From Chloroflexaceae bacterium (GTDB lineage: Bacteria; Chloroflexota; Chloroflexia; Chloroflexales; Chloroflexaceae), in contig JANQID010000075.1 of assembly GCA_028282325.1 (NCBI GenBank), positions 1 to 38,897 on the forward strand: DNA of 38,897 nt, read 5' to 3'. Below the pieces are notes generated by a model that was not told where the DNA came from, ran no database searches, and saw nothing but the letters and a program-made list of their open reading frames with translations. Each line of letters begins with the position of its first letter. Within the stretch, counting starts at the first letter, position 1. Shown here in pieces: positions 1 to 38,897 of the stretch. The position numbers and the translations under genes were made by a program.

Positions 1-508
1 CCAGCTGCTCCGCGAGGCGTTGTTGTTGGGTTTGCGTATCAACCAGAGCAGTTTGCGCATCTGCGAGTGTGATTTGCATCTGGGCGATGTCTTCCGTCAA
101 CTGGCGATTAGTGCGAGCCAGGCTGTCGACGCTGTTACGCAACGATAACGTGATGCCGCTCAGCCCGAAAATCATCAACAACATCGCTGCAAAGGCGACC
201 ATAGCCGCGATGCGGCTGCGTGTGAAAGCCGGCGGCGTTGGTTTGGAACGAACCGGCTGATCGCTTGAATCTTCCTGATCCGCCGCGATACGCGCAAACA
301 ACTGCTTACGTGCGCGCGCCGGCGGCTCAACCGACGGCACTGCATAGGGCAGTAACCCGACTACTTCGCGCAGTGCGCCCAACTCGGCCCGTGCCTTGCT
401 CGATTCGGCCAGCTGCGCTTCTACCTGGACAACCTCATCGAAATCGAGAGCCCCAAGGGCATAAGCAGCAAGTTGTTCTTGAAATGCCTGGTCATTATGT
501 GTATTCAT
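1..508 (-). CDS. RskA-like membrane anti-sigma factor (partial, C-terminus outside window)
   Basis: I translated this open frame by hand: it starts with ATG at 508 and stays open to the window edge (169 residues visible). The N-terminus (residues 8-50, QEQLAAYALGAL...VEAQLAES) is the helical anti-sigma domain typical of RskA-type regulators, which hold an ECF sigma factor in the cytoplasm. A Pro/Arg-rich linker (55-98) leads to one membrane helix at about 99-122, then a Gln/Ala/Thr-rich coiled-coil stretch (123-169). The extracytoplasmic C-terminal domain lies beyond position 1. It sits 118 bp downstream of the ECF sigma gene on the same strand, so the two probably form a sigma/anti-sigma operon. 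The family call is good; the signal it senses cannot be read here. Confidence 0.85.
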   Translation of the reverse strand, partial: MNTHNDQAFQEQLAAYALGALDFDEVVQVEAQLAESSKARAELGALREVVGLLPYAVPSVEPPARARKQLFARIAADQEDSSDQPVRSKPTPPAFTRSRIAAMVAFAAMLLMIFGLSGITLSLRNSVDSLARTNRQLTEDIAQMQITLADAQTALVDTQTQQQRLAEQL

Positions 509-626
509 TGCTGCCGCACCATACTCTAGATGTCATACCTCAACACGTCATAGCGCGAATTGGTTCGGCTAACGCTGAAAACCTTGCCAGAAACGACACG
601 ATCTATTGAAGTATGACAGCTAAGTG

Positions 627-1259
627 CTAACGGTCTTCAAGACCGATACCGTGAGTTTGCAAGATATGCTTGAGCTTCTGGAGTCCCAGCCGAATGCGCG
701 TTTTCACCGTTCCAAGCGGATCATTCAATTGCGATGCTATCTCACGCTGCGATAATCCTCGAAAATACGCAAGCTCAATGACCTGACGCTGATCCGATGG
801 CAAACCCTGCAACGCGTTGACAATCAATCGACGTTGTTCGGCTTGCCAGGTAAAGGCATCAACGTCTTGCTCCAGATCGGGCAGATCACTCAAAATCAGA
901 TTGTCTTCGCTGTCATAAACCGGTGCCGGGCGCGCTTTTTGGCGACGCAACTCATCGATGCACAGATTGTGCGCAATGCCAAACAGCCATGGTGCAAACT
1001 GCCCGCTTCGGGCCTGAAACGTTGCACTGCGCCGCCAGACTCGCCAAAACGCTTCCTGGACGATGTCCTCAGCTTGCTCTGCGTTGGTTAACATCCGTAG
1101 CGCCAGACCATAGACGGTACGCGAATATCGATCATAGAGCTGTTCAAGTGCGCGACTATCGCCCGCCGCAACAAGCTCCATAAGGGCGTCATCGTCGTAG
1201 AAAGCAGGATTGTTTTCACGATTCTGTACACTGGGCAAGCGATAACCCCTGCGACTCAC
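627..1259 (-). CDS. ECF-type RNA polymerase sigma factor (SigK/RskA-paired type)
   Basis: A 210-residue sigma-70 family protein with only regions 2 and 4. Region 2 spans about 39-109 (LYDRYSRTVYGLALRM, EDIVQEAFWRVWR, GIAHNLCIDELRR) and region 4 about 145-200 (LPSDQRQVIELAYFRGLSQ, then GTVKTRIRLGLQKLK as recognition helix). It would direct RNA polymerase to a small regulon when released by the downstream anti-sigma factor. The start used is GTG at 1259; no convincing ribosome binding site is visible, so a slightly different start is possible. The gene is divergent from the polyprenyl synthase at 1701. The 440-bp region between them carries the 11-bp repeat array at 1536-1579, which could in principle affect both directions. 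Confidence 0.93.
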   Translation of the reverse strand: MSRRGYRLPSVQNRENNPAFYDDDALMELVAAGDSRALEQLYDRYSRTVYGLALRMLTNAEQAEDIVQEAFWRVWRRSATFQARSGQFAPWLFGIAHNLCIDELRRQKARPAPVYDSEDNLILSDLPDLEQDVDAFTWQAEQRRLIVNALQGLPSDQRQVIELAYFRGLSQREIASQLNDPLGTVKTRIRLGLQKLKHILQTHGIGLEDR

Positions 1260-1535
1260 ACGGTCGCATTATTACATCATACGTATTTCCAAAGAATGAG
1301 GATGTATGTCAGAGTTGCTAAGGTCATAGATTGGGACGAAATATGATACCGCGTATTATACACGATTCTGCCGCAGTTTTGCGCCTGATATGCATCGATG
1401 GCGCCACAAATGCGGTGTGTTTTGTGTGTGCGGCGCACGGTATGCTTGACTGTCTCGATGATGAACAATTATCAAAGCGTCAGGCGAAGACCGGTTAAAT
1501 TCAGTTTGCCCAACGTGTTGCAGATCACAGACAAT

Positions 1536-1579
1536 CGTGCAAATATTGTGCAAAATAATTGCATAAGCCGTGCCTTTGA
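1536..1579 (+). promoter_or_regulatory. Array A: four phased 11-bp direct repeats, candidate CarH operator
   Basis: Four consecutive 11-mers start at 1536 (CGTGCAAATAT), 1547 (TGTGCAAAATA), 1558 (ATTGCATAAGC) and 1569 (CGTGCCTTTGA). The TGC core keeps exact 11-bp phase in all four. The second unit matches the first unit of array B (GGTGCAAAATA) at 10 of 11 positions. The same core appears at the carH promoter (15769-15801). The array ends 21 bp before the -35 box of the polyprenyl synthase promoter. Function as a binding site for the MerR-B12 protein is inference. Confidence 0.6.
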
Positions 1580-1600
1580 ATTTGCCTTCGCAATAACCTC

Positions 1601-1628
1601 TTGACACCTGAAAAGAGTGTGCTATATT
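1601..1628 (+). promoter_or_regulatory. Sigma-70-type promoter of the polyprenyl synthase gene
   Basis: Perfect -35 TTGACA at 1601-1606, 16-bp spacer, -10 TATATT at 1623-1628 preceded by an extended -10 TG at 1620-1621. Predicted transcription start near 1635, giving a leader of about 65 nt to the ATG at 1701. Confidence 0.75.
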
Positions 1629-1700
1629 AAGCGTGATAATCGTCACAAATTTGCGGGGCTTCGAAGCATTCTCAACTTCCATTGCTTGGGGTAGTAACGA

Positions 1701-2795
1701 ATGACCACTATGTATAGATCACAACCTGCGAAACGAGTTACCGATACGCCGCCCATATGTGCAGGCTTTGATCGCGATACACGTGACGAGCCTTGCCAAT
1801 CGACATTTTCTGGTCATTCCGTGTCGTCGCTTCAGGCGATCTTGGCGCAAGCCGGGATGGGTTATGACCTGGCGGCGGTTGAGTGCTTGCTTCTTGAACG
1901 GGCAGCGTCGCGCTCCGATCTCATTGCCGCGGCCAGCACACATATTGTCCACTCTGGCGGCAAACGGCTCCGGGCAGCGCTCACGCTGCTTGCGGCTCGT
2001 CTCGGCGTCTACGATCTCGACCGCGCCATTCACCCGGCGGCGTCGGCCGAACTTATTCACGCGGCGTCTCTGGTGCATGACGATCTGGTTGATCAAGCCG
2101 ACCGTCGGCGAGGGCAGGCAACGGTCCATCATCGTTGGGGGAACGACGTAGCCTTGATGGTTGGCGATTATTTCTTTGCCTTGTCGGCCGGCGAGATGGC
2201 GCTTAGCCCTGACCCACGCATCATCACGTTCTATGCACAAGCGGTTGAAACGATAGTCGCCGGTGAGTTAAATCCGGTTCTCGCCGTCACACCATTCGAC
2301 GACGCACTCGATCAATATCTGTACAAGACCGGCTGCAAAACCGCGGCTTTGTTTGAAGCTTCATGCAAAGCGGGGATGGTAGCCGGCGACGGTGAGGAAG
2401 CCGATATTACTGCTCTGGGTCGCTATGGATATAGCCTTGGTCTGGCGTTTCAGATCGTTGATGATGTGCTAGATTTCACCGGCAATGAGCAGACTCTGGG
2501 CAAACCTGCCGGGAATGACGTCCGGCAAGGCGTTATCACCTTACCGCTCATCTATGCGGCGGCGCAGTGTGGTTCTGCATTGCTGAGCGAGGTGTTTGAG
2601 CACGAACAGCCGAGTGACGATGTTATCGCTCAGGTTGTAGCCGAGGTGATCGAGCGAGGCGGCGCAATTCAAGCGATGCGTGATGCGTGCGTATACGCCG
2701 AGCAAGCCTCGGCGCAGTTGGACAGGTTCAAGCCCTCTCCGGCGCGAGAGGCATTGCAAAGCCTCGCGCGGTTTGTCGTTGAACGGCAAGCTTAA
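1701..2795 (+). CDS. Long-chain polyprenyl diphosphate synthase
   Basis: Trans-prenyltransferase of 364 residues that would condense isopentenyl diphosphate with allylic diphosphates in the cytoplasm, feeding quinone side chains, carotenoids or carrier lipids. Both Asp-rich metal-binding motifs are present: DDLVD at 127-131 and DDVLD at 254-258, with GGKRLR at 86-91 and GNDVRQGVITLPL near 271. Small residues (Ala-Ser) at positions -5/-4 before the first motif suggest a product longer than geranylgeranyl, but product length cannot be fixed from sequence. About 50 residues precede the conserved core, so a downstream start is possible. A strong promoter and a phased repeat array lie upstream. 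The array resembles the one at the carH promoter, hinting at shared light/B12 control with crtB's neighbourhood. Confidence 0.9.
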   Translation: MTTMYRSQPAKRVTDTPPICAGFDRDTRDEPCQSTFSGHSVSSLQAILAQAGMGYDLAAVECLLLERAASRSDLIAAASTHIVHSGGKRLRAALTLLAARLGVYDLDRAIHPAASAELIHAASLVHDDLVDQADRRRGQATVHHRWGNDVALMVGDYFFALSAGEMALSPDPRIITFYAQAVETIVAGELNPVLAVTPFDDALDQYLYKTGCKTAALFEASCKAGMVAGDGEEADITALGRYGYSLGLAFQIVDDVLDFTGNEQTLGKPAGNDVRQGVITLPLIYAAAQCGSALLSEVFEHEQPSDDVIAQVVAEVIERGGAIQAMRDACVYAEQASAQLDRFKPSPAREALQSLARFVVERQA

Positions 2796-2869
2796 CAATA
2801 TATGTGGATCGAGCCGCGCATATGTTAGAGGAGAGAATGGTTATCTTGTGACCGGTTGTAGCACTCGGT

Positions 2870-2902
2870 GGTGCAAAATATATGCAAAGGGTGTGCAGAT
2901 GC
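2870..2902 (+). promoter_or_regulatory. Array B: three phased 11-bp direct repeats, candidate CarH operator
   Basis: Consecutive 11-mers at 2870 (GGTGCAAAATA), 2881 (TATGCAAAGGG) and 2892 (TGTGCAGATGC), with TGCA in exact 11-bp phase. The array lies in the 277-bp gap before the sigma gene at 3073. It overlaps a weak promoter-like pair, TTGTAG (2856-2861) with 17-bp spacing to TATATG (2879-2884). Same core as array A and the carH promoter repeats; operator function is inferred. Confidence 0.55.
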
Positions 2903-3072
2903 TGTTGATGATGCATCCATGTTCATGCAGGGTTCGTACAATCAAATATATAAAATATCAATTAAGCATCGGTGCGTTTTGGTGACAATATCAGTGTGCG
3001 CCGGAAAGAGCGCTAGCTTGCTCCGGTATAGTGGATGCTTTTCTGTGAAGAGAGGCAACCGGGAGAAAAACA

Positions 3073-4164
3073 GTGAACGCCTTCCGTGAAGTTAAGATAT
3101 CTAAGGATCGTCGGAATGTGAAAGCATCTCCAAGCAGCAGTACGTTGCCGGTGTGGGAAGCTGAAGGCGTATCGTCGACGTGGGATGTTGAAGATGCGTC
3201 ACCCGAAGACGCTCTGGTTGATGATGAAATCAGCGAAGAAGAAGAGGACTCAACACCAGTTGAAGACTCGATCCAACTCTATCTTCACGAAATTGGTCAG
3301 GTTCCTCTTCTGAACGCAAGCGAGGAAGTTGAACTGGCTCAATTGATTGCTCGTGGCAAGGAAGCCCGCAATCGTATGCGTAATGAGGCATACAGTTCCT
3401 GGCACGAACGCATCGCTCTTGAACAAGAAATTGCCCGTGGCGATGATGCACGCCGGCAGTTGGTTCAGGCCAACTTGCGTCTGGTAGTGAGCGTTGCGAA
3501 GAAATATATCGGCAGTTCGATGTCGTTTATGGATCTTGTGCAAGAGGGTAATATCGGTCTGATGCGTGCGGTTGAGAAGTTCGACTACACGCGCGGCAAT
3601 CGCTTCTCAACATATGCGACATGGTGGATTCGTCAGGCAGTCACGCGTTCAATCGCCGAGCAAAGCCGGTTGATACGTTTGCCGGTTCACCTGAGCGAAT
3701 CGATTACCCAGTTGCGTCGGGCGATTTATAAGCTTGAGCAAGAACTGGAGCGTGAGCCAACGCCGGAAGAAATTGCTCATACACTGGATATGAGCTTGCG
3801 CAAGGTCAAACGTTTGCTTCAGGCTTCAACACAACCCATCTCGATCGAGCAGCCGCTCAACAATGATAAAGAGGGGCGTATCGCCGAGATGCTGGCTGAT
3901 GAGACGGTTGAGACGCCCATGGAGGTTGCATCGCAGAATATGCTGCATGAGGATGTCCGGTCGATATTGAACGAATTGCCCGATCGCGAACGCAAAATTA
4001 TAGAATTGCGCTATGGACTATTTGATGGACGTCGTCGCACGCTCGAAGAGATCGGCGTAGCGTTTGGCATCACGCGTGAGCGCACACGCCAGATAGAGTC
4101 GGAAGCGCTCAAGCGGCTGCGCCATCCTAGCGTTGGCCAGCGATTGCAAGGGTATCTGGACTGA
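3073..4164 (+). CDS. RpoD/SigA-family RNA polymerase sigma factor (group 1 or 2)
   Basis: A 363-residue sigma-70 protein. An acidic, low-complexity N-terminus (about 35-63) replaces region 1.1. Region 1.2 is at about 64-98 ([16 protein letters not shown]), region 2 at 127-197 ([45 protein letters not shown]), region 3 at about 206-282, and region 4 at 296-349 with the -35 helix ([18 protein letters not shown]). The GTG start at 3073 is set by GGGAG at 3061-3065. It may be the principal sigma or a group 2 sibling; the short length and lack of region 1.1 fit either in this phylum. The phased array at 2870-2902 just upstream suggests regulated expression, which would favour a group 2 role. A strong bidirectional hairpin follows. 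Confidence 0.93.
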
Positions 4165-4220
4165 CTCAGGCATATATCCAACACCGTAGATAACGCTATC
4201 GCGTGTCTGGGATCATTATA

Positions 4221-4249
4221 CAGGGCGCGACCAATCTGGTCGCGCCCTG
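4221..4249. terminator. Bidirectional terminator hairpin between convergent genes
   Basis: Perfect 13-bp stem (4221-4233 with 4237-4249, starting CAGGGCGCGACC) and a 3-nt ATC loop. It sits between the convergent sigma gene (ends 4164) and M23 peptidase gene (ends 4265). A weak T-rich tail follows on the plus strand. Confidence 0.8.
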
Positions 4250-4264
4250 AGTGATTCTTGCTTC

Positions 4265-6745
4265 TTATCGGCCTATGACAATCGGCAGGTAGATCGAGGC
4301 CGCCGGTTCAACAGCTTGCGCGGATGTGGTAAGACCATCCGTGTCGCGGAAACGTGTGTAGAGCTGGCGGGGCGCATCGGTGTGCCATAGCCAGGTGTAT
4401 CGCGATTTCAAAGGCCGCCAGGCGGCATCGTGGAAATCAGCATACTGGCTGATTTGCATTGTGATCGGCTGATTCGCATCCGTGGCTGAAATGAGCAGAC
4501 TCGCCTGGCGCTCGTCGCTCAAAATCGACACCGCGTTGCCCCGCGGCGGCAGATTGAGTTCGATGGTGCGTGTCACCACGACGCTGTTGCCGGTACGATC
4601 AAAGTAACGCGCCGCGAGCTCGTATTCCCCTTCTATCGCTGGAAGCTGCCAACGGAAAGCGTCATAGTACGGCTGCGGTGCTTCAAAGACGCCATTGCGC
4701 CCAAGTTGAACCGCGACGATCCCGCTGGTCTTGTCGAGGGCGTTGGTGTCGAGCAGCACCGCGCGATCGGTGACGACTGCGGGCTGAACATCAAGCGCGC
4801 TATCGCTTGCGGCAAGCGCGGCAGCCTCGGCGTTGGTCAGGGCGCGATCATAGATGATAAGTTCATCCAGGTCGATCCCACTCTGGCTCATACCGTAGGT
4901 GAAGCGCCCGATTTGGAGCAGCGGGCCAATCTCCGTCGGCAATGTCACGTCCTGGCGTTTGGCGACGGGTTCGCCGTCAATGTACAGGGCTTTGGTTCCC
5001 TGCGCCGCGTCCCAGGTGATCACGAAGTGATGCCAGCCAGGTGCAAGCGTATCGGGGGTGGTCAGATCGTCGCGTCCGGCTGCGCCCTCCCCTGGCATGG
5101 TCCAGAAATCCCAGCGCGGGGTGTTATCTGGCCCGAGCATATCGCGGCGCAAAGCCAGGGTGTTAGTATAAATCCAGGCCGAGTCGGAGGCGTTTGCGCT
5201 GGCGGCGAACAGGTAGTGTCGATTGATGCTATTGGGAGGATACTGTTCGGGTATGCGGGCCCACAAGCTAATACTGCCGGCTTCCAGACTCAGGTTATTA
5301 CTGATGGGATACGTCAGACCATCGGTTTGATCAAGGTGCAGACTCTGCCCATAGCGCCCATCGTGCATACTCGGCGATCCCTCGATGGTTGGGAACTCGT
5401 GACCAACCTCTTGCAAGACGTGGCCGTCGAAATGCACCAGCAACAGGAGATCCTCCGGCGGATTGACGCTCAACGTTCCAATCGGCGGCGTCTGATCGGG
5501 GGCGATCTGCCCGTCGCCGGTGTAATCCGGCGGAGTGAAGTCGTAGAGGCCGAGCATACTGCTGTGCCAGAGCCAACGACCGGCGGTGCATCCAGCATAG
5601 GCGACGCATGGATCCTCCCCGTCGCCATACCAGCCGTAGGGGTCGATCTGTTTGCCGTAGCGCCGAACTTCAAAATGGAGGTGCGGCGTTCCGTGAACAA
5701 AACCGGTATCGCCGCTGGTTCCAATGACCGTCCCTGCTTGAACCGAGACGCCTTCGTTGGTGTCAACCCGACCGGCGAAGATCTGGTCAAAGCTGTCGAG
5801 ATGCCAGTAAATGGTTTCATAGCCGCCGGAATGCATGATTACCACACCGTTGCCGGGTTGTGTGCGCGCATAGGCAACGCCTGAGGCCGCCGCCAAGATC
5901 GGCGTCCCTACCGGCAGATCGGGGAAGTAGTAGTCGTGGCCATCATGCGTATTGTATTGAACATTGCTGGCGCCGGTGTAATTCACGATGTAGTCGTTCC
6001 CATCGTTGCCGCTGTCCACGGTCGGGTACATATGGTCGAAGTAGGCCAGGTGAACGACGCGCGTACCGTTGGGCCAGGGATGCAGCAGGAACCCATCGTC
6101 GTCTTCGGGGTTGGGAGCGATAGGCGCGGAGGGATCGAATGATCCGGCGTACAGATCCGGCAATTCATTGTTGAAGTAAGTTTGAAAAACCTGGTTGAAG
6201 CGTTCGGCCAGGTCGCGCCATTCTTCGATAGTACGGCCTTTGGCCAGAAAGCGCTGCACGGCGATGCTTTCTGGCGCCTGGTTGAGCGTCAGCGTTATGG
6301 TTGAGCCATTGGTGAAGCGGATTGTCGGAGGCCGTTCGTAGGGACCGAGCCCAGCGCGTAGTTCACGGCTGGCCCACTCGATTTGCGCGGCGAATCCTGC
6401 TGGCCCGGCGGCGCCGAACGGTTGCCGAATCATAGCGGGTGTAGGCGCAGGATCGCTCAACAAGTGATGGACGGCTTCTAGCAGCGCCAGATGCAATCGC
6501 GGGCTGAGACCATAATACAGGCTATTGTCCACGATAATCGCCGCTGCGGTTCGGTCTCCGTCACGATACTGCTTGAGCGCGCCGGGTTGATCGTTGAGAA
6601 ACGCTTGTATGCCCAACATGTCATCGGGGGCATATTGCGCTGTTGGGAGACGAGGTGAAATATGATATGCTAGTGTCGACCCGGACCACAACAGTACTGG
6701 TAGGAGTAATCCGAAAACGAAGAAGCAGTTAAGCGTGAGCTTCAA
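4265..6745 (-). CDS. Secreted M23-family metallopeptidase with LamG-like domain
   Basis: An 826-residue exported protein, probably a peptidoglycan or wall-peptide endopeptidase. A signal peptide (about 1-26, KLTLNCFFVFGLLLPVLLW) is followed by a helical region (35-200). The M23/LytM-type zinc domain is at about 225-375: ligands H267 and D271 (HxxxD), H315 in YWHLD, and the HxH pair H355/H357 (HLHFEVR). A jelly-roll LamG/concanavalin-like domain occupies about 432-645 (SISLWARI, WHHFVITWD, ALYIDGE, LDELIIYDRAL), followed by Ig-like beta segments (about 655-810). The protein ends in ASIYLPIVIGR. That tail resembles the end of the secreted amidase at 35835, so both may use the same export or surface-attachment device. 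Monocistronic by spacing. Confidence 0.88.
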   Translation of the reverse strand: MKLTLNCFFVFGLLLPVLLWSGSTLAYHISPRLPTAQYAPDDMLGIQAFLNDQPGALKQYRDGDRTAAAIIVDNSLYYGLSPRLHLALLEAVHHLLSDPAPTPAMIRQPFGAAGPAGFAAQIEWASRELRAGLGPYERPPTIRFTNGSTITLTLNQAPESIAVQRFLAKGRTIEEWRDLAERFNQVFQTYFNNELPDLYAGSFDPSAPIAPNPEDDDGFLLHPWPNGTRVVHLAYFDHMYPTVDSGNDGNDYIVNYTGASNVQYNTHDGHDYYFPDLPVGTPILAAASGVAYARTQPGNGVVIMHSGGYETIYWHLDSFDQIFAGRVDTNEGVSVQAGTVIGTSGDTGFVHGTPHLHFEVRRYGKQIDPYGWYGDGEDPCVAYAGCTAGRWLWHSSMLGLYDFTPPDYTGDGQIAPDQTPPIGTLSVNPPEDLLLLVHFDGHVLQEVGHEFPTIEGSPSMHDGRYGQSLHLDQTDGLTYPISNNLSLEAGSISLWARIPEQYPPNSINRHYLFAASANASDSAWIYTNTLALRRDMLGPDNTPRWDFWTMPGEGAAGRDDLTTPDTLAPGWHHFVITWDAAQGTKALYIDGEPVAKRQDVTLPTEIGPLLQIGRFTYGMSQSGIDLDELIIYDRALTNAEAAALAASDSALDVQPAVVTDRAVLLDTNALDKTSGIVAVQLGRNGVFEAPQPYYDAFRWQLPAIEGEYELAARYFDRTGNSVVVTRTIELNLPPRGNAVSILSDERQASLLISATDANQPITMQISQYADFHDAAWRPLKSRYTWLWHTDAPRQLYTRFRDTDGLTTSAQAVEPAASIYLPIVIGR

Positions 6746-6890
6746 GGCAGCGACACCACCCGGTTGCGATAGCGAGTCTACGAGTTTGTTTGTATCCTAG
6801 CATGGCAGTAGAACGCCGTCAAGACCATCGCTTCGCAATGTCATTCGATCGCAGATTGAGGGACGTTGTAAGTAATGGGGCAGGCGTAGT

Positions 6891-7958
6891 CTAAAGTGCT
6901 GGCGTCTCGGTCTCCGCCGTCGCGTATTCAGCTTCTTCAACGTTCCACGACTGCACGCCCTGCGTCACGAATGAGAAAGGTCGCACCTGCATACCCGCCT
7001 CGGTAAGCACGCGCTCAAGTTTAAGGCGGCGATCGAATGGACAGGCGAAGACCATAAAGCCGCCGCCGCCAGCTCCGGTTATCTTGCCGCCCCATGCACC
7101 GTGCTCACGAGCCAGCGCGTACACATCGTTCACAATTGGCGGCGCGATATGCGGAGAAAAGGCCTTCTTGACTTCCCACGCGTCATGGAGCAAGCGGCCA
7201 AAATCGGCGATGCGCAAACTACGCAGCAGCCGGACCGACTCATCGACGAACATTTTCGTTTCATCGTGATAGCGCAGTGTATCGCCCTGAACCAATCGTT
7301 GCACCTGATCTTCCATCAAGTGGCGAGTCAGCAAGCGTCGATCACCGATATAGCCGATGATGAGGCTGCTCTCCAATTCGAGAAGCGCTGATGGATCGGT
7401 GAGCACCGGCTCAACGATAACGCGCGAGCCTCCGAAATGGTAGACGCTCATACCGCCGAATGCAGCGGAGTATTGATCCTGGCGCCCGCCGGGAATGCCC
7501 ATATCGACGCGCTCGATGCGATAGGCTAACTCGGCAAGGGTATGCGGATCGGTGCTGACGCCGTAGGCGGCATAGAGCACCTTGATCATACTCACAACCA
7601 GCGCCGATGAAGACCCTAGACCGCTGCCCGGCGGCACATCGCTGAACATCGTGATATCGACTCCGCCGCTATTGACGCTTTCATCGGGGTAAAGCTCAGG
7701 GTGGGCATCGAGAACAGCCTGAGGAAGAGTCAACTTGCCGTTCCAGGAACGACCGGCGGCTTTCTGGCTCACTTCTTCAAGATCGAGTGAACGAATAGTA
7801 ATGCCTGGCGTAGCGCTGGGCCGCAGCATGCAACGCACGAATAAATTGATAGTGCAGTTCAGCACCTTACCACCATATTCCTCTGCATAGGGGCTAACAT
7901 CGGTGCCGCCGCCAAAAAAGCCGATGCGCATAGGCGCGCGGGCTTTGAAGACCTTCAT
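6891..7958 (-). CDS. GHMP-family sugar kinase, HddA-like (heptose-7-phosphate kinase type)
   Basis: A 355-residue cytoplasmic kinase. The start MKVFKARAPMRIGFFGGGTD at 7958 is fixed by AAGGAG six bases upstream; an earlier in-frame start at 8006 lacks a binding site. GHMP motif 1 is GFFGGGTDVSPY (13-24), motif 2 the ATP loop PPGSGLGSSSA (109-119), GIPGGRQDQY near 154-163 carries the catalytic Asp, and motif 3 is TGAGGGGFMVFAC near the C-terminus. The overall pattern is that of the galactokinase-like group containing HddA, which phosphorylates D-glycero-D-manno-heptose 7-phosphate at C1 for GDP-heptose synthesis. Substrate is inferred from family only. The pyrophosphorylase at 13519 and epimerase at 14752 could act in the same surface-sugar supply. 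Confidence 0.85.
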   Translation of the reverse strand: MKVFKARAPMRIGFFGGGTDVSPYAEEYGGKVLNCTINLFVRCMLRPSATPGITIRSLDLEEVSQKAAGRSWNGKLTLPQAVLDAHPELYPDESVNSGGVDITMFSDVPPGSGLGSSSALVVSMIKVLYAAYGVSTDPHTLAELAYRIERVDMGIPGGRQDQYSAAFGGMSVYHFGGSRVIVEPVLTDPSALLELESSLIIGYIGDRRLLTRHLMEDQVQRLVQGDTLRYHDETKMFVDESVRLLRSLRIADFGRLLHDAWEVKKAFSPHIAPPIVNDVYALAREHGAWGGKITGAGGGGFMVFACPFDRRLKLERVLTEAGMQVRPFSFVTQGVQSWNVEEAEYATAETETPAL

Positions 7959-8006
7959 CAAACTCTCCTTATGATCGGTTAAGGCCGGGTCGTCAGATGA
8001 CGGCAT

Positions 8007-8015
8007 AGTATATCA
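8007..8015 (-). promoter_or_regulatory. Extended -10 promoter of the GHMP kinase gene
   Basis: On the minus strand TGATATACT (8015 to 8007) is a TGnTATAnT extended -10 box. The predicted start is about 42 nt before the ATG at 7958. No good -35 is visible. Confidence 0.45.
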
Positions 8016-8288
8016 CAGGGGGCGTAGTCGATATTCAGGCTTATGCAGAGCGGTGCAACAAGGAGAGGCGCAGCCAGTTTTCTACTGACGCAACTCGCCA
8101 TCGCTCTGTGGCACACTCTACGGTGAAACTGCGGTGAGATTTTGGATCGCTTTGGAAAGCGATGAACGCCAGTTTTGACATTTCTGTTTTTAGAGGGAAC
8201 ATCTGTTTTATTATGATACTTACGTTGAATATGATTGGCTGCCGACAAACACAAGCGTTACAAATAAAAACTCAGTACTGTTGACCCA

Positions 8289-8317
8289 TTGGCATATATC
8301 TTTGCAGTTGGTATGAT
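8289..8317 (+). promoter_or_regulatory. Promoter with -35 TTGGCA and extended -10 TGGTATGAT
   Basis: TTGGCA at 8289-8294, 17-bp spacing, TATGAT at 8312-8317 with TG at 8309-8310. It reads toward the sigma-like gene at 8656. Confidence 0.6.
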
Positions 8318-8377
8318 AATAAATAGTATGAAATTCTTCCTCATAACTGTTCACCAAACACCATCCTGGATGATCCG

Positions 8378-8394
8378 AGCCCCTTTTGGGGGCT
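8378..8394 (+). other. Small GC hairpin in leader (possible attenuator or sRNA end)
   Basis: Stem AGCCCC (8378-8383) with GGGGCT (8389-8394) and a TTTTG loop, about 70 nt after the predicted start from the promoter at 8289. No uridine run follows, so termination would be weak. Confidence 0.3.
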
Positions 8395-8655
8395 GTTAGT
8401 CTTCGATACATCACACCGGCAGAATATACGATTGATTGTCGTAGTATCTGTCATCTCTTGCTCATCTCTTAATCTTCTCAATTACATCTTAACCCTCTAC
8501 AATCAGCAAAGAGCAGCGAGATACGGTGTGCCGCAGTTTTACCGTAGTCGTACCGCATCTCTGCCGCAGCAGGGCTTTGCTATGCTGGCATCATCAGACA
8601 TACACGGATGCAGCGCACACAAGCCCGTGAGCAGATGGAAGACGAGGAGGCAATG

Positions 8656-9447
8656 ATGGTGCAGCAAAGCAATATGGTGACACAACACTCTGGAAGCAAA
8701 GCTGGCGCATTTTCGTGGAATTATTCGAACCATGACATCGTCACCGCCCGATCTTCAGACCGCGAGACCGCTCCTTCTCAGATGGACCTCAATGTGCTTA
8801 TGCGTCGCTGTGCTACCGAGAGCGAGCGCTTCTACCGGGGCCAGCAGCATGACACCTCCTTCAGCTATGAACTTTTCCGCCGAGCGTTGGTGGATCGCAA
8901 TGAGTCGGCGTGGGAATATCTGTATCAGCACTATAGCGGCCTTGTGGAAGGTTGGGTGCGTCGGAGCGGCGCGTTTGTCAGCAGCGGTGAGAGCAGCGAA
9001 TTCTTCGTGGTTGGAGCATTCACCAAGTTCTGGCGTGCCATTACGCCGGAGCGGTTCGATTCGTTTCCGACCCTGGCGTCGTTATTGCACTATTTGCAGC
9101 TCTGCGCGACTAGCGTGGTGATTGATAGCGTGCGTGCTCAGTCCTGGGCCGAAATGTTGCCCGAGGAGACAATTAACCCAAGCGCTATGCCCCAGCACTC
9201 ACCCGACGAAGAAGCGATGAATCGGGTGCAGCGCGAGGAATTCTGGCGATTTATTGATGCACAGCTCAATAGCGAAGTCGAACGTGTTGTTGTGTATTAC
9301 TCATTTGTGTTGGGGTTGACGCCGCGCGCGATTTATGCCAAACGCCAGGATCTCTTTACAAGCGTCAACGATGTGTACAACGTCAAGCGTAATGTCCTGG
9401 GCCGACTGAGTCGTAACCATCAATTACGTCAGATGATGGAGATGTAA
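8656..9447 (+). CDS. Divergent sigma-70-like protein
   Basis: A 263-residue protein with the layout of a diverged ECF sigma factor. A region 2-like part (about 69-161) contains FSYELFRRALVDRNESAWEY, VGAFTKFWRAI and ATSVVIDSVRAQ. A region 4-like helix-turn-helix part (about 190-258) contains LNSEVERVVVYYSFVLGLT, then PRAIYAKRQ and VYNVKRNVLGRL. Region 4 is atypical, with no classical EIA..L.VS..TV motif. The start is set by GAGGAGG at 8644-8650, five bases before ATG 8656; ATG 8608 upstream has no such site. The next gene (9565) encodes a small zinc-finger protein of anti-sigma type, which supports the sigma assignment. It could otherwise be a DNA-binding protein that has lost sigma function. 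Confidence 0.65.
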   Translation: MVQQSNMVTQHSGSKAGAFSWNYSNHDIVTARSSDRETAPSQMDLNVLMRRCATESERFYRGQQHDTSFSYELFRRALVDRNESAWEYLYQHYSGLVEGWVRRSGAFVSSGESSEFFVVGAFTKFWRAITPERFDSFPTLASLLHYLQLCATSVVIDSVRAQSWAEMLPEETINPSAMPQHSPDEEAMNRVQREEFWRFIDAQLNSEVERVVVYYSFVLGLTPRAIYAKRQDLFTSVNDVYNVKRNVLGRLSRNHQLRQMMEM

Positions 9448-9564
9448 CGGGGCAGTTTGGCAGGTTTACGATGTTCGATAGATATATGTAAAAATGCGTA
9501 AAGGTTGCGTTCTCTATGTAGCAAGAAGGCGAAGTCCCTATGGTGCATACGAGGAGCGCATCCT

Positions 9565-9957
9565 ATGGACGAAGAAGGGCGATGGTATAGTGACTGCGCG
9601 GACTCTGGGGGGCCGAGCGGTAGCACGCTGATGCAGGTAGCTGACAATGAGGCGGAACCAGATCTATCTGATCAAGTTCTTGCGTGTCCCAATTGTCGGC
9701 AACAAGTGGAGCAGCTACAGTGGCTCCAGAATCGTCTGCGAGCCTGTCTCTACCGAGCCACGTGTCCGTCAAGCGATGAACTTGCGGACTTTTGTCAAGG
9801 TTTGCTCGGCTTCCACGAGCGGAGCACTATTGTACATCATATTACCGTTTGCCCCCATTGTGCGGCGGAGGTGTTATTGCTTCAGCAGACAGACGAGAGT
9901 CTAGGAGTTTCAGTGCGAGGGCCGAACAGAAGCGTTTCTGTTCGGCCCTCGCGTTAG
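9565..9957 (+). CDS. Small zinc-finger (ZAS-like) putative anti-sigma factor
   Basis: A 130-residue soluble protein with no membrane segment. Residues 67-99 (CPSSDELADFCQGLLGFHER ... H92xxxC96xxC99) match the HxxxCxxC zinc motif of cytoplasmic anti-sigma factors (zf-HC2/ZAS type). A further CPNC pair sits at 41-44. GAGGAG at 9551-9556 places the start at ATG 9565. It lies 117 bp downstream of the sigma-like gene and is probably co-transcribed. The last 14 codons are made of the left and right arms of a terminator hairpin (9915-9952), so the C-terminus (RGPNRSVSVRPSR) may be a by-product of the terminator, or the gene may have been shortened there. Function as anti-sigma is inferred. Confidence 0.6.
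   Translation: MDEEGRWYSDCADSGGPSGSTLMQVADNEAEPDLSDQVLACPNCRQQVEQLQWLQNRLRACLYRATCPSSDELADFCQGLLGFHERSTIVHHITVCPHCAAEVLLLQQTDESLGVSVRGPNRSVSVRPSR
9915..9952. terminator. Strong 17-bp hairpin overlapping the end of the zinc-finger gene
   Basis: Perfect 17-bp inverted repeat, 9915-9931 with 9936-9952 (left arm begins GCGAGGGCCGAAC), loop GCGT. It ends three bases before the end of the TAG stop at 9955-9957. It lies between this gene and the convergent GAPDH gene (ends 10010), so it probably terminates both. Confidence 0.8.
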
Positions 9958-10009
9958 TTCTTGGATAAGAAACTATCCGTCAGGTATTCTCGCTCAAGCT
10001 GCGAGGCAA

Positions 10010-11035
10010 TTACTCGAAATGCTCGGCCAAGAACGCCGTCAAATCCGCTACGCGTACTGAGTAACCCCACTCATTGTCATACCAGGAAACGACTTTGAAG
10101 AAGTCGTCGCCCATATTCATCGTCAACGGTAGGTCAACAACACTGCTGAGTGTGGTTCCGATGAAATCGCTCGACACCAGTTGCTCGTCACTGACGCCCA
10201 AGATGCCTTCCATCTCATCGCTCTCGGATGCTTCGCGGAATGCTTCGTTGATCTCTTCAACGCTGGTTGGGCGCTCAAGCAGCACTGCAAAGTCCACCAG
10301 AGATACGGTTGGCGTGGGTACGCGCACAGCAAAGCCGTGGAACTTGCCCTTCAGCTCAGGAATGACCAGCGCGACAGCCTTGGCGGCGCCAGTGGTGGTC
10401 GGAACGATGTTCATCGCCGCCGCGCGAGCGCGCCGCAAATCTTTGTGGACATTGTCCTGAACGTTCTGATCCATCGTGTAGGAGTGGATAGTTGTCATCA
10501 ATCCGCGTGCGATGCCGAAGCGATCATTCAGCACTTTGGCTACCGGAGCAAGGCAGTTGGTGGTGCAGGAGGCGTTTGAGATAATGTTGTGCTGCTCGTG
10601 ATCGTACTTGTTTTCGTTAACGCCCAGACAGATGGTCAGGTCCTCGTTTTTGGCCGGAGCGCTGATGACAACCTTCTTGGCGCCGGCTGCTATATGCGCC
10701 TTTGCCTTCTCTGCATCCGTGAAACGCCCGGTCGATTCAATCACGATGTCAACGCCCATCTCCTTCCAGGGAAGGTTGTTCGGGTCACGCTCCGCCAGAG
10801 CGGCGATTTCGTACTCCGTGTCATCGTAGTTGACAATGATCTTATCCTCTGTGACGCTGACCTCGCCTTCGAAAGGGCCGTAGGTTGAGTCATAGCGGAG
10901 CAGGTGGGCCAGGGTGTTGTTGTCGGTGAGATCATTTACAGCAACGATTTCAAATTCACCTGGATGATGCTCAAGCATTGCTTTGAAGCTCTGGCGACCA
11001 ATGCGACCGAAGCCGTTGATTGCAACTCGGATCAT
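10010..11035 (-). CDS. gap: Glyceraldehyde-3-phosphate dehydrogenase, type I
   Basis: A full-length 341-residue GAPDH of glycolysis/gluconeogenesis, oxidising glyceraldehyde 3-phosphate to 1,3-bisphosphoglycerate with NAD(P). The Rossmann motif GFGRIG is at 8-13 and VNDLTD at 33-38; Asp35 favours NAD. Catalytic Cys157 lies in [12 protein letters not shown], His184 in [28 protein letters not shown] and the C-terminal WYDNEWGYS are intact. The usual SYTNDQ is SYTMDQ here, a tolerated variant near the active site. AAGGAG lies before the ATG at 11035. A good promoter lies 140 bp upstream (11177-11204). Confidence 0.97.
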
Positions 11036-11176
11036 AATCCTTCGTCTCCTTCTGCGTAAGCGATTCCTCGTCGGCGAGGCATATCCCGCGCCGTGATCCT
11101 ATGACACCGTGATCAATTCCCTGATTTGTCAGGACGTGGGAGATTATCTCGTTCGGAATTGAACGAACTTGCCGAC

Positions 11177-11204
11177 ATTATAGCATGCTCGCGAAAGATA
11201 GCAA
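11177..11204 (-). promoter_or_regulatory. gap promoter
   Basis: On the minus strand: -35 TTGCTA (11204-11199), 16-bp spacing, -10 TATAAT (11182-11177) with the extended -10 TGC just before it (11185-11183). Confidence 0.7.
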
Positions 11205-11327
11205 TCAGCGGCGCTTTCTGGCTTTGCGCCGTGGCGCGAGTGTTCTCTTTGTCAGAGGCGTTCGTCTTGTGACGAGACAACGACTTGATCGAGCATAAGA
11301 TGGCCTTCGTCAATAGTTTTGCGCTTA

Positions 11328-11336
11328 TGCTACAAT
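11328..11336 (+). promoter_or_regulatory. Extended -10 promoter of the CvpA-like gene
   Basis: TGCTACAAT at 11328-11336 matches TGnTAnAAT. No clear -35. Start predicted about 45 nt before ATG 11390. Confidence 0.5.
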
Positions 11337-11389
11337 TTGTAGTCAAATGCTGCCCGTTTATCAAACAAAGTTAGGTAGGATGGACGCCT

Positions 11390-12094
11390 ATGAATCTCGT
11401 GCTTCCGATTATCGTGGCGCTGGCGCTTGTTGGGTTGGGGATCTGGGGTATGCGTCGCGGTGTACAACGTGGCTTGTTGACACTGGCATGGATTTTTTTT
11501 GCTGCAATATTGGTGGATCTGTGGTCGCCGGTCTGGGCGGATTGGTTACGAGAACAGCTTAAACCGGATAATCCGGCGACACTAACCTGGATAGCAACGG
11601 CGCTGAGTTTTCTGGTGATCAGCATTGTTTTCGGCTTTGGAAGCGGCATTCTGATTCGGTCGTCGAACAAAACCGCTGCAGATGGTTTGCCAAAGAAATC
11701 GAGCGTGAGCAATGGAACAGTGGGCGGATTGTTAGGTATTTTGAGTGGGATTGTCATCATCAGTTATTTGCTTCGCTATACCACAGATCTGTTGCCTGAG
11801 TCGGATTTTGCTGTAACGCCGGCATCGAATGTTGTAATGCGCCTGCTCTATGAATGGCTGCCCTGGTTTTTGTTAGCGACTCTGGTTATGTTTGGGGGAA
11901 TTATGCTATTCCGCACGGTGCAGCATTTTATGCGCGCGGTTCCTCAATCTGCTTCGAAAGGATCGGAAAAAGCACAACTTTCTTCTGCTACGTCACCGTC
12001 ATCATCAGTTGCTGGTGCGAAATCAACCCCTGAGCAATTCGACGCTGTCAACAATAAGATCAACCAGAAACTTGGCAATAAAGAGCAACGTTGA
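11390..12094 (+). CDS. CvpA-like multi-pass membrane protein
   Basis: A 234-residue inner-membrane protein with about four hydrophobic helices: 4-22, 29-48, 68-88 and 110-130, plus another at 155-178. The arrangement (short N-terminal helix, RRGVQRGLL loop, GTVGGLLGILSG near 108-120) resembles the CvpA/colicin V production family. The last 50 residues are a Ser/Ala/Lys-rich soluble tail ending in NNKINQKLGNKEQR. The biochemical role of CvpA proteins is not well defined and none can be deduced here. Convergent with the serine hydrolase gene, 60 bp apart. Confidence 0.55.
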   Translation: MNLVLPIIVALALVGLGIWGMRRGVQRGLLTLAWIFFAAILVDLWSPVWADWLREQLKPDNPATLTWIATALSFLVISIVFGFGSGILIRSSNKTAADGLPKKSSVSNGTVGGLLGILSGIVIISYLLRYTTDLLPESDFAVTPASNVVMRLLYEWLPWFLLATLVMFGGIMLFRTVQHFMRAVPQSASKGSEKAQLSSATSPSSSVAGAKSTPEQFDAVNNKINQKLGNKEQR

Positions 12095-12154
12095 CAGCGA
12101 TTTTTGTCCGGTCTGTTCGTGGCAAATATCAGCGCATTCTGGAGAGTTTAAGCG

Positions 12155-13417
12155 CTATATGCTATCGATGACCAGGGTTCCAAGGTAGACGGCTATGTCT
12201 TCGGCGGCGACGTTTTCCAGGTTGCTTAACACGATCACCGTGACTTTTTCGTTTGGATAACGAAGCATATAAGTTGCGCTCCCGCTGATGAGACCAGGGT
12301 GGGTGATTGCGTGACGCCCGTTATGGTCAACGATTTTCCATCCGTATCCATAGCCGTTTTTATATGGAGTGAACATTTCCTGTAGTAGCACGGCAGGAAT
12401 TAACTGATCTGTGTAGAGCGCCTGATCCCAAAGATACAAATCTTCGACGGTTGAATAAAGACCGCCGGCTGAATAGAGATTGGAAGTGTTGATAAGTATC
12501 GCTGGAGTATCGACGCTCACGTAGCCAACGGCGCATGCGGGAGTTGCAAGATTGTCGGGATCGTATCCGGTATTGTGCATATGCAATGGCTCGAAGATGT
12601 GGCTTCGCAGAAAATCGGCATACGATTGTCCGCTGACCTGCTCGATAATCTGTCCGAGCAGCACGTATCCAGAATTGCCATAGTGATATGCGGTTCCCGG
12701 GTCAAATTGAAGCGGTTGATCGCGAAAATACGTAATCAACTCTTCTGGCTCAACCCGCAAGGTCTCGATGCTGGCGAAGCTGGCAAAGTCGGTATAGTTG
12801 GGTATCCCAGACGTATGCGTGAGTAGATGTTTGACTGTTATTGGGTACCATGTGTTCGGGCAGTCGGAGAGGTACGTGCAAATCGAAGCGTGCAAATCAA
12901 TAGCGCCGCGTGATCGCAGGATTTGCACGGCCATAGTGGTGAACGATTTGGTCAACGAAGCAATGCGGAATCGGGTTTGTGCCGTATTTGGAATTGCCTG
13001 CGCACTATCGGCCATACCGTATCCGTTGCTCAGCAGAATCTCCCCGTCGTAGGCTACAAGCACAGCGCCGCTGAACATGTTGAGTTTGGCGAGCGTTTGC
13101 ATATGTTCATCAAGCGCCTGGACAAGCGGATTGGGCAATGGTGTTGGTGACGGGATGAGAGTCGCGGCAGGAGCCGGGGGATGGTTGGCTGAGAAATTTA
13201 GTGCGAGCGGCGTGCTAGTTGCATTGATCGGATCATTTAGGGAGTCCTGTGGAGTTAGGGAGTCCAGGGGCGTGGCGGTTTGGTTTAGATCAGCGGTGAG
13301 AGACGCTTCTGTGGGATTTTCGACGTGGAATACTTCCTGCCGACCACAGTTGGTGATCAACCCCAGGATCGCTGCGCATAGAATGATAAGCATACTTACG
13401 CTGCGGTTCAGCGTCAT
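12155..13417 (-). CDS. Beta-lactamase-family serine hydrolase (class C/PBP4*-like), exported
   Basis: A 420-residue exported serine hydrolase of the AmpC / D-aminopeptidase / esterase superfamily. An N-terminal hydrophobic segment (5-23) is followed by Cys24 in a sub-optimal lipobox (ITNC), so it is either a lipoprotein or a secreted protein. A Pro/Thr/Ser-rich linker spans 35-98. Catalytic motifs are S154-L-T-K157 (SxxK), Y246-G-N248 (YxN equivalent) and H373-P-G375 in place of KTG. HTSGIPNY (201-208) is typical of the family. Substrate may be a wall peptide, ester or beta-lactam; resistance is not implied. It stands alone with 101 bp to the next minus-strand gene upstream. Confidence 0.87.
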   Translation of the reverse strand: MTLNRSVSMLIILCAAILGLITNCGRQEVFHVENPTEASLTADLNQTATPLDSLTPQDSLNDPINATSTPLALNFSANHPPAPAATLIPSPTPLPNPLVQALDEHMQTLAKLNMFSGAVLVAYDGEILLSNGYGMADSAQAIPNTAQTRFRIASLTKSFTTMAVQILRSRGAIDLHASICTYLSDCPNTWYPITVKHLLTHTSGIPNYTDFASFASIETLRVEPEELITYFRDQPLQFDPGTAYHYGNSGYVLLGQIIEQVSGQSYADFLRSHIFEPLHMHNTGYDPDNLATPACAVGYVSVDTPAILINTSNLYSAGGLYSTVEDLYLWDQALYTDQLIPAVLLQEMFTPYKNGYGYGWKIVDHNGRHAITHPGLISGSATYMLRYPNEKVTVIVLSNLENVAAEDIAVYLGTLVIDSI

Positions 13418-13518
13418 AGGACTCCTTACTATCGATGGAGAGGAGTGATCACCTCTTGGATACTGCGGAGATTGCTCCCCTTGATCGATAGCGTGCGAAC
13501 GTTATCTACTGATCAGCA

Positions 13519-14631
13519 TTAGAACGAGATAGCCCGATCGTTCAGGGTTGTTTCCGGCCAGATGCGTATACCGCGCTCCAGGCGATTCTCACCGCCGAGA
13601 CGGCACTGATCGCTGACGATGGCGCCATCGGTGATGATCGTACGTTGACCGACGCGGTTGCCATGACCCAGCACGCAATTGCGCAATGTTGCGCCTTCTT
13701 CGATCACGTTATCATCCCACAAGATTGCGCCTTCGATGCTGACATCCGGCCCTATCTGGCAACGAGCGCCGATAACCGTTGGCCCGATGATCTGGGCGCC
13801 GCGCTTGATCACCACTTCGGGGCCTAAAACCACTGGGCCGACAATCTGTGCGCTGGGATGAATATCGGCGCTGTCTTCTTTCCAGACCCGATCGGCTATC
13901 TGCTCGCCGCGAAATGTATGGCGCACCTTGCCGATCAAAATGTCGTGGTTCACATCGATATATGTCTGGGGTTTACCGATGTCGCTCCAATAAGCACGCG
14001 AGGGATACCCAAACATTGGATCGCCGGTTTGCATCAGCACCGGGAACAGACCGCGCTCGAACATATAGAACTGATCAGGTGGCACGTAGCGGAAGACATC
14101 AGGCTCAATGATGTATGTTCCGGCGTTGATGAGGTTCGTGGTGATATCCTCGGCGCGGGGTTTTTCCAAGAAGCGCCGGATGCGCTTGTTGCTCTCCATC
14201 TCGACCAGACCAAACTGTGTGGGATCATCCACCGGGGTGAGCGCAATCGTGACTTTGCTCTCGTTTTCGCGATGAAATGCCAGCATTGTCTGGAGATCGA
14301 GATCGGTCATTACATCGCCGTTGAAGACGAAAGTAGTTCCATCAAGCAGATGTTCGACATTTTTGACTGCACCAGCCGTACCGCGTGGTTCAGGTTCCTC
14401 AACAATATGAAGTTTGAGACCGAGCTGTGAACCGTCTCCCAGTGTCTGGCGAAAGCGATCGGCAAGATACTGCACCGCTAGCACAACTTCATCGATGCCC
14501 TGGTCGCGCAGGCGTAGCAGCATAAGTTCGATAAAAGGCTGATTTGCCAATGGGATCATCGGCTTAGGTGTGTTGCATGTGAGCGGGCGGAGACGTGTTC
14601 CTAACCCTCCGACAAGAATGACTGCTTTCAT
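13519..14631 (-). CDS. Sugar-1-phosphate nucleotidyltransferase with left-handed beta-helix domain
   Basis: A 370-residue nucleotidyltransferase. The start MKAVILVGGLGTRLRPLT at 14631 is supported by GAGGAG just upstream; an earlier TTG at 14643 is less likely. The N-terminal GT-A-like domain (1-230) has the GGLGTRLRPLTCNTPKPM signature, FNGDVMTD (metal-binding Asp) and LEKP. The C-terminal hexapeptide-repeat beta-helix (about 255-355) has isoleucine/valine ladders such as IVGPVVLGPEVVIKRGAQII. This is the layout of GDP-mannose pyrophosphorylases and HddC-like enzymes, which make NDP-sugars for surface glycans. The exact sugar and nucleotide are not determined. It may work with the kinase at 6891 and the epimerase at 14752. 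Confidence 0.88.
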   Translation of the reverse strand: MKAVILVGGLGTRLRPLTCNTPKPMIPLANQPFIELMLLRLRDQGIDEVVLAVQYLADRFRQTLGDGSQLGLKLHIVEEPEPRGTAGAVKNVEHLLDGTTFVFNGDVMTDLDLQTMLAFHRENESKVTIALTPVDDPTQFGLVEMESNKRIRRFLEKPRAEDITTNLINAGTYIIEPDVFRYVPPDQFYMFERGLFPVLMQTGDPMFGYPSRAYWSDIGKPQTYIDVNHDILIGKVRHTFRGEQIADRVWKEDSADIHPSAQIVGPVVLGPEVVIKRGAQIIGPTVIGARCQIGPDVSIEGAILWDDNVIEEGATLRNCVLGHGNRVGQRTIITDGAIVSDQCRLGGENRLERGIRIWPETTLNDRAISF

Positions 14632-14751
14632 AGTGCTCCTCAAACGCCATTCGCTCGTACGGTGTCAATGTAAAACGGCGAAGATGTATTCTCGTTGGTC
14701 AATCCCCGGCGTTGGCGTGGGAAATATGTAAGAAATATATCCGGCTGCGCT

Positions 14752-15720
14752 TTACGCCAACTCGCATTCGGCTCGCACGTGATCACGCCAATAGTTCAGA
14801 ATGTCGTTAAGCGTTTGCTCTAAGGGTATGCGCGGCTCCCATCCGGTGCATTCACTCAGGCGACGGGTATCGCACGATACTAACGGAACATCGATCGGGC
14901 GCATTAATTCCGGGTTCAGGTGAATGTCAACTTTGACCGAACTTGCGGCGACCAGCGAATCGAGAATGGCGCGAATCGTGACCGGTTTGCCGGATCCGAC
15001 GTTGTACACTTCACCCGATGCGCCGTGCTGCATAAGTAGTGCATAGGCACGAACAATATCGCGAACATCGGTAAAATCGCGTTGAGCCGCCAGGTTGCCG
15101 ACTTCTAACACCGGAGGTTGTAAGCCATACTCGATGCGCGCAATCTGTCGCGCGAGTGATGCTGTAACGAAACGCTCGTTCTGGCGTGGGCCGATGTGCG
15201 TGAAAGGTCGAACGCGTATTACGTCGAGACGATGGCTGAGATGATATTGAAGCGCTAGCATGCTTTGCGCGACTTTGCTTACGCCGTACGGGTTAGTTGG
15301 TCGGAGCGGCGTGGATTCGTCGAGCGGCATATCTTCAGTACGCACCTGGCCATATTCTTCATTGGTGCCAACTACCAGGATGCGGGTTTTGAGCCGATAT
15401 TCAATAGCCGTAAGAAAGATGTTGAGCGGCGCAAGAATATTCGTTTTCAACGTATCTGCCGGATCGCGAAAGGACTCAGGGACGAAGGGCTGCCCGGCTA
15501 GATGGAAAATATATCTTGGTTGCGCGTGGACGATGGCCTCTGTTGTCTGATTGTGATCCAGCAAGTCGGCGCATACGACCTGGACACGATCGCGTAACTG
15601 AGGCAGCCGGATCTGCGGGGATCGTGATAACCCCCAAACTTCCCATTCGTTCTGGGCCAGGAGATGTTCGGCCAGATGACTGCCCACAAAGCCGTTGATG
15701 CCGGTGATAAGCGCACGCAT
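14752..15720 (-). CDS. Nucleotide-sugar SDR (GDP-mannose dehydratase / RMD-like)
   Basis: A 322-residue extended short-chain dehydrogenase. The glycine motif GINGFVG at 7-13 binds NAD(P). The catalytic set is T119 in VGTNEEYG and Y145xxxK149 in NPYGVSKV. RPFTHIGPRQ, RDFTDVRDIV and the C-terminal MRPIDVP...SCDTRRL stretch are typical of GDP-6-deoxy-mannose synthesis enzymes, especially GDP-4-dehydro-6-deoxymannose reductases, although a 4,6-dehydratase cannot be excluded. ATG 15720 puts the Rossmann strand at residue 2; a GTG at 15741 would add seven residues. The neighbouring pyrophosphorylase (108 bp downstream on the same strand) suggests one supply route for a deoxy-sugar donor. Confidence 0.85.
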   Translation of the reverse strand: MRALITGINGFVGSHLAEHLLAQNEWEVWGLSRSPQIRLPQLRDRVQVVCADLLDHNQTTEAIVHAQPRYIFHLAGQPFVPESFRDPADTLKTNILAPLNIFLTAIEYRLKTRILVVGTNEEYGQVRTEDMPLDESTPLRPTNPYGVSKVAQSMLALQYHLSHRLDVIRVRPFTHIGPRQNERFVTASLARQIARIEYGLQPPVLEVGNLAAQRDFTDVRDIVRAYALLMQHGASGEVYNVGSGKPVTIRAILDSLVAASSVKVDIHLNPELMRPIDVPLVSCDTRRLSECTGWEPRIPLEQTLNDILNYWRDHVRAECELA

Positions 15721-15768
15721 GCCGCTACTATAACGTAACACCTGAATCGTTGCAACTCAAAATGTCGC

Positions 15769-15801
15769 TGTGCATTTTATTGACATGTATTGTGCATTGT
15801 G
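15769..15801 (+). promoter_or_regulatory. Array C: three 11-bp direct repeats at the carH promoter (CarH operator)
   Basis: Consecutive 11-mers at 15769 (TGTGCATTTTA), 15780 (TTGACATGTAT) and 15791 (TGTGCATTGTG). The middle repeat contains the -35 box and the third fills the spacer. Thermus CarH is known to bind three 11-bp direct repeats of type nnTnTACAnnn overlapping its -35; each unit here keeps four of the five fixed bases. Binding is inferred. Confidence 0.7.
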
Positions 15802-15808
15802 CTACACT
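15780..15808 (+). promoter_or_regulatory. carH promoter
   Basis: -35 TTGACA at 15780-15785, 17-bp spacer, -10 TACACT at 15803-15808 with extended TGC (15800-15802). The spacer contains ATTGTGC twice in tandem (15789-15802). The leader would be about 160 nt. Confidence 0.8.
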
Positions 15809-15975
15809 ACGACTGAATAAAGCAGAAAAACTACGTGACAGAACGAACAAAGTAAACGCATATCGAATGGGTCAACGTCGATCAAAAACATGCTGATCTT
15901 GCTAAGAGTAGGTGCATCGCTACGCATAATGCTCTGCGCTTCCGACTAGCAACGTAGGGGAGGAGGCCTCTTGTT

Positions 15976-16923
15976 ATGGCACAGCCAAACTTTCTGACGC
16001 AATTTTCCGACAAGCCTCGCTACAACACTAAAGCCGTCGCTCAAGAGACTGGCGTTCCTGCGGATACGTTTCGCGCCTGGGAGCGACGTTATGGCGTGCC
16101 TCGTCCGCAACGTACAGATGGAGGACACCGCCTCTATTCAGAGCGCGATATAGCGACGATACGCTGGCTCCGTGATCGCACTGCGGAGGGGCTGACTATT
16201 AGTCAGGCCATTGCCTTGATGTCTGATGGCAATGAGACGAATCTTGCCTGGCTCAATACCGCAGTTGATACAGAACCGCATACGTGGGAGCGATTGAACA
16301 GCCGTTTGTTCGACGCGCTGGCTGATTTCGATGCTACGCGCGCCGAGCAAATTATGGGCGAAGCGTTTGCACTCTATCCTCTTGAGGATGTGTTTGTCAA
16401 GCTCGTGCATCCGACAATGGTGCAAATTGGAGATCAGTGGCACGACGGTAAAGTCAGCGTTGCGGCGGAGCACTTTGCGACGCAGTTTATTCGACGAAAA
16501 CTCGCGAGTTTGCTCAATACCTATAATATAACCGATGGCCGGGGAATGATTGTGGTGGGATGTGCGCCAAGCGAGCAGCACGATCTCGGCGTATTGATGC
16601 TTTCGGTTTTTCTGGTGCGCCATGGCTGGCAGGTCATCTACCTAGGGCCAGAAGTGCCGATGAAAGATCTGCTGAACGCGGTGCATCACCTGCATCCTGA
16701 TATGGTGTGTCTGACGGCGTCAACGATTGAAGCGGCTATGCAGCTTCACGAGATTGGCAAGGCGCTGTCAGCGTTGCCGCCTCCGCGTCCGCACTTTGGT
16801 TATGGAGGACGCGCGTTTAATCTCAACCCGTCGCTGGTTGAGCGTATGCCAGGCAGCTTTCTCGGACGTGACGCCCAGGAAGCTGTAGATATGATCTCTG
16901 AGCTGTTAGTTGTCCATCGCTAA
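15976..16923 (+). CDS. carH: CarH-type MerR/B12-binding light-dependent repressor
   Basis: A 315-residue transcription factor. The N-terminal MerR helix-turn-helix is at about 15-83 (YNTKAVAQETGVPADTFRAW, RRYGVPRP, GGHRLYSERDIA). A helical cap (about 100-180) carries the photoreceptor motif: W155 and H156, then nine residues after W155, E165-H166 (Wx9EH). The B12 Rossmann domain has E200xH202DLG, with His202 as the expected lower cobalt ligand, then STIEAA and YGGRAF. In studied CarH proteins, adenosylcobalamin drives a DNA-binding tetramer in the dark; light breaks the Co-C bond and derepresses carotenoid genes. All key residues are present. GGGGAGGAGG upstream sets the ATG at 15976. Phytoene synthase follows on the same strand, and its own promoter has the expected operator. 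Confidence 0.92.
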   Translation: MAQPNFLTQFSDKPRYNTKAVAQETGVPADTFRAWERRYGVPRPQRTDGGHRLYSERDIATIRWLRDRTAEGLTISQAIALMSDGNETNLAWLNTAVDTEPHTWERLNSRLFDALADFDATRAEQIMGEAFALYPLEDVFVKLVHPTMVQIGDQWHDGKVSVAAEHFATQFIRRKLASLLNTYNITDGRGMIVVGCAPSEQHDLGVLMLSVFLVRHGWQVIYLGPEVPMKDLLNAVHHLHPDMVCLTASTIEAAMQLHEIGKALSALPPPRPHFGYGGRAFNLNPSLVERMPGSFLGRDAQEAVDMISELLVVHR

Positions 16924-16930
16924 TGAGGTG

Positions 16931-16974
16931 ATCTGAAGCAGGGTGATAATGTCGAGTGCGCTTCTGCTTCAGAT
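16931..16974 (+). terminator. Inverted repeat after carH
   Basis: Perfect 11-bp arms ATCTGAAGCAG (16931-16941) and CTGCTTCAGAT (16964-16974) around a 22-nt loop, right after the carH stop. A weakly T-rich tail (GTTTGCGTTGTGTC) follows. Probably a terminator separating carH from crtB. Confidence 0.5.
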
Positions 16975-17308
16975 GTTTGCGTTGTGTCTTTGCTCACGAT
17001 AGTTGAACGTTTACCATAAGAGGCTCGATGCGTACATAAGCGCTTTGCGCCTCCTTATTATTGGATTGAAAAGGCTCTGGCTCTTGTAGTTGCATAAGTA
17101 ATGCGTGTATCGTATTATTTGTGTATAGTAAAATCCTTTTGATTATCATAATATTTATGTAGGGCATATCGCCTGACGGTTTTTCGGTTTTCGTAGCGAT
17201 GGGAATAGCGCTCACAACGCTTGTAAAGCTACGGAATCTGATATATGTGCTACGTTCATCCTAGTATGCCTTGTCCTGTGCATAAGCAGATAGATTAAGG
17301 AGAGCAGA
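16975..17308. other. Intergenic region upstream of crtB
   Basis: 334 bp with no credible gene. Promoter-like elements are TATAGT at 17124-17129 and TTGTAA (17221-17226) with 17-bp spacing to TATGTG (17244-17249); neither is strong. Units at 17089 (GTTGCA) and 17100 (AATGCG), followed in 11-bp phase by CGTATT and TGTATA, are a very degenerate echo of the arrays elsewhere. TGTGC also occurs at 17246 and 17277, but out of phase. Confidence 0.35.
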
Positions 17309-18319
17309 GTGCCGTTGAATCCTCCCCATCGGCTGGCGCTTTCCATACCGCCCGGCGGCGAGTATATTGGGCAACCATTACCTGCCGAAGAACAACTGGC
17401 TCAGCTTTTTCTCCTTGCGGGCGCTTCATCTCTGTCGCGGCAGAACGATGAACATCCGACGGAGGGTTCGATCTCTCTTTCTGAAGCCTATCGCGTCTGT
17501 TATCAAGCAACCCGGCAGCACTCCAAGAGTTTTTTCTTTAGTACACAGCTTCTGCCTTCTGAAAAGCGGCGATCCATTCGAGCGCTCTATGCATTTGGTC
17601 GGATGAGTGATGACATTGTTGATCATCCTGACAGCGATCCGGCATATGCTCTGGCTGAGTGGGTGCGCAAGGTGCAATCGCCCAGAGCGCCGGCAAATGA
17701 CCCGATATTGCTGGCCTGGAATGATACGTGCGCTCGTTATGAAATCGACGGCGCTCTGGTCAACGAGTTGTTGGCAGGCTTCGCAATGGATCTGACCATC
17801 ACGCGGTATCAGACATTTGCTGACTTGTGGCTCTATTGCTATCGTGTGGCGTCGGTTGTCGGTTTGCTGAGTATGGGCGTGATTGGAGCTGCCCCAGGCG
17901 CAACTTCTTATGCTATAAAATTAGGGGTTGCGCTGCAAATGACAAATATTATTCGCGATGTCGGCGAGGATGCGCGCCGGGGTCGGATCTATTTGCCTCA
18001 GGAAGATCTCCGGGCATTTGGTCTGAGCGATGATGATATTCTTTCCGGTGTATATGATGACCAATTTCGAGCGTTGATGCAATTTCAGCTTGCGCGCGCT
18101 CATCGTCTATATGATGAGAGCTGGCCCGGCATCGCGCTCTTGCCGTACGATAGCCGACTGGCGGTTGGTGCGGCTGCTCGAGTCTATCGTGGCATCCTTG
18201 ACAAGGTTGCAGCGAATAAGTACGATGTTCACACGAAGCGCGCATTTTTAACCCTCCGCGAAAAGTTCCTTATGCTGCCACGTATCTGGCGTGATATTCG
18301 TCGTCTGAGTAGCCAGTAG
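17309..18319 (+). CDS. crtB: Phytoene synthase
   Basis: A 336-residue squalene/phytoene synthase-family enzyme that would join two geranylgeranyl diphosphates to phytoene, the first committed step of carotenoid synthesis. Both Asp-rich motifs are intact: DDIVD at 101-105 and DVGED at 217-221, within QMTNIIRDVGEDARRGRIYL, a strong CrtB signature. Conserved YCYRVASVVGLL lies near 176-187. The first 55 residues are an extra, poorly conserved leader. The GTG start at 17309 is supported by AAGGAGA at 17297-17303. Its place directly after carH, a known regulator of carotenoid genes in other bacteria, fits light-controlled pigment synthesis. A squalene synthase-like role is less likely given the motif context. 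Confidence 0.92.
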   Translation: MPLNPPHRLALSIPPGGEYIGQPLPAEEQLAQLFLLAGASSLSRQNDEHPTEGSISLSEAYRVCYQATRQHSKSFFFSTQLLPSEKRRSIRALYAFGRMSDDIVDHPDSDPAYALAEWVRKVQSPRAPANDPILLAWNDTCARYEIDGALVNELLAGFAMDLTITRYQTFADLWLYCYRVASVVGLLSMGVIGAAPGATSYAIKLGVALQMTNIIRDVGEDARRGRIYLPQEDLRAFGLSDDDILSGVYDDQFRALMQFQLARAHRLYDESWPGIALLPYDSRLAVGAAARVYRGILDKVAANKYDVHTKRAFLTLREKFLMLPRIWRDIRRLSSQ

Positions 18320-18473
18320 CGAAGTTGTGAGTTCTGCTCTTGAGTGTCGCGCAAGCCGGGTTCGCCGCCGGACTTTTTTCTGCTCGCTCTGGTCTGGATT
18401 CTGGCAGCGTGCTGCATAGTGTTGCGATCGCATTTCCGATGGCTCCAAATCTGGCTATGGCGTATGTTCTTGT

Positions 18474-18502
18474 ATGCCCGTTTTCTACATGAAAACGGGC
18501 AT
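18474..18502. terminator. 12-bp palindromic hairpin downstream of crtB
   Basis: Perfect arms ATGCCCGTTTTC (18474-18485) and GAAAACGGGCAT (18491-18502), loop TACAT. It lies about 155 bp after crtB; the A/T-rich arm tops allow it to serve as a terminator in both directions. Confidence 0.55.
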
Positions 18503-18545
18503 CTCAGTGCTAGAAAACTGTGCGTCGATCTGGAAACTGCGGTTG

Positions 18546-18689
18546 GCTACCAAACAATACGGGAGACACCGCATGGGGTCATTCTGAGCGCAGCGAAGAA
18601 TCCTCCGATTCTCACAACGCCGAGACCCTTCACGCTGCCTACGGCTCCGTTCAGGGTGCCATGCGGCATGGGTAGCATCGTTTGGTAGC
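18546..18689. repeat. 144-bp MITE-like dispersed repeat (ERSRR/RILRCAQND type)
   Basis: Imperfect 31-bp terminal inverted repeats: the left arm 18546-18576 starts GCTACCAAAC and ends CCGCATGG; the right arm 18659-18689 is its complement with the outer 10 and inner 8 bases identical. The core contains TCATTCTGAGCGCAGCGAAG, well known from intergenic repeats in many bacterial genomes; its reverse translation reads HPERSRR...RILRCAQND. No coding capacity. No clear target-site duplication is visible. Confidence 0.75.
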
Positions 18690-18773
18690 GACACAATGAC
18701 GCTGAAGATTGTACGCGATGGAGTTGAGCAATAGGTAAGGTAGAGGTATTGATTTGGATGCGCGCCCGTGGCT

Positions 18774-19280
18774 TTATGGGCGTTCGTTGCTTTCGTCGTC
18801 GTCTTCGGCATCCTCAATGCCAAAGATCCGCATCCAGTCGTTTATTTCCTCGTCGCTTAGGGGCTTGTCGCGATGTTTATCGTGTATACGCGCTTTGGGT
18901 TCGTTCAATGCCTGCAATTTGCGCGCGAAATCTTGTGATGAGATAACCGTGATTCCGCGCGCCTGCGCCTCTCCCGCTACTGCGCGATCTGATGTGACAA
19001 CCCGCCATTCGCTGTGCCGCTTCACCTTGCGAATACGCTGAATAAGCTCGCGGTCGGCGTCGCGCGGCGATTTCGCGAAATAGCATTCGATGCCATATCC
19101 ATTGAGATTCGATGGGTGTCCGTATACCCCATGATCAAACACGACGATAACATGACGCCCGCGCTTACGCGTGGTATAGCGACGCAATTGCATCACCAGT
19201 TGACCTTCGTCATCGCTATCACTCAGGCGGATATTAGGCATCTGGCCGATTAAGTTATGTCCGTCAATAAGGATTGGCAT
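18774..19280 (-). CDS. YacP-type NYN-domain ribonuclease
   Basis: A 168-residue protein of the NYN (PIN-like) nuclease superfamily, YacP/Rae1 branch. MPILIDGHNLIG at the N-terminus gives the first acidic metal ligand (Asp6). HVIVVFDHGV, the ADRELIQRIRK segment and VVTSDRAVAGEAQARGITVI supply the other acidic residues. Bacillus Rae1 of this family cleaves mRNA on ribosomes; a similar role here is inference. ATG 19280 is preceded by AGGAG at good spacing. An open frame continues further upstream to 19691 but would overlap the divergent gene and has no family resemblance. The C-terminus (about 150-168) is strongly acidic (GIEDAEDDDESNERP). Confidence 0.8.
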   Translation of the reverse strand: MPILIDGHNLIGQMPNIRLSDSDDEGQLVMQLRRYTTRKRGRHVIVVFDHGVYGHPSNLNGYGIECYFAKSPRDADRELIQRIRKVKRHSEWRVVTSDRAVAGEAQARGITVISSQDFARKLQALNEPKARIHDKHRDKPLSDEEINDWMRIFGIEDAEDDDESNERP

Positions 19281-19424
19281 CGCCTTGCTCCTGCAACTTG
19301 AAACGCTGCGCTCACGTCCTATCAGACGAGCGAACGGCGTCGTTTCATTGCTTTGACGGAGGCCATAAGCCTTTGGCAGATATATTGCATATGATAATGA
19401 TATATGCCCTTGGGGGAGGTCGCA

Positions 19425-20507
19425 ATGCCTGAACATCACACACATCAACCTCCGGATGAGCCATACTATCACGAATCTGAGCAATCCAACCAGGTAAAAC
19501 GCTGGGGCCGCGTTCTTGTGCTGATTGGAATCGTCTGGCTTGTATTTGCGCTTGCCAGCCAGAGTATAGCGTGGATTCGCGGGTGGGGATTTATCGAACA
19601 ATCGGAGAAAATCGCGGCGCGTACATTCGAAGGCCGCAAACTCGTCGTGAATGCCGGGCGGAATGACGTCACAATTATCGGAGGGGATCAACTGACCATC
19701 CAGGTCGAGGCGACCAGATATGGGTTTGGTTGGAGCGCTTCCGATGCACGCGAAGGTCTTGAACAGCTTGAACTCGATGTTGCTCAGGACGGGGATACTG
19801 TGCGTATTGAGACGTCGCGTCCGAGCGGATTGCCGTTCTTCGGGCGCCCCCCGTTTGCTCAGTTGCGCATTACTGTTCCGACGGAGGTTGAGCTAACAAT
19901 ACAGACTATTGATGGCGATATTACCTTGCGTGATGCAAACGGCGTGGGCAGTCTCGTCACGACCAATGGCGATATCGATGCACGAGATACCAGCGGCGAT
20001 CTGAAGTTGAAATCGACCAACGGCGACATCAAGCTAGAAAACTACTCTGGAACGCTGGCTTTGGAAACGGTTAATGGTGATATTCGTCTGCGTAATAGCC
20101 ATACGACTGATGTGACGGTCAGCACTATTAATGGCGATGTCATACTTCATGAGATAAGCGGATGGTTGCGCGCGAACACTATCTCCGGCGATATCGACAT
20201 CAAGCAAGCTCGTGATGCTCGCATCGATATTGAAACCACTAACGGCGAAATCAAGTTCGTGGGCAGTCTGGCTAGCGATGGAGATCATCGGGTTAGTACC
20301 ATCAACGGTGATGTTCGCTTGCGTTTGCCATGGACGAGTAATCTGGATTTGGCCATTGATACTGTGAGCGGCGATATCGAAACCGACTTCGATCTCAACG
20401 AACGAGAAAGTAATCGACGTACGCTGCGCGGTGTGATCGGCGCTGGCGGTCCGCGATTGGCCATTACTACGACGAGCGGTGATGTCTACGTCGAAGGCGA
20501 TAGATAA
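19425..20507 (+). CDS. Membrane-anchored DUF4097-type beta-helix protein
   Basis: A 360-residue protein. A short cytoplasmic His/Glu-rich N-terminus (1-25) leads to one membrane helix (about 28-50, VLVLIGIVWLVFALASQS), so the rest should face outward as a type II protein. Residues about 70-355 form repeated beta strands with a recurring (T/S)(T/I)NGDI motif (for example TTNGDID, STNGDIK, TVNGDIR, TINGDVI, TTNGEIK, TINGDVR), the pattern of the DUF4097 right-handed beta-helix family. The function of this family is not established. GGGGGAGG at 19412-19418 sets ATG 19425. It is divergent from the NYN gene. Confidence 0.85.
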   Translation: MPEHHTHQPPDEPYYHESEQSNQVKRWGRVLVLIGIVWLVFALASQSIAWIRGWGFIEQSEKIAARTFEGRKLVVNAGRNDVTIIGGDQLTIQVEATRYGFGWSASDAREGLEQLELDVAQDGDTVRIETSRPSGLPFFGRPPFAQLRITVPTEVELTIQTIDGDITLRDANGVGSLVTTNGDIDARDTSGDLKLKSTNGDIKLENYSGTLALETVNGDIRLRNSHTTDVTVSTINGDVILHEISGWLRANTISGDIDIKQARDARIDIETTNGEIKFVGSLASDGDHRVSTINGDVRLRLPWTSNLDLAIDTVSGDIETDFDLNERESNRRTLRGVIGAGGPRLAITTTSGDVYVEGDR

Positions 20508-20521
20508 ATTGTGGTACAATA

Positions 20522-20530
20522 AGGGCAATA
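20522..20530 (+). promoter_or_regulatory. Extended -10 promoter of pdxST
   Basis: TGGTACAAT at 20522-20530, 15 bp after the upstream stop codon. Predicted leader of about 40 nt before ATG 20577. No clear -35. Confidence 0.5.
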
Positions 20531-20576
20531 TCTATCTTAAATATGGAATACTGTTTGATAAACAGCGGGAGATAAA

Positions 20577-21458
20577 ATGGAAAAGTCTACCTGGACAACG
20601 AGGGTGGGCTTGGCACAAATGCTGAAGGGCGGCGTGATCATGGATGTGGTTACGCCTGAACAGGCTCGTATTGCCGAAGAAGCCGGCGCTGTCGCGGTGA
20701 TGGCGCTAGAGCGTGTACCTGCCGATATTCGCGCTCAGGGCGGAGTCGCCCGGATGAGTGACCCTGAATTGATACTTGCTATTATGGAGGCGGTTACTAT
20801 TCCGGTTATGGCCAAAGCGCGCATAGGGCACTTTGTCGAATCGCAAGTCCTGGAAGCTCTTGGTATTGATTATATTGACGAGAGCGAAGTCCTGACGCCG
20901 GCGGATGAAGAATTTCATATTAATAAGCATGCCTTTAAAGTGCCGTTTGTGTGCGGTTGTCGCAACCTGGGCGAGGGTTTGCGGCGAGTTGCCGAGGGCG
21001 CTGCAATGCTGCGCACGAAAGGCGAAGCCGGTACAGGCAATGTCGTCGAAGCTGTCCGGCATGCACGCGCTGTTTATGGTGAGATACGTTGTCTTCAGAG
21101 CATGAATGAAGACGAATTGTTTAGTGCGGCGAAGAATTTGCAGGCGCCATATGAATTGGTTCGTCAGGTGGCGCAAACCGGGCGCTTGCCTGTGGTGAAC
21201 TTTGCGGCTGGCGGCGTCGCAACGCCCGCCGACGCTGCGCTGATGATGCAACTTGGCGTTGATGGCGTCTTCGTTGGCAGCGGCATCTTTAAGTCGGGCG
21301 ATCCGGCCCGTCGCGCACGCGCTATTGTTGAGGCGACAACGCATTACAATGAGCCGGAAGTCATTGCCGAGGTCAGCAAAGGGCTGGGCGAAGCGATGGT
21401 TGGCATTGAGATAAGCAGCATTCCCGCGGATCAGCTTTTGGCAGAGCGAGGTTGGTAG
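20577..21458 (+). CDS. pdxS: Pyridoxal 5'-phosphate synthase, lyase subunit PdxS
   Basis: A 293-residue TIM-barrel subunit that builds pyridoxal phosphate from ribose 5-phosphate, glyceraldehyde 3-phosphate and ammonia (DXP-independent vitamin B6 route). Schiff-base lysines are K80 in VMAKARIGH and K148 in [14 protein letters not shown] (Asp23) and the phosphate-binding [13 protein letters not shown] / [12 protein letters not shown] loops are present. Full length and highly conserved. GGGAG lies before ATG 20577. It pairs with pdxT, which starts 60 bp downstream and supplies the ammonia. Because the ring needs glyceraldehyde 3-phosphate, gap elsewhere in the window shares a substrate, but no functional link is implied. 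Confidence 0.97.
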
Positions 21459-21518
21459 CCGTGCAAGCAAAGGGGCGGGCTGCATGAACCTGCTCTGTAG
21501 CGCATGTTGTTAGGGTGT

Positions 21519-22091
21519 ATGACAGTTGGCATTCTTGCTCTCCAGGGTGATTTTCGGGAACACGAAGAGATTTTGCGAAGCATAGGCGCTCCAACACTGC
21601 TTGTGCGCCAACCAAAGCAGTTGGAGCACGTGGATCGGCTCATTATTCCGGGCGGTGAGAGCACGACTATTGGCAAGTTGATGGCGCTATACCATCTGCT
21701 TGCGCCGATTCGCCAGCGGGCTGGTCAAACGCTCACATTGTGGGGGACATGCGCTGGCGCTATTTTGATGTCTCGCCAGCTTGTCGGCAAGCACGCGTCG
21801 GACCAACCTGCTCTGGCAGTGATGGATATAACAGTGCGGCGTAATGCTTTCGGTCGTCAACTTGATAGTTTTGAGACGATGGTACAGATGCCTGTAATCG
21901 GTGCTCAGCCGATTGCAGGCGTTTTTATCCGCGCTCCAATTATTGAAGCGGCAGGCGATGGCGTAGAAGTATTGGCGCGGATCGACGATGATACTATCGT
22001 TGCTGCTCGGCAGGGACGGCTTTTGGTGACGACGTTTCATCCAGAGCTGTCAGGCGATGATCGTGTTCATCGGTATTTCCTGGAGTTATAG
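21519..22091 (+). CDS. pdxT: Pyridoxal 5'-phosphate synthase, glutaminase subunit PdxT
   Basis: A 190-residue class I glutamine amidotransferase that releases ammonia from glutamine and channels it to PdxS. The triad is Cys78 in WGTCAGAIL, His174 and Glu176 in [21 protein letters not shown] (43-55) is the family oxyanion/contact motif, and RNAFGRQ is the PdxS interface segment. [17 protein letters not shown] is the normal N-terminus, so ATG 21519 is preferred over ATG 21504. Probably one transcript with pdxS. Confidence 0.96.
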
Positions 22092-22157
22092 GAGGGTAGC
22101 GAATCGACAAATAGCGTAGGCGGTGTCGGGTTATGTCGATTTGCTGGATACAGGTTT

Positions 22158-23171
22158 ATGATGTTGCCGGTCGCTCCCAGTGATCTCTGGACTTTGCGCC
22201 GTAAGCCGCGCAGCCAGATTATGTTGTACAACGAGACGCTGCTGGCTCAACCGCATCGCCCGCTCTGGTTCGCCCTACGTTGCATGATACAAGGCCCTGG
22301 TCGCGATTGTGCAATGGTTGTTCATCGTGGTCGCGATACAACCGCAGTGGTGCAGGCTCAAGGGCGTAGCAATCGACCTGAGCAAGACGTAACCTACCTT
22401 GCAGTTTATGGCGCCAGAGGCGTAGGGTTGCCGAGCGATCGCGATATCTGGTTCCGTTTGCTGGAACAACTGTGTTTCAGCGCTGGACAAAACTACGTGC
22501 AACGCTTATATGCCTCTATTGCCAATCAGAATGTCGAGGTGCATGAAGTTTTTCGGCAGGTTGGATTCCAGGCCTACGCCCGCCGTGCTATCCTGCAACT
22601 CTCCGGCCCGGATTGGGATCAAGGCACAACGCTTGCGCCGATGCGGTTTCAATCTCGGCGCGACCATTGGGCGATCCACAAATTGTATGGCGTCGTGACG
22701 CCGCATCAAGTGCAGCGAGCCGAAGCGCGCAACGCGCGTATGTGGGCGCTGCCGCTTACATCGCGCTGGCCGGGCCTGCATCGACGCGCCTGGGTGCTGG
22801 GTCCAGGCGACAATTTAACTGCCTATCTTCGTATCGTGAGTGGATCGATCTCCCATGTCATAAGCCTGCTGGTACATCCCGAAGCGCGCGAAATAGTGAC
22901 CGACATTTTGCGCTTTGGACTAGCGCAGCTCAACGATGTGCAACCAGTGTATCTGATGCTTCGTGAGTATCAGTCTGAATTGATGATGCCGCTACAGGAT
23001 CTCGGGTTTCAGCCTGTAGGCGAGCAACTTCTGCTGGTGAAGAATACCGTGATTCCAATCCGGCGTTCGATCCTCTTACCAGCGCTTGAGCCGAGCCTGG
23101 AGCCGCGTGTCACAGCTCCTCGCATCTCCACTCCGAGGGAGGACGCACATTCATATGCCAGAACAACATGA
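22158..23171 (+). CDS. GNAT-like protein of unknown substrate
   Basis: A 337-residue soluble protein. I do not recognise a named gene. The fold hints at two acetyltransferase (GNAT)-like halves: residues about 40-155 with LYASIANQNVEVHEVFRQVGFQAYARRAILQL, which resembles the end of a GNAT domain (Asn..Ala..Phe..Gly-Phe..), and about 190-305 with ISLLVHPEARE, LREYQSELMMPLQDLGFQPVGEQLLL. No confident acetyl-CoA P-loop (Q/RxxGxG/A) is seen, so it may be inactive or diverged. Its last 17 nt overlap the next gene, suggesting translational coupling with the R3H/AAA ATPase. Confidence 0.5.
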   Translation: MMLPVAPSDLWTLRRKPRSQIMLYNETLLAQPHRPLWFALRCMIQGPGRDCAMVVHRGRDTTAVVQAQGRSNRPEQDVTYLAVYGARGVGLPSDRDIWFRLLEQLCFSAGQNYVQRLYASIANQNVEVHEVFRQVGFQAYARRAILQLSGPDWDQGTTLAPMRFQSRRDHWAIHKLYGVVTPHQVQRAEARNARMWALPLTSRWPGLHRRAWVLGPGDNLTAYLRIVSGSISHVISLLVHPEAREIVTDILRFGLAQLNDVQPVYLMLREYQSELMMPLQDLGFQPVGEQLLLVKNTVIPIRRSILLPALEPSLEPRVTAPRISTPREDAHSYARTT

Positions 23172-24780
23172 GCCAGCCAGTGATGTGGATCTGCTGCTTG
23201 AGGCATTGCCGCCGCATATCCAACTTTCGATTCGACAACATTCCGAGGATCTGGCTGATCTGTTAGAGATAGTGATAGACCTTGGTCGTCAGCCTGAGGC
23301 GCGCTATCGGCATCAGGAACGCTTCTTGAGTAATCGAGAAGTTACTCGCGAAGATATCGATTATGCCATAGCTCGCATCGGTGAATTTGGTGAAGATAAC
23401 CGCGCAGGGATAACCCGTACCCTCCATCGTATTTCGGCAATTCGCAACCGCAAGGGAATAGTGATTGGCCTGACTTGCCGCCTCGGTCGCGCGATCTTTG
23501 GCACGGTGACGATTATCCGCGATTTAATCGAAAGCGGCAACAGCATCTTGCTTCTGGGCAAGCCGGGAACAGGCAAGACCACCCTGCTGCGTGAGACTGC
23601 GCGTGTATTGGCGGAGGATTTGCGCAAACGGGTGGTTATTGTCGATACATCAAATGAGATAGCCGGTGATGGCGATATTCCGCATCCGGGCATTGGACGC
23701 GCACGCCGTATGCAGGTGCCGCGACCCTCTGGGCAGCATGCGGTGATGATCGAGGCAGTGGAAAACCATATGCCCGAAGTCATCGTAATCGATGAGATAG
23801 GTACAGAACTTGAGGCGGTGGCGGCGCGCACTATCGCCGAACGCGGCGTGCAATTGGTCGGTACGGCGCATGGCAATACATTGGCCAACCTGTTGATTAA
23901 TCCGACGCTTTCCGATCTCATCGGCGGCATTCAGGCAGTGACGCTCGGTGATGAGGAGGCGCGCCGTCGCGGTACGCAAAAGACGGTATTGGAGCGGAAA
24001 GCGCCCCCGACCTTCGATGTGCTGGTGGAAATTAAAAGTTGGGATCAGGTGGCGGTCTACAGCGATGTGGCGACAGCGGTTGATGCAATCTTGCGTGGCG
24101 AGGAACCTCAGATTGAGTGGCGTAGCCGCGATGCTGAGGGCAATGTGCAAGTGATCCAACCGCCGGCTCATGACTCGCCGACCGAATTGCCGTTTGCATT
24201 GCGGCGCGCCCCGGCGAAGCGGGCCGAGCGTGAGGCTGAGGGCAGTCGCCTGCGGAGGCGCAATGGCGATGCATCGCCGGTTGGATCGACACAGCGCATC
24301 TTTCCATATGGGGTGAGTCGCAATCGTCTGGAACATGCCATTGAACGACTCAAAGTTCCCGCAGTTATTGTACGCGATATGAAGGAAGCCACGCTCGTTA
24401 TGACGCTCAAGAACTACTATCGCCAGAGCTCACAGCAATTGCGACAGGCAGAAGAACAAGGCGTGCCGGTTTATGTATTGCGCAACAATACCATTACCCA
24501 GATGGAACGCCAACTGGCTCATATCTTTCACTTACGCGAATACGATGAGCCTCCAGTTGCGTCCAGGCGAGAGGAAAGCTCCGAGACGCTTGAGGATGTG
24601 ATGTTAGAGACGGAAAACGCCATCAATAGCGTGATGAATGGTGAAAATAGCGTCGTAGAGTTGCAGCCGCGCAGCAGCTATATTCGTCGATTACAACATC
24701 AGATGGCCGATCGCTATAATCTGCGCTCAGAGAGTCGCGGCTCTGATCCGCATCGACGGGTGAAGATTTATCGTTCATAG
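23155..24780 (+). CDS. R3H-domain AAA ATPase (Ycf45/SpoIIIAA-like)
   Basis: A 541-residue cytoplasmic ATPase. The SpoIIIAA-like P-loop domain spans about 90-300: Walker A GKPGTGKTT (135-143), Walker B VIVIDEIGTE (209-218), DTSNEIAGDGDIPHPGIGRA and GTAHGNTLANLLINPTLSDLIGG. This is the signature of the chloroplast/cyanobacterial Ycf45 and sporulation-AA families. A disordered Arg/Glu-rich segment (about 345-385) leads to a C-terminal half ending in an R3H single-stranded nucleic-acid-binding domain (about 480-541, RRLQHQMADRYNL). The cellular role is not known. ATG 23155 has AGGGAGG upstream, though at 12 bases, and overlaps the preceding gene; an upstream TTG is less likely. Confidence 0.88.
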   Translation: MPEQHEPASDVDLLLEALPPHIQLSIRQHSEDLADLLEIVIDLGRQPEARYRHQERFLSNREVTREDIDYAIARIGEFGEDNRAGITRTLHRISAIRNRKGIVIGLTCRLGRAIFGTVTIIRDLIESGNSILLLGKPGTGKTTLLRETARVLAEDLRKRVVIVDTSNEIAGDGDIPHPGIGRARRMQVPRPSGQHAVMIEAVENHMPEVIVIDEIGTELEAVAARTIAERGVQLVGTAHGNTLANLLINPTLSDLIGGIQAVTLGDEEARRRGTQKTVLERKAPPTFDVLVEIKSWDQVAVYSDVATAVDAILRGEEPQIEWRSRDAEGNVQVIQPPAHDSPTELPFALRRAPAKRAEREAEGSRLRRRNGDASPVGSTQRIFPYGVSRNRLEHAIERLKVPAVIVRDMKEATLVMTLKNYYRQSSQQLRQAEEQGVPVYVLRNNTITQMERQLAHIFHLREYDEPPVASRREESSETLEDVMLETENAINSVMNGENSVVELQPRSSYIRRLQHQMADRYNLRSESRGSDPHRRVKIYRS

Positions 24781-24837
24781 GCGAACGGCGCGGTTTGATT
24801 CTTGCAGCAGCCGGAATGCAACGGAAATGTAAGAGCG

Positions 24838-24846
24838 TGGTATAGT
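24838..24846 (+). promoter_or_regulatory. Extended -10 promoter of tmk
   Basis: TGGTATAGT at 24838-24846, about 40 nt before ATG 24887; no good -35. Confidence 0.5.
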
Positions 24847-24886
24847 ACGTTCGCAATGGTTCCGTTCTCTGAAAGTGGCGAAATGT

Positions 24887-25576
24887 ATGGGACTCTTCAT
24901 CACGTTCGAAGGTCCAGAAGGCAGCGGTAAAAGCACCCAGGCGCGCTTGCTCTATGAGCATTTGCAGACCCAGGGTTACCCGGTGATCCTTACCCGTGAA
25001 CCGGGAGGGACGCGAATTGGCGAGATGATCCGCCGTATTCTGATCGATCTTCGCCATACCGAGATGGCGCCAACCACCGAAACGCTGCTCTTCTCTGCTG
25101 CTCGCGCACAATTGGTGAGTGAACTCATTCGGCCTTATCTAGCGACCGGCGGGATTGTTTTGTGTGATCGGTATGCGGATTCAACCTATGCGTACCAGGG
25201 GTATGGCCTTGGACGTGATTTGAAGGAACTACATGCAATTACGATGGTGGCGACCGGCGGTTTGATGCCTGATTTGACGTTCTATCTGGACATTGATGTT
25301 GAATCAGGGCTGGAACGCAAGCGTGGACGCCAAACAGGCAAAGCGCCGATAGAAGGACGCACAATGCCCCCGGAATGGAATCGGCTCGATGCTCGCGATC
25401 TGGCCTATCACCAGCGAGTGGCGGCCGGGTTTCACGAGTTGATGCAGCGTGAGCCGGAACGCTGGCGCAAGCTCGATGCGCGCCGCCCTATCGACGATCT
25501 CGCTCAGGCGATTGAGAGCGAAGTCAGGTTATGGCTGCCTCGAGTTGCACGCCTGCCGGGCAGTGTTGAAGTTTAG
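24887..25576 (+). CDS. tmk: Thymidylate kinase
   Basis: A 229-residue kinase that phosphorylates dTMP to dTDP with ATP. The P-loop GPEGSGKST is at 9-17, TREPGGTRIGE at 37-46 and the DR(Y/F) motif CDRYADSTYAYQGYG at about 93-107. The lid region is RKRGRQTGKAP. ATG 24887 gives the canonical MGLFITFEGPEG; a GTG 12 bases upstream would add four residues. Length is normal for the family. Downstream genes on the same strand are a zinc-ribbon membrane protein and a P1 peptidase, with 69 bp and larger gaps. Confidence 0.96.
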   Translation: MGLFITFEGPEGSGKSTQARLLYEHLQTQGYPVILTREPGGTRIGEMIRRILIDLRHTEMAPTTETLLFSAARAQLVSELIRPYLATGGIVLCDRYADSTYAYQGYGLGRDLKELHAITMVATGGLMPDLTFYLDIDVESGLERKRGRQTGKAPIEGRTMPPEWNRLDARDLAYHQRVAAGFHELMQREPERWRKLDARRPIDDLAQAIESEVRLWLPRVARLPGSVEV

Positions 25577-25645
25577 CTCGATGTTGTAGCGCAAGTCGCG
25601 AATGGCGTTGGCAAGCGAATGTGGCCGTTGCTCTTATGAGGATGT

Positions 25646-26152
25646 ATGCAGGAAATCCAGGATTTCTTTACTAACCTTCGTCCAATCCTTGAATTGATTG
25701 GCGTAACGCTGGGCGCATATCTTGTGTTGTTGTGGGCTGCGTCGGTTCTATGGGCCTATCGCGATATTCGCAATCGCAGCGAGGATGCTTCAGTCCAGGT
25801 GCTTGCAGTCGGCCTGGTATTGCTGCTGCCATTCGCCGGCATTCCGATCCATTTGATTTTGCGACCTCCCCAAACCCTGGCCGAGAAATACGAGCGGTCG
25901 TTAGAGCAAGCATATCTGCGGCGCGATATCGAAGAAAAATATGTCTGTCCTGAATGTCAGCGATCTGTCGAGCACGATTTTGTTCTTTGCCCGCATTGCC
26001 ATACTCAGTTGCGACGCCGGTGCCCGACCTGTGATCGCGTTGTCGATCTCACATGGAGCGTGTGTCCTTACTGTGGCCAGGAAGGTTCGGAATTTACCGC
26101 CAATTCTGGTGTGTTGGCCAGGGAAGGTCATTCTGTGTACGATGTGAGATAG
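25646..26152 (+). CDS. Membrane protein with double zinc-ribbon
   Basis: A 168-residue protein with two hydrophobic helices (about 15-37 and 49-71), followed by a cytoplasmic double zinc-ribbon: CPEC (100-103), CPHC (115-118), CPTC (125-128), CPYC (140-143). Spacing between cysteine pairs is as in DZR-type ribbons. The partner and function are unknown; such proteins often act as adaptors. The start ATG 25646 has a weak GAGG site. A basic, acidic-mixed linker (75-98) separates membrane and zinc parts. Confidence 0.75.
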   Translation: MQEIQDFFTNLRPILELIGVTLGAYLVLLWAASVLWAYRDIRNRSEDASVQVLAVGLVLLLPFAGIPIHLILRPPQTLAEKYERSLEQAYLRRDIEEKYVCPECQRSVEHDFVLCPHCHTQLRRRCPTCDRVVDLTWSVCPYCGQEGSEFTANSGVLAREGHSVYDVR

Positions 26153-26229
26153 CTTGATGTGTGGTTGTGTGCAGCAAGGGTTGATCACGCCGCGCTGTTT
26201 CGATGTCGTTTGCGGTTGAGGAGGAAACG

Positions 26230-27207
26230 ATGTCTCCTGCGATCACCGATGTTCCGGGCGTCCTGGTTGGACATGCGCACGATGTTGATGCGTTGACGGG
26301 TTGTACTGTCGTTCTCGCGCCTGACGGCGCTGTGGGCGGCGTGGATGTTCGTGGCGGCGGCCCCGGCACCCGCGAAACGGATCTTCTCAATCCTACAACA
26401 ATGGTCTCCGAAGTGCATGCCATCGCCTTGTGCGGCGGCAGCGCCTTTGGTCTGGCGGCAGCGACCGGTGTCGCCGACTGGCTTCGCGAGCGTGGCATCG
26501 GTTACGACACCCAATTTGCCCGCGTGCCGATTGTCCCCGCAGCCGTCATCTTTGATCTGGCCATTGGGCGCAGCGATCGCTGGGCCGATGCCGAGACGGG
26601 CTATGCCGCATGCGCCGCTGCTTCAGATGTTATGCTTGAAGGAAACGTCGGTGTGGGCATCGGGGCGACGGTTGGCAAAGCCTTTGGACCGGGGGCCGCG
26701 GTCAAAAGCGGCGTTGGCTCCTGGAGCGAGACCTTGTCTGACGGCGTCGTTGTTGGCGCCCTAGCAGTGTGCAACGCATTTGGCGATGTCTGGAACGAAC
26801 AAGGCGAAATTCTTGCCGGTGTGCGTGATGTTGCACGAGGCGGCTTTGCCAATGCGATGCATGTGCTGCGTACGTCGGAAGCGCGTGCAGCGCTGATGGC
26901 GCGAACGGCCAACAATACCACGCTGGCTGTGGTAGCGACCAACGCAACGCTCTCGAAAGCTGAAGCGACCAAATTGGCGCAGATGGCTCAGGATGCACTG
27001 GCGCGAACCATTCGCCCGGTGCATACGCCGTTTGATGGCGATACGGTCTTTGCACTGGCCCAGGCGGACGGACGCTATCCGGCGCCGCATATGGCGATAC
27101 TTGGCAGCGTGGCTGTTGATGTGCTTTCCCGCGCTATTGAACGCTCCATTACCGAGGCGACCACGGCAGGCGGTGTTCCATCTGTGCGCGATCTCTCACT
27201 CCCCTAA
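26230..27207 (+). CDS. P1-family (DmpA-like) aminopeptidase
   Basis: A 325-residue member of the S58/P1 family of L-aminopeptidase/D-esterase enzymes. These mature by self-cleavage before a Ser/Thr nucleophile. Here the candidate site is within ANNTTLAVVATNATL (227-241), in an NN-T-T context. Other conserved stretches are ITDVPGVLVGHAHD (5-18), GGGPGTRETDLL (42-53), ALCGGSAFGLAAATGV (66-81) and the C-terminal HTPFDGDTVFALA. GAGGAGG five bases before ATG 26230 sets the start; an upstream in-frame ATG at 26203 is less likely. The native substrate is unknown. Confidence 0.88.
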   Translation: MSPAITDVPGVLVGHAHDVDALTGCTVVLAPDGAVGGVDVRGGGPGTRETDLLNPTTMVSEVHAIALCGGSAFGLAAATGVADWLRERGIGYDTQFARVPIVPAAVIFDLAIGRSDRWADAETGYAACAAASDVMLEGNVGVGIGATVGKAFGPGAAVKSGVGSWSETLSDGVVVGALAVCNAFGDVWNEQGEILAGVRDVARGGFANAMHVLRTSEARAALMARTANNTTLAVVATNATLSKAEATKLAQMAQDALARTIRPVHTPFDGDTVFALAQADGRYPAPHMAILGSVAVDVLSRAIERSITEATTAGGVPSVRDLSLP

Positions 27208-27367
27208 TTATGATCTGTGATACACTCCGCTCCCTTGGATCACCATAATGCTACCCTGGTTTGAGGTATACTATAATCTCAGTTTGTGGCCTGTCTCATT
27301 CTGTGAATCCCATATATAACCCAGTTGTCGGGAATTGATGTAATATGCCATAGTTCGATAGAATAGA

Positions 27368-29179
27368 ATGTGTGCGTTGCAATCTCGTTTATCTATGAAA
27401 CCAGCTTTTGTACTTGTTTTTGCCATTCTCCTCACGATCCTGACTGCTTGTGAGATCGAAGGAGGCGTTACGCCAGAATCATCTTTGGAAGCGCTCCCAT
27501 TGCCTTCTGTGGCGGTTGAGCAGCAATCGCCGGTCGCGCAATCTGAGGTCGGCATCCGCATCGGTTTGCTTGAAGAACCAGATGACCTCCTGCCATTTCA
27601 CGATGATGTAGCCGATCAGCGCGCTTCGGCGCCGATCACTGAACTGCTCTTCCCCTCGCCGCTCCTTGAACTCAACTACGCCTACACGACAACCGGCGTG
27701 CTAGAGCGCATACCCTCGCTTGAGAATGGTGATGTGGATCTGCTATCCACCGATGTCTATCTCGATGCGACGGGTATGATTACGACCACTGAAACGGAAG
27801 TGGTGACGCAGATGGAGCAAATAGCCGTCACGTATCGCTGGAATCCTGATCTTGTCTGGTCGGACGGAACGCCGGTGACTGCCGACGACTCCGTTTTTGC
27901 CTATGAGCTGTCTCGTGAAGCGGCGTTTGGGGGGGATGTGACTAGTCGTCTGGCGCTGATCGAACGGTATGAGAAGATCGATGCGCACACCACGCGAGCC
28001 GTGCTCTATCCAGACTACACCGATCCGGCATACATCAAGACGTTCTGGACGCCGCTGCCGCGCCATCTGTTGCAAGACGAAGATCCGCTGACAATTTCGC
28101 AGAGTGACTTTGCTATGCAACCAGTTGGCTATGGACCGTATATGATCGAGCGCCGGGAAGAAGGCGGAGTTCGTTTAGCTCGCAATCCGTACTACCCGGA
28201 TCCTCAACCGTCGTTTGCGATGGTCACGTTTGTTTTTGCGCCGGGCGTTGATGCAATGCGCGCAGTAATGTTAAAAGGTGGTCTGGATCTGGCGGTTGCC
28301 GATCAGGTCATGCCGGAACAGATAGAGTTTTTGGAGCGTGATCGGCGCAATGGTCTGATCGATGTAGCATATGTTCCCAGTCCGATCTGGGAGCATCTGG
28401 ATTTCAATCTCGATGTGCCCTTGCTTCAGGATATTCGGGTTCGTCGTGCGATAGCCTACGCCGTTGATCGACAAGGGATGGCGGATGAGTTGTTCGCCGG
28501 TCGGACCCCGGTGCTCGATAGCTGGATTCTGTCCGATCAGTGGGCATCTGCGCCGCCAGATCAGATCACGCGCTACGAGTATGCTCCTGAACGTGCGCAT
28601 GAGTTGCTTGATGAAGCCGGTTTCATAGACGGCGATGGCGATGGTATACGCGAGTGGGAGGGCATGCCGCTCCAGCTTCGGTTATTGACCACGGAAGGAT
28701 CTCCCATTCGCATCGCCGTGGCGGAGCATATACAGGCTGATATACGCTCTGTCGGCATTGATGTAATCATTGATGCTATTCCGGCTCAGGATTTGTATCT
28801 TCTGGATGGACCGCTGTTCCGCCGAGATTTTGAGATGGTGTTGTTCGCCTGGATTGCCGGGGCGGACCCGCGCGGTTGGGAGTTGTGGAGTTGTGCAGGC
28901 GTGCCAGGACAGCTGAATAATTGGACCGGCAACAACTTCCCCGGCTGGTGCTTTTATGAAGCGGATCAGTCGATTCGCGTCGCGACTACGTCGATGGATC
29001 ACGATGAGCGCAAGGCGGCATATTTGCGCCAGCAGCAACTCTTTACACAGGAGTTGCCGTCATTGCCGTTGTTCCAGCGACTTTCCATTATTATGAATGG
29101 ATCAGCGCTTCACGACCTTGAGCCCGATCCATCGGCCCCTATCACCTGGAATATTGTAGAGTGGTCACAGAGTCGTTGA
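27368..29179 (+). CDS. Oligopeptide-type ABC transporter substrate-binding lipoprotein
   Basis: A 603-residue extracytoplasmic binding protein of SBP family 5. The signal peptide has a good lipobox (LTILTAC), so it is lipid-anchored at the cysteine. The binding domain spans about 60-590: RWNPDLVWSDGTPVTADDSVF (family signature), YGPYMIERREEGGVRLARNPYY, RRAIAYAVDRQGM and ELWSCAGVPGQLNNWTGNNF. The start is uncertain: ATG 27368, or ATG 27395, which gives the compact signal MKPAFVLVFAILLTI; neither has a clear ribosome binding site. No permease or ATPase gene is adjacent, so its transporter must be encoded elsewhere. Confidence 0.88.
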   Translation: MCALQSRLSMKPAFVLVFAILLTILTACEIEGGVTPESSLEALPLPSVAVEQQSPVAQSEVGIRIGLLEEPDDLLPFHDDVADQRASAPITELLFPSPLLELNYAYTTTGVLERIPSLENGDVDLLSTDVYLDATGMITTTETEVVTQMEQIAVTYRWNPDLVWSDGTPVTADDSVFAYELSREAAFGGDVTSRLALIERYEKIDAHTTRAVLYPDYTDPAYIKTFWTPLPRHLLQDEDPLTISQSDFAMQPVGYGPYMIERREEGGVRLARNPYYPDPQPSFAMVTFVFAPGVDAMRAVMLKGGLDLAVADQVMPEQIEFLERDRRNGLIDVAYVPSPIWEHLDFNLDVPLLQDIRVRRAIAYAVDRQGMADELFAGRTPVLDSWILSDQWASAPPDQITRYEYAPERAHELLDEAGFIDGDGDGIREWEGMPLQLRLLTTEGSPIRIAVAEHIQADIRSVGIDVIIDAIPAQDLYLLDGPLFRRDFEMVLFAWIAGADPRGWELWSCAGVPGQLNNWTGNNFPGWCFYEADQSIRVATTSMDHDERKAAYLRQQQLFTQELPSLPLFQRLSIIMNGSALHDLEPDPSAPITWNIVEWSQSR

Positions 29180-29238
29180 TCGGTTTCAAGTCGAGGATGA
29201 CTGTATTGTATGTGCGATGGTGCTAAAAAGGAGCCGTG

Positions 29239-29643
29239 ATGAATAGAATGGTCGAAATGGTTATGCACCGCGGTGTGCTGACTTGCAAACGCGATACGCC
29301 GGTTCAGGATGTCGCCCGCAAGATGTCGGAACGAGATGTGAGCGCACTTGTCGTCGTGAATGATAATGGTTATATGATCGGTTTGATTTCGCGTACCGAT
29401 CTGGTCAATGCACGCCTGTACGAGCAGTACTGGAAACATTGGCGTGGTCTAACTGCCGGACATATTATGGTGACGGATGTCATTTCCGTGCGCCAGGATG
29501 ATACGTTGCAACATGCCAGCGTGTTAATGATGGAGCGCAAAATCCACCGTGTCGTCGTGGTGGAGAGTACTGAGCATGGTTTGAGACCGATTGGCATTCT
29601 GTCTGTCACCGATCTGGTACGCGATATGGCGCTTGAAAAATAA
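29239..29643 (+). CDS. CBS-pair protein
   Basis: A 134-residue protein made almost only of two CBS domains (about 7-60 and 76-131), which as a pair (Bateman module) bind adenine nucleotides and sense energy state. Motifs include TPVQDVARKMSERDVSALVVV, GLISRTDLV, ASVLMMERKIHRVVVV and GILSVTDLVRD. AAGGAG at 29228-29233 sets ATG 29239. It stands alone and is followed by a good terminator; the partner it regulates is not evident. Confidence 0.88.
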   Translation: MNRMVEMVMHRGVLTCKRDTPVQDVARKMSERDVSALVVVNDNGYMIGLISRTDLVNARLYEQYWKHWRGLTAGHIMVTDVISVRQDDTLQHASVLMMERKIHRVVVVESTEHGLRPIGILSVTDLVRDMALEK

Positions 29644-29671
29644 GCGGGTTAAAATACCGCGATATACTGTG

Positions 29672-29713
29672 AACGACAGCTGATCATGAATAGCGGATTG
29701 GCTGTCGTTTTTT
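29672..29713 (+). terminator. Rho-independent terminator after the CBS gene
   Basis: Arms AACGACAGC (29672-29680) and GCTGTCGTT (29701-29709), 20-nt loop, followed by a run of T to 29713. It lies between convergent genes. Confidence 0.8.
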
Positions 29714-29716
29714 GTG

Positions 29717-31783
29717 TTATATATGCAGATAGTCGCGCAGATGCACAATCCAGATCGTCAAGCCGTAGACGAGTGTAATTGCCAGTATCAGCGCCGCTCC
29801 TGCCTTGCCCCATTTTCCATGCTGCCAGAATGCGCCAAGCGTTGGGCCTGCCCCCAGACACAATGCCGGATAGAGGAAATGCGCCCAGCGTACGCCCTGA
29901 TCGGCAATAAGGATAATCCCCTGTGAGATTAGCGTACCGACCCACCAGGCGATCAGGACGCTGGCGAGTACCCATTGTGCGGTGCGTCCATTCCGTTGTC
30001 CGGCGATCAGGGCGACGCCTGCGAGTCCGCTGATGACCAGGAGCAGCGGTAGTGGCGTGCGTCCGCCAGGCCGCGCCAGCCCCAACGTGCTGAGCGCCAG
30101 ATCGCCGATTTTTTCCATCGGCGACAAGGCGGCAGCGTTGGTAGTCGCCGCTCCTTCGCCGAATCGTTCTGCGAAGAGGGCCAGGAACTGGGGCGCAGTA
30201 TAGTAGACTAGCACGACGATGCCGAGCGCCAGCGCGCCTGCCAGCGCCAGATCGCCGGTCGGATATGCCAGCGTGCGTGTCGCGCGTTGACGCAGATCTC
30301 CGATGATGCTTATCCCCCACGCGGCAGCGAACAGGGCCCCAAGCGAAAGCGTGACGCCGGAATGCGCGAGGAGACCGACGACCAGCGCAAGAGTGAGCCA
30401 GACGATGCCGGTTCGATTGCGGGTCTGACCTGCATCCCACGCCAGCAAGGCGATCGCTGGCAGTGCCAACGCTTGCCCGCCAATGTTCGCGTACTCGCCG
30501 ATCGAAAACGATTCCAGAAGCGGCGGCGGCAACAGATAGAACGCAGCGCCAAGCAAGGCGGCGCTTTGTCGTGCGCCGCTACGCCGCAGCAAGAGCCAGA
30601 TCAAGGCGACAACCAGACTATCAAGCGCAGCGACGCCGATCTGGATCAATAGGATGCGTTCCACGTGACCGACCGGGACAATCAGTTGCCACGGAGCGAG
30701 CAGCAGATAGACGCCGGGCGGATAGGGCGCTTGCCCGCCGCCGGCTTCGGCAGGCAGTCCCTCGGTGAAATAGATGATGCCCAGGCTTGTTTCTAGCAAG
30801 TTGTTGGCGTTCAACCCGGCATCGCTGAACAATGCATATGGGTGCAGCATCCCCCCCGCGCGGAGCGCAAACGCAAGCGCGACCAGTACGACAATGCCGC
30901 CGATTGCCGCGCCAGCGGCGTGCTGATCAGGCAACGCAGAGGTTCCCCAACGGCGCAGAATCGCCTGAAGCGATAAGGCTAGGGCCGCACAACCCAGCGC
31001 CAGTGCTGGCAAAATGGGTGCGATCAATGTCAGCGCCAGGCGATTGGTTGCCAACAGCAAAAGGATAATGCCCGTGCCTGTTAGGATGAGCAAGCGCGCC
31101 ACGTTGATGGGCAACGCCAGCCAGCGCGCTAAAACGTAGATCAGTATGAGCGTCGCCGCCAGCCCGTAGAGGTAGGGCAGTGCGGGTGTATGCAATCCGG
31201 AAGTCGGTTCCAGCCGAACGTCGCGTATCACAAATCCCAGGGCGCGCGGATCGTCGGGAGAGGTATACGCATCGGCCTGGAAATGGAGCGCCAGATCGCC
31301 ATTGGCGTTGATAGGGCCAAGCAGGTGATAGATGCGGGGATGGGCGCTGATTGCGAGGAGCGTCGGCGAGCGGTTGTCGAAATGCCATTGGACGGCGGCA
31401 TCAGTGCCATCCGCGTGTCCGCTGCTGGCGTAGAGGCGCATAATCCAGCGCCCCCCGCCGACGCCGGGAAACCGGATCGTTGCATCGCTGGTCGTCCAGC
31501 GGTAGGCATAGCCCGGTGGCAGTGTCCACCAGCGGTAATCCTCGCCGCTGTAAGGTTCCGATCCGTTGAAGCCGCTGAGGAACGGTGCATCATCCTCGCG
31601 CCGCTGGCTGGCAGCATCGCCGCCAATGGCCAGGCGGGCGTAGATCGGCGCCTGATAGGCCAAAGCCCAGGCGACGAACGCACCAAGCAAGAGCAGTGCC
31701 AGTATTCCGATCTCGCCCCAGGAGATTCGCTTGACCGAGTCGGATACGCGGTCCAGGTGCGCTGTACGGTTTGATGCTGGCAT
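29717..31783 (-). CDS. Large multi-pass membrane protein (glycosyltransferase-like topology)
   Basis: A 688-residue integral membrane protein. One N-terminal helix (about 24-44) is followed by a beta-rich outward-facing domain (about 46-200, RWTTSDATIRFPG, WIMRLYASSGHADG), then roughly ten to twelve helices (203-680). A short PYPPGVYLLLAPWQ motif and long loops recall GT-C-type glycosyltransferases and polyprenol-sugar enzymes, but no catalytic DxD/ExD site is certain. ATG 31783 leaves 23 bp after the SMR-like gene and avoids overlap with it, although the frame stays open further upstream. Last gene of the four-gene operon that starts at 33708; likely in surface-glycan or glycolipid assembly. 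Confidence 0.6.
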   Translation of the reverse strand: MPASNRTAHLDRVSDSVKRISWGEIGILALLLLGAFVAWALAYQAPIYARLAIGGDAASQRREDDAPFLSGFNGSEPYSGEDYRWWTLPPGYAYRWTTSDATIRFPGVGGGRWIMRLYASSGHADGTDAAVQWHFDNRSPTLLAISAHPRIYHLLGPINANGDLALHFQADAYTSPDDPRALGFVIRDVRLEPTSGLHTPALPYLYGLAATLILIYVLARWLALPINVARLLILTGTGIILLLLATNRLALTLIAPILPALALGCAALALSLQAILRRWGTSALPDQHAAGAAIGGIVVLVALAFALRAGGMLHPYALFSDAGLNANNLLETSLGIIYFTEGLPAEAGGGQAPYPPGVYLLLAPWQLIVPVGHVERILLIQIGVAALDSLVVALIWLLLRRSGARQSAALLGAAFYLLPPPLLESFSIGEYANIGGQALALPAIALLAWDAGQTRNRTGIVWLTLALVVGLLAHSGVTLSLGALFAAAWGISIIGDLRQRATRTLAYPTGDLALAGALALGIVVLVYYTAPQFLALFAERFGEGAATTNAAALSPMEKIGDLALSTLGLARPGGRTPLPLLLVISGLAGVALIAGQRNGRTAQWVLASVLIAWWVGTLISQGIILIADQGVRWAHFLYPALCLGAGPTLGAFWQHGKWGKAGAALILAITLVYGLTIWIVHLRDYLHI

Positions 31784-31806
31784 TGCCCTATGCGTAGCGG
31801 ATTGGG

Positions 31807-32283
31807 TCAACTCTGATTCTGGCCCCAGGTGATCACAATGACGCCGATGACGATGATCGATGCGCCGATGATGCGGTTGAGCGTGATGGTTTCGTTGAGG
31901 AAAAAGCGCGCCGGGATCATGCTCACAACATAACTCAGCGCCAGCAATGGATAGGCAAAGGAAAAATCGACGCGCGAGATGACGGCGAGCCAGAACAGCG
32001 ATCCGCCGAAGATTAGCCCGAAGCCGAGAATGACTCGCCACTCGGTGAATGTGCGCCAGACTGCATCAAAAGAAGCATTAAATTCGCCAACCTGATTCAT
32101 CCCGGCCTTGAGCAGCAATTCGCCCATAACTGTGAAACAGATGGCGATGAGCAGCAAAACAAAAACTTGAAACATGGAGCGGATCCTTGCGGTGTCGAAT
32201 GGCAAGCGATGGACGACAGGCAATGCGGCGTCAAGGTTCGCCGATTGCCGTTCGTACGTTGGAGATGGCTGTTTATTCGTCAT
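31807..32283 (-). CDS. SMR/EamA-like small membrane carrier
   Basis: A small four-helix membrane protein (158 residues from ATG 32283, 122 from ATG 32175). The core has FTVMGELLLKAGM with the SMR-type glutamate in helix 1, GLIFGGSLFWLAVISRVDF, YPLLALSYVVSMIPARFFLNE and IIGASIIVIGVIVITWG. Such proteins export cations or, as ArnE/ArnF, flip lipid-linked sugars; the operon (methyltransferases, large membrane protein) favours a lipid-linked substrate. The longer form shares an ATGA overlap with the upstream methyltransferase, but AAGGA before ATG 32175 supports the shorter one. The 36 extra residues look unstructured. Confidence 0.78.
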   Translation of the reverse strand: MTNKQPSPTYERQSANLDAALPVVHRLPFDTARIRSMFQVFVLLLIAICFTVMGELLLKAGMNQVGEFNASFDAVWRTFTEWRVILGFGLIFGGSLFWLAVISRVDFSFAYPLLALSYVVSMIPARFFLNETITLNRIIGASIIVIGVIVITWGQNQS

Positions 32284-32927
32284 AGGGTCTCGCGTTTCAG
32301 CACATATACGCTGTAATCGCAGATGCCGCTGCGCATTGGGTACGAGCGGATGATCGTAAAACCGTCGCCGAAAATGGCGCGATAATCAGCTTCGTTGCGA
32401 ATGAAGCCGCCCCGATCAAGCCAATGCATTACGTGTCCCGCGATATTCCAGATGTCTGGTGGCGGTACATCCTCGATCACCAGTGCCATCGCCCCCGGTC
32501 GCAACACGCGGTGCAGTTCGTTCATCGCAGCGCGGGCGACCTCGTCGGGCAAGTGGTGCAGCACGCCCAGCACGAGCGCCGCGTCGAAGCTTGCGTTGGC
32601 GAGGGACAGCATCGCGCCATCGGCGACGGCGAAGCTGCGGCGCGCGGAGTTCTGACCGGCGAAGCGGACGTAGATCGGCGATAGATCAACGCCGAGGTAA
32701 TAATCCGACGGGAAGCTGTCGGCGAATTCACCTGTGCCGCATCCAAAATCGAGGAACATCCGGCGGCCAATATCACGCCAGGGATGCAATTCGCGCTGAA
32801 TAACTGCGCGCTCGCCGCGAAAGCCTGCCTCGACGATCCAGCGCAGTATATTCCACAAGCGTGGCGTCTGGCTGATGCGATCGAGAGCGGTTTCAACGAA
32901 TGAGGACGACGTTTCAGTTTCCAACAT
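32280..32927 (-). CDS. SAM-dependent methyltransferase (class I)
   Basis: A 215-residue class I methyltransferase. Motif I MFLDFGCGTGEFA (about 57-69) binds SAM, followed by YLGVDLSPIYV (acidic loop Asp), VADGAMLSLANASFDAALVLGVLHHL (motifs II/III) and ELHRVLRPGAMALVIED. Substrate unknown. It begins immediately after the stop of the upstream methyltransferase (TGA-G-ATG, one base between) and its stop overlaps the next start by four bases, so the genes are tightly coupled. Probably modifies a glycan, lipid or small molecule handled by this operon. Confidence 0.85.
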   Translation of the reverse strand: MLETETSSSFVETALDRISQTPRLWNILRWIVEAGFRGERAVIQRELHPWRDIGRRMFLDFGCGTGEFADSFPSDYYLGVDLSPIYVRFAGQNSARRSFAVADGAMLSLANASFDAALVLGVLHHLPDEVARAAMNELHRVLRPGAMALVIEDVPPPDIWNIAGHVMHWLDRGGFIRNEADYRAIFGDGFTIIRSYPMRSGICDYSVYVLKRETL

Positions 32928-32928
32928 C

Positions 32929-33708
32929 TCACTTGCCTCTGGGCTTCACGCGAAAAAACTTGCCACAGTGAGCCAGACATACCACCGACAGACCAAAAGG
33001 GAGCTTGCCGCCGACGCTCAACCAGGCGGCTTCGAGTGCCATTGGTGCACGCATGATACGGTTGACATTCGGCGCTGGCGGCGCCAGGTCCGAGTCTGTC
33101 TGCTCCAACGGGGGAATCGCCTTTTCGAGCAGACGTTGCGCGAGCGCCAGCGGAAAGAGCGTGCTCAGTACGTACGAACAGCGCTCGATGTAGAAACCGG
33201 ACATTTCGAGCAGTTCACGTATATCGCTGGCGGTATAGCGGCGGCGTGTATGTACGGCGCGGTCGTGCTTGCTCCGCAGAAATTCGTAGGCCGGAAGCCG
33301 CAATAACAAACGCCCGCCGGGACCCAACACGCGATGGGTTTCGCGCAACGCGACGGCTTCGTTCGGAACGCCGCGGTGGTACAACACATCGAACGATGTC
33401 ACCAGGTCGAAGCTTGCATCGGCGAAGGGCAGCGCCAGCACCGAAGCGCGGGCCAGCGCGCCGGGAAGTTGCGGTGCGCCGAGTTCGAGCGCTTCCGGCG
33501 CCAGATCGATGCCGACAACGTTGCCATAGCGGCGCAGAAAGCGGACATTGCCGCCCACGCCGCAGCCGGCGTCGAGAATACGCAGGGGGCGACCTTGCCG
33601 ATGGGCATAGAGTGGGTCAAGGAGTGTGGCGGTGATAGCGCGCATACCGCCAAACCACCAGTGGCTGGACTCGACTTGGGCCAGAGCTTCGTATTCGGAG
33701 CGTTCCAT
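32929..33708 (-). CDS. SAM-dependent methyltransferase (class I)
   Basis: A 259-residue class I methyltransferase, first gene of the operon. N-terminal YEALAQVESSHWWFGGMRAI is typical of the group with a W-W-F motif near the substrate site. Motif I is RILDAGCGVGGNVRFL (about 43-58), then VVGIDLAPEALEL, LALPFADASFDLVTSFDVLYH and ETHRVLGPGGRLLLRLPAYEFL. RSKHDRAVHTRRRYTASDI fits methyltransferases often found near sugar-lipid genes. The substrate is not determined. Its promoter region contains an extended -10 box (33777-33769) and a leader hairpin. Confidence 0.85.
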   Translation of the reverse strand: MERSEYEALAQVESSHWWFGGMRAITATLLDPLYAHRQGRPLRILDAGCGVGGNVRFLRRYGNVVGIDLAPEALELGAPQLPGALARASVLALPFADASFDLVTSFDVLYHRGVPNEAVALRETHRVLGPGGRLLLRLPAYEFLRSKHDRAVHTRRRYTASDIRELLEMSGFYIERCSYVLSTLFPLALAQRLLEKAIPPLEQTDSDLAPPAPNVNRIMRAPMALEAAWLSVGGKLPFGLSVVCLAHCGKFFRVKPRGK

Positions 33709-33740
33709 ACAATTTAGGTCGCAATATCAACAATCAGGCA

Positions 33741-33759
33741 GCGCAGCATCGTGCTGCGC
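33741..33759 (-). other. Stem-loop at the 5' end of the methyltransferase operon transcript
   Basis: Perfect 8-bp stem GCGCAGCA / TGCTGCGC (33741-33748, 33752-33759) with loop TCG on the plus strand. It begins about 3 nt after the predicted transcription start (near 33762). Could stabilise the mRNA 5' end or terminate the gene upstream (ends 33843). Confidence 0.4.
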
Positions 33760-33768
33760 CGATGGCGA

Positions 33769-33777
33769 ACTATACCA
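33769..33777 (-). promoter_or_regulatory. Extended -10 promoter of the methyltransferase operon
   Basis: On the minus strand TGGTATAGT (33777-33769), identical to the box before tmk. Predicted leader of about 55 nt to ATG 33708. Confidence 0.5.
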
Positions 33778-33842
33778 GAAGGGTGCAGGGCGTGCAAGTT
33801 GTGTGTATAGCCAGGGTCGTCCAAAACGCGAACTCGGCAGCC

Positions 33843-34469
33843 TTAATCGGGCTGGTAGGTTTTGCGCGTCAGGTCAAAGCGTCTGCCGATCGTGCAATAC
33901 CCGTGTCCGGCCAGTCTGCCGATTGGCTGAAGTTGGTCGATGTTGATATAGCCGCGCTCATTGATTACGTCGTCGTGGGCATAGATGTGCTTGATCAATC
34001 CGATGACCAGAGTTGCGCTCCCCGGACCTTCGCCGACGGGAACGGAGGTATGCAGCGTACATTCGAAGCAAATTGGCGCCTCGGCGACGCGCGGAGGCTT
34101 TACAAGCAGCGCAGGCGTCGATGTGACACCTGCAATGGCGAATTCATCAACCTCCTCAGGAAAGTTGGTAGCGGTCTCGTTCATAACAACCACATTGGTT
34201 TCGTTGACGACATTGACCACAAACTCTTGCGTATCGAGGATATTCCTCAGCGTGTCTTTGCGGCCATCAGCGCGATCAGATGTGTGCGAGAAGGCGATCG
34301 ACAACGCGGGCGGGCTTGAACTAACGCCGTTGAAGAAGCTAAACGGCGCGAGATTCCGGATTCCTTCGCGATTCAAGGTTGACACCCAGGCAATGGGACG
34401 CGGCACAATACCGCCGATCATCAGTTTGTACATTTCTCGCTGGTTGATGGTGGATGGGTCAAGCTCCAT
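33843..34469 (-). CDS. Flavin reductase-like FMN-binding split-barrel protein
   Basis: A 208-residue protein of the flavin reductase/flavoredoxin family. MELDPSTINQREMYKLMIGG, VPRPIAWVSTLNREGIRNLAPFSFFNGVSSSPP and VVNETNVVVMNETATNFP are family signatures that form the FMN-binding barrel. GAGGAG nine bases before ATG 34469 sets the start; ATG 34490 and 34478 are less suitable. Usual roles are NAD(P)H-dependent flavin reduction or flavin-linked electron transfer; no partner monooxygenase is adjacent. It lies downstream of the FAH-fold gene on the same strand, separated by a hairpin. Confidence 0.85.
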   Translation of the reverse strand: MELDPSTINQREMYKLMIGGIVPRPIAWVSTLNREGIRNLAPFSFFNGVSSSPPALSIAFSHTSDRADGRKDTLRNILDTQEFVVNVVNETNVVVMNETATNFPEEVDEFAIAGVTSTPALLVKPPRVAEAPICFECTLHTSVPVGEGPGSATLVIGLIKHIYAHDDVINERGYINIDQLQPIGRLAGHGYCTIGRRFDLTRKTYQPD

Positions 34470-34539
34470 ACGATGCATCTCCTCAAACATGGACTCAAGA
34501 AAATCAAGAGCGAAATATAGGTCTTATAGAACGGCGGAG

Positions 34540-34560
34540 TCCGGCAGCTATGCTGCCGGA
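34540..34560. terminator. 9-bp hairpin between FAH-like and flavin reductase genes
   Basis: Perfect arms TCCGGCAGC (34540-34548) and GCTGCCGGA (34552-34560), loop TAT, just downstream of the FAH-like gene on the minus strand. No T-run; partial terminator or mRNA-end stabiliser. Confidence 0.5.
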
Positions 34561-34585
34561 AACGCGAGAGTATGGCTCCCGCACT

Positions 34586-35620
34586 TCAAGGTTGACCAAC
34601 CTGGTTGCGAATGCTCCCCAACCCGGTGATCTCCAGTTCGACTTCGTCGCCGGGCGCAAGCCACGGCCCCAAACCGTCGGTGGTTTCGAGCAAGCATCCA
34701 CCCCCGACCGGCCCGCTGCTCAGCACATCGCCGGGGTAGAGCAGAGCGCTTTGGCTGGCGTAAGCGATCATCCGGGCGAAAGTGTAGTTCATACCGGCGC
34801 TGTTCCCGCGCGAACGTTCGACGCCGTTGACGCGAGCGACCATCGTCAGGTTGAGATGGCCATCTTCGTCGGCATAGATCTCCAACTCGTCGGGCGTCGT
34901 CAATCGCGGACCGAGCGTGATCGCAAAGTCGGAAGCTTTCGTCGCGCCGAACCCCAGCGGCCATTCATCAGCCTGGATGTCGCGTGCCGCCCAGTGGTTG
35001 GCGATCATATAGCCGGCAATATGCTCGTGCGCCTCGTCGATGGCAATGTCACGCCCGCCACGCCCAATAACACAGGCCAGGGCTAATCCGTAATCGAGAG
35101 CATCGCTTGGCGGAGTCGGCGCGACGGCATCCGGCCCGATTACTGCGCCGTGATTGGCAAAAGCGAAAGCTGGGCCTCGTCGCCAGATCGCGGGCAATGC
35201 CTGCCCGTGCCGGCGATAGAGCGCAGCGGCATGCTGCTCGAAAGCTGTAAAAACGCGTATACTCGCGGGGCGCGGCAGCGGCGCATGTTGGCGCACCTGA
35301 TTGAGCGGGAAGATCATCTCTGCGCCGCCAATCGACAGGCTGCCGCTCAACCCCTGATCGCGGTCGCCGTTGTGCTGGCTGCGATCAGGAGCGCTGATGT
35401 CGATGCCAATGGCATTGACGACGGCGATCAGGATCGTCGCGGCGCTGTCCAGGTTGACAATCTCCTGATCACTGCGTAGCAGGCTGAGCATATCCCAGCG
35501 CAGCCCGACCGCATCCGTGAAGACCAGCGGCGCGGCGGCTTCTAAATCGACGATGTTATTTCCGACCAGAGCGCCGGCGCGTTTCTTTCCATCAGGCGCG
35601 GTGAACGTAACGAGTTGCAC
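34586..35620 (-). CDS. FAH-superfamily protein lacking the metal ligands (putative pseudoenzyme)
   Basis: A 344-residue member of the fumarylacetoacetate hydrolase superfamily. Fold markers are clear: PASIRVFTAFEQH (118-130), WRRGPAFAFANHGAVIGP (146-163), LDYGLALACVIGRGGRD (175-191), YMIANHWAARDIQ (204-216), ATKASDF (226-232) and the C-terminal VLSSGPVGGGCLLETT. The four residues that normally bind Ca/Mg in FAH (D126, E199, E201, D233 in the mammalian enzyme) are Val123, Gly178, Ala180 and His209 here. The catalytic-base equivalent His130 and Lys228 remain. It may be an inactive or repurposed homologue, or a metal-independent enzyme. GTG 35620 (MQLVTF) is the start. Confidence 0.82.
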   Translation of the reverse strand: MQLVTFTAPDGKKRAGALVGNNIVDLEAAAPLVFTDAVGLRWDMLSLLRSDQEIVNLDSAATILIAVVNAIGIDISAPDRSQHNGDRDQGLSGSLSIGGAEMIFPLNQVRQHAPLPRPASIRVFTAFEQHAAALYRRHGQALPAIWRRGPAFAFANHGAVIGPDAVAPTPPSDALDYGLALACVIGRGGRDIAIDEAHEHIAGYMIANHWAARDIQADEWPLGFGATKASDFAITLGPRLTTPDELEIYADEDGHLNLTMVARVNGVERSRGNSAGMNYTFARMIAYASQSALLYPGDVLSSGPVGGGCLLETTDGLGPWLAPGDEVELEITGLGSIRNQVGQP

Positions 35621-35730
35621 GGTATGAGACCTTTGGTATACAAACGGTGAAATATTGACTGGCGATAATGATATGGAACAGCTTGATAACTGTCAATAAT
35701 GCGCCGCTGTCCAAACTCTCAGCCATATTT

Positions 35731-35739
35731 TGTCATAAT
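35731..35739 (+). promoter_or_regulatory. Candidate extended -10 promoter for the secreted amidase gene
   Basis: TGTCATAAT at 35731-35739 fits TGnCATAAT; a second weaker box TGCTATTTC is at 35755. Both precede the ATG at 35835 by 70-100 nt. Weak evidence. Confidence 0.3.
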
Positions 35740-35834
35740 TTCGTCATCCGCGCATGCTATTTCTACGACACACTATCGTTAGAATATTATAGGAGTAGAT
35801 TCAACTTTTAGGTTGCTTGAAATAAGGCGCTGCT

Positions 35835-38816
35835 ATGCAGTTTGCCGGGTTACGTTCTGGGAGGCTGGAAGTGGGTTTGCAAACATTTCGGGCTATTTCT
35901 CTCCTGCTGGTCGCTGTGGTGTTCCTGTTAACGCTCGCGTCCGGCGACTACGATAACACTGCGGCGGCTAGCCAACATACAGGCCGCCCTGATCAAATCA
36001 CCTTATTGCCGAGGCCGGGCGGCGATGGGCCAGGATTGCGCCAGACGTCCGACGGCTATATGTCGCCGGTGACTGCCGCGCCGACGCCGTTCACGCATAT
36101 GCTGCTGCGCTGGGATGCGACGGTTCCAACATCCGCCGCGCTGGAGATAGAAGTGCGCGCCAGCAGCGATGGCAAAACTTGGACTGACTGGGGCGAGGTG
36201 CATCCGAATGACGACCTCTGGATGCCGGAGGATGGAGCGGACGTTGTCTGGAGTGAAACGATTTACGCTGGCGAAGATGCGCGCTTCTGGCAGGTTCGGG
36301 CGATCTTCGAGCCGGATGCCGATGGAAATATACCCGAGTTGCGCCAGATCGATGTCAATACCGTCGATGCGCGTTTCGGATCCGACGCGCAGCCTGCGAC
36401 GACCGAGGACTCTGCATCAGGGGGAGAGTTGACCAGCGTTGCCAAGCCAGCAGTCGTTAGCCGTACCGGTTGGAATTGTCCCGATGGCCAGGATAGCCGG
36501 GCGCAACCGGTCTACTATCCGGTCAATCATATGGTCGTGCATCATACTGCCGATGCCAATGGTCTCGTAGGCAGCGAGCGAAGTTGGGCCGACCGGGTGC
36601 GCGCCGAGTGGTCATTTCATACATATACGCGTGGCTGGGGCGACGTCGGGTATAACTACCTGATCGATCGCAACGGCATGATTTACGAAGGACGCGCTGG
36701 TGGCGATGATGTTGTAGCGTTTCACGATACGGCAAATTATGGCTCGATGGGCATTTCCCTGATCGGGACATATTCAAGCGTGGAGCCAACCGCGGCGTCG
36801 ATCAACAGCCTGGTCGAATTGTTGGCCTGGAAGTCGGTCCAGAAGGACATTGATCCGCTTGGTCGGTCTTACTACTATGGGTGCGCTATTTCATCCTACT
36901 GCCGGTCGTACAATGCCAGCGCCACGGTGGACAACATCTCCGGGCATCGCCACGTAACGCCGAATCGCACCACGTGCCCCGGCGAACAGGTCGTAGACAT
37001 CTTGCCGACCGTGCGCAACCGGGTGTACGAACGTCTCAGCGGCGGCGACTCGCCGGTGTATGACAACGGCGATCTCTTGATCGACGAGTTGGAGAGCAGC
37101 TTTGGGCGCAGTTCTGCGAACTGGCATGCTGCGGCGTGCGGTTATGGCGGACATACCTTCTACACCTATGCAACCAACGATCCGGCGCAAAGCACGAACA
37201 GCGCTTCCTGGCGACCGAACATCCCGACGACGGGCAACTATCGCGTGTATGCCCATATTCCTCAAGGCTGTGGCCTGGACTCGCCGCCATATGCCAGCGA
37301 TCAAGCGACCTATCGTATTCATTACTCCGGCGGCGAAGTCGTGCGCCAGGTCGATCACAATACACCCGACGATTGGGTGGATCTGGGTGTGTATACCTTT
37401 GCAGCCGGCGACTCTGGCTTGGTCGAGTTGACCGATCTGACCGACGAGCGGCTGGAAGCGGGCAAGGTAATCTTTTTCGACAGTGTGAAATGGGTTCCCG
37501 AAACGCAGGAACAGGCCAGCCTTGAGTTACTTGACGTAACTTATAAACCGACAACCGTTGCGGCTGGTGAATTAGTAACAATCACATTCACGGTGCGCAA
37601 CAACGGGAGTACGACGATTTCGGGCCAGGACCCGGAGGCGGGCCGGCTTCCCAATGGAAATTTCGATCCAACGAACGGCTATGTCTACGACGAAGGCGAG
37701 TGCTTCCTGGGCACGGAAGACCAGGATTACCCGATCTATCCGAAGCAGACCGGGCGTTTCCGGGTGATGCTCGGCCCGACCAGCGCGAACCATCAAGCGA
37801 TAACCGCCTGCGCCGGGGAGACAGGTTCCGCGCAAAACGGCTATTATCCCTGGCGTTGGGGGCTGGACGGCACGTTGGCGCCCAACGAAACCCGCGACAT
37901 TGTTGGCTATGTGCGGTTCCGCACGCCGGGCGCTATCTCCTTGCAGGCGGGAATTATCCAGGAGTATGTGGCATACCGCGCGACCAAAGCCGAACCAACC
38001 GCGATTAACGTTACGCAGGAACGTTTGAAGCCGACGCCGGCCAGCTATGACGACCAGTTGAATCCGCTGGCGCATGTCTATCGCCTTAGCTCAATCCCGG
38101 ATAACTTGCTGGCGCGCACGCAGAATCCGCTTTCGATCACGCACGGCGACTATGTCGGTAGTTTTGCCTGGGATGGAAGTTTGATCGAATGGGGCGACGG
38201 CGGGCCGCTTGGTCTTTCCGATAGCTTTCTGATCGAGCAGACCCGTGCCTTTGTCGCGCCGGTGAATGGCGAATATACGTTCCGCACTTCCAGCGACGAT
38301 GGCTCATGGCTCTGGGTAGATGGGCAGGCGGTCGTGGTGAATAATGGCCTGCACGAGACGCGCTCGATAACCGGAACAACATGGCTGCAAGCCGGCGTGC
38401 ATGTGCTCTCATTCAAGTATTTTGAGCGCACCGGGCTGGCAACGGCGGAATACGCCGTCCAGGCTCCGGATGCATCGAGCTTCGGGCCAGTGCAAGACGG
38501 CGTCGGCGGGGGTGTGCTGCGCCGTGGCGCCACGCTGGGACATGCCGCAAACCTGACGCTTGTCGCCGACGATCTCGGCGGCAGCGGCATTGCGTCTCTC
38601 AGATATTCCTGGGATGATTCGACCTGGATCGATGCACCACCTGGTTCGATATTTCAGACAGGCAAGCTTGCCGATGGAACCTACCGCCTCTTCTACAAGG
38701 CGTTTGATCAAGCGGGCAATGCGTCGGCGGTGCAGACGCTCACATTCAACGTAGACTCGACGCTACGTCCAAAGAACGTTTACTTGCCGCTAGTACAGGG
38801 TTCCGAAGATCCGTAG
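35835..38816 (+). CDS. Secreted multi-domain N-acetylmuramoyl-L-alanine amidase (PGRP-like)
   Basis: A 993-residue exported protein. The signal segment is at about 16-36. A beta-rich N-terminal domain (about 80-180) precedes the amidase/PGRP domain (about 205-400): zinc ligands H236 in VVHHTAD, H373 in SGHRHV and C381 in TTCPG, with the H373-C381 spacing of T7-lysozyme-type amidases. It should cut the bond between muramic acid and the stem peptide. Next come a golvesin/xanthan-lyase-C-like domain (about 415-555), a CARDB-like segment (560-720), a PA14-like domain (about 745-880, FVAPVNGEYTFRTSSDDGSW) and an Ig-like end (890-975). It ends in KNVYLPLVQGSEDP, as does the M23 peptidase tail (SIYLPIVIGR). 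Both may be wall-remodelling enzymes using one sorting device. Confidence 0.9.
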   Translation: MQFAGLRSGRLEVGLQTFRAISLLLVAVVFLLTLASGDYDNTAAASQHTGRPDQITLLPRPGGDGPGLRQTSDGYMSPVTAAPTPFTHMLLRWDATVPTSAALEIEVRASSDGKTWTDWGEVHPNDDLWMPEDGADVVWSETIYAGEDARFWQVRAIFEPDADGNIPELRQIDVNTVDARFGSDAQPATTEDSASGGELTSVAKPAVVSRTGWNCPDGQDSRAQPVYYPVNHMVVHHTADANGLVGSERSWADRVRAEWSFHTYTRGWGDVGYNYLIDRNGMIYEGRAGGDDVVAFHDTANYGSMGISLIGTYSSVEPTAASINSLVELLAWKSVQKDIDPLGRSYYYGCAISSYCRSYNASATVDNISGHRHVTPNRTTCPGEQVVDILPTVRNRVYERLSGGDSPVYDNGDLLIDELESSFGRSSANWHAAACGYGGHTFYTYATNDPAQSTNSASWRPNIPTTGNYRVYAHIPQGCGLDSPPYASDQATYRIHYSGGEVVRQVDHNTPDDWVDLGVYTFAAGDSGLVELTDLTDERLEAGKVIFFDSVKWVPETQEQASLELLDVTYKPTTVAAGELVTITFTVRNNGSTTISGQDPEAGRLPNGNFDPTNGYVYDEGECFLGTEDQDYPIYPKQTGRFRVMLGPTSANHQAITACAGETGSAQNGYYPWRWGLDGTLAPNETRDIVGYVRFRTPGAISLQAGIIQEYVAYRATKAEPTAINVTQERLKPTPASYDDQLNPLAHVYRLSSIPDNLLARTQNPLSITHGDYVGSFAWDGSLIEWGDGGPLGLSDSFLIEQTRAFVAPVNGEYTFRTSSDDGSWLWVDGQAVVVNNGLHETRSITGTTWLQAGVHVLSFKYFERTGLATAEYAVQAPDASSFGPVQDGVGGGVLRRGATLGHAANLTLVADDLGGSGIASLRYSWDDSTWIDAPPGSIFQTGKLADGTYRLFYKAFDQAGNASAVQTLTFNVDSTLRPKNVYLPLVQGSEDP

Positions 38817-38824
38817 GGGGTTCC

Positions 38825-38881
38825 GGGAACGCGGGCGGCCCGCCCGCTCAGGCGGGATGCGGGCAAGCTGCCCGCGCTCCC
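38825..38881. repeat. GC-rich imperfect inverted repeat (dispersed-repeat-like, also terminator-like)
   Basis: Arms 38825-38847 (GGGAACGCGGGCGGCCCGCC...) and 38859-38881 are complementary at 19 of 23 positions; each arm is itself partly palindromic. It begins 8 bp after the amidase stop, so it may terminate that gene. It is followed by three CAGGC units at the window end. Such GCGGGC...GCCCGC elements are common dispersed repeats in this kind of genome. Confidence 0.55.
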
Positions 38882-38897
38882 AGGCCAGGCCAGGCCG

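Follow-up and report, generated by a model that had tools for sequence, protein, structure and literature searches.

A probable autoregulatory operator-promoter of three 11-bp repeats upstream of carH in Chloroflexaceae

CarH is a light-responsive repressor that uses adenosylcobalamin (AdoCbl). In the window (the whole 38,897-nucleotide stretch of Chloroflexaceae DNA that was analysed), positions 15769-15801 are very probably the autoregulatory operator-promoter of carH, which AdoCbl-bound CarH would block in the dark and release in the light. This reading draws on the repeats, their register and conservation, the signature residues of the CarH product, the phytoene synthase neighbourhood and a geometry shared with Thermus. 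Operators of this kind are already known, and the TGTGCA variant is new within the literature searched. In that literature, outside whose scope most subscription papers lie, the search turned up neither a description of a CarH operator from Chloroflexota nor any binding, footprint or transcript data for a CarH of this phylum. A study of Chloroflexus from 2020 states that transcription in filamentous anoxygenic phototrophs responds to light, although no transcription factor acting on their photosynthesis-related genes had been identified (PMC7308566). The carH operator of Chloroflexaceae is a specific candidate for light control of genes that is testable in vitro.

Operator repeats, promoter and conservation

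Direct reading of positions 15769-15808 gives TGTGCATTTTA / TTGACATGTAT / TGTGCATTGTG / cTACACT. Positions 15769-15801 consist of three abutting 11-bp repeats with the hexamers TGTGCA, TTGACA and TGTGCA; the repeats start at 15769, 15780 and 15791, a step of exactly 11 bp, as an earlier note on this DNA had stated. The same note had placed the -35 box within the second repeat and the third repeat in the spacer, as far as the extended -10; both placements agree with the promoter scan and with the 17-bp spacer. The features of the region are as follows.

15769..15779, + strand: operator repeat 1, TGTGCATTTTA, of the TnnGCA type, from the sequence; TGTGCA in 33 of 33 distinct Chloroflexaceae upstream regions
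15780..15790, + strand: operator repeat 2, TTGACATGTAT, containing TTGACA; TTGACA or TTGACG in all relatives
15780-15785, + strand: -35 box TTGACA inside operator repeat 2, from the promoter scan
15791..15801, + strand: operator repeat 3, TGTGCATTGTG, occupying the spacer and ending on the extended -10 TG; TGTGCA and TG invariant in relatives
15800-15801, + strand: TG of the extended -10, one base upstream of the -10 hexamer
15803..15808, + strand: -10 hexamer TACACT, 17 bp from the -35; family consensus TACAAT
15812..15818, + strand: expected transcription start, near 15815, placed solely from the position of the -10
15959..15965, + strand: putative purine-rich ribosome-binding site before carH, from the sequence
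15976..16923, + strand: carH, 315 aa, with MerR DNA-binding, B12-binding_2 and B12-binding domains, from domain and motif matches
17309..18319, + strand: gene of the phytoene/squalene synthase family; in most of the relatives checked it likewise follows carH on the same strand
14752..15720, - strand: divergent NAD-dependent epimerase gene, likely start ATG at 15720, from the ORF and promoter scan

The published register of the CarH repeat is nnnnTnnACAn (PMC9304148), so the repeat units of the earlier note are offset by 4 bp, with their spacing unchanged. Under this strict consensus the middle repeat passes alone, and the outer repeats fail as TnnGCA pseudo-repeats. A CarH operator is characterised by tandem direct repeats of 11 bp that overlap a promoter; this arrangement was found at 15769-15801, over the -35 box and the spacer. 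By eye, no fourth repeat in register was seen upstream or downstream of the triple.

The combination TTGACA-17 bp-TACACT with its TG was the sole promoter-like site detected by the promoter scan on the + strand before the carH ORF. Since TTGACA and an extended -10 are frequent in promoters, the region could be an ordinary strong promoter in which the repeats arose by chance. However, the expectation for the exact triple under a Markov model was only ~3e-6 in the window (~3e-4 in the genome), the triple with at most three mismatches matched once in the window against 0.01 expected from dinucleotide shuffles, and its relaxed form occurred once in the whole 4.6 Mb genome. With the triple conserved in all relatives and a reversed-pattern control of zero, the probability of a chance origin is practically nil, and the comparative data already refute it.

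The relatives of the source organism place it in the Chloroflexaceae. Conservation was assessed from an unbiased pick of the best-scoring three-repeat match upstream of carH in relatives. In every Chloroflexaceae orthologue of at least 68 % identity with enough upstream DNA, this pick was TGTGCA-N5-TTGAC(A/G)-N5-TGTGCA, followed by TG-N and a TA...T -10. Both outer hexamers were identical in 33 of 33 distinct Chloroflexaceae upstream regions, with varying linkers and upstream flanks, and the middle hexamer ended in G in seven of the 33; this table was built from sequences already matching the outer hexamers, and the unbiased evidence is the best-score scan. The sequences are related and not independent, and the variation of the linkers shows that there was time enough for change. 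A pattern search of the family matched 31 of 41 genomes (reversed-pattern control, 0 of 41), and the distance from the operator to the carH start codon ranged from 92 to 380 bp across Chloroflexaceae. The carH triple of Roseiflexaceae was TGTGCA/TTGACA/TGTGCG, and related triples were present in one other family of the order. No clear triple was found near carH in Herpetosiphon-type regions or in most of the non-Chloroflexales regions examined.

The gene order around the operator was also shared, as phytoene synthase adjoined carH in nearly all relatives checked, at 50-90 bp in several and farther away in others. No Rfam match to an RNA element was obtained in the 160-nt leader of carH. A possible promoter of the divergent epimerase gene (- strand, -35 at 15755 and -10 ending at 15727) lies beside the operator and not under it. 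The epimerase transcript may be leaderless, with a -10-like TATAGT that stops 7 bp before the likely ATG at 15720 (window 15720-15755, - strand).

The CarH product and the proposed repression

The ORF at 15976 is identified from its domains and motifs as encoding a CarH. Its product matched the Pfam families MerR_1, B12-binding_2 and B12-binding, each above cut-off, and its nearest solved structures were those of Thermus thermophilus CarH (3whp and 5c8d); the Chloroflexus protein is 79 % identical to it. The best NCBIfam model was also CarH, with a score of 183.8 against a curated cut-off of 400. A Wx9EH motif was present (W155-HDGKVSVAA-EH, with E165 and H166), in which His follows Trp as in T. 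thermophilus, and an ExHxxG ligand motif contained His202. Within the longer B12 motif ExHx2Gx41SxV/Tx22-27GG, the ExHxxG, the spacing and the GG were present and the SxV/T triplet was TAS, a conservative change by which the strict pattern fails. The recognition helix reads RAWERRY, which conforms to RxWERRY, and the wing residues H51-R52 are retained. The residues that we take to form the dimer salt bridge and to supply one dimer-dimer glycine in T. thermophilus (R176, D201 and G160) are replaced by Q, E and I, and only G192 is preserved. As the interface is kept only in part, a tetramer of the Thermus type should not be assumed for this protein.

In the dark, AdoCbl-loaded CarH would form an oligomer bound to the three 11-bp repeats, all on one face of the DNA, with most of the sequence specificity probably supplied by the outer TGTGCA repeats. 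As the middle repeat is the -35 box, bound CarH would exclude sigma-A RNA polymerase. Exposure to light of wavelengths below about 530 nm would cleave the Co-C bond and the oligomer would fall apart, after which carH could be transcribed, together with the adjacent phytoene synthase gene where this is close enough for a shared transcript. Typical activating MerR proteins act on promoters with long spacers. The carH promoter, unlike these, has a 17-bp spacer with near-consensus hexamers that needs no activation, and it therefore fits the repressed type.

A different regulator might bind the repeats, with carH merely one of its targets. Such a regulator would fit the presence of similar TnTGCA triples at other places in the genomes and of a second small MerR-type domain (C33) encoded in the genome of the window. 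However, the same geometry is found at the orthologous Thermus promoter, where CarH is the known ligand (PMC9304148, PMC8156234), the triple is tightly tied to carH in every genome of the family whose upstream DNA could be read, and related repeats precede carH in Roseiflexaceae too. This makes another regulator very unlikely.

Base preference in the outer repeats and further candidate sites

Position 4 of the outer repeats was G in 66 of 66 cases in Chloroflexaceae, compared with A in 35 of 36 half-sites in Bacillaceae. For the Bacillaceae, three full TnnRCA repeats were found before carH at only one of 30 loci, and tandem pairs were informative instead. The replacement of TnTACA by TGTGCA, which the earlier note had pointed out, thus holds for the outer repeats, where it is fixed throughout the family. 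The note had read it as a sign of altered base specificity in the MerR recognition helix, and this is rejected as stated because the RAWERRY core is shared with users of A and published rules admit either purine. In the comparison with TACA-using CarH proteins that it had proposed as a check, the RAWERRY core was identical. This core is common to the window protein, M. xanthus CarA (2jml), Bacillaceae CarH and one further protein (L088). The CarA operator has been described with TnnACA repeats (PMC9304148), and the repeats of L088 are TGTACA/TTGACA/TACACA.

A changed base-reading residue in the helix would explain the sharp divide between the 66 and the 36 positions, and one substitution goes with G in most Chloroflexales lineages: the residue that precedes the conserved Arg (L23 in T. 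thermophilus, F32 in the window) is Phe in Chloroflexales that use G and Leu in users of A. Against this, RxWERRY and the wing are unchanged, RAWERRY also occurs with TACA-type sites, and the middle repeat carries A, so that the same protein must read both bases. At the residue equivalent to F32, however, Leu is found in the RAWEQRY paralogues, whose repeats read TATGCA; this leaves F32 only a candidate, and the comparison spans few lineages and is confounded by descent. A changed base-reading residue is accordingly unlikely.

G might instead be a merely tolerated purine, fixed by chance inheritance with the preference of the protein unchanged. Published search criteria for CarH operators admit A or G at position 4, and TnnACA and TnnGCA are mixed within single operators of other Chloroflexales (L063 and L067-L069), for example TACACA/TTGACA/TGTGCA in L063 and TTGACA/TTTGCA/TTGACA in L067. 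Such mixtures indicate that closely related proteins can read both bases, with a strong lineage preference. Both outer hexamers have nevertheless stayed constant across the genera of the family though linkers and distances vary widely, and the folE sites of three genomes also carry G, which makes mere tolerance somewhat doubtful. The change from A to G in the outer repeats is a real lineage preference and not the sign of a rebuilt recognition helix.

Roseiflexaceae have a second CarH-like paralogue with RAWEQRY in the recognition helix (L079-L086), and TATGCA/TGTGCA tandem repeats lie ~300 bp upstream of L080-L085. In L080 the Wx9EH motif terminates in ER, so this paralogue may not need B12.

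TnTGCA-type triples were also found elsewhere in Chloroflexaceae, several of them with TTGACA as the central hexamer and, 16-17 bp further on, an apparent -10. CarH-type triples preceded folE in three genomes of one genus (L114, L116 and L134) and a PTPS/QueD-type (6-pyruvoyl tetrahydropterin synthase) gene in two genomes of another (L130 and L131). In the window's genome, the triple TATGCAAAAAATGGACATGATATTTGCA (G000:C14:4806-4833, L091) precedes bchM, the gene for magnesium protoporphyrin methyltransferase, by ~165 bp. Others lie before a TetA-like MFS transporter gene (G000:C39:69698-69725, L094) and before a TetR-HlyD gene pair (G000:C103:18512-18539, L099), and the latter recurs before a TetR gene in another genus (L132). 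In the triples of L094 and L099 the central hexamer is TTGACA, followed 17 bp further on by TATACT/TATAAT.

Within the window, perfect TnTGCA triples with 11-bp spacing at 1538-1565 and 2872-2899 (both - strand) flank a polyprenyl synthase gene (1701-2795), and no other triple of this form occurs in the genome. In five relatives (L144-L147 and L149) a similar triple is found close to the orthologous prenyl synthase gene or to the downstream sigma gene, but it is not general. An operator common to the family before the sigma gene at 3073 was rejected: tandem hexamers within 600 bp upstream of the orthologues were found in only five of 30 genomes, and the site is thus not a general feature. Outside the phylum, a Halobacillus genome (L197 and L200) has TGTACA/TATACA/TGTACA-type triples away from carH that may mark further targets.

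It is conceivable, if somewhat speculative, that the preference of Chloroflexaceae CarH has shifted to TnTGCA and that its light regulon extends beyond carotenoid synthesis to folE, PTPS, bchM and the region of the prenyl synthase and sigma factor genes. In filamentous anoxygenic phototrophs, CarH would then be a first transcription factor that responds to light. Control of folE is also known for LitR of Pseudomonas (PMC9758184).

Comparison with known CarH and LitR systems

Class II LitR of Pseudomonas shares TGTACA hexamers and the inclusion of folE among light-controlled genes, but its sites are arranged as TGTACA-N12-TGTACA and it works with a LOV protein (PMC9758184). In Bacillus and other Bacillaceae, tandem 11-bp repeats likewise lie upstream of carH (PMC9304148); these differ in the A at position 4 of nearly all half-sites found and in the four-repeat operators that have been reported. 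The CarH/CarA operators of myxobacteria also consist of 11-bp repeats with the -35 inside one of them, and mixtures of full (TnnACA) and pseudo-repeats are bound by CarH (PMC9304148). Binding has also been shown for CarH operators with a single full repeat (PMC9304148). The myxobacterial operators have three to five repeats of variable make-up, whereas the window has exactly three, of which the outer two are identical and invariant.

The closest likeness is with T. thermophilus, whose carH promoter on pTT27 consists of TGTACA-N5-TTGACA-N5-TATACA, with TACCCT at 17 bp from TTGACA. Three abutting 11-bp direct repeats, of which the middle one is the -35 TTGACA and the third lies in a 17-bp spacer, are common to both, and carH is adjacent to phytoene synthase in each. 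The Thermus autoregulatory layout over the -35, to which the earlier note had likened this region, is matched in identical register in pTT27 (PMC9304148). The differences are the outer repeats (TGTACA and TATACA compared with TGTGCA), a -10 that lacks the TG extension of the window, a phytoene synthase gene that is divergent in Thermus and co-directional in the window, and a first repeat 61 bp from the start codon compared with 207 bp.

The Thermus operator has been described as three repeats, one of which includes the -35 box, with pseudo-repeats in other species, and one head-to-tail dimer of Thermus CarH reads repeats 1 and 3 while the other reads repeat 2 by a single domain (PMC9304148, PMC8156234). 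In the window, repeats 1 and 3 match each other and do not vary among relatives, and repeat 2 is the -35 and tolerant of change, a pattern suggestive of the same dimer reading. One base fixed differently in the two phyla provides a natural experiment on how the MerR domain reads its repeats. That Deinococcota and Chloroflexota share this layout of an operator over the promoter suggests an old and strongly constrained CarH design.
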